56,948 nucleotides of DNA, taken from positions 1 to 56,948 of IMG/VR virus record IMGVR_UViG_3300037502_002662; one strand, 5' to 3'. Positions 1 to 56,948 of this stretch are shown here, one piece after another. Under the pieces are notes generated by a model. That model saw only the letters and a list, made by a program, of their open reading frames with translations, did not search any database and had not been told where the DNA came from. This DNA comes from a virus. The translations under genes were made by a program, and so were the position numbers. The stretch's first letter is position 1, and each line of letters opens with the position of its first letter.

Positions 1-105
<105 letters not shown>

Positions 106-134
<29 letters not shown>

Positions 135-1140
135 GTTACTAAACATACCCGTGTGGCACGAAAAAGGCTACACAGGGAAAGGTATAAGGGTGGCTGAACT
201 TGAGTCAGTCAACCCTGATACCTGGTTCCTGAAACATAAATTGCATGACCCTTTTAATATTGGTAACGACCAACGATGTAATAGTCATGGTCAAAAGGTT
301 ATTGATATTATTAATCAAGTAGCTCCAGATGCACAAATATATTCACTACCAAACTCCAAGAGGTACACACATAAAGGCATAACTGGAGATTTTGTAGATA
401 AAACAATACCATTCGCTATAAAGGAAGGGATACACATAATAGGGGCGAGCCTTGGTGGTTCTGATAATGATGACTTAAACAAAATAATATTAGAAGCTCA
501 AAAATATGGTATTGTATTTACTACTTCAGCTGGAAACAAAGGAAAGAAAGGTCTTGGCAGCTATGCAAGAAGTGACTTATGGATTTCAGTAGGAGCCTTG
601 GGCCTTCGTGGAGATGATTTTGACGATATCTATTTGAAAAGCTATTCAAGCAGAGGTCAGGAATTGGATGTAGTAAGCTTTAGTGGACTCTACGTCCGAG
701 ACGCTAAGCAGAAGGGTAGGGTATTTAAACAGGAGGGTACGAGTTTTAGCCACCCTTTATTCTTAGGTATGCTTGCACTAATGCAACAATTATTCTTAGA
801 AAAGATAGGTCGTACTCTATACCAAGATGAGGTTCTACTGTTTGTTAAAGATCACGTTGTAGATCTAGGAGATACTGGTCGCGATGAATTATATGGTCAT
901 GGTCTATTTATATTACCTGACCCACAAGATATCGATCCACTGAAATATTTATTACATGGGAGGTGTAATGATATGTATAAAGACTTAAACAATCATTGGT
1001 CCAAAGAATATGTAGAAATAATTGAAAGGCACATGCCAAATATTTTTAACGGCTTTCCTGATGGTACATTTAAGCCTGATAAACCTTTAACGAGGGGCGA
1101 GATAGCTAAAATAATATGCGTTTTAAAGGGGTGGAAATAA
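106..1140 (+). CDS. Subtilisin-like (S8) serine protease with C-terminal SLH domain
   Basis: A 344-residue protein starting at GTG behind AGGTGG. Subtilase landmarks are visible: SHGQK with His61, SAGNKG with the oxyanion Asn143, and GTSFSHP with Ser212. The usual Asp of the triad (VAVLDTG in the family) appears to be Glu33 in VAELES. Residues about 289-344 form one SLH domain (NGFPDGTFKPDKPLTRGEIA), the module that binds secondary cell-wall polymers in S-layer bacteria. No signal peptide is seen. It lies between the tail fibre genes and the XhlA-amidase-holin cassette, so it may be a virion- or lysis-associated protease acting on the S-layer. The protease fold and SLH are clear; activity and role are inferred. 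Confidence 0.85.
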
Positions 1141-1499
1141 TGCCTAGTGAAAATGAACATAAAGATGTTATAAGACGCATAACCGAACTAGAGAAAAGAG
1201 CTACAAATATAGAAAAGTCAATTATTCAGATACAGCAAGAAATTAATAACCAAGATAAAGAAGACTTAAAGCTTGATATGAAATTAAGGCAGCTACAGGA
1301 TGAGTTCAAAGAACTAAAAGAAGAAATTGTATTTACAGTACATGATCAAACAGAAAAAACTTGGGAACTCATTCATAAAGGATCTGAAATGATTAACAAA
1401 GAACTTAAAATACTATTCTCACTTATATTGTTATTGTTAACAATTGCTTTTGGTGTTAAAGTAGCACCTGAGTTCCTTAAAATAGTGGGGTTGATGTAA
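1140..1499 (+). CDS. xhlA: Hemolysin XhlA-like lysis accessory protein
   Basis: A 119-residue protein whose ATG at 1140 overlaps the upstream stop (TAATG) behind GGGGTGG; an ATG 24 bases earlier has no such site. The N-terminal two thirds are a charged coiled coil (ITELEKRATNIEKS and on). A single C-terminal membrane segment (LFSLILLLLTIAFGV) follows. This is the architecture of PBSX/SPbeta XhlA proteins, which work with a holin and amidase at the membrane. The amidase gene starts directly after its stop codon. Confidence 0.75.
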   Translation: MPSENEHKDVIRRITELEKRATNIEKSIIQIQQEINNQDKEDLKLDMKLRQLQDEFKELKEEIVFTVHDQTEKTWELIHKGSEMINKELKILFSLILLLLTIAFGVKVAPEFLKIVGLM

Positions 1500-2177
1500 A
1501 TGCGTAGATTTAAAGCTTATACAATAAATGAATTTAAAAATTATATTAATAATATACAGGTGGAGAGGGAGATTACACATGTCCAATATCACCACACGTG
1601 GAGACCGACAAAGAATGGTTTTTATATGGCTAAAGAAAAAGAAAAAGTTATATGGAGTATATGGAAATACCATACTTCTGTTAGATTTTGGCAAGATATA
1701 GCTCAGCATTTTACTATATCACCAGATGGTATGATATGGGATGGTAGAAGTTTAGAATTAGACCCTGCTGGTATTAAAGGACATAATAAAGGTGGTATAA
1801 TGATTGAAATGATAGGTAATTTCGATATAGGGCAGGAAAAATTAGATAATGGCCAATTATATGCAGCTACTAAAGCAGGTGCTATACTAGTTGAAAAATT
1901 TAATTTAACTACAAATGATATAGTATTTCATAATGAATTTTCAAATAAAACATGTCCAGGAAGTTCTATAAATAAAGATATGTTTGTAGGTTTAATACAA
2001 AATATAATAGATACAGAACTTAATAAGTTCGACAAGACAGATGGACTTAAATATTTAGCCAAGCAGGGTATAATAGAAAATCCAGAGAGATGGCTTAAAA
2101 AGTTAGATGAACCTATACCAATATGGGCCGTAACTACAATTCTTGCTAGAATTTATAAGGGGGTGAAAAATAAATGA
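1500..2177 (+). CDS. N-acetylmuramoyl-L-alanine amidase endolysin (Amidase_2)
   Basis: A 225-residue endolysin. The type 2 amidase domain fills about residues 20-170. The first Zn ligand is in QYHHTW (His31/32); the later ones are the His of FHNEF and the Cys of KTCPG. The GHNKGGIMIEMIGNF stretch matches the conserved core of the family. The enzyme cuts the bond between MurNAc and L-Ala in peptidoglycan. A short C-terminal tail (DGLKYLAKQGIIENPERW) looks like a small helical domain seen on clostridial phage lysins. It sits between the XhlA-like gene and the holin, and overlaps the holin by 4 bases. Confidence 0.9.
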   Translation: MRRFKAYTINEFKNYINNIQVEREITHVQYHHTWRPTKNGFYMAKEKEKVIWSIWKYHTSVRFWQDIAQHFTISPDGMIWDGRSLELDPAGIKGHNKGGIMIEMIGNFDIGQEKLDNGQLYAATKAGAILVEKFNLTTNDIVFHNEFSNKTCPGSSINKDMFVGLIQNIIDTELNKFDKTDGLKYLAKQGIIENPERWLKKLDEPIPIWAVTTILARIYKGVKNK

Positions 2178-2437
2178 TTGCTATGCAATATATAGTGGCT
2201 TTTGCTATGGGAGTCGTGAACGTATTTAAAGCACATATTCCATCTAAAGCAGTACCATTTGTAACAATGGGTTTGACGATAATATTTAATTTAGTAAATT
2301 CATATTTGTACGGTGAGGGTAACTTATTAATGGCAGGAAAAGATGCATTTATCGCAGGAGGTATTGCAGTAGGTATGTTCGCAGCTGGTGACGCTATTAG
2401 GAAGTCAGAACATACTCCGTTTAAAACACAAAGATAA
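2174..2437 (+). CDS. Holin
   Basis: An 87-residue hydrophobic protein starting at an ATGA overlap with the amidase stop, behind AAGGGGGTG. Two membrane segments are visible (about residues 5-22 and 28-46), with a third weaker hydrophobic stretch at about 58-73 and a charged C-terminus (RKSEHTPFKTQR). Size, topology and position at the end of the lysis cassette, just before a terminator, support a holin. A second in-frame Met at residue 4 leaves open a dual-start arrangement, as in some holins. Confidence 0.8.
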   Translation: MIAMQYIVAFAMGVVNVFKAHIPSKAVPFVTMGLTIIFNLVNSYLYGEGNLLMAGKDAFIAGGIAVGMFAAGDAIRKSEHTPFKTQR

Positions 2438-2445
2438 AGGATTTT

Positions 2446-2472
2446 AATACCGGATATATCCGGTATTTTTTA
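2446..2472 (+). terminator. Rho-independent terminator ending the late operon
   Basis: A perfect palindrome with a TACCGG/CCGGTA core at 2446-2467 runs into a T-rich tail. It lies 9 bases after the holin stop and closes the head-tail-lysis transcription unit. Confidence 0.85.
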
Positions 2473-2491
2473 TTTAAGTAAAACATAGAAA

Positions 2492-2604
2492 ATCACGGAC
2501 TCGTATAATTAAGTTTATTTTAATTTTTTAAGGTATATTAATGTTATAATATTAATAGGGTATCACGAACATGTAATTTTTAAAATAAACACGTTACATG
2601 TAAA
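2492..2604 (+). promoter_or_regulatory. Promoter/operator module, copy A
   Basis: This element holds TCACGGACTCGTA (2492), a -10 box TATAAT followed by ATTAATAGGG, then TATCACGAACATGTAA (2571 on) and CACGTTACATGTAA (2590 on). The same arrangement occurs at 19921-20030 and 26230-26322, with TCACGRACNCGTAA sites around the conserved TATAATATTAATA. Such placement suggests a phage operator set around a promoter. The rest of the 2473-2721 gap is AT-rich, with a small AAGGAAAATTTCCTT palindrome. Confidence 0.65.
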
Positions 2605-2691
2605 AATTAAATTTATACTACTTTATTTTAATATAAAATAAGGGAAGCATTCCTTAGAAGGAAAATTTCCTTAATAAACTTCTTTCCTTTG

Positions 2692-2700
2692 TGGTATAAT
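2692..2700 (+). promoter_or_regulatory. Extended -10 promoter for the 3D/YyaC operon
   Basis: TTTGTGGTATAATA, a TGn-TATAAT extended -10, lies 22 bases upstream of the start codon. The same TTTGTGGTATAATA string is upstream of the genes at 33365 (+) and 34868 (-). The -35 region is weak. Confidence 0.6.
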
Positions 2701-2721
2701 AAAAAAGAAAGGGGGATAAAA

Positions 2722-3300
2722 ATGAATAAAAACTCAATTTTAGCATTTTGTGCTTCTACCGCTATTGTTACAGGTTTAGTCACCTCAGCAATATATGATG
2801 ACAGAATAAATAAAGAAGTTAATGCAATGACTACACAGGTGGAGCAATTAAAAAGGGAGGTGGAACAACAGTCAAAGGAATATGATATATTATATGAGAG
2901 ACTAAGTGCAGCTAGAAAACGTCTTGAAGAGTTAAGTGATGATACTGAGGTATTAAAAGCTATAGCGCATAACTGTAATATAGATAAATTTAAAGTAACT
3001 GCTTACTCACCTTACGATGATAGAAATGGTTTAAATAGTGATGGCAACCCTAACTATACAGCAACAGGGATAACCCCTAAAGAAGGTACTATTGCTGTAA
3101 ATCCAGAAATTATACCTTATGGTTCTACAGTTGTAATAGTATATAATGATGGTACCATAGAAGTTGGACGAGCTGAAGATACTGGTGGGGCGCTGCGACG
3201 CAAGGGTAATATGCAGATTGATGTATTTAGACGTACATATGAGGAAGCCATGCGCCATGGCGTAAAAGAAGCCACTGTATTATGGTATAAGGAGGAATAA
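2722..3300 (+). CDS. Membrane-anchored coiled-coil protein with 3D (YuiC/YabE-type) domain
   Basis: A 192-residue protein. The ATG at 2722 follows GAAAGGGGG; the upstream TTG reading is not needed. Residues 7-22 are a hydrophobic signal-anchor. About residues 30-75 are a coiled coil. The C-terminal half is a 3D domain named for three conserved Asp: FKVTAYSP, AVNPEIIPYGS, GRAEDTGGAL and NMQIDVF are all present. In Firmicutes these domains have a lytic transglycosylase-like fold (YuiC, an Sps protein linked to sporulation or stationary phase). It is paired with a YyaC homologue 2 bases downstream under its own promoter. Role in the phage is inferred: cell-wall remodelling. Confidence 0.8.
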   Translation: MNKNSILAFCASTAIVTGLVTSAIYDDRINKEVNAMTTQVEQLKREVEQQSKEYDILYERLSAARKRLEELSDDTEVLKAIAHNCNIDKFKVTAYSPYDDRNGLNSDGNPNYTATGITPKEGTIAVNPEIIPYGSTVVIVYNDGTIEVGRAEDTGGALRRKGNMQIDVFRRTYEEAMRHGVKEATVLWYKEE

Positions 3301-3301
3301 T

Positions 3302-3781
3302 ATGGTATTTAATGTAGACGAATTAGAGGCTATACAAGCATACCTACAGGAGCTTGTAGATAAATACTCACCAGAAAAAATAGACCTTGTATGTTTAGGT
3401 ACCACAAGAATTGTAGGTGACTCTGTAGGACCTCTTATAGGTACTTCTATAAATCCAAAAAAGAAATTAAATATTATAGGCACAGTGTCCAAACCTATTT
3501 ATAGAAAAAACTACCATAAACGTATACAAGATAAAAGAAATGATGCATTATGCATTGCTATTGATGCATGTATAAGTGATGAATATAAAATTGGTACAAT
3601 TATAATAGAAGAAGTACCTCTTAAACCCGGCGCTGGTGTAGTAGACACACCTACAGAGGTTGGTGATATATCTATAAAATGTATTGTAGGTAGTAATTTA
3701 GATCAAGTAATAAATGCAGATTATATAAAAATCTATGAAATAGCTTATAATATAAGTACTATTATAAATAATATTTTTTGA
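3302..3781 (+). CDS. yyaC: YyaC-like sporulation protein (DUF1256)
   Basis: A 159-residue protein behind AAGGAGGAATA. It carries the YyaC/DUF1256 pattern: LVCLGTTRIVGDSVGPLIG near residue 30, IGTVSKPIYRKN, AIDACIS, then LKPGAGV and VGDISIKCIVG. YyaC is known in spore-forming Firmicutes as a sporulation protein related in fold to the germination protease GPR, and I do not know it as a usual phage gene. It is co-transcribed with the 3D-domain gene. Together they look like a host-derived, sporulation-linked moron placed between lysis genes and early genes. The family call is strong; the function in infection is unknown. Confidence 0.85.
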   Translation: MVFNVDELEAIQAYLQELVDKYSPEKIDLVCLGTTRIVGDSVGPLIGTSINPKKKLNIIGTVSKPIYRKNYHKRIQDKRNDALCIAIDACISDEYKIGTIIIEEVPLKPGAGVVDTPTEVGDISIKCIVGSNLDQVINADYIKIYEIAYNISTIINNIF

Positions 3782-3829
3782 TACTTTTGATACTTTTGAT
3801 ACTTTTGATACTTTTGATACTTTTGATAC
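3776..3829. repeat. Six tandem copies of a 9-bp repeat (TTTTGATAC)
   Basis: Six perfect copies start at the stop codon of the YyaC gene. Read on the other strand the unit is GTATCAAAA, close to the GTAGCAAAA and GTAGCGAAA units at 3927-3970 and 30.8-31.4 kb. This is an iteron-like array in a 348-base stretch without genes. Confidence 0.9.
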
Positions 3830-3926
3830 ATTATTTTTATTTTCTCACTCAAAAAAAATTTTTTAATATTATGTAGGTACCCACAAAAATATCTTTTTAA
3901 ATTTTTATTATAAGTAGGTAAAATGT

Positions 3927-4044
3927 GTAGCAAAAGTAACAAAGGTAGCAAAAGTAGCAAAGTAGCGAAAAATTAAGAAGTATTCTAAAGTAAAATAATA
4001 TCAATTTTTGTAGAAAATTCGTGGAGAAAATTCGTGGAGAAAAT
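3927..4044. repeat. Iteron-like 9-bp array and tandem 13-mers
   Basis: At 3927-3970 five near-identical units of the GTAGCAAAA type follow one another, the last being GTAGCGAAAA. At 4013-4038 two copies of GAAAATTCGTGGA follow, then a partial third. The 3782-4129 gap holds no credible gene; a minus-strand reading is only repeat translation. The arrays may bind a replication or regulatory protein. Confidence 0.75.
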
Positions 4045-4080
4045 TTTAAAAAATTACTTATAATAATGTTACTTTTATAG

Positions 4081-4086
4081 TATAAT
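4081..4086 (+). promoter_or_regulatory. Candidate -10 box for the early region
   Basis: TTTATAGTATAATATAAATG contains a consensus TATAAT 44 bases upstream of the next start codon. The -35 region (TTATAA at 17 bp spacing) is weak. Confidence 0.45.
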
Positions 4087-4129
4087 ATAAATGAAGAAAA
4101 AATTAAAAATTTTTAAGGAGGTACAAATT

Positions 4130-4444
4130 ATGGTTGAAACTTATGAAGCTACTATTGTTTGTCCACATTGCGGTGGAGAAGTTCTTATTGAAAGGGATTT
4201 GCCTAAAAGAAGAGGTATGTTAGCAGGAAAGACACTTGAAGAAATGACTGATGAAGAATTAAAGATTGAAATCAGAAATGCAAAGTCAGCTCTTTACAAA
4301 GCGCAACAAAAAAATGCTAATGAAGAAACTATTTTAAGAAATAAAGTTAGGGTTGAAGCTGCTTTAGCTGAAAGAGAGAAAAGAGAAGCTGCTAAAAAAG
4401 AAGCGGAAGTAGAAGAAGCGGAAGTAGAAGAAGCGGAAATGTAA
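4130..4444 (+). CDS. Small zinc-finger/coiled-coil protein with acidic repeats
   Basis: A 104-residue protein. The ATG at 4130 follows AAGGAGGTACAAATT; the ATG 39 bases earlier has no binding site. The N-terminus has a CPHCGG knuckle, only one Cys pair, so any metal site would be shared or incomplete. A helical charged middle follows, and a C-terminus made of three near-perfect EAEVE units encoded by 15-bp DNA repeats. It forms a monocistronic unit between a promoter and a strong terminator, so it may be made abundantly. Family not recognised. Confidence 0.75.
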   Translation: MVETYEATIVCPHCGGEVLIERDLPKRRGMLAGKTLEEMTDEELKIEIRNAKSALYKAQQKNANEETILRNKVRVEAALAEREKREAAKKEAEVEEAEVEEAEM

Positions 4445-4447
4445 TAT

Positions 4448-4470
4448 AAAGCCCGATATATCGGGCTTTT
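4448..4470 (+). terminator. Rho-independent terminator
   Basis: A perfect palindrome AAAGCCCG/CGGGCTTT runs into TTTT, 4 bases after the preceding stop codon. Confidence 0.9.
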
Positions 4471-4474
4471 ATGT

Positions 4475-4516
4475 GGGAGGAGAGGCTGTGATGTAGGTTC
4501 AACTCCTACACCTCCC
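4475..4516 (+). ncRNA. tRNA-like acceptor/T-arm minihelix (possible tRNA remnant)
   Basis: GGGAGG at 4475-4480 can pair with CCTCCC at 4511-4516. Inside lies a T-arm-like hairpin, GTAGG-TTCAACT-CCTAC (4493-4509). There is no D arm, anticodon arm or CCA. It could be a tRNA remnant, an attachment-site relic or a chance structure. It lies just after a terminator in the 4445-4752 gap without genes, which also has a GGCACC/GGTGCC hairpin at 4561-4581. Confidence 0.4.
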
Positions 4517-4603
4517 TGCTTAATTTTTGTACATCATTTTGTTCAACCCCCTTTGTATATGGCACCTTATATTATGGTGCCGCCTTATTTCCTTTTTAAG
4601 TGC

Positions 4604-4656
4604 TATTAGAGTGTCTATAATAATAATAATAATAAAGCTTTGTAGGCATTCTAATA
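4604..4656 (+). other. Stem-loop with a (TAA)6 microsatellite in its loop
   Basis: TATTAGAGTG (4604-4613) pairs with CATTCTAATA (4647-4656), allowing one G-T pair. The loop contains six TAA units (4618-4635). It is non-coding and lies 97 bases before the next gene. Role unknown. Confidence 0.5.
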
Positions 4657-4752
4657 ACATTTAAAATTATTTTTAACCTAATGTTTTAAAAATTTTTAAA
4701 ATAAGGAGGTGTACTTTTAAAATTACAAAATTACAAAGGGGGCAGTTACAAA

Positions 4753-5034
4753 GTGAAACAACAAAAGTTTGTAGAATTGTATTGTGATGAGCAGGACGGT
4801 TTATGGAAACTCACAGTTTGGACAATACCTACAAAAGATTTCGACCCATTTGAGTGTGACTTTAAGAACTTAGACTATAAAAGCCCACACATACATAAGG
4901 CTACACGAGAACAAAGACGTATTGCTAAAAAATATCGCGAACAAGGTTATAAAGTACATACTAATACAGCAAACAAAGATAGTTATTTTCAAATAGTACC
5001 TAAATGGATTGTAGAATTAATAAAAGGAGGTTAA
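4753..5034 (+). CDS. Hypothetical small protein
   Basis: A 93-residue protein from GTG 4753 behind a GGGGG site. It is rich in aromatic and charged residues (LWKLTVWTIPTKDFDPFE, then REQRRIAKKYREQGY). No family is recognised. It opens the early gene run that leads into the helicase, and its end overlaps the ribosome binding site of the next gene. Confidence 0.6.
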   Translation: MKQQKFVELYCDEQDGLWKLTVWTIPTKDFDPFECDFKNLDYKSPHIHKATREQRRIAKKYREQGYKVHTNTANKDSYFQIVPKWIVELIKGG

Positions 5035-5036
5035 AG

Positions 5037-5255
5037 ATGAGTAAAGCCACAGAATATCACTATTATAGCGACGGATATCTTTTTATAAAGCATTCTACTA
5101 GGCCTGAAAATGGCACAATAAATGTTTACAAAATAATTGTAGATAGAGAAGGTAATGTACATCTTAATGAGAGATTTTTATTTAACATTTACGGTATAGG
5201 TAGTTATGATGAATTTGTAATGTATTGTAAAGAATATAGTAAGCTTGAATGGTAA
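5037..5255 (+). CDS. Hypothetical small protein
   Basis: A 72-residue protein. The ATG at 5037 sits behind a perfect AAAAGGAGG; the longer reading from 5004 would overlap the previous gene needlessly. It is Tyr-rich (TEYHYYSDGYLF), with no recognised domain. The helicase gene overlaps its last codons. Confidence 0.65.
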   Translation: MSKATEYHYYSDGYLFIKHSTRPENGTINVYKIIVDREGNVHLNERFLFNIYGIGSYDEFVMYCKEYSKLEW

Positions 5256-6937
5256 AGGGGGACAAGCTTATAGCTAAACTACTATTCAACCATAGGTATA
5301 TTGAAATTGTTTGTAATAAAAATGATATTGAATCAAGACATTTAGCTAGTAAGATACCTTACGTTCATAGTAATAGAACAAAGACTAAATTTAAAACTAC
5401 TATAAGAAATATAGACTTAGTATTGAAATTATTCAGGAATATCAATAATTTGCAAGAATTAAAGTCAGCTAATGCTCCTAAAAAGATTGTAGATTTATAT
5501 ACTAAAGAATTCAATAGAAGAACAACTACACAGTTTCTAATAAATAATGGACCGCAGCAACACAATGGATGGTTATGGACACATCAACAATTAGGCAGAG
5601 AAATAGCACAGTATAATGATAGATTTGCTTTCTTTTATGATACTAGAACTGGTAAAACACCTATGAGTTTACAGATAATAGCAGATGACATTGAAAAGAA
5701 TCCTACACATAAATGGTTAGTTTTATGTCCATTAATTCTTATAGAAAATGCTTGGTTAGAAGATGCTAAAACATTTTTTCCAGACTTAAAAGTAGTTAAC
5801 TTACATGATAAAACTAAAGCTCGTAGGTTGAAAAAATTTAAACGGGATGCAGATGTATATATTACAAATATAGAGTCTTTTGTAAATTATAAGAAACATA
5901 TAGAGCAATTATCGATAAAAGGCTGTTTTGTAGATGAGTCTTCTACAATGAAAAGCCATAAGTCTAAATTTGCTAAAGCAGCTGTAGATTATAGTCAAAA
6001 AATTAATAGATGGTACCTTCTTTCAGGAACCCCAGCGCCTAATGGTGAATGGGAATATTACAGACAATTACAGTCGATTGATTATTACGGTGTACATAAA
6101 TCATGGACACAGTTTAAAAATTACTTTTTTAATAATATTTCTTATAATCCACAATTTGAAAAGTTACAAATAAAACCTGAAAAAAGAGATGAACTTTTAG
6201 GCCTGTTACGGAGATACTCATTATATGTAGACAAGGAAGATGTACTTACAACACCTGGAATGGACTTTATTGTATATGAGGTAACTATGCCTGACAAACT
6301 TAGAAAGCAATATGATGAATTGCGTAGAAAGCTTTATCTAGAAGTAGAAAAAGAAGGAGGTGAACTAGCTCTAATAACCGCATTATCTACAGGAGCTAAA
6401 TTTAATAAACTTAATCAAGTTACATCTGGGTTCATAATTGATACTGAGGAAGAACAAACGTATCTATTATCAGATTATAAGTTTAAAGCCTTAGATAAAA
6501 TACTTCACAATATTGGAGATAACCAAGCAATAATATGGGCAAATTATCATAAAGAGTTTGAGTTAATAAATAAAAGATATCCCGGTAAATGTGGCTTAGT
6601 ATATGGTAAAATACCTTTTGAAGAGAAAAATAAAAACATACAGGATTTTAAGCAAGGTAAACTACAATATCTTGTGGCTAACCCAGCTTCTGCGGATAAG
6701 GGTTTAACACTTACTAATGCGCATTTTAGTATTTACTTTAGTTTAAATTATAGTTATGAATTATGGAAGCAATCTGTAGACCGTATATATGGAGATATAA
6801 GTAAACAAAAGCATAAATGTATATATTATGTTATAGTGGCTAAAGGCACTATTGATAAAACAATCTATAATACAATAAAGAATAAAGGATCTATGAGTAC
6901 TGCGGTGCTAGATCACTTAAAAGGAGAAACTTTTTAG
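5249..6937 (+). CDS. SNF2-type DNA helicase/translocase
   Basis: A 562-residue superfamily 2 helicase. Walker A lies in FFYDTRTGKT (Lys136), Walker B is the DESS box at about 229-232, motif III is LLSGTPAPNGEW, and the C-terminal RecA lobe has AIIWANYH and LVANPASADKGL followed by QSVDRIYG, the motif VI arginine region. The family translocates on double-stranded DNA; phage members act in replication or recombination. The ATG at 5249 has a poor binding site. A strong GGGGG lies inside the gene, 8 bases before an in-frame ATA codon at 5270, so the true start is uncertain. Confidence 0.85.
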   Translation: MVKGDKLIAKLLFNHRYIEIVCNKNDIESRHLASKIPYVHSNRTKTKFKTTIRNIDLVLKLFRNINNLQELKSANAPKKIVDLYTKEFNRRTTTQFLINNGPQQHNGWLWTHQQLGREIAQYNDRFAFFYDTRTGKTPMSLQIIADDIEKNPTHKWLVLCPLILIENAWLEDAKTFFPDLKVVNLHDKTKARRLKKFKRDADVYITNIESFVNYKKHIEQLSIKGCFVDESSTMKSHKSKFAKAAVDYSQKINRWYLLSGTPAPNGEWEYYRQLQSIDYYGVHKSWTQFKNYFFNNISYNPQFEKLQIKPEKRDELLGLLRRYSLYVDKEDVLTTPGMDFIVYEVTMPDKLRKQYDELRRKLYLEVEKEGGELALITALSTGAKFNKLNQVTSGFIIDTEEEQTYLLSDYKFKALDKILHNIGDNQAIIWANYHKEFELINKRYPGKCGLVYGKIPFEEKNKNIQDFKQGKLQYLVANPASADKGLTLTNAHFSIYFSLNYSYELWKQSVDRIYGDISKQKHKCIYYVIVAKGTIDKTIYNTIKNKGSMSTAVLDHLKGETF

Positions 6938-6950
6938 AGGGGGTAGATTA

Positions 6951-7142
6951 ATGTATATAAAAACTGTAAAAGTTACCAATCCAAAAAATGTAATAGTACA
7001 AATACCAAAATTTGTTGTAGAAAACTGGGGTTTAAATGAAAAAGATGGTGTGGAGGTGCATATTAATAGTGAAGAAAAATACCTCATCCTTAAGCCAAGA
7101 AAAGGATACTCACCGATACGCACAAGAATCAACACTGACTAG
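6951..7142 (+). CDS. AbrB/MazE-like DNA-binding protein
   Basis: A 63-residue protein with the SpoVT/AbrB swapped-hairpin pattern: VTNPKNVIVQIPKFVVENWGL, then KDGVEVHI and YLILKPRKG. These beta-barrel dimers bind DNA as transition-state regulators or antitoxins. No toxin partner is seen; the next, overlapping gene is a VRR-NUC nuclease. It is likely a phage regulator. Confidence 0.65.
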   Translation: MYIKTVKVTNPKNVIVQIPKFVVENWGLNEKDGVEVHINSEEKYLILKPRKGYSPIRTRINTD

Positions 7143-7404
7143 ACATGTTAAGAAATGGTTGTCAACTCAAAAAGATATAGCTTTCTATAAGGCAAGTGAT
7201 AGATATACGAAGGGTATATCAGACATTATAGCTTGCGTAAGAGGTGTATTTGTAGCTATTGAATTAAAAGCTGCTAATGGAAGCCCTACACCTCACCAAG
7301 AAATATTTATACGTAAAATACAACAAACAGGTGGGATAGGTGGTGTTTGCTACTGCTTAAAAGACGTTAAAGAGCTTATTGATAAAGCTAGAAATAAAAT
7401 TTAA
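7069..7404 (+). CDS. VRR-NUC nuclease
   Basis: A 111-residue PD-(D/E)XK nuclease of the VRR-NUC type. The core reads GISDIIACVRGVFVAIELK, followed by GSPTPHQEIF, giving the Asp, the E-x-K and the Gln of the active site. Related proteins are structure-selective (Holliday-junction-type) nucleases. I place the start at GTG 7069, about 10 bases after GGAGGTG; a reading from ATG 7036 would overlap the AbrB-like gene even more. It sits among replication genes and probably processes branched DNA. Confidence 0.85.
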   Translation: MKKNTSSLSQEKDTHRYAQESTLTRHVKKWLSTQKDIAFYKASDRYTKGISDIIACVRGVFVAIELKAANGSPTPHQEIFIRKIQQTGGIGGVCYCLKDVKELIDKARNKI

Positions 7405-7418
7405 AGGGGGGGATACAT

Positions 7419-7598
7419 ATGAATAAAGATATTTTACGCGCATTAGGTTTTGAAAAAGAAGTAGAGTGTATAGAAAATGGTAAATGCCCATTATGTAATA
7501 GACCTATAAGAATGGAAGAATTTAGGGACACGTTATCTATAAAAGAATTCAAAATATCAGGTATGTGCCAAAAATGTCAGGATAAGATATGGGGCTGA
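7419..7598 (+). CDS. Small zinc-ribbon protein
   Basis: A 59-residue protein behind AAAGGGGGGG. It has two Cys pairs, CPLC near residue 23 and CQKC near residue 50, typical of a zinc ribbon. It sits between the VRR-NUC nuclease and the sigma factor. Function unknown; the zinc ribbon might bind nucleic acid or protein. Confidence 0.7.
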   Translation: MNKDILRALGFEKEVECIENGKCPLCNRPIRMEEFRDTLSIKEFKISGMCQKCQDKIWG

Positions 7599-7602
7599 TA
7601 TT

Positions 7603-8205
7603 ATGGAATATAATGAAGTCCTTGTTTATGAACTATTAAATAAACCTTTATCACAAGAAAACTTAAATAAACTCATAGATATGAACTCAGGACTTGTAGG
7701 TAATGAATTAAAACGATTTAATTTAATAGGTGATGATGAAGCTAAGAGTTATGGCTTTGAAGCACTTTTTAAAGCCATAAAAACTTACAAAAAGTCTAGA
7801 GGTAAATTTTCTACATACGCTACAATATGTATAAGAAATAGATTAAGACAACTATTGCGTGAACGCAAGAATAGAAATAAACTAAAATGTATTTCTATAT
7901 ATACTCCAATTACTATTGATGGTAATGTTACATTAGAAGATAGTATTGCTAGCCCTTTAGATACAGAAGAGTTTGGCATATCTAGCGCTTCTATACAATA
8001 TATAAATAAATGTATAAAAGATGTTTTAAGTACATATAATCAAGGTACAGCTAAAAGTATCTTGTTGTCTTGGATAAAATCTAACTATACATATAGTAAT
8101 ATTAAATTAGCAAATATATATAATGTGTCGCAGCCTTATGTAAATAGAGTAATTAATAAGTTTAGAAAAAAACTACTTGAAGAGTTAGGGGGTTGTTATT
8201 TATAA
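7603..8205 (+). CDS. Sigma-70-like RNA polymerase sigma factor
   Basis: A 200-residue protein. Region 2 spans about residues 30-87: SYGFEALFKAIKTYKKSRG, then KFSTYATICIRNRLRQLLRE, matching the core-binding and -10-recognition helices. Region 4-like helix-turn-helix lies at the C-terminus (SNIKLANIYNVSQPYVNRVI). It would direct host RNA polymerase to phage promoters, probably late ones. Candidate targets are the shared AACGTATAAT boxes before the terminase (35383) and scaffold (40049) genes. Confidence 0.85.
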   Translation: MEYNEVLVYELLNKPLSQENLNKLIDMNSGLVGNELKRFNLIGDDEAKSYGFEALFKAIKTYKKSRGKFSTYATICIRNRLRQLLRERKNRNKLKCISIYTPITIDGNVTLEDSIASPLDTEEFGISSASIQYINKCIKDVLSTYNQGTAKSILLSWIKSNYTYSNIKLANIYNVSQPYVNRVINKFRKKLLEELGGCYL

Positions 8206-9491
8206 TGTTAAATGATATAGCTAAAGCTATTAAAGAAATACAACTTATGTCAAGTCGTAATGCTAAGAAAAATTTATTATTAAAATACAAAAACTTGTCA
8301 GGTTTTAAAGATGTATTGCATTTTATTTACAATCCTTATCTAAAAACTAATATAGCAAAGAAAAAATTAAATAAACGTAAGCATGACAAGGTGCCACAGG
8401 AACATATATCTATTAAACAAATAATAAAGTATTTTGAATTAAACCAGACAGGTAATGACAATGACTTGTATTATGCTTGGCAGTTTATCAATCAACAAAA
8501 CACAGCTATTGCTAAAGAACTTGCTATTGCTATGATTACACAAAATCTTAAAATAGGCGTTAGTGTTAAAACATTAAATGATGTATACGGTACTGGTTTT
8601 ATACCTATTATAGATTGTATGCTTGGTAAAAAGTATAGTGATGTAAAGCATAAAATGAAAGGTTGTTATATTGCATCTAAGAAAATAGATGGTGTACGTA
8701 GGTTATTAATAAAAGAAAATGGAAATATAAGAATGTATAGCAGAAATGGCAAATTAGACACTGGACTTGTAGATATTATCAGGGAAGCTAAACATCTTCC
8801 GGATAATGCTGTATATGATGGGGAGTTAACAGCGAAAGGCAACTTTAAAAATAACCTAGAATTAAGACAAGCTACAAATTCAATAGCTAACAGAAAAGGT
8901 GTAAGAACTGGGTTAGTATTTAATATCTTTGACATGATACCAGTTAATGAATTTAAGAAAGGCAAATCTACATTTACTGCTATTGTAAGAAAAGCAGCTA
9001 TAGCTAGTATGTTCTCTGATAATGATATGATAAACATAAATTTATCATATCTTGAACATATAAAACCTGTGCCAATATTAATGGTATCGTCAGATCTAAC
9101 GGTGCACGAAAGAATATTTGCTGAAGAAATAAAACGTGGTGGAGAAGGGATAATGCTAGTTAAAGATGATAGTTTATATGAGGTTGGTAAAAGATCTAAT
9201 AATTGGGTTAAAATGAAAAGGTATGAGGATGTAGATCTAAAAGTCGTAGACATAGAAGAAGGTACAGGTAGATTGAAGGACAAACTTGGGGCTGTTATTG
9301 TAGATTATAGGGGTAACCTAGTAAAGGTAGGTTCTGGCTTCAGCGACTCGGAGCGCCAACGCTTTTGGGAAAAACCTAGTGAAATAATAGGTAAAACTAT
9401 TGAAATAACACATCAAGGTGAAAGTAAAAACAAAAATGGCGGTATATCTTTAAATTGTCCTATATTTAAAGGTATTAGATATGATAAATAA
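8205..9491 (+). CDS. ATP-dependent DNA ligase
   Basis: A 428-residue ligase. The ATG at 8205 overlaps the sigma-factor stop (TAATG). The adenylated lysine is Lys160 in KKIDGVRR (motif I). Motif III is YDGELT, motif IV is EGIMLVKD, and motif V is NWVKMKR. The C-terminal OB domain includes VGSGFSDSERQRFW and GKTIEITHQG. It seals nicks using ATP, fitting the T4/T7-type group rather than the host NAD-dependent enzyme. Confidence 0.95.
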   Translation: MLNDIAKAIKEIQLMSSRNAKKNLLLKYKNLSGFKDVLHFIYNPYLKTNIAKKKLNKRKHDKVPQEHISIKQIIKYFELNQTGNDNDLYYAWQFINQQNTAIAKELAIAMITQNLKIGVSVKTLNDVYGTGFIPIIDCMLGKKYSDVKHKMKGCYIASKKIDGVRRLLIKENGNIRMYSRNGKLDTGLVDIIREAKHLPDNAVYDGELTAKGNFKNNLELRQATNSIANRKGVRTGLVFNIFDMIPVNEFKKGKSTFTAIVRKAAIASMFSDNDMININLSYLEHIKPVPILMVSSDLTVHERIFAEEIKRGGEGIMLVKDDSLYEVGKRSNNWVKMKRYEDVDLKVVDIEEGTGRLKDKLGAVIVDYRGNLVKVGSGFSDSERQRFWEKPSEIIGKTIEITHQGESKNKNGGISLNCPIFKGIRYDK

Positions 9492-9732
9492 GGAGGTGAG
9501 TAATATAACACGCAAAGAAAAATTTAGACAGGATTATTTAGAAAAAGCACATACAACTGGGGTTAGTAAGCTAATTGTAGTTGTTAGACTACCAAGTGGT
9601 GCACAAGAAGTTATTATAAACGATGATAACATTTCAGAAAAAATGGCTTATTATTTAGCTGCTTATGATAACGACTTAAAATTAAAAGGTGCACCTATGG
9701 ACATTAAAATTGAACAATATTTGATAGTATAA
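9481..9732 (+). CDS. Hypothetical small protein (start uncertain)
   Basis: An 83-residue reading frame overlapping the ligase by 11 bases. The only strong ribosome site (AAGGAGGTG) lies inside the frame, followed 7 bases later by an in-frame ATA codon at 9505 that could start a 75-residue form; the ATG at 9481 has no good site. The body contains VSKLIVVVRLPSGAQEVIIN. Family unknown. Confidence 0.6.
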   Translation: MINKEVSNITRKEKFRQDYLEKAHTTGVSKLIVVVRLPSGAQEVIINDDNISEKMAYYLAAYDNDLKLKGAPMDIKIEQYLIV

Positions 9733-9749
9733 AAGGAGGAAAGTACAAA

Positions 9750-10370
9750 ATGGCTATAATTGCAACTGATGGTTCTTGTAAAAGAAATGGGAAACCCGAT
9801 TGTATATCAAGCTATGCTATAGTAGTATGGGTAGGCGACAAAGAATATGAAATTGTAGGTTATGAATATGAATCTACAAGCCAACGCGGTGAATTAATGG
9901 GTATAAGACACGCATTAGAAATAGGCAAAAAGTTAATTGAGCAAAAAGACGAGGAAGAAATTTACTTAATTACTGACTCTGAATACGCAAGAAAGGCTAT
10001 TTACTATAAATGGTTTGACAAATGGTCAAGAAATGGTTGGAAAACTTCATCAGGTAGTGATGTAAAGAATAAGGATTTATGGCAGGATATAATGAAACTT
10101 GTAGATAGTTACGATGAAGATACTCTACACATATTTCAGGTTAAAGGGCATGTTAATGTAAATAATGATGATAAAGTACGTGAAGCAATGCTTAATTTTA
10201 TAGACTGTAATAATGGCGTGAAGCCTCCAAGACATGTATTGATTACATTTTTATCAATGAATAACAAAGCAGACAAATTAGCAAAAGAATATGTTGAAGA
10301 GATTAATGAGATTTATTTGAATAATATTGCTGATAATATGGAACCTACAGAAGGATATAGTTGGAAATAA
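9750..10370 (+). CDS. rnhA: Ribonuclease HI
   Basis: A 206-residue protein with RNase H1 landmarks: TDGSCKRNG with Asp7, SQRGELMG with Glu48, YLITDSEYA with Asp76, and a late Asp in NNKADKLAKE. It removes RNA from RNA-DNA hybrids such as primers. It lies after the ligase, consistent with lagging-strand processing. It is longer than bacterial RNase HI because of an insert before the last Asp. Confidence 0.9.
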   Translation: MAIIATDGSCKRNGKPDCISSYAIVVWVGDKEYEIVGYEYESTSQRGELMGIRHALEIGKKLIEQKDEEEIYLITDSEYARKAIYYKWFDKWSRNGWKTSSGSDVKNKDLWQDIMKLVDSYDEDTLHIFQVKGHVNVNNDDKVREAMLNFIDCNNGVKPPRHVLITFLSMNNKADKLAKEYVEEINEIYLNNIADNMEPTEGYSWK

Positions 10371-10429
10371 ATCACTTAAAGTCGTCATCATAAAATAAAT
10401 TTCCTTCTTATAACTGTGTATTATTATAT

Positions 10430-10440
10430 TATAATATAAT
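10430..10440 (+). promoter_or_regulatory. Candidate -10 box
   Basis: Two overlapping TATAAT hexamers (10430 and 10435) lie in the 100-base gap after the RNase H gene. The -35 match is weak. Confidence 0.4.
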
Positions 10441-10470
10441 AAGAAAGTAAAAAGTAAAGGAGTGAGTCAT

Positions 10471-10794
10471 ATGTCAAGGGTTTTTATACTTAACAATAAT
10501 CTACACAATTATGATAAAGCCAAACGTTTTGGAGAATTAGTTAATGTTACTCAGGGCCGCTTACCTATATTTAAAACAGATACTGTTTTAAATATGGTAA
10601 GTTTTGGTTTAAAAAATTTTACTAAGGATGACTATTTATTAGTCTCTGGACCAGTTCTATTAAATATACTGGCTACGACTATATTATATGAGAAGTTTGA
10701 TAATTTTAAGCTGCTCATATTTGATGCTAAAAAGCAAGATTATGTAGTTAGACACATTACTAAGGAAAATATTAGGGCAATTTGTGGTATATAA
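10471..10794 (+). CDS. Hypothetical protein
   Basis: A 107-residue protein with ATG 10471 behind AAAGGAGTG; the GTG at 10462 is part of the binding site. The pattern SRVFILNNNLHNYDKAKRFG, with later DDYLLVSGPVLLNILA, suggests an alpha/beta fold. No family recognised. It stands between the promoter-like gap and the next gene, a candidate single-strand-binding protein. Confidence 0.65.
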   Translation: MSRVFILNNNLHNYDKAKRFGELVNVTQGRLPIFKTDTVLNMVSFGLKNFTKDDYLLVSGPVLLNILATTILYEKFDNFKLLIFDAKKQDYVVRHITKENIRAICGI

Positions 10795-10833
10795 CCACTT
10801 GCAAATAAAAATTTTAAAAGGGGGAAATTAATA

Positions 10834-11583
10834 ATGTCAAAAAATGAAATTATGGAAAAGCAACAAAATGAACTTATGGAAAATATTGAGGCTCCATTAG
10901 GTTTCGAAGATGAAGAAAAAGGTGATATGATTATACCTCGTGTAAAAATTGTACAAACTCTATCACCTGAAAGAAAAGATAAGATTGCTGAAGAAGGCGA
11001 CATAATCAATTCTTTAACTAAAGAAAAATTAAATGGTAAAGTGTTTATTCCTGTCTTTAAATTCAATTCTAATATAGAATGGAGACCACGCTCTGAAGGA
11101 GGAGGCATTGTCTGTATAGCAAGAGATGGTAAAATTGGTGTAACTAATGATGGTAGTACAAAAATTTGTAAACAGTGCCGTAGAAATAAGTTTGATAATA
11201 GTAAACAAGGTAAAGATGCAATACCTAAATGTACCAAGTATATTAATTTCTTTGGGTTTATGGAAGATAGCATGATACCTATCATTATTAGTTTTGGTAA
11301 AACAAATTATAATGAAGGAAGAAAATTATACAGCTTAGCAAAAGTTACTATGCAAAATATGTGGAACCATAAATATACGTTACAAGAAAAGCTCATGTCA
11401 AAGAATGGTAATGAATGGTATATTATTGATGTAGTACCAGCAGGCCCCACAACTGAAGAACAAAGAGCTCACGGAAGTACATTATATAAACAATTTAGAT
11501 ATGCTGACTTAAATGTAGATACTGAAGAAGAAACTGATCCTACAATGGCTAGTGATGAAGAAATTAAAAGTGTAGAATTTTAG
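10834..11583 (+). CDS. Putative single-stranded DNA-binding or recombination accessory protein
   Basis: A 249-residue acidic-tailed protein behind AAAGGGGG. The core has IPRVKIVQTLSPE and EGDIINSLT followed by FIPVFKF, then a four-Cys cluster (ICKQC, IPKC). The C-terminus is acidic (TEEETDP, ASDEEIKSVEF), like many ssDNA-binding proteins. It lies immediately before the primase-helicase gene. I cannot name the family with certainty, so the role is inferred from context, the acidic tail and the metal site. Confidence 0.55.
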   Translation: MSKNEIMEKQQNELMENIEAPLGFEDEEKGDMIIPRVKIVQTLSPERKDKIAEEGDIINSLTKEKLNGKVFIPVFKFNSNIEWRPRSEGGGIVCIARDGKIGVTNDGSTKICKQCRRNKFDNSKQGKDAIPKCTKYINFFGFMEDSMIPIIISFGKTNYNEGRKLYSLAKVTMQNMWNHKYTLQEKLMSKNGNEWYIIDVVPAGPTTEEQRAHGSTLYKQFRYADLNVDTEEETDPTMASDEEIKSVEF

Positions 11584-11613
11584 TATTAGCGGGAGTATAT
11601 CCCGCTTAATACT
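11582..11613 (+). terminator. Strong stem-loop between ssDNA-binding-like and primase genes
   Basis: AGTATTAGCGGG pairs with CCCGCTTAATACT with one bulged T and a 7-base loop. No long T-tract follows, so it may be a processing or attenuation hairpin rather than a full terminator. Confidence 0.6.
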
Positions 11614-11636
11614 ACTTGTTAAAGGGGGAATAGCAT

Positions 11637-14594
11637 TTGAACTGGCCAGAATATCGCAATCGTATTCTTGCTGAAATAGACAATGAAGCCTTTTATATGT
11701 CAGAGTTAGACAATGTAATAAGGCGTGGCAGCGAATTAAAAGCTGAGTGCCCTTTCTCAGAACTTCATGAAAACCAATCCGATGATACTCCCTCGTTTAC
11801 AGTTAATTTAGACAAGGGTGTTTATTATTGCCATACTTGTCATAGTAAAGGTAATGTGCATACATTATATAAAACATTATATGGCCTAACATCAACAGAG
11901 GCTTGGTTTGAATTAGGTGATGCTTTAAATATACCAAGGCCTGACACTAGCGAACCATTTAGACCAGAGATACCTACAGGTCTTGTAGGTAAATTTCATC
12001 AGAATTTAATTAATCAAACAGGTCCATTAAGAGATGTTTTACGTAAAAAACGGGGCTTAACAGATGAAACATTGAAGCGTTTTCAGCTTGGTTGGGATGG
12101 AGAAAGGATTACAATACCTATATATGATGAGTACAATAGATTAGTTAATTTTCGTAGGTACAAATGGAATAGTAATAATGACCAATGGAAAGTATTAAAT
12201 TACGAAGATGAATTAGGAAATACATATGGTGAAGTAAGGATTTTTGGTATTGAAAACCTAATTAATGATGATATAGAAGAGATTATATGGTGCGAAGGTG
12301 AAATGGATCGTATAATTTTAGAGCAGTACAGCTTCCCAGCAGCATGCCCTACAGGTGGTGCAGGTACTTGGAGAAATGATTGGGCTAAGTATTTTAGAAA
12401 CAAAAAACGTGTATACATTTTACAAGATAATGATAAAGCAGGTAAAGAAGCAACAGAAAAGATATGTCATAAGTTGTATAGAGTAACAGATCCATACGTA
12501 CCTAAATGGCCAGATGATTTTTTGCATAAGGGTGACGCTACTGATTTCTTTGTAAAATGTGGTTATACTAAAGAAGATCTACAAAAGTTACTGGATAATG
12601 CTGAAAAATTTATACATCCTAATTCTTCTGAATTGACGCAAACAGACACTGAGGCTATTGCGGTACATTTAGCAGACTCTGCTAATGCTACTCTACACGG
12701 TAAAAAGATTAAAGTACCTGTAATGGTATCTGGTAAGGATAATACACCATACATTTGCCCTAAGAAGATAAAGTATTATTGTGGTGATCAAGCGGATGCC
12801 GAGAATAAGCGCTGTCAGTCATGTGATCTTGCATTTACAGGTGGTTTAAAATTAATAGAACTCGGTGCGCACAATAAAGACACTTTAAAGTTAATAAAAT
12901 GTAGTGAAAAGAAACAACAGGAGGTACTCAAACATATAGCAGGTATAAATAAGAATTGTCCTAAGTGTACAATAACTGTAGAAGAGTCAATGAACTTAGA
13001 AGAAATTAGAATGATACCTAAAGCTGAGGACTCTAACGTATCAAAAGTACATGAATATGTAGTTAGATTAGGTTACAGTATATCTGATGATATTAAAACT
13101 AATAAAAGATATACTATGGTAGGTTATATGTGGCCAGACCCACATACACAATATGCAACATACATATTTGATAAAGCAATACCAGAGAAAGACTTTATAT
13201 CTGAATTTGAAATGACTGATGAGATATATAATCAATTAAAAATATTTCAAGTAAATAAAGGTCAAACAATAGAAGATAAATTTAATGAAATACATAGAGA
13301 TTTAGAAAGAAATATTACTCATATATGGGAACGACGTGATGTAGCAATAGCGGTAGATTTAATATATCATACTGTTTTAAATTTTTACTTTCAAGGACAG
13401 TTTGTAAAACGTGGTTGGGGAGAATTACTTATTATAGGTGACTCTGGACAAGCAAAAACTACACTTGTAGAAAGACTTATGAGTCACTATAGGCTGGGTG
13501 AAATGTATTCAGGTGAGTCATCAAAGCGTACAGGCCTTGTATACAATTTACAACAAAACAACAAGAGATGGTTTTTAGTATGGGGCGCGTTTCCACTAAA
13601 TGATGGTGGTTTAATAGCTATAGATGAATTATCTGGTATAGATGAAAAAGAATTAGCTATTATGTCAGATGTACGTTCATCAGGTATAGCTAAGGCAACT
13701 GGTGTTATAACTGCTGAAACAAATGCACGGACAAGAGCTATTTATATATCTAACCCTAGAAATGGTAGGCCCCTTAATACAGAAACATTTGGTGTAGAAG
13801 CAGTGCTAAAATTATTTGGCAAAACAGAAGACGTCAGAAGGCTAGACCTAGCCATAGCAGTCGCATCCGGTGATGTAAACCCAGCTTTAATTAATAGGCG
13901 TATTTCTCAATTAGATGATGTACAACATGTATATACCTCTGATTTATGCAATTTACGCGCCCTATGGGCATGGAGCCGCAGGGCAGATAACATCAGGTTT
14001 ACAAATGAGTGTATACAATATATACTAGATGCTGCTACTAAAATGGGTAATAAGTATTCTTCCAGTGTACCTATTGTAGAAGCTGCAGACCAACGTATGA
14101 AAATAGCAAGATTAGCAGTAGCAACCGCTTGCTGTATGTTTTCTACAGAAGATGGCGAGAATGTAATTGTAGATAAAGGACATGCAGAATTTGTAGTTAG
14201 CTTTATGGACAGAATTTATAGTTCGAAAAGTTTTGCTTATGATAAACTATCTGAACGTGATAAACAAAATACAGATGCTTCTGCAGATAAACTAGAAAAA
14301 CTTAGAAAAGAGTTCATTTTATTGCCTCTACCTGACCATAATGAAATGGCTAGAATACTGTATAACTTACCATACTTCAATAGATACACACTTGAAGATT
14401 ATTCTGGTTTACCTAAAGATGAACTAAGAGCCTTACTTAAGTTTTTAACTACAAGACATTTAATAGAAAAAACTCGTGGTGATTATAGACGCTATCCATT
14501 AGGTACCGAATTTTTTGCAAGTATTTTAAATAGACCTATCTTAACAGATGAGCTTAATAAAGTACGTAAAGAACATTATAATACAGAGTATTAA
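11637..14594 (+). CDS. Primase-helicase: CHC2/TOPRIM primase fused to MCM-like AAA+ helicase
   Basis: A 985-residue protein from TTG 11637 behind AAAGGGGG. Residues about 30-75 form a DnaG-type zinc ribbon (Cys38, His44, Cys65, Cys68). A TOPRIM domain has Glu220 (WCEGEMD) and ILQDNDKAG (Asp264, Asp266). A second Cys cluster spans 373-443. The C-terminal AAA+ module is MCM-like rather than DnaB-like: Walker A GDSGQAKTT (600-608), Walker B GGLIAIDELSG (656 on), the insert SGIAKATGV, sensor-1 Asn in YISNPRNG, and an arginine pair in DVRRLDLA. A winged helix ends it. It primes and unwinds DNA at the fork. A primase-MCM fusion is known from Bacillus cereus prophage (BcMCM). Confidence 0.85.
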   Translation: MNWPEYRNRILAEIDNEAFYMSELDNVIRRGSELKAECPFSELHENQSDDTPSFTVNLDKGVYYCHTCHSKGNVHTLYKTLYGLTSTEAWFELGDALNIPRPDTSEPFRPEIPTGLVGKFHQNLINQTGPLRDVLRKKRGLTDETLKRFQLGWDGERITIPIYDEYNRLVNFRRYKWNSNNDQWKVLNYEDELGNTYGEVRIFGIENLINDDIEEIIWCEGEMDRIILEQYSFPAACPTGGAGTWRNDWAKYFRNKKRVYILQDNDKAGKEATEKICHKLYRVTDPYVPKWPDDFLHKGDATDFFVKCGYTKEDLQKLLDNAEKFIHPNSSELTQTDTEAIAVHLADSANATLHGKKIKVPVMVSGKDNTPYICPKKIKYYCGDQADAENKRCQSCDLAFTGGLKLIELGAHNKDTLKLIKCSEKKQQEVLKHIAGINKNCPKCTITVEESMNLEEIRMIPKAEDSNVSKVHEYVVRLGYSISDDIKTNKRYTMVGYMWPDPHTQYATYIFDKAIPEKDFISEFEMTDEIYNQLKIFQVNKGQTIEDKFNEIHRDLERNITHIWERRDVAIAVDLIYHTVLNFYFQGQFVKRGWGELLIIGDSGQAKTTLVERLMSHYRLGEMYSGESSKRTGLVYNLQQNNKRWFLVWGAFPLNDGGLIAIDELSGIDEKELAIMSDVRSSGIAKATGVITAETNARTRAIYISNPRNGRPLNTETFGVEAVLKLFGKTEDVRRLDLAIAVASGDVNPALINRRISQLDDVQHVYTSDLCNLRALWAWSRRADNIRFTNECIQYILDAATKMGNKYSSSVPIVEAADQRMKIARLAVATACCMFSTEDGENVIVDKGHAEFVVSFMDRIYSSKSFAYDKLSERDKQNTDASADKLEKLRKEFILLPLPDHNEMARILYNLPYFNRYTLEDYSGLPKDELRALLKFLTTRHLIEKTRGDYRRYPLGTEFFASILNRPILTDELNKVRKEHYNTEY

Positions 14595-14610
14595 TAAAGG
14601 GGGAATAAGA

Positions 14611-15627
14611 TTGTTAACTAAAGATATTATAACACAATTGAATAATTGTAAGGTAGTTTCAACCATTACACAAGATGAAAATGAAAAAGAATGGCTGCAT
14701 GTAAGGTCTAATGGTATAGGTGGATCTGATATAGGTACTATATGTGGTGTAAATAAATGGTCTACACCAAGATTATTATATTTAAAGAAGACAGGACAAT
14801 ATAAGGAGTCATATGAAAAACAAGATGATGGCTCTGTAGATAGAATGCGTTTTGGACACTTATTAGAACCTATTGTTGCGCAAGAATTTGAATATCGTAT
14901 GAATGAAAATGGTAGAAATATACGTATTATAGAAGTTAAAGCTACTTTTTGTCATAAAGATTATAAATGGGCATTAGCAAATGTAGACAGATTAATTATA
15001 GATAATGAGACAAATAAAATAATAGGCGTATTAGAATGTAAAACAGCTAGTGAATACTTAAAAGAAGAATGGAATGAAGGTGATATACCTGTATCTTACC
15101 TGTATCAGCTTAATTGGTACCTTTGGATATTAGGTTTAAATTACGGTGCATTGGCTTGTCTTGTAGGTGGTAATAAATTTTATTATTATGAAGTATATAG
15201 AAATGATGAGCTAATAAAAGAAATGCTTGAAAAAGCTGATAAGTTTTGGAACTACAATGTGAAAAATCTTATTGAGCCTGAACTTGATGGATCTGAAGCA
15301 TCAACGCGTCTTGTAGAAAAAATGAATGAAGATGTAGAACCTAACTCAGAAATTATATTAGAAGATGAAAGTGTAAATGAAATGGCAAATAATCTTATAA
15401 AGGTTAAGCAGGAAATAAAAGAGCTAGAAAAAATCAAAAAAGAGCTTGAAAATAAACTAAAAGAGAAGATAGGCAATCATGAAATTGCTTATACAACTGA
15501 TAGAGTTATGAAATGGAAGATTCATGTCCAACGCAGATTAGATAGTAAAAAGCTTAAAAAGGAAATGCCCGACATTTATAATGCTTTCTTAAAGGAAGCT
15601 ATATATAGAAGATTTACAATAAAATAA
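14611..15627 (+). CDS. YqaJ-type phage exonuclease/recombinase
   Basis: A 338-residue protein from TTG 14611, placed behind AAAGGGGG; the ATG at 14548 lies inside the upstream gene. Lambda-exonuclease-fold landmarks are IGGSDIGTICG, RFGHLLEPIVA, the Asp in ANVDRL and LECKTAS (E-x-K). Such 5'-3' exonucleases generate single strands for annealing recombination. A coiled coil (KVKQEIKELEKI) follows at about residues 270-300. No separate RecT/Beta annealase is seen. Confidence 0.85.
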   Translation: MLTKDIITQLNNCKVVSTITQDENEKEWLHVRSNGIGGSDIGTICGVNKWSTPRLLYLKKTGQYKESYEKQDDGSVDRMRFGHLLEPIVAQEFEYRMNENGRNIRIIEVKATFCHKDYKWALANVDRLIIDNETNKIIGVLECKTASEYLKEEWNEGDIPVSYLYQLNWYLWILGLNYGALACLVGGNKFYYYEVYRNDELIKEMLEKADKFWNYNVKNLIEPELDGSEASTRLVEKMNEDVEPNSEIILEDESVNEMANNLIKVKQEIKELEKIKKELENKLKEKIGNHEIAYTTDRVMKWKIHVQRRLDSKKLKKEMPDIYNAFLKEAIYRRFTIK

Positions 15628-15640
15628 AGGGGGAACTGTT

Positions 15641-16036
15641 ATGGGTATGCTACAGAAAATGCTTAATATGCAGAATAACTTACAAGAAAAATTAGGCTAT
15701 AATATTAAAGAAATGTCTATGAAAGAACGTGTTGATTTTATTAAAGAGTTCAGTATACATGCAACGCAAGAATTGCATGAAATGTTATATGAGCTACCTT
15801 ATTTAAAACCATGGAAAGATTACAATGAAATGACTTATGGGGAACGCTTGAAGCAGTTTGAAAAGGCTAGACAGGAGTTTAGTGATTTTATGCACTTTAC
15901 TTTGAATATTGCATTAGCCTTAGGCTTTTTTGAAGAACAAGACTTATACAAATACTATGTAGATAAGAATAAAGAAAATCATGTAAGACAAGATGAAGGC
16001 CGTAATAAAGGTATAAGATATAAGGAGGTTAAATAA
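15641..16036 (+). CDS. All-alpha dUTPase/NTP pyrophosphatase
   Basis: A 131-residue protein of the dimeric all-alpha dUTPase/MazG superfamily. Acidic metal ligands appear in QELHEMLYELP and QEFSDFMHF. The C-terminus has the family KNKENHVRQDEG signature. It hydrolyses dUTP to dUMP, lowering uracil incorporation and supplying ThyX. Confidence 0.75.
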   Translation: MGMLQKMLNMQNNLQEKLGYNIKEMSMKERVDFIKEFSIHATQELHEMLYELPYLKPWKDYNEMTYGERLKQFEKARQEFSDFMHFTLNIALALGFFEEQDLYKYYVDKNKENHVRQDEGRNKGIRYKEVK

Positions 16037-16308
16037 TGAGTTTTAGAGTTATAAAAGGTAAAAGTGAAAGCATCGCTAGAAATGAATGTATACTGGTTTG
16101 CGACGATAAAGTAAACAAATATATGGATTATATTATGGTAGGCATAAGTGATAAAGGCGCTTTAACACTTGCACATAATTGTGACCCAATATTTATGGCA
16201 ACTGCCTTAGAGCTAGTTAAGGATGCTTTTATAGATATGTTCTCAAAATTACCTAAACATGAACAAGAAATAGTATTAGAATATATAAATACATGTACCA
16301 ATGAATAG
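16036..16308 (+). CDS. Hypothetical protein
   Basis: A 90-residue protein overlapping the dUTPase stop by one base (TAATG) behind AAGGAGG. It has a mixed alpha/beta pattern (YIMVGISDKGALTLAHN, then a C-terminal helix). It lies within the nucleotide-metabolism operon. Family unknown. Confidence 0.65.
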   Translation: MSFRVIKGKSESIARNECILVCDDKVNKYMDYIMVGISDKGALTLAHNCDPIFMATALELVKDAFIDMFSKLPKHEQEIVLEYINTCTNE

Positions 16309-16322
16309 AAAGGAGGCATACA

Positions 16323-16565
16323 ATGATAGTAACCTGTGATACTAAAAGGTTTACAAGGGATGATTTAATAGGCTCAATTATACAACATAGACATAGTAAT
16401 GAATACTATTTAGTAAGCACCGCACCGCTTAAAAGTATAGAAAATACAATATTTGCTTATAACTTAAATGGAAAGACTCTCATTGAAATAGATTACATGG
16501 AATTATACAAAGATTTTGAAATATTCTTACCTACAGAGTACATGTTAAAACTGGAAAAGCTTTAA
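16323..16565 (+). CDS. Hypothetical protein
   Basis: An 80-residue protein behind AAAGGAGGCATACA. It looks beta-rich (RFTRDDLIGSIIQHRHSNEY, then LIEIDYMELYKDFEIF). No recognised family. It sits between the dUTPase unit and thyX. Confidence 0.65.
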   Translation: MIVTCDTKRFTRDDLIGSIIQHRHSNEYYLVSTAPLKSIENTIFAYNLNGKTLIEIDYMELYKDFEIFLPTEYMLKLEKL

Positions 16566-16578
16566 AAGGGGGATATTT

Positions 16579-17361
16579 ATGAATAAGATAGAAGTTAAAG
16601 TTATAATAGGTCCATCTACTAAACCAGCTTCAATGATGATGTTTTTAGCTAAGCTAACTCAACGTGGTCATAAAATAAAAAATATGGATGATTTAAATAA
16701 TTTACTTGATGAAACTTTAGAAAGCAATAGGACTAATAAAATAGCTGAAAGAGTTATAGCGTTACCACATGGAACTATTAAAAGATTTACTCCTATTGTA
16801 GTTGCTATTGTAGGTGCTTCTAGAAGGTTTTTAGCACAAGCAAGAACGCACCATGTAGGTATTAATTGGGTATCAGCGTCACTGCAATATTCTGATTATA
16901 CTGATGAAGCTGATTTTGTTGTACCTTATGAACTACTTAATGACAAAAAAGAAATGGAAAGACTACTATACCTACAACAGTGCAATAACGCTATGGTAAC
17001 ATATAAAGCCCTTGTACAACAGGGTTGTGATAATGATACAGCTGGCTATGTTGCTCCTCAAGGGCTTAGAAATATCCTTGTAGGCATAGCTAATCATGAA
17101 GCTTGGTTAAATTTTATACGAGTTAGAAGTTGTAATAGAAATACAGAAGAAACACAATATATAACAATGAAAGTATGGGAAGCCTTATCAAATACATTGG
17201 ATGGAAATGTGATGTTTAAATATGCTGGACCCGATTGCTTATATGGAAAATGCCGAGAAGGTAAGATGTGTTGTGGTAATAACTTTCCAGAACTAAATAA
17301 TAAATCATACCCTACAGAATTTATTAAACAAAAATGGCCTTTATTATATGGAGGCAAGTAG
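16579..17361 (+). CDS. thyX: Flavin-dependent thymidylate synthase ThyX, divergent
   Basis: A 260-residue protein behind AAAAGGGGG. The ThyX signature is recognisable but altered: QARTHHVGINWVSASLQYS (Arg89 to Tyr104) in place of RHR-x7-S-x-RY. The second motif is FIRVRSCNRNTEETQY, where families usually have LRxxxRxxxxAQWEIR. A C-terminal Cys cluster (GPDCLYGKCREGKMCCG) is present. ThyX makes dTMP from dUMP with methylene-THF, NADPH and FAD. Neighbours (dUTPase, dNMP kinase, deaminase) fit. The altered substrate-site residues deserve checking. Confidence 0.75.
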   Translation: MNKIEVKVIIGPSTKPASMMMFLAKLTQRGHKIKNMDDLNNLLDETLESNRTNKIAERVIALPHGTIKRFTPIVVAIVGASRRFLAQARTHHVGINWVSASLQYSDYTDEADFVVPYELLNDKKEMERLLYLQQCNNAMVTYKALVQQGCDNDTAGYVAPQGLRNILVGIANHEAWLNFIRVRSCNRNTEETQYITMKVWEALSNTLDGNVMFKYAGPDCLYGKCREGKMCCGNNFPELNNKSYPTEFIKQKWPLLYGGK

Positions 17362-17362
17362 T

Positions 17363-17893
17363 ATGATTATTGTAAACAAATGTAAAAGATTATCCATTAA
17401 GGACATTGATAAAATCCAAAACCTTTTAAAAAATATAAGTATGGTAAAACATAATATAAAGTTAATTATTTGTGATGAGAATACCGCAGGCGATTTTTAT
17501 AAAATATATGTAGATAATTCATTTCCAGGTATTGAAAGCCACAGAGCAATCTGCGCACATAATGGTAAAAGATGTATAATTGGTATATATTTCACACAAT
17601 ATGAAACAATAGAAAGTATTACATGGTTAATAATACATGAATTAACACACTTTGCAATACGTGAGTCAGGTATATTAGATCTTTATTTTTTATTATGTAG
17701 AGACGATTTTGCAGAATCTTTAAGTTATAATCCTACACTTTTTGCTAAAGATTATAATCTACACAGACAAGACGAAATACATGAAAATATACCTGAAGAA
17801 GCTTTTGCTAATAGCGTAGCTACTAAAATAATAGGTAAAAACTACGATAGAAAATGGTGGAGAGAACAAATCAAGCTTATAAAGGGGGCTTAA
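17363..17893 (+). CDS. Putative HExxH zinc metalloprotease-like protein
   Basis: A 176-residue protein; ATG 17363 lies behind GGAGGCAAG. It has IIHELTHFAI, a classical HExxH site, and a downstream PEEAFANS where a third ligand Glu is common. No signal peptide or membrane segment is seen, so it would act in the cytoplasm. The family is not recognised beyond the zincin motif. It is embedded between ThyX and the dNMP kinase. Confidence 0.6.
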   Translation: MIIVNKCKRLSIKDIDKIQNLLKNISMVKHNIKLIICDENTAGDFYKIYVDNSFPGIESHRAICAHNGKRCIIGIYFTQYETIESITWLIIHELTHFAIRESGILDLYFLLCRDDFAESLSYNPTLFAKDYNLHRQDEIHENIPEEAFANSVATKIIGKNYDRKWWREQIKLIKGA

Positions 17894-17895
17894 AT

Positions 17896-18363
17896 ATGTT
17901 TATAATAATTGTTGGTCCAGATGGTGCAGGAAAAACAACGCTAGCTAAACAATTAGCAAAACAAACTGGTTTTGAAATAATTAAAAGAAATAAGCCAGAA
18001 ACTGAACAAGAGAAAAAAGAGATGTATGAAAATTATTGCAAAATAATTATGCATAAAAATAATGTGATATTTGATAGATTTGCATATTGTGAGAAAGTAT
18101 ATGGGAGCCTAATGCGCGATGAATCAATTATATCTGATGAACAGCTAAAATATTTGGAGTCATTGCTGTCTATGAAAGGTGCGATAGTAATACATTGTAC
18201 AGATAACATCGATAATTTATGGGATAGATGTACAACACGTGGTGAAAGATACATCACTGATAAAGATACATTAGATAAAATAAGAAAAGCTTATATTAAG
18301 TTATTTAGCAAACAACGCTTAATACCGGTGGTGGAGTATCGTGTCAGTAAAGAGAACATGTAG
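17896..18363 (+). CDS. Deoxynucleoside monophosphate (thymidylate-type) kinase
   Basis: A 155-residue P-loop kinase behind AAAGGGGG. Walker A is GPDGAGKTTL at residues 7-16. A DR pair in IFDRFAYCEKVYG matches the thymidylate kinase-like DRY/F motif, and RCTTRGERY supplies the lid arginines. Likely dTMP to dTDP, completing the pathway. The next gene overlaps its 3' end by 23 bases. Confidence 0.75.
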   Translation: MFIIIVGPDGAGKTTLAKQLAKQTGFEIIKRNKPETEQEKKEMYENYCKIIMHKNNVIFDRFAYCEKVYGSLMRDESIISDEQLKYLESLLSMKGAIVIHCTDNIDNLWDRCTTRGERYITDKDTLDKIRKAYIKLFSKQRLIPVVEYRVSKENM

Positions 18364-19000
18364 TAAATGTGGATGGGTTTTTCCATCTACCTATAATAAA
18401 TCACGTTGCAATATTTGTGGTAATTTACTAAGTATCCAATATTGTCCTAAATGTAAGCAATTTCTTCCGTTAAGTAATTTTTCATGGAGAAGCAGTGATA
18501 AAAGAGTCTTAAGGTCATATTGTGATGAGTGTCATAAAAGATTTGCTATAGAATATAGATTAAAATATCCTGAAAGATCTAAAAGATACCATAAAAATAC
18601 CTATATACGGCAGAATGAAGAAGTAGAGAAAAGATATAAAGAATGGCTTAGTACTATAAAGGCTTTAGGTAAAATATCTCCTTTAACTGAAGAAGAATGG
18701 CATGAAGCTGTAGACTTTTTTAAAGGGTGCGCAATATGTGGTGACCCACATATTGAAATTAGAACATTATTTATATTAACCAAATGCGGTGGTGGATACA
18801 ATAAAACTAATGTATTTCCTACATGTGCTACATGTGGAACAAGAAAGCGCACGCAAGAAAATCCTTTTAGGTGGTTACACTACAGACTAGGTAATTATCA
18901 ACATATGAATTTAAGTAAGCGTCGCACTGAGCGCTTAATTGGCTATTTGAAATCAAAAATTGAGGAGGTACAGAATGAAAGAAATATGGGTGCCGATTAA
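18341..19000 (+). CDS. Zinc-ribbon protein with HNH-like C-terminal module
   Basis: A 219-residue protein from GTG 18341 behind GGTGGAG. Residues 1-70 carry three Cys pairs (CSKC, CNIC, CPKC) and CDEC, as in many phage HNH proteins. Near residue 130, CAICGDPHIEIRTLFIL, then TKCGGGYNKTNVFPTC and CATCG, resemble the metal-bound HNH scaffold. The catalytic His pair is not in standard form, so it may be a degenerate or variant nuclease. Confidence 0.6.
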   Translation: MSVKRTCSKCGWVFPSTYNKSRCNICGNLLSIQYCPKCKQFLPLSNFSWRSSDKRVLRSYCDECHKRFAIEYRLKYPERSKRYHKNTYIRQNEEVEKRYKEWLSTIKALGKISPLTEEEWHEAVDFFKGCAICGDPHIEIRTLFILTKCGGGYNKTNVFPTCATCGTRKRTQENPFRWLHYRLGNYQHMNLSKRRTERLIGYLKSKIEEVQNERNMGAD

Positions 19001-19829
19001 AGACTATGAAGGTTTATATGAAGTTTCTAATAAAGGTAACATACGTGACGCACATGGCAAAAACCTTATTCCTAATGATAATGGTCAAAGATTACAGGTG
19101 ACGTTATGTAAAAATGGTATGCACAAAGAAGTAGCAATTCACAAAATAGTAGCAGAAACTTTTGTACCAAATGACGACCCAATAAATAAAATTATAATTA
19201 ATCATAGAGATGGCAACTATAGGAATAACTCTGTAGATAACTTAGAGTGGTGCACTCCACAGCATGGTAAGGATAATAAAATTAAAAAAGTATACCAGTT
19301 TAACAAATATTATAGTCTTATAGCACAATATTATTCAGCTAATGAAGCATCAAAGCAAACAGGGATATCTCTTAGAGATATCCTGGCTGCTTGTAATGGC
19401 GAAATAAAGTCAGCTGGTGGATATAAATGGAGCTACAGAGTGCCAAAAGAAGTAATACTGATGGACTTTACAGAAAATTTAGCTAGCTTATCAAAATGTG
19501 AGCAACGTAGTGTTGCTGCTATAATTACTGATTATAATATGAATCAAGTTTATAGTATTGGTGTTAATGGAGGTCCTGCTGGTGGTATAGATTGTCTATG
19601 CTCTTTAGGTGGTAAAGAAACGTGTATTCATGCAGAGACTCAGGCTATAGCAAAATGTACTATAAATGATAAAAATAAAATTATGTTTGTAACGCTGTCT
19701 CCCTGTGTAACATGTGCTTCATTAATAGTAAATAGTGGTTTTAATAAAGTATATTACAGAGAAGATTGGAAAGATAATCCCGGAGTTAAACTTCTCAGAG
19801 CTTCAGGTATTATAGTAAGTAAAATTTAG
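18975..19829 (+). CDS. HNH homing endonuclease fused to dCMP deaminase
   Basis: A 284-residue protein; ATG 18975 lies behind AGGAGGTACAG. The N-terminal half is a complete homing endonuclease: NUMOD4 (IWVPIKDYEGLYEVSNKG), HNH_3 (INHRDGNYRNNSVDNLEW), and a NUMOD1-like DNA-binding repeat (SANEASKQTGIS, then GGYKWSY). From Met163 (19461) a cytidine/dCMP deaminase follows, with Zn motifs CIHAETQ and SPCVTCA. The deaminase Met has a weak AAAGAAG site and may also be made alone. There is no intein splice motif. It would supply dUMP while the N-part may spread the gene. Confidence 0.85.
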   Translation: MKEIWVPIKDYEGLYEVSNKGNIRDAHGKNLIPNDNGQRLQVTLCKNGMHKEVAIHKIVAETFVPNDDPINKIIINHRDGNYRNNSVDNLEWCTPQHGKDNKIKKVYQFNKYYSLIAQYYSANEASKQTGISLRDILAACNGEIKSAGGYKWSYRVPKEVILMDFTENLASLSKCEQRSVAAIITDYNMNQVYSIGVNGGPAGGIDCLCSLGGKETCIHAETQAIAKCTINDKNKIMFVTLSPCVTCASLIVNSGFNKVYYREDWKDNPGVKLLRASGIIVSKI

Positions 19830-19920
19830 AATAAATAATTTTTTTATAGCATTTTAAAAATATCTTATAATATTAATATAAGGGGTTACTTTTTAGCCTC
19901 TTTGCATTTTCTCCTAATTT

Positions 19921-20030
19921 TCACGGACTCGTAAAATAGTCTTATGCGTGTTCGTGATACACAAGTTAATATTATAATATTAATAAGCTATCACGAACAC
20001 GTAAAATTTAAAACAAACACGCTACATGTA
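19921..20030 (+). promoter_or_regulatory. Promoter/operator module, copy B
   Basis: Sites TCACGGACTCGTAA (19921, +), GCGTGTTCGTGAT (19945, inverted) and TATCACGAACACGTAA (about 19990, +) surround the -10 sequence TATAATATTAATA. CACGCTACATGTA follows at 20018. It fills the 230-base gap before the winged-helix/polymerase gene run and matches the modules at 2492 and 26230. The winged-helix product encoded next is a natural candidate ligand. Confidence 0.7.
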
Positions 20031-20059
20031 TTTTAATAGTATTAAAGGGGGATTTTATT

Positions 20060-20293
20060 ATGATTACTGTAAAAATTTATGAGCATGAAAAGAAAAAAAT
20101 TATAAGTGTCATTAAAAAGCATGATGGTAAACAAATGTCTATAGCTGCTATTGCACGAAAAGCTAATTACAATCCAAATAGGACTAGGTTCATTATTGAT
20201 GCATTAATTGATGAAGGACGAATTGAAAAAATATTAATAAAAAATTACAACCCTAAGTATAGACGTTATGCATATAGGGTGGTGAAAAAATGA
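20060..20293 (+). CDS. Winged helix-turn-helix DNA-binding protein
   Basis: A 77-residue basic protein behind AAAGGGGG. MSIAAIARKANYNPNRTRFI followed by IDALIDEGRIEKI is a winged-helix pattern; the wing and tail are basic (YNPKYRRYAYRVVKK). It is the first gene after operator module B. It is likely a phage transcription regulator, perhaps acting on modules A, B and C. Confidence 0.7.
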   Translation: MITVKIYEHEKKKIISVIKKHDGKQMSIAAIARKANYNPNRTRFIIDALIDEGRIEKILIKNYNPKYRRYAYRVVKK

Positions 20294-20919
20294 AAAGATA
20301 TTTGAATGTTGAGGAGAAAAATCAAGTCGCTATACTAAATAGCTTTGTGTATTTTATGGAGAACTGTATAGATAAATGGCATACGTTAAATCGTGATAAG
20401 AAGTTACTAAAAAATGCCAGAATGGCTAAAACCTGGACAGTAAAAGCTATAAAAACCTTGCTAGAGTCGCTAGACAATGATGAAAAGAAAAAAGTAAATA
20501 AATACATAAAAAGAATGCATGTTGTAGTTAGAACAAAACCAGAAGCACAAAGAGAACTACAGAGATTAAAAGAACTAGACTCTACAGTTGTAATTGATAG
20601 AGAAGATTTTATAAATTTATGCAGTTTTGCTATATTTAACTGCATGGAGTGTACTAAAAAAGATTATAAAAACTGTAAATTACGTGATATACTAATGGAT
20701 AATGAAATAGATCCTATGGACGAATACGCAGAACCTACACAATGCCAGTATCAGTACAAAGATATAAAGGAAAATGCAGTATTTAATGTTTTTAAGCATA
20801 AGGAGACTGGGGAATTATATAGAATACAACCTGGCTTAAAGCCAAAAGGCTTTGAATTAGTGGCTACAGCACCACTTGAAGAGAAATATTGGACACTACC
20901 AAAAATAATTACAGATTAA
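20290..20919 (+). CDS. Phage protein with Cys cluster (DUF5651-like)
   Basis: A 209-residue protein overlapping the previous stop (ATGA). The N-terminal half is helical and basic. CMECTKKDYKNCKLRDIL near residue 118 forms a Cys cluster of the kind seen in Firmicutes phage proteins often labelled DUF5651; that label is from memory and unverified. It lies in the operon leading to DNA polymerase. Confidence 0.6.
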   Translation: MKRYLNVEEKNQVAILNSFVYFMENCIDKWHTLNRDKKLLKNARMAKTWTVKAIKTLLESLDNDEKKKVNKYIKRMHVVVRTKPEAQRELQRLKELDSTVVIDREDFINLCSFAIFNCMECTKKDYKNCKLRDILMDNEIDPMDEYAEPTQCQYQYKDIKENAVFNVFKHKETGELYRIQPGLKPKGFELVATAPLEEKYWTLPKIITD

Positions 20920-20933
20920 AGGGGGATTTACAC

Positions 20934-21143
20934 ATGTTTTTATCATGGAAACCTACAAGCAGAAAATCACCTTGTAAAGATTGTAAAGATAGGTATCCGG
21001 GATGTCATGGGTCGTGTGAAGCATATCAATTGTACAAAGATCTTAGAAGTAAAGCTAATAAGAAACGCTATTTTGAAAGTGATGTTAATGATTTAGAACA
21101 TTGTAGAAGGCTTAGAGCTAAAAGAAAGTGGTGTGGTAAATAA
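20934..21143 (+). CDS. Small Cys-rich protein
   Basis: A 69-residue protein; ATG 20934 lies behind AAAGGGGG. CKDCKDRYPGCHGSC at residues about 14-28 would bind zinc. A basic helical remainder follows (CRRLRAKRKW). It overlaps the polymerase start by one base, so the two are translationally coupled. Confidence 0.7.
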   Translation: MFLSWKPTSRKSPCKDCKDRYPGCHGSCEAYQLYKDLRSKANKKRYFESDVNDLEHCRRLRAKRKWCGK

Positions 21144-23146
21144 TGGCTGTAATTAAACCAAAAAGAAAAACGGTTATTAAGCGTGGCAGTTCTTATACCT
21201 ATGATCCGAAAACATTTAAAAAAGAGCATTGGATAGATAATTTCAAACTTGTAGATGACCCAGATGAAATAATAAGAGCATTAGATAATGCGGAAATATT
21301 TGCTTTTGACTCAGAAACGTATTCTACGGGTATTGACATAAAGAAATTGCCAAAAGGTGTAGTACGTAGATGGATAGGTTCTGGTAAAAAAGCACGTCCG
21401 CAAGATTATCCGTTTTTAATGAGTTTCTGTTATGGCGATACAGCGTATTCAATATATGATACAGCTGAAAATGGGTTCAAGAAATTTAAAAGGCTTGGTA
21501 AAGAACTACTTGAGGACAAAACAAGAGAAAAAATAATACATAATGCAAAGTTTGATATGCATATAGCTGAAAATATTGGTATTAAACTTCAAGGTAAAAT
21601 ACATGACACAATAGTACTAGCTAAATTAGTTAATGAAAATAGAGGTTCATTCAGGCTAATGAAACTGGCAGAACAGTATGATGAGGGTATAATAAAATTT
21701 GAATATATGGTAGATGCTTACAAGAAGAAATACAAAATTGGTGACTATCGCAAAATTCCTAAGGACTTAATAGTAATGTATGCAAATGCAGACGTTTGGA
21801 ATGCACAACTGATATATAATAAAGAATATCCAAAAATAATTGACGATAACCTTATAAACTTATACAATCAAGAATTAGAATTAATATACCCATTATATGA
21901 AATGGAACGTATAGGTATGTATACAGATGAAGCTTATTTATTAAAGCAAGATGTATTAATGCAAGAAGAAGTTAACACAGCCGAACAAAAAATATACGAT
22001 GAAGCTGGTACTTATTTCAATATAAATTCTGGTAAACAACTATATAGAACGTTACTAGATTTGGGAGTAGATGATAGAATTATAAAGAAAACTGACAAAG
22101 GTAACCCAAAAACTAGTAAAAAAGAATTAGAAAGGTTAGCTACAAAACATAATGTAAAACTTGTTCAATATATTTTGGACTATAGAGCCGTGCATAAACT
22201 ACATAATACATATATTGAAGGTATTTTGGCTCAAAGAGACGCAGAAGGTAAAGTACATGGTAGCATAAATCAAACTGAAGCAACTACAGGCCGTATGTCT
22301 ATAACAAAGCCAGCACTACAAACACTACCTAAGGATGATACAAGAATAAGAAAGGCTTTTGTACCATCAAGTGATGAATACGGATTATATTTCATGGATT
22401 TAGATCAGGTAGAATATAGATTATTTGCACATTACGCTAAAGCTGAAGAATTAATTAAGAGTATTAAAAAAGGATGGGATATACACAGAGCCACCGCAGC
22501 TATATTATTTAGCGTGCCTTATGATGAAGTAACAGACGAACAAAGGTCTAAAGCTAAAACAATGAACTTTGCTTTAATTTATGGAATGGGTATAAATGCA
22601 TTAGCTGGTAACTTAAAATGTATTGTATCAGAAGCGCACGATTTTAGAAATAGATATTTTGCTCAAATACCTGAGGCAGAACCATTTATAAGTCAAGTAC
22701 AAAGAGTGTGCAGAACCAGAGGATATATACGTAACTTCTATGGTAGACGAAGAAGACTTAAATACAATGAAGTTTACAAAGCTGTTAATGCACTTATACA
22801 AGGATGCGCAGCAGATTACATTAAGAGTAAAATAATTAAAATATATAGGTTTTTAAAGTACAATAATTACAAAACCAGAATGATTAATGTAGTTCATGAC
22901 GAAATAGTTTTTGAAGTCCATAAAGATGAGCTACATATATTACCAAAATTAAGATGGTTGCTATCTGATTTTGAAACATTTAGGGTACCTATAACAGCAG
23001 GTGTAGATAAAGGTAATCCATCTTGGGGTCAAAAACAAAAAGATGTACCAATAGATTTTGAAAAACTCACAGATGAAGAACTAAAATTGATAAGCAAATC
23101 AATAATACCGCACAGAGAAGCACCGTTCGATAAAGAAATTTCCTAA
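21143..23146 (+). CDS. Family A DNA polymerase with 3'-5' exonuclease
   Basis: A 667-residue replicative polymerase. Exonuclease: FAFDSETYS (Asp56, Glu58), HNAKFDMH and YANADVWNAQL. Polymerase: motif A FMDLDQVEYRLFA near residue 418, motif B RSKAKTMNFALIYGMG near 473, motif C VVHDEIVFEV near 584. There is no 5'-nuclease domain, as usual for phage Pol I-type enzymes; the separate RNase H may handle primer removal. Confidence 0.95.
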   Translation: MAVIKPKRKTVIKRGSSYTYDPKTFKKEHWIDNFKLVDDPDEIIRALDNAEIFAFDSETYSTGIDIKKLPKGVVRRWIGSGKKARPQDYPFLMSFCYGDTAYSIYDTAENGFKKFKRLGKELLEDKTREKIIHNAKFDMHIAENIGIKLQGKIHDTIVLAKLVNENRGSFRLMKLAEQYDEGIIKFEYMVDAYKKKYKIGDYRKIPKDLIVMYANADVWNAQLIYNKEYPKIIDDNLINLYNQELELIYPLYEMERIGMYTDEAYLLKQDVLMQEEVNTAEQKIYDEAGTYFNINSGKQLYRTLLDLGVDDRIIKKTDKGNPKTSKKELERLATKHNVKLVQYILDYRAVHKLHNTYIEGILAQRDAEGKVHGSINQTEATTGRMSITKPALQTLPKDDTRIRKAFVPSSDEYGLYFMDLDQVEYRLFAHYAKAEELIKSIKKGWDIHRATAAILFSVPYDEVTDEQRSKAKTMNFALIYGMGINALAGNLKCIVSEAHDFRNRYFAQIPEAEPFISQVQRVCRTRGYIRNFYGRRRRLKYNEVYKAVNALIQGCAADYIKSKIIKIYRFLKYNNYKTRMINVVHDEIVFEVHKDELHILPKLRWLLSDFETFRVPITAGVDKGNPSWGQKQKDVPIDFEKLTDEELKLISKSIIPHREAPFDKEIS

Positions 23147-23164
23147 ATAATTTTATTTATTATA

Positions 23165-23173
23165 TGTTATAAT
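23165..23173 (+). promoter_or_regulatory. Extended -10 promoter
   Basis: TGTTATAAT (TGn plus TATAAT) followed by ATAAATAG lies 59 bases before the next small gene, just after the polymerase stop. It probably drives the accessory gene run. Confidence 0.55.
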
Positions 23174-23231
23174 ATAAATAGAAGGAAAAAATTTAAAATT
23201 TCAAATCAAAAAATTAAGGGGGGTGAACAAA

Positions 23232-23407
23232 ATGGCTATGAAAGCCACCATGTGGTCAATAATTTACAATGAAAAAACAGATGAAGCATGTACAGCAAAA
23301 GCTAATACGTATAATTTAACATTAAAAGACTAAATGATTTATTTCCAGAGCACAGTACAACTTGTATTATGTGTTCTACTAAAGAACCTACAAAAAGAGC
23401 AAATTAA
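23232..23407 (+). pseudogene. Small gene split by a one-base deletion
   Basis: A strong AAGGGGGGTG site precedes ATG 23232. The frame gives 33 residues and stops at 23331 (LTLKD-stop). Adding one T in GACTAAAT joins it to a second frame reading LNDLFPEH, then CIMCSTKEPTKRAN and a stop at 23407. The joined 58-residue product looks natural, with a Cys pair, so this is a recent frameshift or a sequencing error. Confidence 0.55.
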
Positions 23408-23431
23408 AAGAATTGTTAGGAGGTGTAATAA

Positions 23432-24010
23432 ATGGTAAATGGTAAAAAGTATGTTAAGCATTTAGGTTGTGAGGCGCTTAAAGAAATCGCTGAAAAAATA
23501 TTAAGTAATCATAAACAAGCAATTCACAAACATGCACGTAACGTTAAACTAAATAAAAGCGTTGAGGCAATGTTTGTAAAAAGAACGTTAGAAGCTATAT
23601 CTTGGGATATAGAGTACTTAGCAGATTATATACACAATCAATTAAATAGTATTATTAAATTATACGATAGATGGATGCTAAAAGCAGATACCTCTATAGA
23701 GGCCTATAAAAGGATAATAGAGGTATTAGAAGACATAGACTATAAAATTACATTACATTTGGATGAAGTACTAATAGAAGCATTTGATGAAAGATTATCA
23801 ATTAATATATCTATTAATGAAATAAAAATAGTATATGATACAGATGTTAACGTTTATAAAAGGTCTGAATCATATATTGATTCATCAATAGAGCATATAC
23901 AATCAATTATTATACAGGAAGAAGGCAATTTTGAAAAATTTTCTGATGAAGTGCCTGAAGGAATTAGAAAAGATTTTAAGTATTTTTCATCACCAACATG
24001 GGAAGAATAA
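23432..24010 (+). CDS. Hypothetical helical protein
   Basis: A 192-residue protein behind TTAGGAGGTG. Mostly alpha-helical with alternating charged residues. Its end (SSIEHIQSIIIQEEG) resembles the end of the small protein at 25064-25300 (DIEYIQSIIMQGGG), suggesting a shared C-terminal segment. Function unknown. Confidence 0.7.
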   Translation: MVNGKKYVKHLGCEALKEIAEKILSNHKQAIHKHARNVKLNKSVEAMFVKRTLEAISWDIEYLADYIHNQLNSIIKLYDRWMLKADTSIEAYKRIIEVLEDIDYKITLHLDEVLIEAFDERLSINISINEIKIVYDTDVNVYKRSESYIDSSIEHIQSIIIQEEGNFEKFSDEVPEGIRKDFKYFSSPTWEE

Positions 24011-24035
24011 AAAACTATAATAAGGAGGTATTAAA

Positions 24036-24653
24036 ATGGTAAAAAAAGCAATAAAAGCAATTTGGACAACAAAATTAGAGAAAGGATTAGATGCAAATAG
24101 TTACTTTGAAGGTTTTTCTGATGAAGTGGAAGAAAAATTATACGAAAAAGTAAAAATTAAAGTTGCTGGATATAGTCAAAACGAAGGTTCAAGAGAATTT
24201 GAGATTTTAAAAAAAGAAAAAATTGAAAAAATTATAAACAATATAGACATGGAAGAAATTTGGAAAAGGACATTTAAAAAGGCTAATGGATATACTTCTG
24301 GTACCGCATATACCTATATTGATACTAGAACAGGAAAAATTGTAACATCATGGTTGCAACAATATAATGAGTTACACCCTTGGGATAGCTTTTACGAAAT
24401 AGTGTTGTGTTCTATCAAAACTCCTGTATTTGATTTTGAAGCAAAAGACTTACTAGATGAAGAAGAACAGAAAGATTTTTTTAGTCAAGACAATTACATT
24501 GATATTGAAGAATTTATAAGAGGAAAATATGGAGATGAAGAATTAGAAGAAAGAATAGAAGAAGCCATAGATTGGTATGCATGTGAATTTGTACCAGATT
24601 GGGATAATATAGAAAATCAGATTATAAATTTATATAGAAAAGTAGAAGAATAA
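24036..24653 (+). CDS. Hypothetical acidic protein
   Basis: A 205-residue protein behind AAGGAGGTA. Acidic and aromatic-rich (EEAIDWYACEFVPDWDN), with no recognised domain. It follows the previous gene by 25 bases and probably shares its transcript. Confidence 0.7.
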   Translation: MVKKAIKAIWTTKLEKGLDANSYFEGFSDEVEEKLYEKVKIKVAGYSQNEGSREFEILKKEKIEKIINNIDMEEIWKRTFKKANGYTSGTAYTYIDTRTGKIVTSWLQQYNELHPWDSFYEIVLCSIKTPVFDFEAKDLLDEEEQKDFFSQDNYIDIEEFIRGKYGDEELEERIEEAIDWYACEFVPDWDNIENQIINLYRKVEE

Positions 24654-24683
24654 AAATGGTTCTTTATAAAAATTTAAGTTGCT

Positions 24684-24709
24684 CCCGGGGGACTAAGGGG
24701 ACCCCCGGG
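24684..24709 (+). other. GC-rich hairpin in an AT-rich gap
   Basis: CCCGGGGG at 24684 pairs fully with CCCCCGGG at 24702 (loop ACTAAGGGGA). It is strikingly GC-rich for this genome, lies upstream of the next gene's binding site, and has no T-tract. It may be an RNA structure or an mRNA stabiliser; class unknown. Confidence 0.6.
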
Positions 24710-24747
24710 CATGAATCCTAGCGTAAACGATAAAGGAGGTGCTGATA

Positions 24748-24963
24748 ATGCCTAATATTTATTCGTCAATTCATTTCAGAAGTGATGAAAAAGTGTCAGC
24801 TGATATGAAAATTAATGAATCGGCTGAGACAGGTGTTTATGCTGTGTTATCAATAGGGGATATAAAATTCTTTGGAACAATCAAACAAATAAGGTCGATA
24901 ATGCATCAAATTTATGCTAAGATAGATGATTTTGAAGAATCCGCACAGTATTATGAAAAGTAG
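24748..24963 (+). CDS. Hypothetical small protein
   Basis: A 71-residue protein; ATG 24748 lies behind AAAGGAGGTG. Beta-rich N-terminal half (VYAVLSIGDIKFFG) and a helical C-terminus. Family unknown. Confidence 0.65.
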   Translation: MPNIYSSIHFRSDEKVSADMKINESAETGVYAVLSIGDIKFFGTIKQIRSIMHQIYAKIDDFEESAQYYEK

Positions 24964-24981
24964 GGTACAGTATCACACATT

Positions 24982-25063
24982 AAATGGCATAAACGTGTAA
25001 AAACAAATATTAGCCATTTGTTAAAGATGGCATTATAAAATCACTATTTAGGAGTGATATGTA
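24982..25063 (+). pseudogene. Decayed copy of the 55-residue gene at 25819
   Basis: The stretch from AAATGGCATAAACGTGTAAA to GGAGTGATATGTAA matches the second half of the gene at 25819-25986 with internal deletions, and no start or open frame remains. Together with the following gene it is one copy of a tandem duplication. Confidence 0.75.
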
Positions 25064-25300
25064 ATGTTCAATAATAGAATAGAGCTATGGGAAGTAGGGT
25101 TCACCTGTGGTAAAATAGAACTATGGGAAGTAGCATTTCATGAAGGTGGACAGTACTACAAAGTTATAACAGATAACTATTCTTCATTTGATTATGACAA
25201 TGAAATACCAGAATGGCATGACATGAATGATATTTCTAATGAACTAATAAGAGATATCGAATATATACAATCAATTATTATGCAGGGAGGTGGAAAGTAA
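25064..25300 (+). CDS. Hypothetical small protein (duplicated unit, copy 1)
   Basis: A 78-residue acidic protein. It has a related but frameshifted copy at 25986. Compared with that copy, its N-terminus lacks about 18 residues and carries IELWEV twice. The ribosome site is the GGAGTGA at the end of the decayed upstream gene. Function unknown. Confidence 0.6.
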   Translation: MFNNRIELWEVGFTCGKIELWEVAFHEGGQYYKVITDNYSSFDYDNEIPEWHDMNDISNELIRDIEYIQSIIMQGGGK

Positions 25301-25497
25301 TGACTACTATATTCTGTCCATATAGCGCTTGCAAATATAATACTTCTCGACGTCCTTGTAAAGTTGGTATATGCATAGCTGAAGAGATAAGACTTGCAGA
25401 TTATGAACTGGACGAGCCTATCTACACAGACAAAGGAGAAATTGAAGAAGCTTTAGATTGTGAAATGTACAAGCATTATCCACAAAAATTCTATTAA
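25300..25497 (+). CDS. Cys-rich small protein
   Basis: A 65-residue protein overlapping the previous stop by one base, behind AGGGAGGTGG. CPYSACKYNTSRRPCKVGIC at the N-terminus and a later Cys suggest a metal-binding fold. Family unknown. A twister ribozyme follows 21 bases downstream. Confidence 0.65.
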   Translation: MTTIFCPYSACKYNTSRRPCKVGICIAEEIRLADYELDEPIYTDKGEIEEALDCEMYKHYPQKFY

Positions 25498-25518
25498 TTC
25501 ATGGGGCCAAGTGCCCCA

Positions 25519-25572
25519 GTGTCTAATGCAGCCGAGGACGGTCCCAAGCCCGTGTAAATGCAGAGGGGACAT
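25519..25572 (+). ncRNA. Twister self-cleaving ribozyme 1
   Basis: The core GGTCCCAAGCCCG, then GTAAATGCAGAGGG, preceded by TAATGC, is the twister consensus. P1 is GTGTC/GACAT (25519-23 with 25568-72), P2 is TGC/GCA, P4 is ACGG/CCGT, and the loop CCC can form the pseudoknot with GAGGG. Cleavage is expected between 25524 and 25525 (U-A). It lies 26 bases before the start codon of the next gene. Confidence 0.85.
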
Positions 25573-25597
25573 AAAAATTACAAAGGGAGGCAATATA

Positions 25598-25795
25598 ATG
25601 AAAAGAATTAAGTGCCCACTTTGCTCTACGCCTTCAACAGCAACAGAATGGAATAATAAGACACGAGAATATTTTGATACAGGCATTGCAGAGCCCTACA
25701 TTATAATATCTGTAATTGAAGCAGCTATATATGTTTGTCCTAAATGTGAGGAGGAGTTAGGAGGTGAGATACTAGAACAAAACTTTATAGATTAA
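25598..25795 (+). CDS. Zinc-ribbon protein downstream of twister 1
   Basis: A 65-residue protein; ATG 25598 lies behind AAAGGGAGG. CPLC and CPKC pairs about 40 residues apart form a zinc ribbon. A longer frame from 25460 would run through the ribozyme and is rejected. Its mRNA 5' end would be trimmed by the ribozyme. Function unknown. Confidence 0.7.
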   Translation: MKRIKCPLCSTPSTATEWNNKTREYFDTGIAEPYIIISVIEAAIYVCPKCEEELGGEILEQNFID

Positions 25796-25818
25796 GATTA
25801 AACAAAGGGGGACCAATT

Positions 25819-25986
25819 ATGTATGACTACAATAAAATGTCAAAAATGAGAGAAGCTATCAAAAAACCTTATGGCTACAAATGGCATAAACGTGTAAATA
25901 AAATGACTGATAAACAAATATTAGCCATATACAAACGATTTGTTAAAGATGGCGTTATAAAACCACTATTTAGGAGTGATGTGTAA
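25819..25986 (+). CDS. Small basic protein (duplicated unit, intact copy)
   Basis: A 55-residue basic protein behind AAAGGGGG, containing HKRVNKMTDKQILAIYKRF, a helical segment common in short phage proteins. A decayed copy lies at 24982. Function unknown. Confidence 0.65.
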   Translation: MYDYNKMSKMREAIKKPYGYKWHKRVNKMTDKQILAIYKRFVKDGVIKPLFRSDV

Positions 25987-26220
25987 TGTTCGATAATAGA
26001 ATAGAACTTATAAAATATTTAGAGAGTATCATAGGCACAGATGACATAGCAGTTGTTAAAGTAGGGTTCATCTGTGGTAAAATAGAACTATGGGAAGTAT
26101 TACAAAGTTATAACAGATAACTATTCTTCATTTGATTATGACAATGAAATACCAGAATGGCATGAATGATATTTCTAATGAACTAGTAAGAGATATCGAC
26201 TATATACAAGTAATATTTTA
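25986..26220 (+). pseudogene. Frameshifted copy of the gene at 25064
   Basis: The frame opens at ATG 25986 and reads MFDNRIELIKYLESII, then stops at 26118-26120 after a deletion relative to copy 1. The remaining homologous DNA runs to about 26218. This copy retains about 18 N-terminal residues missing from copy 1. Confidence 0.7.
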
Positions 26221-26229
26221 AAATAACCC

Positions 26230-26322
26230 TTATACGTGTCCGTGATAAAATTAATAGTACTATAATATTAATAAGGTTATCACGGACACGTAAAATTTAA
26301 AATAAGCATGTTACGTGTTATC
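26230..26322 (+). promoter_or_regulatory. Promoter/operator module, copy C
   Basis: TTATACGTGTCCGTGATAA (26230) and TTATCACGGACACGTAA (26277) form an inverted pair around TATAATATTAATA. GCATGTTACGTGTTATC follows at 26306. The arrangement matches modules A and B. It precedes twister 2, so the ribozyme would sit in the leader of this transcript. Confidence 0.7.
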
Positions 26323-26356
26323 TATGAGTATAATAATATGTATAATAATTATATTA

Positions 26357-26418
26357 GCTTAATGCGGCCTGTAGATTTTCTACAGACGGTCCCAAGCCCG
26401 TGTAAACGCAGAGGGAGC
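26357..26418 (+). ncRNA. Twister self-cleaving ribozyme 2
   Basis: The same core as twister 1 (ACGGTCCCAAGCCCGTGTAA, then GCAGAGGG), with an added P3 hairpin CTGTAG/CTACAG. P1 is short: GCT 26357-59 with AGC 26416-18. P2 is TGCG/CGCA and P4 is ACGG/CCGT. Cleavage is expected between 26360 and 26361. It lies downstream of promoter module C. Confidence 0.85.
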
Positions 26419-26440
26419 ATACAATACATAAGGAGGTATT

Positions 26441-26709
26441 CTATGGCAAGAAGTACAAACTAGTGTGGGACAATCAAAAAGTTATAGGTGAAGTTAAAAA
26501 GTCCCAAGAAAAAAGGTGGTGATAACGTTAAATGCAAGACAAGGAATAAAGTACATATACCTAAAAGGTTTCTACATACGTAAAAAAAGACAACGAAAAG
26601 ATGGTATCAAAAGACCAATTGAAGAAAACAGCACTATATTGTTAAATTAATGCAAGAAGCTATTGACCAAGCAGATGATTTTGACATTATAATATGGTTC
26701 TGTACATAA
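26441..26709 (+). pseudogene. Decayed small-gene remnants
   Basis: An AAGGAGG site leads to a seven-codon frame at 26442. A 43-residue frame (GTG 26519 to 26650, KYIYLKGFYIRKKRQRKDG) and an overlapping 19-codon tail (26650-26709, EAIDQADDFDIIIWFCT) look like broken pieces of one or more former genes. No intact gene is supported in this stretch. Confidence 0.45.
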
Positions 26710-26721
26710 AGGGGGACACGT

Positions 26722-27663
26722 ATGAAAGTAAAAGACTTAAATGTAGGTGATAATGTAAACATAATACTAGCGGTAAAAGAAGCTCAGCTAAAATCTACAA
26801 AAGGTGGTAAACCTTACTTGGCGATGACATTATTTGATGGAGATGAAATAATATCAGCCAATCACTGGGATTATTACTCACAATATATACCAAAACCAAA
26901 TGATATTGTAGACATTATAGCTAACGTATCAACATGGAAAGAAAAGAAGCAGCTAACAATTCAATCATTCAAAGTCAGAAGAGACTTGGATATTAAGCAG
27001 TTTGCACCTCAAGGTAACATCAATGTGGAGCAGTATATTAAAACATTAAATGGTCTAATTAACAGTATCAACAACCCAGTACTAAAAGAATTAACAGAAC
27101 AGATAATTGTAGACAATCTACCTAATCTAAAAGTTAAGCCTGCAGCAAAGACATTTCATCACGCCTATGTTGCAGGGTTGCTTAAACACTCTGTAGACGT
27201 AGCTTCACATGCAGCAAATATTGCATCATACACAGATAACTGCTCTGAAGACTTATGTATAGCTGGAGGCCTTCTGCATGATATTGGTAAACTATGGACT
27301 TACAATATTGATGGAGTAGATATAACAATGTCTTTAAATGGAGAATTAATTGAACACATAAGCAAAGGCCTCATAGAGATTGAAAAATATAGAAATAAAG
27401 AGAACACAGGTTTAATAGATTTATTACAACATATAATTGCTAGTCATCATGGTAAGCTTGAGTATGGATCCCCAGTGACACCAAAATTCCTAGAAGCGTG
27501 GATAGTGCATTTCTGTGATAACCTTGATGCTAAAATAAATATAGTACAAGAAATAAATCAAAACTTAAAAAAAGGTGAGCTATATACAGATAAGCAATGG
27601 GCATTAGAAAATCAAAAAATGATATCCCAAGAATACATTAAGTCTATTGTAGGAGGTGCTTAA
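26722..27663 (+). CDS. YhaM-like 3'-5' exoribonuclease (OB + HD domains)
   Basis: A 313-residue protein behind AAAGGGGG. The N-terminal OB fold reads VGDNVNIILAVKEAQLK, then KPYLAMTLFDGDE. The HD domain has FHHAYVAGLLKHSVDVA, GGLLHDIGKL, IIASHHGKLEYGSP and HFCDNLDAK. This is the layout of the Firmicutes YhaM/CBF1 family, which degrades RNA or ssDNA 3' to 5' with metal ions. A phage copy could remodel RNA turnover. It begins 13 bases after the decayed region. Confidence 0.85.
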   Translation: MKVKDLNVGDNVNIILAVKEAQLKSTKGGKPYLAMTLFDGDEIISANHWDYYSQYIPKPNDIVDIIANVSTWKEKKQLTIQSFKVRRDLDIKQFAPQGNINVEQYIKTLNGLINSINNPVLKELTEQIIVDNLPNLKVKPAAKTFHHAYVAGLLKHSVDVASHAANIASYTDNCSEDLCIAGGLLHDIGKLWTYNIDGVDITMSLNGELIEHISKGLIEIEKYRNKENTGLIDLLQHIIASHHGKLEYGSPVTPKFLEAWIVHFCDNLDAKINIVQEINQNLKKGELYTDKQWALENQKMISQEYIKSIVGGA

Positions 27664-27664
27664 A

Positions 27665-28474
27665 GTGGGTTTCTACAAACTGTTCTATTGTGATATCTGT
27701 GGGGCGGAGTACCCTCCCCACTTGTTAAAAGATTTAGGCAATTCAACACATTTGTGTGAAACATGTATAACACCTAAATTAGTGGTCGTAAGAGATATAG
27801 CCAACATCATAGATGAAAATTCTAATAAATATTTTGCAGCAATACAAAAAATGGCAAAAGAACACGATGTATTAGTGCTAGAAACTATTGTACAAAATGA
27901 AAAAGAATTTAAGGAAGTTGCTTCACTTGAGATACCTACTCTTGTGTTGCAACCGTGTCAATTTGATACATCAATTATCAAACATAATATGGAAAAATAT
28001 CAAACAGTAAGGGCCATAAAAAGTATAATAAAAGAGTCAAATATAGATAAGCCTACTGTTATAATATTCAACAGATCAGACTTAATAGGAAAGCCACTGG
28101 CACTTGCACTCCTAGATAAAGACATAAATGCAACGCCTATTGTAATACACTCTAAAACACCACATGAACGTGCCGCCACGCTTCTTGAACAAGCCGATAT
28201 TGTTGTGTTGGCTACATCTAAAACGCAGAATATTAATGTAAAAGGTAAAGTGGTCATTGATATAAGTGGTGATAATTCATCACTTAAAGACCAGTGTAGA
28301 TACGTTTCTATGTCTGAGGTAGGTAAGCGTACTACACAAAGACTAATCAAAGATGTTAGGAGATGGTGGTATGGAAACATGCAAGAATGGCGTAAAGGTC
28401 TACAGTATGGGTTGGATAATGCTAATAATAACGATAATAGCATTGATAGTAGTGCCGGGGAGGCAGGAAGATGA
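27665..28474 (+). CDS. FolD-like protein with N-terminal zinc ribbon
   Basis: A 269-residue protein from GTG 27665 behind AGGAGGTG. CDIC and CETC pairs form an N-terminal zinc ribbon. Then a FolD (methylene-THF dehydrogenase/cyclohydrolase) pattern runs through: VIIFNRSDLIGKPLALALL, IVIHSKTPHE, ADIVVLATSK, KVVIDIS and MSEVGKRTTQRL. In NKYFAAIQKMAKE the usual catalytic Lys (four after Tyr) appears to be Ile, so dehydrogenase/cyclohydrolase activity is doubtful. It may bind NADP/folate for the ThyX pathway or have a new role. Confidence 0.65.
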   Translation: MGFYKLFYCDICGAEYPPHLLKDLGNSTHLCETCITPKLVVVRDIANIIDENSNKYFAAIQKMAKEHDVLVLETIVQNEKEFKEVASLEIPTLVLQPCQFDTSIIKHNMEKYQTVRAIKSIIKESNIDKPTVIIFNRSDLIGKPLALALLDKDINATPIVIHSKTPHERAATLLEQADIVVLATSKTQNINVKGKVVIDISGDNSSLKDQCRYVSMSEVGKRTTQRLIKDVRRWWYGNMQEWRKGLQYGLDNANNNDNSIDSSAGEAGR

Positions 28475-28790
28475 TTTAACTAAAAGAGAACAAAACTATA
28501 TGCAAAGTGTATTAACTGAATATGATACATTCAAAGAACTATTTGAAGACCCTGAAACAAGAAAAAATCCAAATGTAATGAAGATACAACTACAAATAAT
28601 TGAACAGAAAGTTAAAGAGCTTAAAAATATATCTGACAATCCAAAGATACACGCATTTGGTGATGCAATACTTGGTGGCTGCGGATTAGTCTATAAAGGT
28701 TATCTAGAATCAGATGTTGACAAAATCAAAGAAGGTATCAAATTATTGAAAAGTGCAAAAAGCATTCTAAAGGGGGAAGATGATGAATGA
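28371..28790 (+). CDS. Small membrane-anchored helical protein
   Basis: A 139-residue protein starting inside the FolD-like gene in another frame (ATG 28371 behind TTAGGAGAT; ATG 28407 is an alternative). A single N-terminal membrane segment (GWIMLIITIIALIVV) precedes a charged helical domain. Function unknown. Confidence 0.6.
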   Translation: METCKNGVKVYSMGWIMLIITIIALIVVPGRQEDDLTKREQNYMQSVLTEYDTFKELFEDPETRKNPNVMKIQLQIIEQKVKELKNISDNPKIHAFGDAILGGCGLVYKGYLESDVDKIKEGIKLLKSAKSILKGEDDE

Positions 28791-29221
28791 AACAATGTAA
28801 GGTTTGTGAGGGGCATTTTCAAGAAACAAAAATTAGGCGTTACAAAGGGGTATACCTTTGTAACGCTTGTTACAATGAAGCTATTAATAGAGAAAGATGT
28901 GTAATATGTGGTGGTGGACTAGTTAATCTAGGACCTCATAAGTATTGTGAAAGATGTGGTAGTAGAATATTTGTAGTTAATGATGATTATATAGAGCACT
29001 GTCTTGTACTAATAGGTATGTTAGTTAGTAATACGAGGTACGCAACCAAAGAAGCATACGAAAGTGATGTACGCAGAATGCTACAAATGCATTGCCCCAT
29101 GGTTATAAAATGGATCAATCAATTTGTAGATACTACTGAAGTCTTAAGATATGTCTACAGAACAGTCTTATCTCAAGCGATTAATATACACATAGGGGGT
29201 ACAGAACAAGATGACGCTTGA
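28787..29221 (+). CDS. Double zinc-ribbon protein
   Basis: A 144-residue protein overlapping the previous stop by 4 bases. Four Cys pairs (CKVC, CNAC, CVIC, CERC) fill residues 4-57, like two tandem zinc ribbons. The C-terminal half is helical. No family named. Confidence 0.7.
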   Translation: MKQCKVCEGHFQETKIRRYKGVYLCNACYNEAINRERCVICGGGLVNLGPHKYCERCGSRIFVVNDDYIEHCLVLIGMLVSNTRYATKEAYESDVRRMLQMHCPMVIKWINQFVDTTEVLRYVYRTVLSQAINIHIGGTEQDDA

Positions 29222-29399
29222 TGACTTATTTGTCACTACAGATGATAAATACAGGATTTGTAGTGAATGTGGTGAACGTAAGCATGTTAGTGAGTTCTAC
29301 AAAGATGGTAAGCGTAATGGATTGATACGCTACAGAAGAGATTGTAAAAACTGTTATCGTAAAAAACGTATACGTGAAAGACGCTATAAAAGGAGGTGA
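29211..29399 (+). CDS. Zinc-ribbon fragment of an HNH-type protein
   Basis: A 62-residue basic protein overlapping the previous gene. It matches the N-terminal zinc ribbon of phage HNH proteins (CSECGERKHVSEFYKDGKRN, then CKNCYRKK) but lacks the HNH core. It may be a stand-alone DNA-binding ribbon or a truncation. Confidence 0.65.
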   Translation: MTLDDLFVTTDDKYRICSECGERKHVSEFYKDGKRNGLIRYRRDCKNCYRKKRIRERRYKRR

Positions 29400-29404
29400 T
29401 AAAA

Positions 29405-29974
29405 GTGAGGCCAGACGTAAACAACTGTGCAACATGTAAACAATGTGGTGAATACAAACCTATAAGTAAATTTAGAAAGTACCGCGGCGGTCGTAGGGGT
29501 TACTACAATTATTGTACCAGTTGTGAAAGTATCAACAACCGATATAAGTATCTTATACAAAAATACGAAAAAATAGGTGATGAAAGTACTAAGCAACAAA
29601 TTGAAGATATCGAAAAACTTTATAAAATATTAGAATCCAAGGGTTATACTGTATATGGGTTGTGGCGTAGACATAACGCTGAGAAAACTGCAGAAGATAA
29701 CATCAAAAGACTACTTAATAAATTCAATGAGGGACCTGATGTATCTATAAATGAATTACGTACGTATTATAAAATGGACTTCTACAGTATGTCTGAGGAT
29801 GAGTTGGAGGAACTACAAGCTGAACTTATGAATAAATACTGTCCAGTCATTGATTATGAACTAAATGAACAAACAGGTATTAAAATACCTATTAGAGACA
29901 AATCAATATATGATAAATATGATGGGCTGTTTGAAAAAATCATGAATAAGATTGATGATGCGCTGGGGTATTAG
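29405..29974 (+). CDS. Zinc-ribbon helical protein
   Basis: A 189-residue protein from GTG 29405 behind AAAGGAGGTG. The N-terminus repeats the HNH-type ribbon (CKQCGEYKPISKFRKYRGGR, then CTSCES). The remainder is helical without HNH residues. Possibly DNA-binding; a relative of the previous gene. Confidence 0.65.
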   Translation: MRPDVNNCATCKQCGEYKPISKFRKYRGGRRGYYNYCTSCESINNRYKYLIQKYEKIGDESTKQQIEDIEKLYKILESKGYTVYGLWRRHNAEKTAEDNIKRLLNKFNEGPDVSINELRTYYKMDFYSMSEDELEELQAELMNKYCPVIDYELNEQTGIKIPIRDKSIYDKYDGLFEKIMNKIDDALGY

Positions 29975-30015
29975 CCTATAAAATATATGCAGTGGGGGAG
30001 GGGAATTTAACTACA

Positions 30016-30240
30016 ATGATATCAAATGTAGACGAGGTTGTTAGGGCTATAGAATCACTGGATGATAATTACAGAGTTACTAGTGCTACACCAATGGAAA
30101 TTTATGTTACATTTAATAACATACCATTATCTGGTAAAAGACTTGTGGAACTACAGGATACCGTACGCAATATTATAAAATATGAAGGTATGAAATCATT
30201 CATAATAAGATGTAAGGGAGGTATACTCAAGGATGAATGA
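30016..30240 (+). CDS. Hypothetical small protein
   Basis: A 74-residue protein; the ATG at 30016 is 12 bases after GGGGGAGGGG, with GTG 29992 as an alternative. Alternating beta and alpha pattern (PMEIYVTFNNIPLSGKRLVE). It overlaps the next start by 8 bases. Family unknown. Confidence 0.55.
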   Translation: MISNVDEVVRAIESLDDNYRVTSATPMEIYVTFNNIPLSGKRLVELQDTVRNIIKYEGMKSFIIRCKGGILKDE

Positions 30241-30691
30241 GCAATGGAAAGATATTAAAGGTTATGAAGGTATCTACCAAGTCAGTAATACTGGTAAGAT
30301 AAGGAGTATTAAACGTGATAAGTTACTGAAACAACAGATTATAGGGAACTACAGGGCTGTAAGGTTATCAAAGGATAACATTCAAAAGGTGCACTATGTA
30401 CACAGATTAGTTGCGGAACACTTTATTGATAACCCTAAAGGATATAAATATATCAAGCATAAAGATGATAATATGTCAAATAATAGAGCGGATAATCTAC
30501 AGTGGATACCTAAACCTAATGATAGGAATAAGTCACGCAGTGTTTCTAAGATACTTGATGGAACTACACTTGAGGTATACGACACGGTGACGCAGGCTGC
30601 TGAGGAGAATAATTTATCTACAAGCTCTATCATAAAAGTTTGTCGAGGCTTACAGAAAACAGCCGGTGGGTATGAGTGGAGATACTTATAA
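30233..30691 (+). CDS. HNH homing endonuclease (NUMOD4-HNH-NUMOD1)
   Basis: A 152-residue protein: NUMOD4 (QWKDIKGYEGIYQVSNTG), HNH_3 core (YIKHKDDNMSNNRADNLQW) and a C-terminal NUMOD1-like repeat (VTQAAEENNLSTSSI, GGYEWRYL). It has the same domain order as the N-half of the fusion protein at 18975. The first HNH residues are IKHKDDN where the fusion has INHRDGN, so activity should be checked. A free-standing mobile gene. Confidence 0.85.
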   Translation: MNEQWKDIKGYEGIYQVSNTGKIRSIKRDKLLKQQIIGNYRAVRLSKDNIQKVHYVHRLVAEHFIDNPKGYKYIKHKDDNMSNNRADNLQWIPKPNDRNKSRSVSKILDGTTLEVYDTVTQAAEENNLSTSSIIKVCRGLQKTAGGYEWRYL

Positions 30692-30732
30692 TTGTACAAA
30701 TAACTACGTATATTACAGGATGTTGGAACTAC

Positions 30733-30762
30733 AGTGTATCATTTTGATACACTTTTTTTTTC
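30733..30762 (+). terminator. Rho-independent terminator
   Basis: AGTGTATCA/TGATACACT hairpin with a 3-base loop and nine T residues. It ends the rightward early/accessory transcription before the repeat island. Confidence 0.95.
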
Positions 30763-30777
30763 TGTAAAACTTACCAA

Positions 30778-31395
30778 TTTTCGCTACGTAGCAATGTAGC
30801 GAAAAAGTGTTCAAACCCAGTGTTTCCAATATATTGAGCATCCCTGAGGGTATACTTTTTCGCAACCTTCGTCGCCTTTGCTACTTTTGAACGTAAAAAT
30901 AGGTTTATTTAATAAAAATTTTATCTAAGTATGTGTTGCGGTGGTTATACAGTTATCTTTCTGTAATTATTCAAAAAAGAGCATATATCTAAACTACAAT
31001 ATTTCTTTATATATTAAAGAAAATGTATATAAAGGGATTTTTTTTATTTATTGTTATTAAAATATTTTAAATATACATTAAATACTATATAATATATGTT
31101 TTTATAAAATATCTTATTAGATATAATACTTTATTAGAAAATATACAAAATATAAATTGTATGTAGATAAGTACTCTATCAGCATATTAAATTAAACAAA
31201 AATTTTTTATTATAAAACTAAAAAATGCGTTGCGAAGGTAGCGAAAGTAGCGAAGGTAACGAAAAAAATATCTTTCCAAATTGCCTATAGGTTGGAATCA
31301 CTAAGTTTGAAGGCTCTTAAAATTTTCGCTACGTAGCGAAAAACTGTACACTTCATAGCTAAAAACGTAGCGAAAACGTAGCGAAAAATTATTTA
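30778..31395. repeat. Iteron arrays flanking a very AT-rich segment (candidate replication origin)
   Basis: Units of the GTAGCGAAA type occur at 30778-30806 (as an inverted pair), 30862-30895 (inverted), 31226-31268 (direct, four units) and 31323-31392. The last includes a perfect 20-base palindrome centred on CTACGTAG and two ACGTAGCGAAAA units. Between 30.9 and 31.2 kb the DNA is nearly pure A+T. Inverted iterons around an AT-rich zone resemble origins with an unwinding element. No gene is seen. Confidence 0.6.
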
Positions 31396-31479
31396 TTGAG
31401 TTTAAAAATTTTAAAATAATTTTAAAAATCATTAAATAACTTAAAAACAACCAAGCTAAACGACATTTTCTACCAATTT

Positions 31480-31830
31480 TATCAAGTGCGGATCAGCGCG
31501 GCGCGGCAGCTAAGTCCTCTTAATATTATATAAACCATTAGCCACAGCGATACAATGTTAAATAAACTCAAAATAAAATACAAATGTAGCTTAGTAACGA
31601 AGTGCCTTTTTACGCGGGTCAATCTGCAAAGATTCAAAAACTATAAGACTGAGCGGCCTCGTCTTATCGAGGCAGCACCGCGACATAGACCCCCTCTTGC
31701 GTCGTGGCATTGCATAGGCTAATTGAGGCTATAATAGTATAAGTAATTAATAGTTATGGCTAATCGGCGCCGCAAAGAGGTTGTGTAGTTAATACATAGC
31801 TCAGGCTAATCGGCGCCGCATCAGCACAAA
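31480..31830. repeat. Non-coding stretch with GC-rich repeats and stems
   Basis: Two exact GGCTAATCGGCGCCGCA copies (near 31757 and 31814) and related forms (GGCTAATTGAGGCT near 31711) occur here. A stem GCCTCG/CGAGGC and a 7-pair CCGCGAC/GTCGTGG stem lie near 31650-31700. GC-rich islets in an AT-rich background and no open frame suggest protein-binding or structured-RNA function. Confidence 0.6.
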
Positions 31831-31863
31831 ATAAAAAGAAGCGACTATTCATCGTCGCTTCTT
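31826..31863 (-). terminator. Rho-independent terminator of the leftward unit
   Basis: On the minus strand AAGAAGCGAC and GTCGCTTCTT form a 10-bp stem followed by TTTATTTT. It ends the leftward unit starting near 32.9 kb. Confidence 0.85.
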
Positions 31864-32019
31864 ACTAACATTTCCATTAGCTTAAGCTTTGCTGATAGCA
31901 AGTCATCATACATAAATCTTTTGTAGGAACTTATAGCATCTATTATTTTGTTGTCGTCATCCATAAAGCATATACTAACAAGATCATACAGTATTCTTAA
32001 TTCTTTTTGTAGTTAACAT
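31845..32019 (-). pseudogene. Small leftward gene with a one-base frameshift in an A run
   Basis: A perfect AAGGAGG precedes ATG (32019), but the frame stops after 11 codons. Removing one A from the A5 run near the start gives a 57-residue product (KELRILYDLVSICFMDDDN and on to LVRSDDE) ending at 31845. It could be a sequencing error, a phase-variable A run or a programmed slip. It is the last gene before the leftward terminator. Confidence 0.55.
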
Positions 32020-32049
32020 TTGTAAACCTCCTTAAGTTATTAAATTGTT

Positions 32050-32070
32050 GAAGGGCTTGTACAGCCCTTC
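32050..32070 (-). other. Hairpin between two leftward genes
   Basis: GAAGGGCT and its complement form a stem just after the stop of the gene ending at 32075. The T-tract is weak, so it may allow partial read-through. Confidence 0.6.
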
Positions 32071-32074
32071 GTAT

Positions 32075-32845
32075 TTATTTGGATACCAACATCTCCCTAA
32101 TTTTACTAAGTATTTCTTTACTATCTGAAGCCTTTAGTTTTTCAACATTGATTGTAGTTAACATATTTTCGATTTCTTTTTGTTTTTCTAATGCTTCAGC
32201 AGCTTTTGGATTACCGCTGTCTCTAAGCGTTTTCAATTGTTCTTCAACTTCAAGTAACTTTTTGTACCTTTCACTATTAGGGTCAAAGTCAGCTTTTGAT
32301 TTCATTATGGACTTTTTGGATTGAATATTTCTGATTGCCTTCCTTAATTTTTCTTGGTCGTTAGCTAACTCTTGGAGTTCATCTTCAGTATATTCTACTG
32401 TAGATCTTTTTGGACCACCACTTTTAGACTTAGGCTTGTCCGCAGCGATTCTAAGTAAATTTTCTGCAATCGCTGCTGTTACAAGCTTTTTATAGTTATC
32501 GATTGTCATTGTTTTTGATTTTGTGCGACTTCTTTTTGATTGTTGGCTCTTAATCATTCTGTCGATTTCATCATCCGTTGCTTGTTTTAGAAATTCAACG
32601 TCAACTTCTTGTAAGTTAGTAACTTGTGATATTAATTCATCCATAGCGTCATGTGATTTTTTACTTTCTTCAACCTTTGATTGATACTTTTCAACATCAG
32701 TAGCTATTTTGTTTAACACATCGTTTGCAACTTCTTCACTGGTAGCTACTAATTGTGCTGTGTAGGTCAACGACCTACCAGCTGTACTTTGCTGCTTGCC
32801 TCCTTCAGCAAAAAGTCCTTTCAAGTTGTTTTTGTTTGACATCAT
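32075..32845 (-). CDS. Coiled-coil protein with two IQSKK motifs (unrecognised family)
   Basis: A 256-residue, highly charged, helical protein; ATG 32845 lies behind GTGGAGG on the minus strand. Two related segments are visible: RMIKSQQSKR (about 96-105), followed by a Tyr and a helix, and KAIRNIQSKKS (169-179), followed by Tyr-x5-VEEQLK. The protein at 34353 carries two more. I do not recognise the family. The surrounding DNA has dispersed repeats, so a DNA-binding or partition role is possible but unproved. Confidence 0.7.
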   Translation of the reverse strand: MMSNKNNLKGLFAEGGKQQSTAGRSLTYTAQLVATSEEVANDVLNKIATDVEKYQSKVEESKKSHDAMDELISQVTNLQEVDVEFLKQATDDEIDRMIKSQQSKRSRTKSKTMTIDNYKKLVTAAIAENLLRIAADKPKSKSGGPKRSTVEYTEDELQELANDQEKLRKAIRNIQSKKSIMKSKADFDPNSERYKKLLEVEEQLKTLRDSGNPKAAEALEKQKEIENMLTTINVEKLKASDSKEILSKIREMLVSK

Positions 32846-32903
32846 TTTACCAACCTCCACTTTGTAATTTTTTTTGAAAAGAAATTTTTCTTTTCTTAAT
32901 TAT

Positions 32904-32912
32904 ATTATACTA
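32904..32912 (-). promoter_or_regulatory. Leftward promoter -10
   Basis: Minus-strand TTTGTAGTATAATATAA, 59 bases before the start codon, is a variant of the TTTGTGGTATAATA promoter family seen elsewhere in this genome. Confidence 0.6.
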
Positions 32913-32939
32913 CAAATAACTGAAATTTAATTAAGCAAT

Positions 32940-33300
32940 TTGGATTTGGAGCAGCGACCACTAGTGTGATTATGTCGTTTTATATCTTTGGTCCGTTTTA
33001 TGCAGCAGGTTTTGGCTAATCATTATCGCATGTAATTCTACTATGCTTGGTCAAATTGACGCTGCATGATGCGCTATGTAGTTCAATCTAACTGATGTTG
33101 TTTTTATTGCTGCTTGATTAGGATTTACCAAAGCTTCATGAAGTATTGCATAGCTAGTTCTAATCGTTGCTTCTATGTTAACTTAGATTTAGCTGACTGC
33201 CGCTGAATTCATAAAGTGATATTGTAATATTATTTAGTTTGACTGAAGCCGCATAGGGGTATGCCTTTAGCAATTATTAGTTGAACGGCGCTGATCCAAT
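32940..33300. repeat. Non-coding array of degenerate ~20-bp repeats
   Basis: About every 33-50 bases a related sequence recurs, e.g. GGTCAAATTGACGCTGCATG (33049), TAGTTCTAATCGTTGCTTC, TAGATTTAGCTGACTGCCGC, TAGTTTGACTGAAGCCGCAT, TAGTTGAACGGCGCTGATCC (33279). Units share a TAG-TT-AAYYG-CGCTGCAT-like pattern with the copies at 31.5-31.8, 33.8, 34.0 and 35.2 kb. No gene is seen. Confidence 0.55.
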
Positions 33301-33331
33301 TTAAAATTACTTGTGTAAACTTCAACATTTT

Positions 33332-33341
33332 GTGGTATAAT
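33332..33341 (+). promoter_or_regulatory. Extended -10 promoter
   Basis: TTTGTGGTATAATATAA lies 24 bases before the next gene. A weak TTGTGT -35 lies 19 bases upstream of the -10. Confidence 0.65.
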
Positions 33342-33364
33342 ATAAATAAGAGGTTGATTTTAAA

Positions 33365-33742
33365 ATGAAAAAACTAACAGCTGCTGACAAAAATATTATA
33401 TTGGAGGTGGTTAGCAATAAATTAAACTTGATAGCATACGACGATGCTACAAAACTGAGAGATGACTTATGGCAAGAAAATTTCATCAGTTTGCTTCAGG
33501 CTAAATACAATTTACGATGTGAAACATATAGCGATGAGCTACAGCTGCTAAAAGAACATTTGATGCTGCTAGTTGAAATCTATTTGAGGAAAATTGACAA
33601 ACACCAAGAGATTAATGCATTCTTCGATATCAAAATAACAGTGAATGACGTTGAATATGAAATACCGTTAGATTGCGATGTGTATAATACGCTGGTAGAT
33701 TTTATTGATAAAAAACTTGGTATTGAAGATGATAGTGAGTAG
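33365..33742 (+). CDS. Hypothetical protein in its own transcription unit
   Basis: A 125-residue acidic protein. The N-terminal two thirds are helical, then FFDIKITVNDVEYEIPLD suggests a beta hairpin. It has its own promoter and a terminator overlapping its stop codon. It is the only rightward gene in the island. Function unknown. Confidence 0.7.
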   Translation: MKKLTAADKNIILEVVSNKLNLIAYDDATKLRDDLWQENFISLLQAKYNLRCETYSDELQLLKEHLMLLVEIYLRKIDKHQEINAFFDIKITVNDVEYEIPLDCDVYNTLVDFIDKKLGIEDDSE

Positions 33743-33768
33743 CCATTAGTGGCTACTTTCTTTTTTTA
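33739..33768 (+). terminator. Rho-independent terminator
   Basis: GTAGCCA-TTAG-TGGCTAC followed by TTTCTTTTTTT, overlapping the stop codon of the preceding gene. Confidence 0.9.
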
Positions 33769-33892
33769 CTTTTTATGCGGCAGCTGATGGTAATGCTAAA
33801 CCGTTTTATAGCAATTGCTTAGCCCAATCAAAGCTTTTATGGTGTTGCGTAGTCTTAACCAATCGACGCTGATTACAGAATATTTAAAATGT

Positions 33893-34140
33893 TTAGAATA
33901 TTCTGACAATTTTGAAGACTCGAAGTACTTAGAATATTCTGACAATTTCGAAGACTCGAAGTACTTAGAATATTCTGACAATTTCGAAGACTCGCGTTGT
34001 GTGACAATTGATTTGGCTGATCGAGGCCGCATAGCATTCATTAGGTAAATTGTCAGAATATTCTGACAATTTTGAAGACACGCATTACCAGAAAAGTGAA
34101 GGCTCGCATTACCAGAATATACATAATATTCTGAATATTC
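33893..34140. repeat. 36-bp tandem repeats and a 26-bp palindrome
   Basis: A 36-bp unit beginning TTAGAATATTCTGACAATTT occurs at 33893, 33929 and (partial) 33965. A perfect 26-base palindrome with core TTGTCAGAATATTCTGACAA is at 34047-34072, and further GAATATTCTGACAATT copies lie near 34125 and at 35.2 kb. These are probably binding sites for a dimeric protein. The minus-strand open frame across them looks like repeat translation. Confidence 0.75.
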
Positions 34141-34217
34141 TGACAATTCAAAGCCTATCTCCCCCTCGGTCTCCACGGCATATTTCCCTTAAATATGCCC
34201 CCTTTAGGGTGAAGAGG

Positions 34218-34319
34218 CTATTTCATTAACCTCTTCATTCTATTTAAACCTTTGAAGGTAGGCTCTATACTCATTTCTTTACATATCCTTAAGTACAATC
34301 TTAAAATCTTTATGTTCAT
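34218..34319 (-). CDS. Small basic protein
   Basis: A 33-residue basic peptide (MNIKILRLYLRICKEM, then LNRMKRLMK) behind CAAGGGGG on the minus strand. It follows the gene ending at 34353 and probably shares its transcript; a GAAGAGG/CCTCTTC hairpin overlaps its stop. Function unknown. Confidence 0.55.
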   Translation of the reverse strand: MNIKILRLYLRICKEMSIEPTFKGLNRMKRLMK

Positions 34320-34339
34320 TTGTTCAACCCCCTTGATTT

Positions 34340-34370
34340 GATGAGTTAAACCTTAAAGGTTTAACTCATC
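34340..34370 (-). other. 31-base palindromic stem over a stop codon
   Basis: GATGAGTTAAACC pairs with GGTTTAACTCATC around a small loop that contains the TAA stop of the gene at 34353-34868. No T-tract follows. It may limit read-through or stabilise the mRNA. Confidence 0.6.
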
Positions 34371-34868
34371 ATTATTTAAGTCTTTTAGTAGTTGTATTAC
34401 ATATTCTTTATCTAATTTTTCTTCTTGATTTTCTAGATGATTTATTAGATTATTTATTGAAGATTTTCTTACACAATATTCAGGAACTGGTTTAATCGTT
34501 TCTTTATGTTCTAGTAACATTTTTTCAATTTCACAAGCTTTATTATATTCTGTTTTATCTTCATCATATTGTGAATTACATTTTTTAGATTGAATTGATT
34601 TTATTGCTCTTAAAGTTTCTTCATAGTTTAGATTTTTAATATCTTCTTGTTCAAATTCTGTGACAAATTTTTTCCTTGGTTCAAAATAAGCTTTAACTTC
34701 TTTTAGTGCTTGTTCATATTCTAGTAGTTTTTTCATTTTTGATTCATAATCTTTTCTTGCTTTTTGTTTTTTCAATCTGCACTTTTTAGTTTGTACATTT
34801 CTTATCTCTTTTTTCACCTCTTTTACATTTTTGAATTTTTTGCTTAATTCTTGTACATTTTTTAACAT
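34353..34868 (-). CDS. Coiled-coil protein with two IQSKK motifs (paralogue of the gene at 32075)
   Basis: A 171-residue basic, helical protein behind AAGGAGGGA. Two segments share the motif of its neighbour: EIRNVQTKKC (21-30), followed by KDYESKMKKLLEYEQAL, and RAIKSIQSKKC (87-97), followed by TEYNKACEIEKMLLEHK. The pattern is I-x-x-(I/V)-Q-(S/T)-K-K-(C/S), about 13 residues, Tyr, then a helix with I/L-E. Family and function unknown. Confidence 0.7.
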   Translation of the reverse strand: MLKNVQELSKKFKNVKEVKKEIRNVQTKKCRLKKQKARKDYESKMKKLLEYEQALKEVKAYFEPRKKFVTEFEQEDIKNLNYEETLRAIKSIQSKKCNSQYDEDKTEYNKACEIEKMLLEHKETIKPVPEYCVRKSSINNLINHLENQEEKLDKEYVIQLLKDLNNDELNL

Positions 34869-34924
34869 TTGTAATCCCTCCTTATTTAATTTTTAAAAGT
34901 TTATTTATTATTTGTTCTAGTTAT

Positions 34925-34933
34925 ATTATACCA
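34925..34933 (-). promoter_or_regulatory. Leftward extended -10 promoter
   Basis: Minus-strand TTTGTGGTATAATATAA, 57 bases before the start codon, matches the promoters at 2692 and 33332. Confidence 0.65.
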
Positions 34934-34989
34934 CAAATTAATAAAAATTATAACCATTTTTTTAATTTAGGCAAAAAATTTTTGATTTA

Positions 34990-35290
34990 AAAAATTTGTT
35001 TAGAAGTTTGAATATTTAAAATATTTTTAAAATTATGAATATTATAAATATTATGAATATATATAAAATATTTTAAATATTATGAATATATAAAAAATTT
35101 TAAATATTATGAATATTATGAATATTATGAATATTTAGAATATTCTGAAAATTTAAAATATTCTGAAAATTTAAAATATTCATAATAGTCCAAAAATTAC
35201 GAAAATTTTGAATATTCTGACAACTACGCCAAGGGTTGAGGCGCACAATCATATAATAAGGAAAGCCCCAAAGCGGCGCATGATTATACT
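34990..35290. repeat. AT-rich GAATATT-type repeats and two GGCGCA-type repeats
   Basis: ATTATGAAT units recur many times between 35035 and 35130. TATTCTGAAAATTTAAAA occurs twice, and GAATATTCTGACAA once near 35210. At 35235 and 35275 two segments GGCGCACAATCAT and CGGCGCATGATTAT resemble the dispersed GC-rich family. No gene lies in 34869-35410. Confidence 0.65.
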
Positions 35291-35378
35291 AATACATAAA
35301 CCATAGTATAGGTCCAAAAGTTACACGAAATATGGACGTAGAGTCAGAATAGGCTAGAGCTATAGCAAATGACATTCT

Positions 35379-35388
35379 AACGTATAAT
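35379..35388 (+). promoter_or_regulatory. Candidate late promoter box at the terminase operon
   Basis: AACGTATAATATTTATTAGG immediately precedes the small terminase gene. The same AACGTATAAT box precedes the scaffold gene (40045). Both give very short leaders. It may be read by the phage sigma factor. Confidence 0.4.
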
Positions 35389-35410
35389 ATTTATTAGGAG
35401 GTGAAATATT

Positions 35411-36160
35411 GTGTCCAACGAAATAAGCAAATTAATTAAGTGTAAACGCTGCGGTCAAGAAAAGTTACCGCATAAAAATAATCCACACCTGTGTGTAGAA
35501 TGCGCAAAAGCAGAACAGAACCGTATAAGCTACTTTAGACAGCATAATAATAATTGGATGCAAATTGCTAAAGAAGCGGGATTAGAATTGTGGGAACGTC
35601 AACCAGGAGAAACTGATAGAGAATGGCAAGTATGGCTTGCTTATAGGGATGCTTATCCTTCTATAAAGCCTACTTACAGAAAGGTTGCAGAACAATTAGG
35701 AACAACAATAAATGTAGTTAAGAAAGTGGGACAACGCTGGAATTTTCCATTAAGATTACAAGCATGGGCAAAGCATGTAGACGAACTCACACAACGTCAG
35801 CGAGAGAAAGAAATTGTAGAAATGAACAAGAGGCACATAGAAATGGCAACGAAGCTACAAGAAAAAATACAAACAGCTATAAACAATATAAATCCACATG
35901 TGCTTGAGCCAAAGGATATAAAAAGCTTATTTCAATTATCAGCTGAGTTAGAGCGTAAAGCTAGACTAGATAAGACAGAAGTATCTCCTGTTAAAATTGG
36001 GGATAATAATCCAGAGCTTAAGAAAATTGAAACGGATGCTAACAGTCTAGGGGAGGTAATTAAAATTCTACAGGGTGCTGGATTAGTTCCTAAGAGTCCG
36101 AAAGTCGGCATCGAAACGACGCAGCGTATAGTCCTCAAGGAGGATGATGAAGAGGAATAA
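35411..36160 (+). CDS. terS: Terminase small subunit
   Basis: A 249-residue protein from GTG 35411 behind TTAGGAGGTG. The N-terminus has a zinc ribbon (CKRCGQEKLP, then CVECAKAE). A helix-turn-helix follows (PTYRKVAEQLGTTINVVKKV), then a long helical region (QREKEIVEMNKRHIEMATK). Position just upstream of HNH and the large terminase, and the HTH-coiled-coil layout, support DNA-recognition TerS. Confidence 0.8.
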   Translation: MSNEISKLIKCKRCGQEKLPHKNNPHLCVECAKAEQNRISYFRQHNNNWMQIAKEAGLELWERQPGETDREWQVWLAYRDAYPSIKPTYRKVAEQLGTTINVVKKVGQRWNFPLRLQAWAKHVDELTQRQREKEIVEMNKRHIEMATKLQEKIQTAINNINPHVLEPKDIKSLFQLSAELERKARLDKTEVSPVKIGDNNPELKKIETDANSLGEVIKILQGAGLVPKSPKVGIETTQRIVLKEDDEEE

Positions 36161-36175
36161 TAATGGGGAATACGC

Positions 36176-36646
36176 TTGCAGTCAACAAAGGCATGTCGTT
36201 TGTGTGGTGTAGAAAAGCCACTGACGCAGTTCTACAGAAATGGTAAGGATAAGTACGGTAGAACAAAGTATAGGAGTGAATGCAAGACGTGTCATAAGAT
36301 ACTTAAGAAAATAAGTAAAAAGAAACATAATAAGTTCAAGAATAATACAAGAAATCGTGGGGCTAAAGATGTGTTAACCTTTGATGAATGGAAGGAGATA
36401 TTAATACACTGGCAGGGTAGATGTGCCTATTGTGGAAAGGAGCCAAAGGGACGTGGTCAACAACTAACAAAAGAACATGTAGTACCTTTGAGCAAAGGTG
36501 GAGCATCTACAAAGAATAATATAATACTCGCCTGTATAAGTTGTAATTGTAGCAAATCTAATGAAGATTTAATAGATTGGTATCACAGACAGAAATTCTT
36601 TAATAAAGAAAGACTTAGAAAAATATTGGATTGGATAGGGAGGTGA
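36176..36646 (+). CDS. HNH endonuclease adjacent to terminase
   Basis: A 156-residue protein from TTG 36176 behind ATGGGGAA. An N-terminal zinc ribbon (CRLCGVEKPLTQFYRNGKD, then CKTC) and an HNH core: CAYCGKEPKG, LTKEHVVPLSKGG, NNIILACISCNCSK. HNH proteins next to terminase genes are needed for packaging cleavage in several phages, such as HK97. Confidence 0.9.
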   Translation: MQSTKACRLCGVEKPLTQFYRNGKDKYGRTKYRSECKTCHKILKKISKKKHNKFKNNTRNRGAKDVLTFDEWKEILIHWQGRCAYCGKEPKGRGQQLTKEHVVPLSKGGASTKNNIILACISCNCSKSNEDLIDWYHRQKFFNKERLRKILDWIGR

Positions 36647-36651
36647 CACTG

Positions 36652-38031
36652 ATGAAAGTACCGGGTATTGATTTGCTTAACTCGGATGTAGATCTCGTGG
36701 CACTACAGAAGGCTTTAACACCACGACTTACTAAGTACATTCCGTTTGATCCAACAACAAAACAAACAGCTTTCTTGATAATGAATGACGTTAGGGAGAT
36801 ATTGTATGGAGGTGCTGCAGGTGGTGGCAAGTCTGTTGCTCAGCTAATGGGAGCTCTTCAGTATGCAGATATCCCCGGGTACAATGCTATCTTGTTTAGA
36901 AAAACTTATGCTGACTTAGCAAAGCCCGGTGCGCTGTTAGATATGGCTAAGCAGTGGTTAATGCCTTTTGTAGAACGTAAGGAAGTAAAGTGGTCGGAGA
37001 AGGAAAAAAGGTTCACCTTCCAATCAGGTGCCACATTAACATTTGGGTATCTGGAGTCTGAAAATGATATGTACAACTATCAAGGAGCTGAGTATCAATA
37101 CATCGGCATGGATGAATGTACGCAGATAAACCCTAAGTGTTATAGGTATCTATTCTCAAGACTTAGAAAGCCAAAGTGGCTTAAAGTACCATTAAGATTT
37201 AGAGCCACAGCAAACCCTGGTGGTGAATTCGGAGAGTACTACTACGAAAGGTTTTTTGTAGAAGGACCAGAAAAAGGTAGAGTATTTATTCCTGCTGGTA
37301 TAGATGACAATCCGTATCTTGACTCTGAAGAGTATAAACAGTCACTTGCAGAACTAGATCCAGTTACAAGGGAGCAATTACTTAATGGTAACTGGCAAAT
37401 AAGAGAAGCTGGTGACATGTTTAATAGAGAATGGTTTACTATTGTATCGCATAATGAAATACCAAGCAATGCAATATATGTAAGATATTGGGATATGGCA
37501 TCTACAGATCCTAGTAAGCGAAAAAATAAAAAGGATAAACGTGAACCAGACTGGACTGTAGGTCTTAAAATGGCGTTTAGTCAAGGCATATATTGGATAA
37601 TAGATATTGTAATGACACAATCAACCCCAAGTCAGGTTGAGTCCTTGATAGCACGTACTGCTTCATCTGATGGGCATAATGTTGCAATAAGGATGGAGCA
37701 AGAACCGGGGTCTTCTGGAGATATTACAATAGACCATTATGCAAGAAATGTGCTTGTAGGTTACAACTTCAAAGGCGTTAGATCTACAGGGTCCAAGATT
37801 CAGAGAGCTGAACCGGCTTCTGCTGCAGCCGAGCAAGGTAGGATATTAATAAGTAATAGATGTAGGAATATTAGTGCATTTTTTGATCAGATTGAGCTGT
37901 TTCCTTATGGTGCAAAGGACGACATTGTAGATGCATTTTCAGGAGCGTTTAATTACTTTAGGGGTCCTGCAATATCTGTAGCACCGTCTGGGATAGGGAA
38001 TAAGGGTTCATATTGGAAACGAGCCTACTAA
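36652..38031 (+). CDS. terL: Terminase large subunit
   Basis: A 459-residue packaging ATPase/nuclease; ATG 36652 lies behind GATAGGGAGGTGA. Walker A is YGGAAGGGKS (52-61), Walker B YIGMDEC, and motif III ATANPGG. The RNase H-like nuclease has RYWDMASTD and a final DDIVDAFSGAF. It translocates DNA into proheads and cuts concatemers. Confidence 0.95.
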   Translation: MKVPGIDLLNSDVDLVALQKALTPRLTKYIPFDPTTKQTAFLIMNDVREILYGGAAGGGKSVAQLMGALQYADIPGYNAILFRKTYADLAKPGALLDMAKQWLMPFVERKEVKWSEKEKRFTFQSGATLTFGYLESENDMYNYQGAEYQYIGMDECTQINPKCYRYLFSRLRKPKWLKVPLRFRATANPGGEFGEYYYERFFVEGPEKGRVFIPAGIDDNPYLDSEEYKQSLAELDPVTREQLLNGNWQIREAGDMFNREWFTIVSHNEIPSNAIYVRYWDMASTDPSKRKNKKDKREPDWTVGLKMAFSQGIYWIIDIVMTQSTPSQVESLIARTASSDGHNVAIRMEQEPGSSGDITIDHYARNVLVGYNFKGVRSTGSKIQRAEPASAAAEQGRILISNRCRNISAFFDQIELFPYGAKDDIVDAFSGAFNYFRGPAISVAPSGIGNKGSYWKRAY

Positions 38032-38046
38032 TAGGAGGTGAAACAT

Positions 38047-39417
38047 TTGAGTAATGAACGTGTACCAAGAAACATAACTAGGTCTATAGGTCAAACAGGC
38101 TTAGAAAGACAAAGTGGATATGTCCACGAAGAATTTATATCTGACCTACGTTGGCCTAGAGCAGGTAAAGTGTATAAAGAAATGTCTAGTAATGACCCAG
38201 TAATTGGGGCGATATTATACTTAGCTGAGATGCTCATACGTAAGATTGATTGGACTGTAGAACCTGTATCAGATAAAGCTGAAGATGAAGAAGCAGCACA
38301 ATTTCTAGAGTCTTGTATGCATGATATGAGTATGTCATGGCATGATACGATAACTGAAGTATTATCAATGTTAACCTATGGTTTTAGTTTTCATGAAATT
38401 ATCTACAAAGTACGTAGAGGACCTAATGAAAAGAGTAGTAAATATAGAAGCAAATATTCAGATGGTAGAATAGGCTGGCGTAAAATAGCAATACGAAGCC
38501 AAGACTCTTTATATGCATGGGAATTTGATGACGATGGTGATGTTAAAGCATTTATACAAATGCCAGCACCAACTTATAAAATAATTAGAATACCACTTTC
38601 TAAGGGGTTACTATTTAGAACAAGGATAAATAGGGATAATCCAGAAGGTAGGTCACTATTAAGAAATGCGTATAGGCCATGGTATTTTAAAAAGCGTATT
38701 GAGGAAATTGAAGGTATAGGTATTGAAAGAGATTTAGCAGGTCTACCTACATTAACGGCACCTGAGGGACTTAATCTGTGGGATAATACTAACCCTGAAA
38801 TGGTTAAGTTAAGACGAGAAGCAGAAGATTTAATAAAAAGTGTTCGTAGAGATAGCAATGAAGGTATACTACTTCCGCATGGTTGGGAAATTCAATTATT
38901 GTCGACCGGATCTTCTAGACAGTTTGATACAAATTCTATAATAAATAGGTATGATAATAGAATTGCAATTACGATGTTATCAGATCTAGTGTTAATAGGT
39001 GGCGATAAAACAGGTTCATTTGCATTAGCTGATACGAAAAAATCTATGCTAGCTGCAGCATTAGAAGCACAAGTCCATAACATTGCTGATGTGTTTAATA
39101 AGTATGCTGTACCAAAGTTATTTGATTATAACGTATTCCCAGGCATTACCGATTATCCGCGTATAGTACCGGGTGAGGTAGAAACGCCTAGTCTCAAGGA
39201 AATTGCTTTATTACTTAGAGCAATGGGCTTAGATATATCTAAAGATTTAAAACTTATGAATTATTTAAGAAAAATAGCTAGTATGCCACAATTATCTAGA
39301 CAAGAGTTTGAAGACATATATGCTAATCAACAATACGAAGATAATAATAATGACCAATTTGATGACACTGTAGAAAACACTTTCGAACAAAATGACCTTG
39401 CTTACACAGGTCAATAA
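38047..39417 (+). CDS. Portal protein (DUF935-like)
   Basis: A 456-residue protein from TTG 38047 behind AGGAGGTGA. RSLLRNAYRPWYFKKRIEE and the GGDKTGSFALADTKKSML segment are typical of DUF935/Mu gp29-type portals. It forms the dodecameric vertex ring. It lies between terminase and protease. Confidence 0.85.
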   Translation: MSNERVPRNITRSIGQTGLERQSGYVHEEFISDLRWPRAGKVYKEMSSNDPVIGAILYLAEMLIRKIDWTVEPVSDKAEDEEAAQFLESCMHDMSMSWHDTITEVLSMLTYGFSFHEIIYKVRRGPNEKSSKYRSKYSDGRIGWRKIAIRSQDSLYAWEFDDDGDVKAFIQMPAPTYKIIRIPLSKGLLFRTRINRDNPEGRSLLRNAYRPWYFKKRIEEIEGIGIERDLAGLPTLTAPEGLNLWDNTNPEMVKLRREAEDLIKSVRRDSNEGILLPHGWEIQLLSTGSSRQFDTNSIINRYDNRIAITMLSDLVLIGGDKTGSFALADTKKSMLAAALEAQVHNIADVFNKYAVPKLFDYNVFPGITDYPRIVPGEVETPSLKEIALLLRAMGLDISKDLKLMNYLRKIASMPQLSRQEFEDIYANQQYEDNNNDQFDDTVENTFEQNDLAYTGQ

Positions 39418-39435
39418 TAGAAAGGGGATGTATAA

Positions 39436-40017
39436 ATGGGTATAAAATATTTTAATGATATTAGTGAACTTCCTGAAAAAGTACGGAATAAGTTATCAGA
39501 ACAAGCACAACAGGTATTTTTAGAAGCATATAATAGGTATATTACTATGTATATTGAAGATGTAGCTTTTGAGTATGCTTGGCAAGAAGCTACTGAAAAT
39601 GATTTATTCGATATACTTAAAGCTAAGGAGGATAGTGTAGTTATTACTAAGTCAAATGAAGATCAACAACTTGTGTTTGGATGGGCTAGCATCTCTATAA
39701 ATAAAGATGGGTCGTTACCATTAGATTGGGATGATGATGTAATACCTCCTACAGAACTTGAGAAAGCAGCATATAATTTTGTTTTAAAGTATAGAGGTAC
39801 AGGTGAAATGCATAAAAGTGAGACTGTAGGTCAGCTAGTAGAGTCGGTAATATTTACAAAAGATAAAATAGAAGCCATGGGCTTACCTGAAGGATCAGTG
39901 CCTATAGGCTGGTGGGTAGGCTTTCATATACCTGATAAAGATGTATTTAATAAAATAAAAGATGGGACTTACAAAATGTTTTCAATACAAGGTAAGTCTA
40001 CCAGAGTAAAATTGTAA
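39436..40017 (+). CDS. ChaB domain fused to XkdF-type prohead protease
   Basis: A 193-residue protein. Residues 1-55 match ChaB (ISELPEKVRNKLSEQAQQVF, then AFEYAWQEA). The rest matches the XkdF/Peptidase_S78_2 type: LVFGWASIS, YRGTGEMHKS with the likely catalytic His, VESVIFTKDK and GTYKMFSIQG. Probably a head maturation protease. It sits between portal and scaffold. Confidence 0.75.
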   Translation: MGIKYFNDISELPEKVRNKLSEQAQQVFLEAYNRYITMYIEDVAFEYAWQEATENDLFDILKAKEDSVVITKSNEDQQLVFGWASISINKDGSLPLDWDDDVIPPTELEKAAYNFVLKYRGTGEMHKSETVGQLVESVIFTKDKIEAMGLPEGSVPIGWWVGFHIPDKDVFNKIKDGTYKMFSIQGKSTRVKL

Positions 40018-40044
40018 ATGTTGAGTTATAACGCAGTAATATCC

Positions 40045-40054
40045 AACGTATAAT
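40045..40054 (+). promoter_or_regulatory. Candidate late promoter box before the scaffold gene
   Basis: AACGTATAATAAAAATAGG shares the AACGTATAAT box with 35379-35388, in the 57-base gap after the protease. Confidence 0.35.
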
Positions 40055-40074
40055 AAAAATAGGAGGTGTGCTAA

Positions 40075-40839
40075 TTGCCTAATGCGTTACTTAATTTAGA
40101 TATAGACAGAGTTGACCTTGTTGACGAAGGTGCAAACTCTGCTGCATTTATAAAATTATATAAAAGAAAGGAGCGAGTAAAGGGTATGGATTTAAAAGAT
40201 GTTTTAGCTAAAATTAAACCAGAGCATGCTGAAGTTATAGAGTCTGCTTTGGAGAAAGCTAAGAATGAAGTACCAGAAGATGTTGAAAAGAAAGTTAAAG
40301 ATTTAAAAGCTAAATTAGAAAAGGCAAACAAAGAATTGAAGGAAGCAACTGAAAGACTTGAAAAGAGTAAAGAACTTAAGAAAGATGACAACTTAGAAGA
40401 AATTGTTAAGTCCTTAGACGGACCAATTAAAGAAGCTTTTGAAAAGTTACAAGCACAAAAGAAAGCTGCTGAAGAAATAGCAAAACAGCTACAAGAACAA
40501 AAAGAAAAAGAAGCTGCTTTAGCTAAAGCTAAGGAACTTAAGAATTTACCTATGGAAACAGAAAAATTAGCCGGTATAATCAAGAATGTATCTCCAGAGG
40601 TATTTGAATTATTAAAAGCAGCAAACGAAGCTATTGAGAAAAATGTGTTGGGCACAGTAGGTGACAATGGCGATAATACGATTAATAATTCTGCTGGTGA
40701 TGATGCTTGGGCTAAAATTGAGAAGAAGGCTAAAAAGCTTGCTAAGGAAGAAAGTATTTCCATGGAAAAGGCGATAGCTAAAATTATTGATGAAGAACCT
40801 GAATTATACGAAGAGTACCTAGAAGGAGGTAGGGAATAA
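40075..40839 (+). CDS. Scaffolding protein
   Basis: A 254-residue protein from TTG 40075 behind ATAGGAGGTG. The N-terminus (IDRVDLVDEGANSAAFIKLY) is the segment found at XkdF/scaffold junctions. The rest is a long Lys/Glu/Ala coiled coil. It guides capsid assembly and would be removed by the upstream protease. Confidence 0.75.
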   Translation: MPNALLNLDIDRVDLVDEGANSAAFIKLYKRKERVKGMDLKDVLAKIKPEHAEVIESALEKAKNEVPEDVEKKVKDLKAKLEKANKELKEATERLEKSKELKKDDNLEEIVKSLDGPIKEAFEKLQAQKKAAEEIAKQLQEQKEKEAALAKAKELKNLPMETEKLAGIIKNVSPEVFELLKAANEAIEKNVLGTVGDNGDNTINNSAGDDAWAKIEKKAKKLAKEESISMEKAIAKIIDEEPELYEEYLEGGRE

Positions 40840-41570
40840 TGGCAGCTTATGAAATCCCTGGTCTACAGTTTAGTGCCGAAGCAGGTGGCGCAATAGCGAT
40901 AAGACGTTTTGTTAAATTTGACGCAAATGAAAATGTAGTACAAGCTGGTGCTGGTGAAGCAGCATTAGGCGTATCAATGAATGATGCTGACACAGGTGAG
41001 GTTGTAGATATATCTGATGGTATAGTTATAGTTGAAGCTGGAGGACCAATCAATCCTAATGATGCTGTAGAGTGTGATGCAAACGGTAGAGCTATTGTTA
41101 GATCAACAGGTATTACAATTGGTGTTGCTTTAACAGGTGCTGCGGCTGCTGGCGAGTTAGTAACAATAAAAACTCCTGCAGTAGTTACATTGGCAAATTT
41201 TTTCACTATTAATTACCAAGTTGAAGACTTAAATGCCGATGCAGATATTGCTAATAGGCCTATATTTGTAGTACCAACAGGTAAAAAGTTTACTATTACA
41301 GATGTTCAAATTATTTCACAAGGTGCGCCAACAGGAATTGATGATGCTAATACCTGTGTTGTAGCTCTTGAAAATGGTGGCGTATCAATTGTAAGTAAAA
41401 CTTATAATTCTACTAATGTTTTTCCAAATGAAACAGCGGATTCATTAGGAACTATTTCTAATGCAGAGCTATCTGCTGGGGATATCTTAGATTTATCTGT
41501 AACTAATGGAACAGCTGCAGATACTCCTGCATTTATAGTACAAATTATAGGCACATTACAAAATGCTTAA
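40839..41570 (+). CDS. Head decoration/stabilisation protein (DUF2190-like N-terminus)
   Basis: A 243-residue protein overlapping the scaffold stop by one base. The N-terminal 115 residues (GGAIAIRRFVKFDANENVVQ, ALGVSMNDADTGEVVDI) match the DUF2190-type decoration pattern. The C-terminal half is beta-rich. It precedes the capsid gene. Confidence 0.65.
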   Translation: MAAYEIPGLQFSAEAGGAIAIRRFVKFDANENVVQAGAGEAALGVSMNDADTGEVVDISDGIVIVEAGGPINPNDAVECDANGRAIVRSTGITIGVALTGAAAAGELVTIKTPAVVTLANFFTINYQVEDLNADADIANRPIFVVPTGKKFTITDVQIISQGAPTGIDDANTCVVALENGGVSIVSKTYNSTNVFPNETADSLGTISNAELSAGDILDLSVTNGTAADTPAFIVQIIGTLQNA

Positions 41571-41600
41571 TAAAAATTAATGAAAGGAGAGGAATGATTA

Positions 41601-42578
41601 ATGCCTACTAAAAATCAAGCACATATAGATAGAGCTTTAACTAATATATCAGTAGCATATATGCAAGATGCGTCTGCTTTTGTAGCAGATAAAGTTTTTC
41701 CAATCGTACCTGTAAAGAAACAGTCTGATGTTTACTTTGTATATAATAAAGGAGACTTCTTTAGAGATGAAGCAAGAGTAAGAGGTAGAGCAGCTGAGTC
41801 AGTTGGTGGCGACTACGGTGTAGAAGCTGCTGAGCCTTATTACTGTAAAGTACACGCTTTTCATAAAGATGTAACAGAACAAGATAGAGCCAACTATGAT
41901 ACTCCATTGGACGCGGATAAAGATGCTACAGATTTTGTTACACAAAAAATGTTAGTTAGAAGGGAAGTAGAATGGGCAAGTAAGTTTTTCGTACCTGGTG
42001 TATGGGGTACAGAAATAACTGGTGTAGCATCAGAGCCTGGTGAAGGTGAAGTTTTACAGTTTGATCAAGCTGCTTCTGATCCAATAAGTGTTATTACAAA
42101 CGAAGCTGTAAAAATGGCAGCTAAAACAGGATATAAACCTAATACAATAGTAATGTCCCCTTATGTATTTTATGCGCTTAAAAATCATGAAGATATTTTA
42201 AATAGAATTAAGTATACACAAAAAGGTATAGTTACTACTGATTTATTAGCTACTTTATTTGAAGTTGATAAAGTGCATATAGCATGGGGTGTAGTTAATA
42301 CTGCTAACCAAGGCGCGAACGATAATATAGATTTTGTTATGGGTAAGCATATGCTACTATGCTATTCTAACCCAAGACCTGCACTTAAGAAGCCTTCAGC
42401 TGGCTATATATTTGCTTGGACAGGACTTAAGAATTCAGGCGGCTATGGTAATAGAATAGTAAGAATACCTATGGATCAATTAGGTATAGGCACAGAAAGA
42501 ATTGAAGGTGAACTTGCTTTTGATGCCAAGGTTATTTGCTCTGACATGGGCGTATTCTTTAAGGATATTGTTGGATAA
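41601..42578 (+). CDS. Major capsid protein (gpE-like)
   Basis: A 325-residue protein behind AAAGGAGAGG. IDRALTNISVAYMQDASAFV and DKVFPIVPVKKQSDVYFVYN are typical of the phage major capsid protein E-like group with the HK97 fold. Later NPRPALKKPSAGYIFAW and SDMGVFF fit. Highly expressed late protein. Confidence 0.85.
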   Translation: MPTKNQAHIDRALTNISVAYMQDASAFVADKVFPIVPVKKQSDVYFVYNKGDFFRDEARVRGRAAESVGGDYGVEAAEPYYCKVHAFHKDVTEQDRANYDTPLDADKDATDFVTQKMLVRREVEWASKFFVPGVWGTEITGVASEPGEGEVLQFDQAASDPISVITNEAVKMAAKTGYKPNTIVMSPYVFYALKNHEDILNRIKYTQKGIVTTDLLATLFEVDKVHIAWGVVNTANQGANDNIDFVMGKHMLLCYSNPRPALKKPSAGYIFAWTGLKNSGGYGNRIVRIPMDQLGIGTERIEGELAFDAKVICSDMGVFFKDIVG

Positions 42579-42964
42579 TGAAACGCATATTAGTAGCTAG
42601 GCGGTCTTTCAAGTCAATGGGCAAGTTTTATTATGTAGGGTCTATTATAACGGACACTACTAAAATAAAATATGTACAGAGTAAGCTTGATGACGGTATA
42701 TTAGTATATGTAAGAAGCCCACTTGAGGCCGTAAATATAGCAAATTATATAAAGGCTAAGTCAGGTAAAGATATCTATCCTGAGTTAGAGAGATTATTAT
42801 CTGAAAATAAAACGCCTAAAACAGAGCAAAAACCTAAGAAAGCTGAACCTAAGAAAGCTGAACCTAAGAAAGCTGAACCTAAGAAAGCAGAACCTAAGAA
42901 AGCATCTACTAAGGAGTCTAGAGCTAAAAAAGCTAGGCCTGTTATAAAATCAGGCAATGAGTAG
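42578..42964 (+). CDS. Small head-region protein with KAEPK tandem repeats
   Basis: A 128-residue protein overlapping the capsid stop by one base. After a folded N-terminal 85 residues, a tail of five Pro-Lys-Lys-Ala-Glu units is encoded by near-identical 15-bp DNA repeats (about 42835-42905). It is likely a flexible basic linker. Position suggests a head completion component. Confidence 0.6.
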   Translation: MKRILVARRSFKSMGKFYYVGSIITDTTKIKYVQSKLDDGILVYVRSPLEAVNIANYIKAKSGKDIYPELERLLSENKTPKTEQKPKKAEPKKAEPKKAEPKKAEPKKASTKESRAKKARPVIKSGNE

Positions 42965-42973
42965 GTGATATAA

Positions 42974-43330
42974 ATGACTTGGACATATTCGGGAGACCCT
43001 AGTGTAAGTGAAAAAGACAAATATAGGTTTCTAATTGATGACACAGACGAAAATAATCCATTATTACAGGATGAAGAAATACAATTTGTTCTTAATTCTA
43101 CTAATTCACATTATGGTAGATTAGCTGTATTATACAGAATTTGTTCAAATAAATTTTCAAAGGATCCTAAAAAGTCTTTAGGTCCACAGTCTATTGATCC
43201 TACATCAAGAGCTGAAAAATATGAAAGATTAGCAGATAGATATGAAAAATTGGCAAGTGCTGTAGGTGCTTTTAGTAATACTAGTATGACGGATCCGGTT
43301 TTTACTAAGGAGATGCATGATAATGTATAA
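42974..43330 (+). CDS. Head-tail connector/adaptor
   Basis: A 118-residue helical protein (KYRFLIDDTDENNPLLQDEE, then EKYERLADRYEKLA). Size, order and the FLIDDTD start match head-tail adaptor proteins of siphoviruses. Confidence 0.65.
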   Translation: MTWTYSGDPSVSEKDKYRFLIDDTDENNPLLQDEEIQFVLNSTNSHYGRLAVLYRICSNKFSKDPKKSLGPQSIDPTSRAEKYERLADRYEKLASAVGAFSNTSMTDPVFTKEMHDNV

Positions 43331-43640
43331 TGACTTAAAAGAATGGTTAAACATACCTGTAGAATGGAAACAATTTATATCTCATGATGGTAGAGGTAAT
43401 GAAACTTATGCGGATCCTGTTATAAAGTATTGTTATTTAGATGGCAAAATAAGTCGTATACGTAATGAAAAAGATGAAGTGATTGTAAGCAATCAGATCT
43501 TATATTTTAGTGGTGAAGATGGCAAGGATATGTCTATAAATGATGTTTTTGTAATAAACGCCTCTGAAAAGAGCCCCGTACATTTGCAACCTTACTATAA
43601 TGAAAAAGGCAATTTAAGTCTATTAGGAGTGTATCTATAA
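43317..43640 (+). CDS. Head closure (stopper)-like protein
   Basis: A 107-residue beta-rich protein overlapping the adaptor by 14 bases; ATG 43323 is an alternative start with a better spacing from AAGGAG. Order after the adaptor suggests the stopper/neck protein. No clear motif. Confidence 0.55.
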   Translation: MIMYNDLKEWLNIPVEWKQFISHDGRGNETYADPVIKYCYLDGKISRIRNEKDEVIVSNQILYFSGEDGKDMSINDVFVINASEKSPVHLQPYYNEKGNLSLLGVYL

Positions 43641-44047
43641 TGTCAAAAATAAACCTTACAATTGATAAAGGATCTGTAAAGAAACTTGAGGCTGAGGTTA
43701 AGAGGTCTTTTTTAGAATACTTTACAAAAGGTATTGATGCACTTGAACAAACAGCAAGGAATATAATGGCAGAAAGTCAGTTAGAGGTACCTAGAGAAAC
43801 AGGTACATTAGCAAGTACTGGCTTTGTAGAACGTAGAGGTAATAAGGTTGCGTTAGGTTATGGTGGTAGACATGATCAAATAAACCCTAAAAGAGGCTAT
43901 GCAGCATCAGAATACATGATTATAGTTCATGAAGATCTGAATGCCCACCATGATATAGGTAAGGCTAAATTTCTAGAAGACCCCCTAATGAGAAATATAG
44001 CAAATATCCAAAAGAACCTTATAAATACTATGAAAGAGGTGAAATAG
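43640..44047 (+). CDS. HK97 gp10-like tail-neck protein
   Basis: A 135-residue protein. QLEVPRETGTLASTGFV and the closing DPLMRNIANIQKNLINTM match the HK97 gp10-type family of neck/tail completion proteins. Confidence 0.7.
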   Translation: MSKINLTIDKGSVKKLEAEVKRSFLEYFTKGIDALEQTARNIMAESQLEVPRETGTLASTGFVERRGNKVALGYGGRHDQINPKRGYAASEYMIIVHEDLNAHHDIGKAKFLEDPLMRNIANIQKNLINTMKEVK

Positions 44048-44377
44048 ATGGCTCAATTATCTACACAATTATTTGGCGATGTAGGTATTTCACCAATATT
44101 TACTGCAGCAGATGTTGCTGGTGATACCTTTAAAAATGATGGAATAGTATATTTATTTGTTACAAATAATAGTGCTTCTACTATTGATGTTACAGTTACT
44201 GCTGCTAAAGAATGTGATCAAGGGTTTTTACATGATTTAACAGTTTCTGTATCAGCTGGTACAACTGAGCAAATTGGCCCTTTAAGCTCAGCTAGATTTA
44301 ATGACAATAACAACAATGTGTCAGTTACTTATTCTGATGCTACGAATGTAGAAGTTGCGGTGGTGAAGGTACAATAA
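44048..44377 (+). CDS. Small beta-rich virion protein
   Basis: A 109-residue protein starting directly after the previous stop. Beta-sandwich-like sequence (GIVYLFVTNNSASTIDVTVT). It may decorate the head or tail. Function not recognised. Confidence 0.55.
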   Translation: MAQLSTQLFGDVGISPIFTAADVAGDTFKNDGIVYLFVTNNSASTIDVTVTAAKECDQGFLHDLTVSVSAGTTEQIGPLSSARFNDNNNNVSVTYSDATNVEVAVVKVQ

Positions 44378-44764
44378 ATGGCTGATTTATTAAACGATAT
44401 TGCTGAATTTATAATAAGCAATAACTATGCAACTGCTATAGGTTCTGACATATATTTAGATTACAGACCAGATGGACCTGATAATATTATTGTAGTAAAT
44501 GAATATATAGGTACTCCTATAGAATATACTGAAGCAGCTATAAGAAGACTACAAATACAGGTTAGGAATAAAAATAGCAATGATGCTAGGCTACTTATAA
44601 ACAATTTATACAGAATGTTTAATGAAAATATAATATATGAAAATTTACCAAATAATAGATATGGTATAGTATCACCTACTAGTACCCCTACTATACTTAC
44701 CACTGATGAAGAAAATAGAACAATATACTATTTTAACTTAAGCATTACAACTAAGATTGATTAA
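44378..44764 (+). CDS. Tail terminator-like protein
   Basis: A 128-residue protein directly after the previous stop. LLNDIAEFIISNNYATAIG and later RRLQIQVRNKNSNDARLLIN match the minor capsid/tail completion type located just before the major tail gene. Confidence 0.65.
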   Translation: MADLLNDIAEFIISNNYATAIGSDIYLDYRPDGPDNIIVVNEYIGTPIEYTEAAIRRLQIQVRNKNSNDARLLINNLYRMFNENIIYENLPNNRYGIVSPTSTPTILTTDEENRTIYYFNLSITTKID

Positions 44765-44778
44765 AAGGAGGTAAAATT

Positions 44779-45351
44779 ATGGCAGGTGTAAAGATAGGCG
44801 TAAAGAACTTTCATTACGCTAAATTAACTTCAGATAGCGAATCAGGTGTAAAATATGAATCACCTGTAAAAGTACCTGGTCTTGTTACAATAAATATAAA
44901 CCCAAATCCTTCAGTTGAAACATTATTTGCCGATGATGCACCATTTGAAACAGCTGCTACAACTGGACAGATAACTGCAGAGATAAGTTTAGCTGATTTA
45001 CCATTAGATGTTCAAGCAGACTTGTTAGGCCATACGCTTGATGCTAATGGTCAATTAAAGGTTAAAGCTGATGATACACCACCTTATGTAGCTATAGGTT
45101 TTGAGTCGCTTAAGTCAAATGGGTCTAAAAGATATGTATGGTTAGTTAAAGGTAAATTCTCAGAGCCTGAAGATAATAATGAAACTAAAGGAGACTCAAT
45201 TAATTTCCAATCTGCTACAATAACTGCTTCATTTGTATCAAGAGAATATGACGGAATTTGGAAAATTGTAGGAGATGAAGATGCTACTGGTTGGTCAGAA
45301 CCTACAAAAGGTTGGTATGACGTTTCAGTTCTTGGCGACGTGACAGCTTAA
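44779..45351 (+). CDS. Major tail protein
   Basis: A 190-residue protein behind AAAAGGAGG. VKIGVKNFHYAKLTSDSESG, then EISLADLPLDVQADLLGHT, match phi13-type major tail proteins. It builds the tail tube. A hairpin follows. Confidence 0.85.
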   Translation: MAGVKIGVKNFHYAKLTSDSESGVKYESPVKVPGLVTININPNPSVETLFADDAPFETAATTGQITAEISLADLPLDVQADLLGHTLDANGQLKVKADDTPPYVAIGFESLKSNGSKRYVWLVKGKFSEPEDNNETKGDSINFQSATITASFVSREYDGIWKIVGDEDATGWSEPTKGWYDVSVLGDVTA

Positions 45352-45355
45352 AATA

Positions 45356-45379
45356 ACTACTGCCTTTTGAGGCAGTAGT
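45356..45379 (+). terminator. Stem-loop after the major tail gene
   Basis: ACTACTGCC/GGCAGTAGT 9-bp stem with a short T-rich loop. The weak T-tract (AAAATTTT) suggests partial termination, so the abundant tail protein is separated from the chaperones. Confidence 0.65.
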
Positions 45380-45410
45380 AAAATTTTAAAATTAAAAAGG
45401 AGGAATTAGT

Positions 45411-45749
45411 ATGAGTAATGTTAAAGATGTTAGACAAAAACCCGTTACAATTGAGTTAGGAAATAAAAAATGGCAGTTATTATATGACCTAAATGCTTTT
45501 GCAGAATTAGAAGAAATGTATGGTTCTGTAGAAAAAGCTATGGATGAATTAGAAAAAGGTACATTAAAAGCTATACGAGCTATATTATGGGCTGGTTTAG
45601 TTCATCAAGATGAAACGCTAACACAAAAGGAAGTTGGAAAACTTATAACCCTAGATAAATTAGAAAGCGTAAGTATAGCAATGTCTAAAGCTTTAGAAAT
45701 CAGTCTGCCTAAGCCTGAACAAGCAAACCCAAACAAACAGGACCAGTAA
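45411..45749 (+). CDS. Tail assembly chaperone G
   Basis: A 112-residue protein behind AAAGGAGG. ELGNKKWQLLYDLNAFAELE is typical of gpG-type chaperones. Near its end CCCAAAC (45728-45734) sits in the 0 frame as C-CCA-AAC, a canonical -1 slippery heptamer. Confidence 0.85.
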   Translation: MSNVKDVRQKPVTIELGNKKWQLLYDLNAFAELEEMYGSVEKAMDELEKGTLKAIRAILWAGLVHQDETLTQKEVGKLITLDKLESVSIAMSKALEISLPKPEQANPNKQDQ

Positions 45750-45949
45750 CATCTAATAATATTAGTAATGATGATGGATGGGACTGGCGTTATTTGATGT
45801 ATATAGGTACAGTTATATTAGGTATGTCTGAAGAAAAATTTTGGAGAACAACCCCTAGAAAGCTTATGGCATTATTTAATGTGCATATGGAAATTCAAAC
45901 AGGTGAAACTGCGAAAGAAGCTCTTACTCCTATAGATTATGTTCTATAG
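45411..45949 (+). CDS. Tail assembly chaperone GT, made by -1 frameshift
   Basis: After slipping at CCCAAAC (45728-45734) the -1 frame resumes at 45734 and stays open to TAG at 45947, adding about 70 residues. These include DGWDWRYLMYIGTVILGMSE and FWRTTPRKLMAL, the usual GT tail. It binds the tape measure during tail assembly. The T frame has no good start of its own. Confidence 0.85.
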
Positions 45950-45964
45950 GAAGGAGGTTATTAT

Positions 45965-48900
45965 ATGGCTAAAAATCATAAAATAGCAGAACTCTTTGCT
46001 AATTTAAGCTTAAATATGGATAGTTATAAAAAGAGTATGCAAAGAGTTCGTAGAGTAACACGCGTAACGGCATCAAAATTAAATAAAGAATTTAGACAGA
46101 ATGTAGGTATGGCTATAAAAGAAACAGAAGATGATATGAAACGTTTCTCTATTAGAAGTTCAAGATACATAAAGGACGTATCAAGAGTTGTTACAGGTAT
46201 ACTTATTTCACAAGCATTCTATTCCCTATTACGTAGGATAAGATCTGCTACACGTGAGATAGTAGAATTTTCTATGGAAGTAGAAAGAGCTATGGTATCT
46301 TTTACTGTGCTACTTGGATCTGTTGAAAAAGCTACAGGATTTATGTACGCATTAGAAGAATTTACTGCTAGAACACCTTTTCAAATGCGTGAATCCATAC
46401 TAGCAGCACAACAATTACTAGCAATGGGTTATCCTATACAAAGTATTATACCAGTACTTAGGCAATTACTTGATGCAGCTGCTATTCTTGGAGGTTCTAA
46501 AGATGTTCTTAATAGAATAGTCTTAGCAATGGGTAAAATACAAGCTACTGGTATAGTATCTGCGCGTGAACTTAGATCTCTTGCAAAAGCTGGTATACCT
46601 ATTTATCAAATAATGAAAGAGCAACTTAACTTAACAGACGAACAAATAGCTAAAATAGGTGACTTAAGGATATCTGCTGAGCAAGGTATTGCTGCAATTT
46701 TAAGAGGTTTAAATAGGGTAAAAGGTGCTTCTATACTTATATCAAGAACATTACCCGGTTTATTAAGTACTGTAAAAGATAATCTATTACTTATCGGTAA
46801 GGATCTTACTAGAGGCATTTATAATAACGTAAAATCTTTCGTAAAATCATTAGTAGGTTATCTTGATGTATTTAGAAAAATAATTCGTGAAAATGGATTA
46901 GGGGCTCTACTTAAAGAGTTACTTCCTAAGACTATGTATAAAGAAATAGTGCGGATAGCTAATGCGTTTAATTTATTGTGGCGATCTGCTAAGAAAATGG
47001 TCGTTGTATATAAAGACATATTTAAGTCAATTACAAAGTTGGCTATTAAAATTTCAAGTTTTTTATTACCAGTTTTTGCTACCTTAATTGATAAAATCAC
47101 ATCTTTATATTATTGGGTAAATAAGAATATACCTGTACTTAAAGATTTAGTAGCCCTATTCTTTAGTTTAATGATAGCTGGTAATGTAGCTACATTGGTG
47201 AAAGGTCTTGCTAAAGCTTTAATGATATTAAATGTAGCAACATATGTTACGAAAGCAATACGAGGTCTAACTTGGGCTATAAAGGGCTTGTTCCTTGTTA
47301 TGTCTAGTCATCCTATAGGGTTTGCTATAGCTGCTGCAGTAACGCTATTTGGGGTATTTGTATCAAGAATTAAAGAAGTGCGTATAGCGATAAGCAAATT
47401 AAAGAAGTCATTAGCAGATTTTGCTGGATTTGATCCGCATATCCTCAAACCTATAGGTAAGCAAGATGTAGACACAACTGGAGAGTATAACAAAAAATAT
47501 GAAGACACAGTGAAAATAACAGATAAAGTGGGTCAAGCAGCGAAAAAAGCTTCAAAAGAAGTAAAATCATTCTTAGCTAATTTTGATGAAGTTGTTACAA
47601 TACCTGATAAAAAATCTAGTGGCATTGAAGAAGCCTTTAATGAAATGTCTGATGTAGATACAAAAATACCTAATATTGACCTACAGGGATTAAACTTAGA
47701 GGAATTAACTTTACCTACTTTAACTAAAATTTATAATACCTTTACAGGTAACTTAAAAGAATTTATAAAAAATATTATAGGGGCTATAAAGAATGGGTAT
47801 AATAAAGCTATTAAGTTTATAAAAGGATTAGGTCCTGAGACGTTAAAAAACTTAAATAATTGGAAAGATACTACATTGAGGTCTGTTACAGATTTCATAG
47901 CAAGAATTATAGCTAAGATTTTATTATTCAATGAAGACTCTATTAAGACTTTTACAGAATGGTACCATAATCTTTTAAATACTTTAAATAAGTTCGGTAG
48001 TTTCGCGTGGAGTACTTTAAAAGAAGCCTTTAAAAGACTAAAAAATATATTTACAGATTGGAGTTATGAAAGCTTAACAAGTTGGATTGAATGGTGTTTT
48101 TCAATGTTAGGCGAATTCCGTAGTTTGTTTGGTGAACTAGTTAAAGTGGCTTCAGATGGTGTAATTCGCATACTTGGCCATATCCTTGGCTTTTCAGATG
48201 ATACAGTACAAGCAATCATAGATTGGAAAGATAATATAATAAATGTGTTTGTAGATTGGTCTAATGAGACATTAAAAAGCTTTTCAAAATTTATTACTGG
48301 TACAATGAAATTTTTCAAAGATTGGCGTACTAAAACCATTGTAGAAATATATGGATGGTATAAAGACGCCTTATCAGGCTTCAATACATGGTTTTTACAA
48401 ACGCTCGCAATTTTTACTACTTGGGATAACAAAGTAATAGAAAAAATACAAACTTGGATTGCAGATGTTAAAGCAAAGTTTGAGGAGTGGAAAAGTAATA
48501 CCTTACAAATAATACTATCATGGAGCAATGACTTTGATACCGCAGTAGCAGCTGTTATTGATAATACTATTTTAGGTATAATACAATGGAAAGATAATAT
48601 GATAGCTAACTTCCAATTATGGTTATTAAATACAAAAATGATATTTATTGATTTTGTTACTAATACTATACAATTCTTCCAAAATTGGCGTGAAATAACT
48701 ATTGGTCAATTAATTAGTTGGTCAAAATCTACAATGAAGACATTAAGTAATTGGGTAATTAATACTCTTACTACATTCTTAATATGGGATACTGACATAA
48801 GAAGTTTAATACAAGGTTGGATAGATAATATTAAAGCTAAATTTAATAGCTGGAAAGATAATACTATAACTACTTTCAAAGAATGGGACGCTAAAATTGA

Positions 48901-49768
48901 AAATATTATAATCAATTTTATAGATAATACAATAGCTAGTATTAATCAATGGATAGTTGATGTAGTAAATGGTATTATAAACTGGAAAGATAATGTTATT
49001 AATGTATTTGTTATGTGGAAAATAGACTTAATTGAGCTTATAAATAATACGGTTAATAGAGCGTATTCAATAATAATAGATACTTTAAATAATATAAAAG
49101 ATAGGGTATCTATTAGTCTAACAGATATGTATACAACTGTTGTAGATGCTTTTGATAAAATAAATGAATATATTACAACAGCAGGAGATACTATGAAGAC
49201 TATATTTGATAATATATGGGAGAGTATTAAAATAGCTGCTAAAAAAGCCTGGAAAAGCATATTTGAAAGCATATCAGGATTTATAGATAGTATGATAGAA
49301 AAAATAGGCGATCTACTAGAAAATATTGCAGAAGCCGGAGAAAAAGTAAACGAATTCTTCACCTCTAAAGGTAGTAGTGGAGGTGGCGGAAGTGGAACCA
49401 GTAATGCAGGAGGTTACCAAGCTGCAGCAGTTGCAAGTGGTGTTGTATCTAGTGATTGGAGTTCACCAAGTCCTCCACCTAATTTTGGTTTAGCTAAAGG
49501 TGGTATTGTACGCAAGCAAATATTTACCAGACTAGCTGAAAAGCAAAAAGAAGCCGTTATACCTTTATCAGAGAGTGGTTTAAGACCTCTTGCTAATGCT
49601 TTATTAGATGTTATGGGTCATAGTATAAATAGTGCAACTCAAACTGTTGTAGATAAAAGGCCTTTATATGTAGGAACTTTAATAGCTGATGAACGAGGTT
49701 TAAAACAGCTAAACCGTAAATTAAGAGTAATAGAACTACAAGAGAAGCAAAGGAGGGGAGACGCTTGA
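45965..49768 (+). CDS. Tail tape measure protein
   Basis: A 1267-residue protein behind GAAGGAGG. The N-terminal part is basic and helical, followed by the TMP domain (MVSFTVLLGSVEKATGFMYA, then EFTARTPFQMRESI). Hydrophobic segments lie at about 400-470. Residues 632-1018 carry Trp (or Phe) every 11 residues, e.g. WKDNIINVFVDW and WLLNTKMIFIDF. A Gly-rich linker precedes the end motif KEAVIPLSESGLRP. It sets tail length. Confidence 0.95.
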   Translation: MAKNHKIAELFANLSLNMDSYKKSMQRVRRVTRVTASKLNKEFRQNVGMAIKETEDDMKRFSIRSSRYIKDVSRVVTGILISQAFYSLLRRIRSATREIVEFSMEVERAMVSFTVLLGSVEKATGFMYALEEFTARTPFQMRESILAAQQLLAMGYPIQSIIPVLRQLLDAAAILGGSKDVLNRIVLAMGKIQATGIVSARELRSLAKAGIPIYQIMKEQLNLTDEQIAKIGDLRISAEQGIAAILRGLNRVKGASILISRTLPGLLSTVKDNLLLIGKDLTRGIYNNVKSFVKSLVGYLDVFRKIIRENGLGALLKELLPKTMYKEIVRIANAFNLLWRSAKKMVVVYKDIFKSITKLAIKISSFLLPVFATLIDKITSLYYWVNKNIPVLKDLVALFFSLMIAGNVATLVKGLAKALMILNVATYVTKAIRGLTWAIKGLFLVMSSHPIGFAIAAAVTLFGVFVSRIKEVRIAISKLKKSLADFAGFDPHILKPIGKQDVDTTGEYNKKYEDTVKITDKVGQAAKKASKEVKSFLANFDEVVTIPDKKSSGIEEAFNEMSDVDTKIPNIDLQGLNLEELTLPTLTKIYNTFTGNLKEFIKNIIGAIKNGYNKAIKFIKGLGPETLKNLNNWKDTTLRSVTDFIARIIAKILLFNEDSIKTFTEWYHNLLNTLNKFGSFAWSTLKEAFKRLKNIFTDWSYESLTSWIEWCFSMLGEFRSLFGELVKVASDGVIRILGHILGFSDDTVQAIIDWKDNIINVFVDWSNETLKSFSKFITGTMKFFKDWRTKTIVEIYGWYKDALSGFNTWFLQTLAIFTTWDNKVIEKIQTWIADVKAKFEEWKSNTLQIILSWSNDFDTAVAAVIDNTILGIIQWKDNMIANFQLWLLNTKMIFIDFVTNTIQFFQNWREITIGQLISWSKSTMKTLSNWVINTLTTFLIWDTDIRSLIQGWIDNIKAKFNSWKDNTITTFKEWDAKIENIIINFIDNTIASINQWIVDVVNGIINWKDNVINVFVMWKIDLIELINNTVNRAYSIIIDTLNNIKDRVSISLTDMYTTVVDAFDKINEYITTAGDTMKTIFDNIWESIKIAAKKAWKSIFESISGFIDSMIEKIGDLLENIAEAGEKVNEFFTSKGSSGGGGSGTSNAGGYQAAAVASGVVSSDWSSPSPPPNFGLAKGGIVRKQIFTRLAEKQKEAVIPLSESGLRPLANALLDVMGHSINSATQTVVDKRPLYVGTLIADERGLKQLNRKLRVIELQEKQRRGDA

Positions 49769-50109
49769 TTTTAAAAATTGATGGTGTTAAGATTAAAGAG
49801 CCACATGAATTTAATATTGAACGATATGATATAACTAAGGCAGAGCGTCTCGCTTCTGGTAAAATGGTAATGGATTTAATTGCAAAGAAAAAGAAATTTA
49901 TATTTAATTATAATGTACTATCTGGCAAAGCTTTACAGGCTTTATTAGATTTAATTGACACGGATAAAATGTTTCATGAGTTTACTTATGAAGAAAATGG
50001 AGTATTAAAAACTACTACCGTTTATTCAAGTCCTATTAAGTACCAAAAGTTTAGAACTTCAATGGGATGGTATTGGAAAAATGTATCATTTAGTTTAATT
50101 GAGCAATAG
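49765..50109 (+). CDS. Distal tail small protein (DUF6711-like)
   Basis: A 114-residue protein from TTG 49765 behind AGGAGGGG, overlapping the tape measure by 4 bases. ILKIDGVKIKEPHEFNIERY and MGWYWKNVSFSLIEQ match a family found after tape measures in Firmicutes phages. A possible distal tail component. Confidence 0.65.
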   Translation: MILKIDGVKIKEPHEFNIERYDITKAERLASGKMVMDLIAKKKKFIFNYNVLSGKALQALLDLIDTDKMFHEFTYEENGVLKTTTVYSSPIKYQKFRTSMGWYWKNVSFSLIEQ

Positions 50110-50120
50110 GAGGTGTCTTC

Positions 50121-50288
50121 ATGGAAGATAAGTCAATAGTAAGAATAAAAACAAGAAGACGTATATTAAAATATAAAGAGGGGCAGAACCCAGAAGTCGA
50201 CGAACCTTATGAAGTAGACGTTAAAGAAGAAATTCTTACAGGTGAAGAAGCTGAAAGGTTTATAAAAGAATTAGGAGGTGCTAAATAA
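50121..50288 (+). CDS. Small charged protein
   Basis: A 55-residue protein behind ATAGGAGGTG. Basic start (KTRRRILKYKEGQ), acidic end (EEILTGEEAERFIKELG). It overlaps the next start by one base. Function unknown. Confidence 0.65.
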   Translation: MEDKSIVRIKTRRRILKYKEGQNPEVDEPYEVDVKEEILTGEEAERFIKELGGAK

Positions 50289-50668
50289 TGGCATTAACTA
50301 ACGCTGGTAGAGATTTTATAGCAGGCGCCATAATTGGCAATGAGGCTACTTTATTTGACAATACTAATGCATACATTGGTGTAGGTGATAGTAACGCAGC
50401 CTTTAGTGCTGCACAAACAGACTTACAAGGTACTAACAAGTTTAGAAAAGGCATGGATACAACCTACCCACAGATATCTGGTAATGTAATTACTTTTAAA
50501 TCAACATTTAGTGGAGATGAAGCTAATTTTGCTTGGGAAGAGTGGGGCGTATTTAACGCTGCCTCTGGAGGTACTATGTTGAATAGACTTGTCGAATACA
50601 ATGGTACTAAACAATCAGGACAGACTTGGATATTTGAAGTCGACATAACTGTTGAAATTGGTGCTTAA
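50288..50668 (+). CDS. Tail-associated structural protein
   Basis: A 126-residue beta-rich protein. MALTNAGRDFIAGAIIGNE with NAYIGVGDSNAAF and FAWEEWGVFNAASGG is a pattern common in phage tail proteins just before the hub/fibre genes. Confidence 0.65.
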   Translation: MALTNAGRDFIAGAIIGNEATLFDNTNAYIGVGDSNAAFSAAQTDLQGTNKFRKGMDTTYPQISGNVITFKSTFSGDEANFAWEEWGVFNAASGGTMLNRLVEYNGTKQSGQTWIFEVDITVEIGA

Positions 50669-50687
50669 TAAATAAGGAGGGAGGACT

Positions 50688-53600
50688 TTGAAAGTCATAA
50701 CTACAAAGCAAGCAAATGGGAGCTTTAATGGACAGTTAATTAATAATATTACTAGTTCATCAAAAAGTTGGTTCTCCCTTTCTAATAATCAACTTAACGG
50801 TAATTATTATCCAATACCAAGTAGTCCTACTGAGCTCCCTTCTCATATAGGCATATGGACAAGCAGTCTTGAAGAAGAGACATCTGGAATTAAGATTGTA
50901 GGTGACTCTAACTTATCAAATGGTGAGAATGTAATACTTATACAAGGAAACTGGTCAGCTGGAATGCATTATGCCACTGAAGAGGATTATGGAGAAGTAC
51001 GTGATGATGGTAGTTCAGTTACAGGCAAGCATTATTGGAGATGGTGGCATAATAGTGGCTCTGGTAACTGGATGGGCTTATTTGGTAGGTATACTCAACA
51101 ACTACAGGCTGGAAAATGGTATAGAGCTTCTGTTTATGTTAGAAGTAATTATACTGTAACAGTTGCTCCATTTTTAATCTATACGGGTGATGCAAACAAT
51201 GTTCGTCCTATATATACTATAACACAACGATATAAATGGGAACGCATAGCTGTATCCTTTTATATGGACCCTTCGTATAATAATAGTGGTAGACCTTACT
51301 TATATGGTCATTATGGACCTGCAGGAACTTATATAGATTGGGATGGATATTTACTAGAAGGTCCGTTTGACAATGATCCAGGTACTGAAAATGTGCCACA
51401 CCCTGAACAGGAAATAGGTTTCATAAGTGGCTATGGAACCAAAAAAGCATTTTACTTTGATGGCCAAGATGATTATATAGAGCTTCCTCAACAAATAATA
51501 TTGAATAAAGATAACGCAAGAATTAAAGCTAGCTTTTATGTAGACGATTTTACAGCACATATTGATAGGGCCAATAGCGTTGCTTTCTTAACACGTGATT
51601 ATGCTACCTACTCGTTTATAGGCCTAATGGAAGGTCGTTTACATTTTGAAACCGATACCAATAATGATGGAGGTTATTTATATTCTAACTCTATAACTAC
51701 GGGTCAGTGGTTTGATGTTGAAATCGAATTTGTTAATGGTACTGCAAATTTATATGTTAATGATGCATTAGAAGATAGCTTAACTATAACTGATAATATA
51801 ACTGTAGGTTTTATAGGTAAGTGTTTACCAGATAGTAGTTTTCAATCATATTACCCAAGTTGGTATGATGGTATGATAAAAGATATAGTAATTGAAACAA
51901 ATGGAGAAGTAGTGTATAATACTAAAAACCTACAGGAGGACCTAGGAACTTTATATGGTGTCACAAAAGTCGATGATGGTACAGGAAATATTGTAAGACC
52001 TTCACTAACTGCGGACGGTATTAGCACTATACAAATACCACTAACATTACCTGATAATGGTACTATCGAAATGTGGTACTATCCTGAACAATTTTATAGT
52101 TACAATACACTATGGGACAACTCTATTGACCCTAATGTTTGGAAATGTTGGATAGATTCAACTGGAGTATTACAGGCTAGATTAAATACCGCATATGTTA
52201 GTTGCGATTTAAACAATTTAGGCGGTGTTAAATCTTGGTATCATATAGCTTTTACTTGGGAGAAAACAGGTAATATATCGTTGTTCGTAGATGGTAATTT
52301 AATAGAGAGTACACCTATAACTGGTTGGGTAAATCCGGGAACTTATTTCTATATTTTCGGTGGTAATTCTGGTAACACTAAAGGGAAAGGAATATGCCAC
52401 GACTGTAGAGTGTGGAATGTAGCTAGAACCCAACAAGAAATACAACGCGATATGAATAAGCCTTTGGCTGGAGATGAAACAGGCTTAATAGGTTATTGGA
52501 GATTAGATGAAGGTTCAGGTGATGTTGCATATGATTTAACATCCAATGGAAATAATGGCGTCATCTACAATGGTACTTGGACCACAACACAAGCACCAGC
52601 GGTACTTCGTTTACAGGATACCAGATCCATACACACCTTAAGATTAGCAGGTGATAATAATCTTAACGCTTACCCAGTGGACTTTGATATACAATTATAC
52701 GATAATAGTGGTAATAAATTATACGAAGAGAATGTAACAGATAATAACATAGTAGAATTGACTAAGCAATTACCACAGGTATACGATATAGGCACTATGG
52801 ACATCAGTATACATAAAGTAAATAATGCAGCGTTCATTACCGAAATTTCTAATATATTTGATTTTAGTAGAACAGACAGTATAAAACCTAAAACTTTAAC
52901 AACAAATTTAGTTGGTATAAGTATAAACAGTCAAGATAATATAAAATCAAAAATTAATGATACAGTATCACAGCATAACGTAGAATTATCATCACTAGAT
53001 AGTATACTCTACAAAATTGTAAATAGCTCATTCTTTAGGCAGTATGAATTTAAGTCTTCCGATGTAACTACTACGCGAGTGTCAGAAAATAAAGAAATAG
53101 TAGTAACTTTTTCTACAGGAGATTCATTAACACTTACAACATCACAAGTAAAAGATATAATAGTTGAAATATTAAAATCGGACCCACTTATCGTAAGAGA
53201 AGACATAGAATATAATGAAATTACAGTTGATTTAAGTTCTAATGATATTTTAAAACCTCTAACAGCTGACTTATCTAATCCTACCAACGTTCACACTAAA
53301 ATGGATGAGCCCTTTAGAAAAATATACGGTAAAGTGGAGATAACTTATACAGACCCATTCCTAGACGGAGACTTAACAATAAACGCCTCAGAGACAAATA
53401 GAGCAACAAATGTAAAAGACGTTTCAGATGGTTTTGATACAGTTGAGCATAAATACTTTTCGTTACACAACAACAAATTAGATGGTACGTATCATCCAGT
53501 ACCTACACAAGAGCCTGTTGGGTGGTGGAATAACACTTTATCAAATGGTACAGGTATGTTCGATCAACCCCCACAGATAACCGTAACTTTTGAGACACCG

Positions 53601-55121
53601 AGACCAGTAGTTAACTTAAAGGTTGCGGGAGATAACCAGCTCAATAATTATCCTGTAGATTTTACAATAGAATTATACGACGCTAGTAACACACTACTGC
53701 ATTCAGAGCAAGTTGTAGATAATACGCAATTAATATGGAATAAAGCAATATCAGAAGTTCAAAGTGTAGCTAAGCTAGTTCTTACTATAAGTAAAATAAA
53801 TAAGCCATATAGTGTTGCAAAGATTACAGAATTTTATACAGCTGTAAGAGAAACATATTACAATGATGATATAATAGATATAGATTTATTAGAAGAACTT
53901 GAATACCCTACTGGTACAATAAGTATCAGTGCTATATCAGCAAATGAAATAGATATAACACTAGATAATAAGAACAATAAATTTAGTGAAGGTAGCACAA
54001 TATCATCTGTATGGAAATACTTAAAGAAAAATAGAAAAGTCAAGGCTTGGTTAGGTGTAGAAATCATATCAGGAGAAATAGAATGGTATCCGTTAGGAAC
54101 TTTTTGGACCACGCAATGGAATGTGCCTACAAATCGATCTGTAGCTCATGTTACTGCGAGAGATATTTTAGAACTTATGAGATTTACTGATTTTGAAACG
54201 TCGCAAGTTTATGTAAATTATACTTTGTATCAACTATTCGAATTGGTGCTGCAAGACTTTGGTTTAACTAATGAGGAATATATTATAGATGATAACTTAC
54301 AAAATATTATTATACCATATGCTTGGTTTGAAAGAGATACTCATAGAAAAGCTCTAGAGAAACTAGCTAGCTGTGCCTTAATACAAGTTTATTGCGATAG
54401 ACAAAATAGGATTGTGGTAACTCCTAACAAATCTACAAATACTTTAATGTATGTCTATGCTGACGATGTAAATATATTTGATAAACAATTCCCTATGGCA
54501 TGGTCAGAAATAGCGAACTATGTAGAAGTAGAATCTATAACATATAAGCAAGGTACGCAGCAAATAGTATACGAAGACAATAGTACCATAGATATAGGAC
54601 CTGGAGAGTCCATCACATTAACTTACACTTACTCTATGATACCTGTAATGAATGCTATACAACCTATTATAACAGGGGGTGCTGATATTGTAGTAACTCA
54701 ATTTAATTCATACGCTTGGGGCGCCGAAGTAACTTTTACTAATAATGGTACCTCATCGCAACAAATTACTTCTATAACAATTGAAGGTACACCACTACAA
54801 GAAAGTGGTAGAACTATATGTGTGGCTAAGGACGAAACACTGATTAGAGAAAATGGAAAAATTAAAGCTACCTTATCAAGCGATTTTATACAAAATACTT
54901 CATATGCCCAACAGTTGGCTAATGAAGTACTAGATACATTTAAAGATGCTAGACAGGATATAGAACTAGATACTAAAGGCAATATAGCACTTAAACTACA
55001 GGATAAAATTAAAGCACCGGGTCAAGTCGAAGGTAATACAAATTATTACCTTGTGAGTAGACAACAGATACATTGGGCAGGAGCATTATCTGCTCAAGTA
55101 ATAGGAAAGAAAATTTCATAG
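50688..55121 (+). CDS. Tail hub/adhesin with LamG-like domains
   Basis: A 1477-residue protein from TTG 50688 behind AAGGAGGGAGG. A module FSLSNNQLNGNYYPIP (residue 29) is repeated as FSLHNNKLDGTYHPVP (923), and GDNNLNAYPVDF (651) as GDNQLNNYPVDF (977). Between the halves of the first copy lie beta-sandwich segments, with LamG/concanavalin-like FDGQDDYIELP (256) and GTIEMWYYPE to GYWRLDEGSGDVAYDLTSNG (457-620). The C-terminal 400 residues match the tail-hub type (YPLGTFWTTQW, HVTARDILELM). Likely host-glycan binding. Confidence 0.7.
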   Translation: MKVITTKQANGSFNGQLINNITSSSKSWFSLSNNQLNGNYYPIPSSPTELPSHIGIWTSSLEEETSGIKIVGDSNLSNGENVILIQGNWSAGMHYATEEDYGEVRDDGSSVTGKHYWRWWHNSGSGNWMGLFGRYTQQLQAGKWYRASVYVRSNYTVTVAPFLIYTGDANNVRPIYTITQRYKWERIAVSFYMDPSYNNSGRPYLYGHYGPAGTYIDWDGYLLEGPFDNDPGTENVPHPEQEIGFISGYGTKKAFYFDGQDDYIELPQQIILNKDNARIKASFYVDDFTAHIDRANSVAFLTRDYATYSFIGLMEGRLHFETDTNNDGGYLYSNSITTGQWFDVEIEFVNGTANLYVNDALEDSLTITDNITVGFIGKCLPDSSFQSYYPSWYDGMIKDIVIETNGEVVYNTKNLQEDLGTLYGVTKVDDGTGNIVRPSLTADGISTIQIPLTLPDNGTIEMWYYPEQFYSYNTLWDNSIDPNVWKCWIDSTGVLQARLNTAYVSCDLNNLGGVKSWYHIAFTWEKTGNISLFVDGNLIESTPITGWVNPGTYFYIFGGNSGNTKGKGICHDCRVWNVARTQQEIQRDMNKPLAGDETGLIGYWRLDEGSGDVAYDLTSNGNNGVIYNGTWTTTQAPAVLRLQDTRSIHTLRLAGDNNLNAYPVDFDIQLYDNSGNKLYEENVTDNNIVELTKQLPQVYDIGTMDISIHKVNNAAFITEISNIFDFSRTDSIKPKTLTTNLVGISINSQDNIKSKINDTVSQHNVELSSLDSILYKIVNSSFFRQYEFKSSDVTTTRVSENKEIVVTFSTGDSLTLTTSQVKDIIVEILKSDPLIVREDIEYNEITVDLSSNDILKPLTADLSNPTNVHTKMDEPFRKIYGKVEITYTDPFLDGDLTINASETNRATNVKDVSDGFDTVEHKYFSLHNNKLDGTYHPVPTQEPVGWWNNTLSNGTGMFDQPPQITVTFETPRPVVNLKVAGDNQLNNYPVDFTIELYDASNTLLHSEQVVDNTQLIWNKAISEVQSVAKLVLTISKINKPYSVAKITEFYTAVRETYYNDDIIDIDLLEELEYPTGTISISAISANEIDITLDNKNNKFSEGSTISSVWKYLKKNRKVKAWLGVEIISGEIEWYPLGTFWTTQWNVPTNRSVAHVTARDILELMRFTDFETSQVYVNYTLYQLFELVLQDFGLTNEEYIIDDNLQNIIIPYAWFERDTHRKALEKLASCALIQVYCDRQNRIVVTPNKSTNTLMYVYADDVNIFDKQFPMAWSEIANYVEVESITYKQGTQQIVYEDNSTIDIGPGESITLTYTYSMIPVMNAIQPIITGGADIVVTQFNSYAWGAEVTFTNNGTSSQQITSITIEGTPLQESGRTICVAKDETLIRENGKIKATLSSDFIQNTSYAQQLANEVLDTFKDARQDIELDTKGNIALKLQDKIKAPGQVEGNTNYYLVSRQQIHWAGALSAQVIGKKIS

Positions 55122-55132
55122 GAGGTGTTTAA

Positions 55133-56305
55133 ATGACCTGGCAAGAACCTAAAACAGATTGGACATCTGCAGACGGTGTAACAGATGCAGATCTTAATAG
55201 GATTGAGGGGAATACAGAGGAGGTAAAAACTGATTTAGATAATCACAAAAGTGATACAGCAAATCCCCACAATGTAACGGCAGCCCAACTAGGTGGTTCT
55301 AGTATATTAGCACAACTAAAAACTGTAGACGGTTCCGGTAGTGGATTAGATGCAGATTTATTGGATGGTAAGCAGACATCTTCAATAGGAAACAGATGGG
55401 ACGTAGTACCTTTTATAGGTTTCGACGGAGTAATGGAAGTTGGAAAGTATATAGATTTTCACGAAAGTGATACAGATACTAGTGATTACAGCGTAAGAGT
55501 ATTTTCAGAATCCGGTATTTTATATATAAATGGTAATAAAATTTGGCATAAAGGTAATGATGGAAGTGGTAGTGGATTAGATGCAGATTTGCTTGATGGA
55601 TGGCATAGAGACAGTATAAGAAATTGGAATAATATACTAAATAAACCTGCCACATTCACACCTTCCGCACACCAGCACGCTGGTGGAGATATAACAAGTG
55701 CTGTTGCAAATGCAGTAAATGTTACAGGAGAGGTAAAATCAAGTGCAAAAATATATGGAAAAGTAGGGGAATGGGAGTTATTTAAGGATGTAGGAGAACC
55801 TATCTCACAATTCGCTAGTCCAGGTACTAGTCCTCAAGGATTAGCATGGGATGGAACTTATTTATGGAACGCAGACAATGATACAGACCAAATTTATAAG
55901 TTAAATACGACAGGTACTATTATCTCACAATTCGCTAGTCCAGGTACTAGTCCTCAAGGATTAGCATGGGATGGAACTTATTTATGGAATGCAGACAATG
56001 GTGCAGACCAAATATATAAGTTAAATACGACAGGTACTATTATCTCACAATTCGCTAGTCCATATGCTTATCCTCAAGGATTAGCATGGGATGGAACTTA
56101 TTTATGGAACGCAGACAATGATACAGACCAAATATATAAGTTAAATACGACAGGTACTATTATCTCACAATTCGCTAGTCCAGGTACTAGTCCTCAAGGA
56201 TTAGCATGGGATGGAACTTATTTATGGAACGCAGACAATAGTGCAGACCGAATTTATAAGTTGGATACAACAGGTACCTACCACTTAGTTGTTAAAAAAC
56301 AATAA
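55133..56305 (+). CDS. Tail fibre with four near-identical 40-residue repeats
   Basis: A 390-residue protein behind ATAGGAGGTG. The N-terminal part has the tail-fibre GSGLDADLLDG motif twice, with NPHNVTAAQLGG between fibre head and shaft. Residues about 223-382 are four propeller-blade-like repeats (PQGLAWDGTYLWNADN, IYKLNTTGT). Differences between units concentrate at SPxxxPQ and DNxxD. Probably the receptor-contacting fibre. Confidence 0.75.
   Translation: MTWQEPKTDWTSADGVTDADLNRIEGNTEEVKTDLDNHKSDTANPHNVTAAQLGGSSILAQLKTVDGSGSGLDADLLDGKQTSSIGNRWDVVPFIGFDGVMEVGKYIDFHESDTDTSDYSVRVFSESGILYINGNKIWHKGNDGSGSGLDADLLDGWHRDSIRNWNNILNKPATFTPSAHQHAGGDITSAVANAVNVTGEVKSSAKIYGKVGEWELFKDVGEPISQFASPGTSPQGLAWDGTYLWNADNDTDQIYKLNTTGTIISQFASPGTSPQGLAWDGTYLWNADNGADQIYKLNTTGTIISQFASPYAYPQGLAWDGTYLWNADNDTDQIYKLNTTGTIISQFASPGTSPQGLAWDGTYLWNADNSADRIYKLDTTGTYHLVVKKQ
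55801..56280 (+). repeat. Four 120-bp tandem repeats inside the fibre gene
   Basis: Units start at 55801, 55921, 56041 and 56161 and are nearly identical, multiples of 3 in length. Such arrays can expand or contract in frame by recombination. Confidence 0.95.
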
Positions 56306-56320
56306 AAAGGAGGAATTAAA

Positions 56321-56770
56321 ATGTATTATAAACTTCAAATTTCAATGGAGGGGAATAATTTTGTATATCCTGTCAATGATATTAGTAAAATAAAAGGTGC
56401 AAAGTATAGAAAAGATTTTAAAGAATGTGTTTGTATGTATACAGAACAAATAGTAGGTGAAGGAATAGAAGAAATTACAGAAACACAATATAATACTTAT
56501 CCTAATTGCCGAATAAACGTAAATAAACAACAAATACAAGGAGATGGGATAGATATTGCTAAAATAACTGTTATATTGCCTTCAAGCATAGCAGATGAAC
56601 AAGTTAATTTATTCGTTGATGGAGAGCTTATAGACTTTGCTTTAACAGATACAAATAAAGTTATTTTTGAACTTGTAGCAGATGAAACAATGTTAGGTGA
56701 TATATTAGAAATCACAGCAGAATCTACTCATTGGAAAAGAAGTGAAAAAGTGTTGTTGGAGGTGATTTAA
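56321..56770 (+). CDS. Ig-like fibre accessory protein
   Basis: A 149-residue protein behind AAAAGGAGG. Residues about 65-149 (INVNKQQIQGDGIDIAKI, then VNLFVDGELIDFAL) read as a bacterial Ig-like domain. It probably caps or binds the fibre. Confidence 0.6.
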   Translation: MYYKLQISMEGNNFVYPVNDISKIKGAKYRKDFKECVCMYTEQIVGEGIEEITETQYNTYPNCRINVNKQQIQGDGIDIAKITVILPSSIADEQVNLFVDGELIDFALTDTNKVIFELVADETMLGDILEITAESTHWKRSEKVLLEVI

Positions 56771-56771
56771 T

Positions 56772-56948
<177 letters not shown>

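Follow-up and report, generated by a model that had tools for sequence, protein, structure and literature searches.

A conserved two-gene viral unit of a 3D-domain protein and a diverged YyaC homologue

Two adjacent genes on the plus strand of a phage genome, gene 1 (positions 2722 to 3300) encoding a 3D-domain protein and gene 2 (3302 to 3781) encoding a diverged YyaC/DUF1256 homologue, are a real, conserved and self-contained two-gene viral unit whose members are inseparable in the records found. The window, which is the whole stretch of 56,948 nucleotides analysed here (IMG/VR record IMGVR_UViG_3300037502_002662), shares the pair, its order and its slot with five other phages. The new points are this conservation in the same slot and the separate clade formed by these YyaC proteins, each gene alone being already known from phages. 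An accessory-lysis and host-takeover cassette, in which gene 1 would cut the wall and gene 2 would cleave a host protein, is preferred over the sporulation reading of the original prediction, and its chances of being right and of being wrong appear about equal. YyaC has been recorded in a number of phages, where an influence on sporulation was suspected, but as a lone gene and without a hint of its function. An inseparable pair with a wall enzyme, under its own promoter and in lytic-looking phages, provides a genetic context that narrows the hypotheses and makes them testable with two small genes.

Genome carrying the pair

The ends of the window (1 to 134 and 56819 to 56948) share an overlap of 131 bp that has a single-base gap and falls in an A-rich stretch with an AAT microsatellite, and therefore the window is a complete circular phage genome of about 56.8 kb and not a chimera, despite the absence of end repeats from its IMG/VR record. 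The circular join crosses a small ORF, beginning at about 56772, with a poly-Asn tract encoded by the AAT microsatellite. In the window, the tail-fibre, subtilase and lysis regions are divided between the two ends, whereas a single contig of the relative G044 has them in the same order.

The structural and packaging genes include those for TerL, a portal, a scaffold, major head and tail proteins and a tape measure, and the other genes include those for a DNA polymerase, a primase-helicase, a ligase, a RecE-like exonuclease, a sigma factor, an amidase and a holin. Neither the window nor any other pair-bearing record yielded a tyrosine integrase. This phage is apparently a virulent siphophage, for which a lytic lifestyle is probable. 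The reading of the window as an integrated prophage was rejected because the search of the window for a tyrosine integrase was negative and the ends overlap circularly. A tyrosine recombinase gene adjoins the endolysin gene in G057 (L188, 2109 to 2945) and also in G056, the other relatives having none. A DNA-level search of phages with positions 1 to 25000 as the query found no near relative, and a search for the host, in which the major head protein was compared with 398 genomes of the phylum, had a top match of 52% identity, in a 1.2-Mb genome.

Several other features of the window are recorded here. The late/lysis region contains a subtilase with an S-layer-homology domain (106 to 1140), which is also present in G044, and L180 has a subtilase-like ORF. 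At 18960 to 19829, an HNH endonuclease part (residues 5 to 183) and a dCMP deaminase part (residues 166 to 288) are fused in one frame. A tail-fibre-like gene at 55801 to 56277 has four 120-bp repeats that are 92% alike and gives weak SMP-30/propeller-type matches. ORFs on the minus strand at 32075 to 34868 coincide with a changed AT skew, and those tested have no PHROG or Pfam family match.

Conservation of the pair in related phages

With the aligned 3D proteins as the query, a search of viral contigs retrieved five other IMG/VR records, each with a DUF1256 gene downstream, and a query built from the six YyaC proteins retrieved the same five. The claim of the original prediction that the two genes are adjacent and form one unit is thus borne out in six phages, and the survey of phage genomes that it proposed rules out the absence of the pair from other phages. 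The sample comprises six phages, three of which are contigs of 6 to 15 kb, and the pattern-based scans have limited sensitivity, so that there may be further, more divergent pairs. With the window YyaC alone as the query, a scan of viral contigs found nothing, its patterns being too specific, and the alignment of canonical YyaC gave 37 viral loci with a pattern that demands the residues DR and is blind to the clade of the window.

The gene order of lysis genes, 3D gene, yyaC, zinc-ribbon gene and helicase gene is retained among these phages; L180 has an additional sigma-factor-like ORF behind yyaC, and G044 has an 80-residue ORF between the 3D gene and yyaC. The head protein, with 27 matches, identified eight large relatives, of which two have both genes and six have neither, some of these six being incomplete contigs. 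In one relative, G060, the slot is occupied by a gene for a membrane-anchored SLT lytic transglycosylase with a transmembrane segment (L197, 3635 to 4450), with no YyaC. Displacement of the same kind is known between Rpf and Sps proteins (PMC1084345). In 80 bacterial loci with YyaC, no 3D gene was found within a distance of about 4 kb, and therefore the pair was not copied from an evident host operon. Most YyaC phages elsewhere have no 3D gene nearby. An unrelated phage contig (L045, 5947 to 8564) has a canonical YyaC gene and a gene for a 3D protein with a transmembrane segment about 1.4 kb apart on one strand, with other genes between them, and therefore closeness of YyaC and 3D genes may have arisen more than once.

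Slot, promoter and flanking elements

The pair is located after the terminator of the late operon and before the early genes. Directly upstream, at the end of the late operon, profile matches identify an amidase_2 endolysin gene (1500 to 2177, plus strand) and a holin gene (2174 to 2437, plus strand). A terminator scan places the intrinsic terminator that closes the late/lysis operon, AATACCGGATATATCCGGTATT-TTTTATT, at 2446 to 2467 on the plus strand. As this terminator precedes the pair, the pair lies outside the late operon, as had been proposed. Hairpin and T-run sequences are also found upstream of the pair in G038 and G044, where these regions were read.

A housekeeping-type promoter at 2671 to 2700 on the plus strand, seen by eye and by promoter scan, consists of a weak −35-like TTAATA (2671 to 2676) and the extended −10 element TGGTATAAT at 2692 to 2700 (TGG at 2692 to 2694, TATAAT at 2695 to 2700), in agreement with the extended −10 promoter originally assigned to the unit. 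The site 2692 to 2700 is among the top-scoring promoter-like sites in the first 10 kb, in a scan that by itself is near chance (63 sites found versus 54.6 expected). TATAAT occurs 16 to 30 nt upstream of the 3D start codon in all six pair phages and is TG-extended in four of them, the chance of TATAAT in a random 20-nt stretch of the window being 0.024. A perfect palindrome, AAGGAAAATTTCCTT, touches the −35 region at 2658 to 2672 and is a possible operator. The intergenic motif ATTAATA..TATCACGRACACGTAAAATTTAAAA..AACACGTTACATGT is common to positions 2492 to 2612, 19921 to 20030 and 26245 to 26320, often in two opposite copies, and looks like a phage operator or promoter family. In G038 and G044, similar TCACGGAC/TTCGTGA words are present ahead of the pair.

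The ribosome-binding site of the 3D gene is a AAAGGGGGA-like sequence at 2708 to 2716 on the plus strand. At the junction of the two genes (3290 to 3304, plus strand), a GGAGG sequence within the end of gene 1 is followed by the stop codon TAA (3298 to 3300) and the start codon ATG (3302 to 3304), an arrangement suggesting that translation of gene 2 may be coupled to that of gene 1. The 3D and yyaC reading frames overlap in four of the six phages. The 3′ boundary of the unit is a long hairpin (z = −5.3) at 3776 to 3970 formed by two inverted intergenic arrays, (TTTTGATAC)x6 at 3776 to 3829 and (GTAGCAAAA)x5 at 3927 to 3970, which are possibly an origin or a regulatory element. G038 has a different, weak inverted repeat at the matching place. 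The right marker of the slot is a zinc-ribbon-like early-region gene (4091 to 4444, plus strand), which is retained in relatives with or without the pair.

Gene 1 product

Gene 1 encodes a protein of 192 residues and likely starts at ATG 2722, since a longer frame from TTG 2689 would begin within the promoter. The start at 2692 in the original prediction is accordingly the promoter, and the gene proper runs from 2722. The 3D domain named in that prediction is confirmed by a match to PF06725 (E = 3.6e-8, 33.9 bits versus a cut-off of 23.8), and the 3D proteins of the three relatives scanned score 40 to 48 bits against the same profile. Hydrophobicity, alignment and a structural model give a layout of an N-terminal membrane anchor or signal peptide (about residues 6 to 22), a coiled coil (about residues 26 to 82) and a C-terminal 3D/MltA-type domain (residues 123 to 185). 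The model has a pLDDT of 76.9 with a weak stretch at residues 100 to 109, and MltA entries are among its top PDB matches (E of about 4e-4 to 1e-3).

Asp-153 and Asp-167 are invariant in the alignment of the six phages. Asp-167 corresponds to Asp-162 of YuiC, the catalytic residue, and Asp-153 to Asp-151 of YuiC, the substrate residue, by the roles given in PMC4499186. The third Asp, in the AVDP motif (YuiC Asp-129), is Asn-127 in the window only and Asp in the other five phages. Since one of the three name-giving Asp residues is replaced by Asn, the activity of the window copy is uncertain. The SLT transglycosylase in the G060 slot suggests that gene 1 serves in wall cleavage. The product is a putative MltA-type lytic transglycosylase, predicted from its sequence to be membrane-anchored and outward-facing. 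In a defence-gene library, gene 1 has only a coiled-coil-type match and gene 2 has none.

Gene 2 product

Gene 2 encodes a protein of 159 residues, and the original assignment to YyaC/DUF1256 stands. The match to PF06866 has E = 8.6e-28 (97.3 bits versus 27), that to PHROG 8268, annotated as spore protease, has E = 2e-24, and the score against TIGR02841 (spore_YyaC) is 86.1 bits versus a cut-off of 84.9. The YyaC proteins of the five relatives score 37.5 to 79.9 bits against TIGR02841, under the equivalog cut-off. Gene 2 covers positions 3 to 111 of the 140 positions of this profile, and the relatives cover a similar part, whereas canonical YyaC covers 1 to 140. The NTRLSLV-type C-terminal segment (positions 112 to 140) is missing from the window YyaC, and the proteins of the clade are shorter than canonical YyaC. 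The GTDR signature is GTTR in the window and GAPS, GAPN, GTPR, GTPK and GNPA in the relatives.

The acidic residues are retained in spite of this divergence. Asp-40 (codon 3419 to 3421) and Asp-88 (codon 3563 to 3565) are invariant and align to the TPDxLGP and IDAL motifs of GPR, which carry its catalytic Asp pair. By contrast, Asp-35, the Asp of the GTDR signature that the clade of the window lacks, is retained in 10 of 10 phage YyaC proteins collected without a motif filter; these ten are the unbiased comparison, the figure of 49 of 49 being biased by a search pattern that itself requires DR. The AlphaFold model has a pLDDT of 95.6, and its nearest folds are HycI (5zby, Z = 14.5) and GPR (1c8b, Z = 14.3 over 153 residues), so that the comparison with GPR put forward as a check on the original prediction comes out in its favour. 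There is no significant match to the model in a viral structure library. The GPR/HycI fold and the invariant acidic pair together make it likely that gene 2 encodes an aspartate-dependent endopeptidase of the GPR/HybD fold. A GPR-like cleavage motif is absent from the window proteins scanned, in a crude test.

Selection and recombination

In the closest pair of phages, G038 and G067, the 3D gene has a dN/dS of 0.25 and yyaC one of 0.17, indicating purifying selection on both; in more distant comparisons the synonymous sites are saturated. The six YyaC proteins form one clade (support values of 100/99) that is distinct from the 80 bacterial and 36 other viral sequences, in a tree with long branches and an unsure deeper placement, for which most comparison sequences were gathered by a DR-requiring pattern. 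G038 and G067 share 92 to 97% identity over most of the block that runs from the promoter to the zinc-ribbon gene but 41 to 67% on the holin side. The DNA of yyaC in G066 (L176, 3512 to 3979) is only 62 to 73% identical to that of L063 and L178, whereas its flanks are about 90 to 96% identical. By these identities, the G066 gene is a precise replacement by a distant allele, and the cassette, as well as its protease gene, appears to move between phages by recombination.

Proposed role of the cassette and alternatives

In the preferred model, the cassette would be transcribed autonomously from the extended −10 promoter by the host RNA polymerase with its housekeeping sigma factor, and this housekeeping-type promoter of its own makes it probable that the cassette is made early and not with the late operon. 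The gene 1 product, as a membrane-anchored MltA/3D transglycosylase, would cut glycan strands and aid the holin and amidase in opening the wall, as does the Tgl protein of Kayvirus. Gene 2, on the same message, would supply a small cytosolic peptidase of the GPR/HybD fold, its acidic pair intact, that cuts a host protein during infection. The position by the amidase and holin genes, the host-type promoter and the SLT swap in G060 match the logic of Kayvirus Tgl. Besides the Asn replacement in the window copy of gene 1 and the small sample, two points tell against this model. A muralytic enzyme acting outside and a protease acting inside have no obvious shared step and yet are never apart in the lineage, which plain accessory lysis leaves unexplained, and YyaC homologues elsewhere are sporulation proteins.

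The latter point leads to the alternative closest to the original prediction, in which the phage steers sporulation or dormancy: YyaC would degrade SASPs or forespore proteins and the 3D enzyme would open or remodel the wall like a resuscitation factor, so that spore completion is blocked or trapped genomes are re-awakened. YyaC is a core sporulation gene (PMC3533761) and is needed for sporulation in B. anthracis (PMC12700454), and yyaC1/yyaC2 are needed for sporulation/germination in C. perfringens (PMC9332280). The title of a study cited in PMC5786514 (Wetzel & Fischer 2015) has the C. acetobutylicum YyaC cleaving SASPs. Wherever an isolate phage with YyaC has a named host, that host forms endospores (C. 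difficile, Lysinibacillus, P. larvae, B. megaterium and B. australimaris), phage sporulation-like sigma factors lower spore yield (PMC9429907), and the 3D/Sps proteins are functional analogues of Rpf (PMC4499186). The same paper, however, proposes that Sps proteins have no role in spore formation or germination. In addition, the promoter is of housekeeping type, this YyaC clade has neither the GTDR Asp nor the C-terminal part of canonical YyaC, and six large relatives lack the pair. Furthermore, canonical YyaC is present in five Exiguobacterium species (L115, L123, L130, L136 and L137; one was checked against TIGR02841), a genus of which two surveyed genomes were reported to have no spore sigma factors or SASP genes (PMC3533761). 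Therefore, YyaC homology alone is not proof of a spore role, and YyaC may function outside spores. The proposal that the unit steers or exploits host sporulation is thus unsupported, and this alternative is possible but on the whole unlikely. A related view, which is held to be rather doubtful, is that of a counter-dormancy cassette in which a diverged GPR/YyaC protease, its target changed by allele exchange, and an Rpf/Sps-like wall enzyme would allow virulent Bacillota phages to halt or reverse host dormancy so that lytic growth finishes.

The YyaC-like protein could instead be a protease dedicated to the maturation or quality control of a phage protein, of which the co-translated 3D protein is the simplest candidate and a lysis or virion protein another, much as HybD and HycI process hydrogenase subunits. 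The strict one-to-one linkage, the overlapping frames and a fold as near to HycI as to GPR are consistent with this. But the 3D protein has few residues before its membrane segment, only its precursor would meet a cytosolic protease, the crude scan of phage proteins for a GPR-like cleavage motif is negative, and most other phage YyaC proteins have no 3D neighbour; this role is improbable. Selfish or neutral cargo, swapped among phages at the slot with little benefit to them, would account for the highly similar promoter-to-zinc-ribbon block of G038 and G067, for the exchange of yyaC alone in G066 and for the absence of the pair from six of eight large relatives. It is very improbable, since open frames, acidic pairs and the promoter are retained at amino-acid identities down to about 32 to 45% and the closest pair of phages has a dN/dS of 0.17 to 0.25. 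An assembly chimera of host genes joined to a phage contig has a negligible probability. Apart from the occurrence of both families in bacterial chromosomes, no support for it was found, and it is refuted by the circular overlap of the ends and by five other contigs in which the pair has the same context; nor do the 80 bacterial loci offer a 3D gene near YyaC. The preferred model is still that of accessory lysis combined with host takeover.

Comparison with known systems

Earlier work has reported YyaC from phiCD211-like phages and from P. larvae prophages (PMC5786514, PMC10778935, PMC9341999), and 3D proteins are known in SPbeta (PMC4499186) and also occur in SPO1-like phages. In the literature searched, neither the 3D–YyaC pair nor this YyaC clade was found. 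A catalogue of phage sporulation genes (PMC10294663), which shares with the work on sigma factors (PMC9429907) the general idea of sporulation-gene homologues in phages, does not list yyaC or 3D genes in its Table 1 or describe the pair. Like gene 2, the DUF1256/YyaC proteins of the large C. difficile phages phiCD211, phiCDIF1296T and phiCD5763 (PMC5786514, PMC10778935), of P. larvae prophages and phage Lilo (PMC9341999) and of Bacillus phage G (gp219) have the GPR-type acidic pair. Unlike gene 2, they have no adjacent 3D gene, mostly carry the canonical GTDR or GSDR signature and fall outside the clade of the window, and the neighbour of YyaC in phiCDIF1296T is a phosphatase-like gene. GPR (1c8b, 7c4x) and HycI/HybD share the core fold (Z of about 14) and the acidic pair with gene 2, which is half the size of GPR and lacks its extra parts. 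Like gene 1, the Sps proteins YuiC, YabE and YocH, SPO1 gp2.8 and SPbeta YorM have the 3D catalytic domain and are membrane-bound or secreted, but they are encoded by single genes without a tie to YyaC, and in the window copy Asn stands in place of the first of the three Asp residues.

A close parallel for gene 1 is the secreted transglycosylase Tgl of Kayvirus, which serves as a further endolysin and is encoded beside the late lysis genes under its own host-type promoter (PMC7150955). By the criteria of that study, gene 1 has a Tgl-like layout, namely a predicted transglycosylase whose gene is next to the lysis module and has a host-type promoter of its own. Tgl differs in having a lysozyme/IsaA-like domain instead of the 3D/MltA domain and in having no protease partner. 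If the protease of the window did act on a dormancy protein, the cassette would be a direct protein-level counter to sporulation and not one that works by way of sigma factors or Spo0A homologues.

Follow-up and report, generated by a model that had tools for sequence, protein, structure and literature searches.

Type-P1 twister ribozymes are defined by three essential stems, P1, P2 and P4, an optional P3, and two pseudoknots, T1 and T2 (PMC5408937). The functions proposed for twisters and hammerheads alike were termed largely speculative in the same review (PMC5408937). Clustered hammerheads flanking single prophage genes were reported in 2011; they cleave in vitro, and one of the sets does so in E. 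coli as well (PMC3088659). Hammerheads and twisters of bacteria have been found enriched in each other's vicinity and around Mu-like phage genes (PMC10085705). The theta ribozymes of gut phages are likewise small self-cleaving ribozymes in Caudoviricetes genomes with a role in RNA processing, but unlike the twister leaders considered here they adopt an HDV-like fold and cut at the 3' ends of tRNAs, not in mRNA leaders (PMC10879173). The insulator RiboJ raises both transcript and protein levels (PMC6206723).

The locus described here lies in the IMG/VR record IMGVR_UViG_3300037502_002662, a bacterial virus genome of 56,948 nt, the whole of which was analysed and is referred to as the window. 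Direct terminal repeats of 130 nt (99% identical, at 5-134 and 56819-56948) indicate that the window is probably a complete phage genome, and its genes encode a DNA polymerase, primase, ligase, sigma factor, terminase, portal and major head protein. A gene-poor stretch between two gene blocks (30700-35400) contains many repeats of 9-nt period, of the AATATT and GCGAAGGTA types. No record in the annotated phage and plasmid collections closely resembles the ribozyme region, and the sole phage match found there is an unannotated twister of Roseburia phage Shimadzu. A search of viral contigs for relatives via the YhaM protein yielded none; five closer relatives (L194-L198) were obtained via the DNA polymerase, at 50-60% identity. 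Ribozyme identity, covariation, leader position, multi-copy occurrence and decay in a relative were all computed here.

Identity and fold of the twister pair

Two twisters had been placed at 25519-25572 and 26357-26418 in a preliminary description of this DNA, and an Rfam cmscan of the whole window bore this out with RF03160 matches on the + strand at 25520-25571 (copy 1) and 26356-26419 (copy 2). Copy 2 scores 73.0 bits (E 8.3e-15, E values being for the whole window), above the gathering score of 67.2 bits for this family, and copy 1 scores 60.8 bits for the same family (E 2.7e-11), below that gathering score. Every core base is kept in copy 1, with core columns matching those of the 46-row alignment described below, and its lower score is probably due to the missing P3; most twister-P1 matches elsewhere likewise score 50-66 bits. 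No other family reached its gathering score anywhere in the 56,948-nt window. A GC-rich hairpin at 24684-24709 was considered as a third ribozyme and rejected, having no Rfam support and a fold no better than shuffles. This hairpin belongs to the stretch preceding the gene at 24748 (24684-24735, part of its leader), and the hairpin loop CUAAGG could pair with a downstream CCUAG.

The essential stems are formed in both copies, as are P4 with T1 (CCC/GGG) and the pairs of both pseudoknots. P1 consists of four pairs in copy 1 (UGUC/GACA) and is weak in copy 2, where three pairs (GCU/AGC) are followed by an A.A mismatch. P2 reads UGCA/UGCA in copy 1 and UGCG/CGCA in copy 2, a compensated change whereby the fourth pair is A-U in the former and G-C in the latter. 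P3 (CUGUAG/CUACAG) is found in copy 2 only; of the covarying P3 hairpin claimed earlier for this copy the stem itself holds, copy 1 offering no P3 within the window for comparison. At the conserved nucleotides of L1 and L4 and at the scissile U^A, both copies match all invariant or nearly invariant columns, and the predicted cleavage sites, U25524^A25525 and U26360^A26361, agree with the twister consensus U^AA. Compared with the type-P1 twister RF03160 (Roth et al. 2014, in PMC5408937), the core, P1/P2/P4, the optional P3, T1/T2 and the cleavage site are thus alike, with no difference of fold, the one discrepancy being the sub-threshold score of copy 1. Minimum free energy folding, which omits pseudoknots and is uninformative here, gave the two ribozyme stretches z-scores of -0.5 and -0.9, only marginally better than those of shuffles.

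Covariation was assessed in an alignment of 46 twisters from the window, the related phage, other viral contigs, one named phage genome and bacterial genomes. Many rows were recruited by a core pattern biased towards conserved sequence in L4 and J (a pattern on which the Rfam model does not depend), and the rows are partly non-independent, some coming from one genome. Across P1, P2, P4, T1 and T2, 93.6% of cells are paired, where shuffles reach 75.7% and slid registers no more than 45%, both sides change in 13 of the 16 pairs, and none of 500 shuffles matched the real alignment on any of five measures. T1 is paired in 100% of rows through the types CCC/GGG, UCC/GGA, CAC/GUG, CGC/GCG and CUC/GAG; T2 is paired in 98.9%, with covariation in a single row only, whereas that of T1 is clear. 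The earlier statement that P1, P2, P4 and the pseudoknots are compatible is upheld both by the pairs formed in the two copies and by their covariation. On these sequence comparisons both motifs are real twisters with a fold under selection, and their cleavage is predicted.

Position upstream of start codons and neighbouring genes

Each copy is followed, about 10 nt past its 3' edge, by a Shine-Dalgarno sequence on the + strand, AAAGGGAGG at 25582-25590 for copy 1 (from sequence reading and a scripted scan) and AAGGAGG at 26430-26436 for copy 2 (from sequence reading), which stays unpaired in the predicted fold of copy 1 and in the centroid structure of copy 2. The start codons lie 26 nt and 23 nt past copies 1 and 2, respectively. 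The twisters had been described as lying 20-30 bases before a ribosome binding site: the leader position is correct, and the distance quoted is that to the start codon.

The same placement recurs among the surveyed copies. A Shine-Dalgarno-led start of an ORF of at least 30 codons occurs within 60 nt downstream of 27 of 50 copies, as compared with 10.6% of positions drawn at random on the same strand and 1.8% of those on the opposite strand at the same loci, an enrichment whose size is approximate because the random positions spanned genes as well as intergenic gaps. In a second scan, 15 of 46 copies had a start at 18-30 nt, where chance gave a mean of 2.0 and a maximum of 9 over 2000 draws. 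Over the 28 nt past the ribozyme, copies of the same genome are more alike than those of different genomes (4 of 2000 label shuffles were as high), a likeness to which common base composition could add. By the scan used, more than 40% of surveyed copies are away from any start codon. That of Roseburia phage Shimadzu is no leader: this unannotated twister-P1 (L145, 6001-6046; LR596903.1, about 24284-24335) follows the lysis genes and faces a converging integrase gene downstream.

Copy 1 leads a 65-aa ORF (25598-25795, +) that is Cys-rich and zinc-ribbon-like, its Pfam zinc-ribbon matches being weak and below cut-off. A 55-aa ORF of the function-unassigned family PHROG 6038 follows (25819-25986, +), on the RNA that two cuts would release, and the cleavage sites, both on the + strand, are 836 nt apart with these two small intact ORFs between them. 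The stretch 25926-26220 (+) duplicates a segment lying about 0.94 kb away, as detected by direct repeats D1-D3 and D5 and by matches in three frames; up to 25986 it holds the 3' end of the 55-aa gene, and from there on a decayed repeat of a 78-aa gene whose other copy is at 25064-25300. The duplicated block consists of the 55-aa and 78-aa genes, the first being broken at 24982-25300 and the second at 25819-26220. The ribozymes, 836 nt apart, lie downstream of these blocks and so may have been duplicated along with them.

The gene led by copy 2, whose breakage the preliminary description had missed, is a remnant (26443-26690, +) recognised by tblastn with its L194 homologue: its ATG opens six codons only, and pieces of the 108-aa homologue match in three frames. 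In this single contig the frame breaks may represent either real decay or an assembly error. The next intact gene (26722-27663, +) encodes a YhaM-like 3'-5' exoribonuclease with a Pfam HD domain, matching the NCBIfam YhaM model at E 1.3e-50, below the equivalog cut-off of that model, and the YhaM structure PDB 9h3f at E 7.7e-40; homologues of it occur in three related phages. The adjoining ORF at 27656-28474 begins with a Cys-rich part that is joined to a partial FolD-like NAD-binding domain.

The earlier placement of one twister behind a putative promoter module was also supported, copy 2 being directly downstream of the repeated promoter-like module C (26229-26346, +), which contains an inverted repeat with 33-nt arms, ACAYGT motifs and TATAAT at 26329 and 26341, and whose hairpin folds with a z-score of -8.3. 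The module occurs three times (A, 2538-2602; B, 19966-20030; C, 26255-26319) with a conserved TATAATATTAATA, within the inverted repeat in C, and ACAYGTWACRTGT-like sites, and might be read by the sigma factor of the phage itself (7603-8205). Either TATAAT would place the transcript start about 8-20 nt upstream of the copy-2 cut; given that module B has a ribosome binding site at the equivalent place, the start may instead lie near the upstream TATAATATTAATA.

Clustered copies and decay in a related phage

The leader-positioned pair had been thought unusual, which did not survive a survey of 32 records with twister-P1, searched in full with the Rfam model: 14 hold between two and five copies sharing one strand of a single contig, roughly half of all copies are in leader position, and clusters are already published (PMC3088659, PMC10085705). 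Same-strand copies are mostly 0.2-3 kb apart (range 0.2-5 kb), with spacings such as 313 nt in G001, 220 nt in G010, 425 nt in G408, 1.05 kb in G039 and 1.17 kb in G002, and numbers reach three in G404 and five in G004; records G006 and G007 look like one and the same prophage. Record G001 repeats the layout of the window, namely ribozyme, Shine-Dalgarno, small gene, ribozyme, Shine-Dalgarno and gene. Since only 6 of 391 sampled Clostridia-class genomes had a twister-P1 match, the element is uncommon overall and clustered where present. Taken as at least two same-strand self-cleaving ribozymes flanking single genes or short blocks in a phage, a clustered array is present in the window. It resembles the prophage hammerhead clusters (PMC3088659) in having several same-strand ribozymes around small phage genes, some immediately upstream, for which mRNA processing was proposed, and differs from them in ribozyme class, in the measured start-codon spacing and in the decaying, non-orthologous set found in a relative. 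A suspected adjacency of twisters to tRNA genes at some loci was dropped when ARAGORN called none adjacent. On a Lokiarchaeota-labelled contig (L187, about 1450-1550, -), a twister is followed directly by an apparent 5' half of a tRNA, where ARAGORN likewise calls none.

The relative L194/G417, with a DNA polymerase 60% identical to that of the window phage and a YhaM-like protein 44% identical, carries one intact twister (11129-11180) as part of the leader of a 128-aa gene, its T1 being compensated (UUCC/GAGGA). Two decayed twisters precede its 136-aa gene (10604-10654) and its YhaM-like gene (about 13020-13065), with alignment scores of 41 and 42 that exceed the best of 1000 shuffles. A decayed twister before the YhaM gene of the window itself was rejected, being a 7-nt match only. 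The records of two more distant relatives, G418 and G419, contain no credible twister (a weak 18-bit match in G419 was discarded as devoid of the twister core), and their YhaM gene stands behind an ordinary leader. As the YhaM exoribonuclease gene is also present in relatives without twisters, an association of the two was abandoned. No twister was found at an orthologous position in any two of the phages or in any relative compared, which argues against the regulation of one particular gene and gives no sign of gene-specific selection. From these sequences, the twister appears to have been gained, copied before different genes and then lost or partly decayed within the phage lineage.

Leader processing as the proposed role of cleavage, and the alternatives

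The simplest account is that the two type-P1 twisters serve as self-processing mRNA leaders, a reading that we consider evenly poised and in which cleavage, the insulation or stabilisation of mRNA and the benefit to the phage are all putative. Each twister would fold during transcription and cut at U^AA, near the 5' end of the ribozyme itself, removing all upstream RNA and leaving a downstream mRNA that would begin with a 5'-OH. The new 5' end would carry a compact double-pseudoknot (P2/P3/P4/T1/T2) and, about 10 nt past the ribozyme, an exposed Shine-Dalgarno. Cleavage of copy 1 would detach the 65-aa gene from the operon sequence that precedes it, and copy 2 would trim the leader of RNA initiated at module C, besides cutting any read-through RNA. 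The outcome would be an insulated, context-independent leader for each gene or gene block, like that given by RiboJ, from an accessory cassette of ribozyme and Shine-Dalgarno apparently gained, duplicated before different genes and partly decayed. The three-pair P1 of copy 2, its broken gene and the copies away from any start weigh against the leader reading.

The placement of RiboJ, in which the ribozyme separates the ribosome binding site from the promoter or RNA upstream and leaves a structured, uniform 5' leader (PMC6206723), is reproduced in the window, where each twister is directly upstream of an exposed ribosome binding site. RiboJ is synthetic, a satellite-RNA ribozyme with an added hairpin (PMC6206723), whereas insulation by the twister leaders is what we infer. 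That twister-P1 and its Shine-Dalgarno form a mobile phage leader cassette, a natural RiboJ-like insulator providing a uniform, structured 5'-OH leader for each gene, is tentatively suggested and on balance doubtful.

The main rivals of the self-processing leader are polycistron cutting devoid of a leader role and neutral spread. In the former, as proposed for prophage hammerheads (PMC3088659), the ribozymes would cut the operon into gene-length pieces so as to uncouple upstream from downstream stability, and the Shine-Dalgarno distance would reflect short intergenic gaps, in keeping with the clustering of copies 0.2-5 kb apart on one operon strand. It is nonetheless rather unlikely, given that the distance to the downstream start is narrow in copies near a start (median 24, interquartile 21-32) whereas that to the upstream stop varies widely (8 to about 290 nt), and that copy 2, directly behind a promoter-like module, would have little RNA to remove. 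A selfish or neutral passenger, spread by duplication with its leader and tolerated because its cleavage is intergenic, would bring no benefit; the non-orthologous positions, the decayed copies in L194, the absence from two relatives and the broken gene behind copy 2 would all suit it. We deem it improbable, as the intact core bases and pairings of both window copies, the compensated change in P2 and the T1 pairing in every row point to purifying selection on a catalysis-competent structure.

An off-switch, by which the 5'-OH mRNA would be degraded by host RNases and downstream expression lowered, has its analogy in glmS, where ribozyme cleavage leads to degradation of the glmS mRNA (PMC6154101). 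It seems very improbable here, as a type-P1 twister would keep nearly its whole fold at the new 5' end, which would be expected to hinder 5' exonucleases, and neither a ligand-binding domain nor a conserved extra stem was seen in the 46-row alignment. Two same-strand twisters would yield precisely the termini on which RtcB-type ligation acts. It is nevertheless scarcely credible that an 836-nt RNA (25525-26360) with 5'-OH and 2',3'-cyclic phosphate ends is released and ligated into a circle, no RtcB being found in the window phage and five other twister-bearing phage records, and hammerhead arrays having yielded no detectable circular products (PMC3088659).

From comparative evidence, we read the twisters in these phages as accessory leader cassettes for RNA processing, with a presumed function, that are duplicated, shift from gene to gene and decay. 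The window pair adds two well-supported members to the twister class and no new kind, in an arrangement that recurs in many other phages and prophages and is thus real but not exotic. The tight anchoring to start codons, common to many unrelated phages, makes the function of phage ribozymes directly testable.
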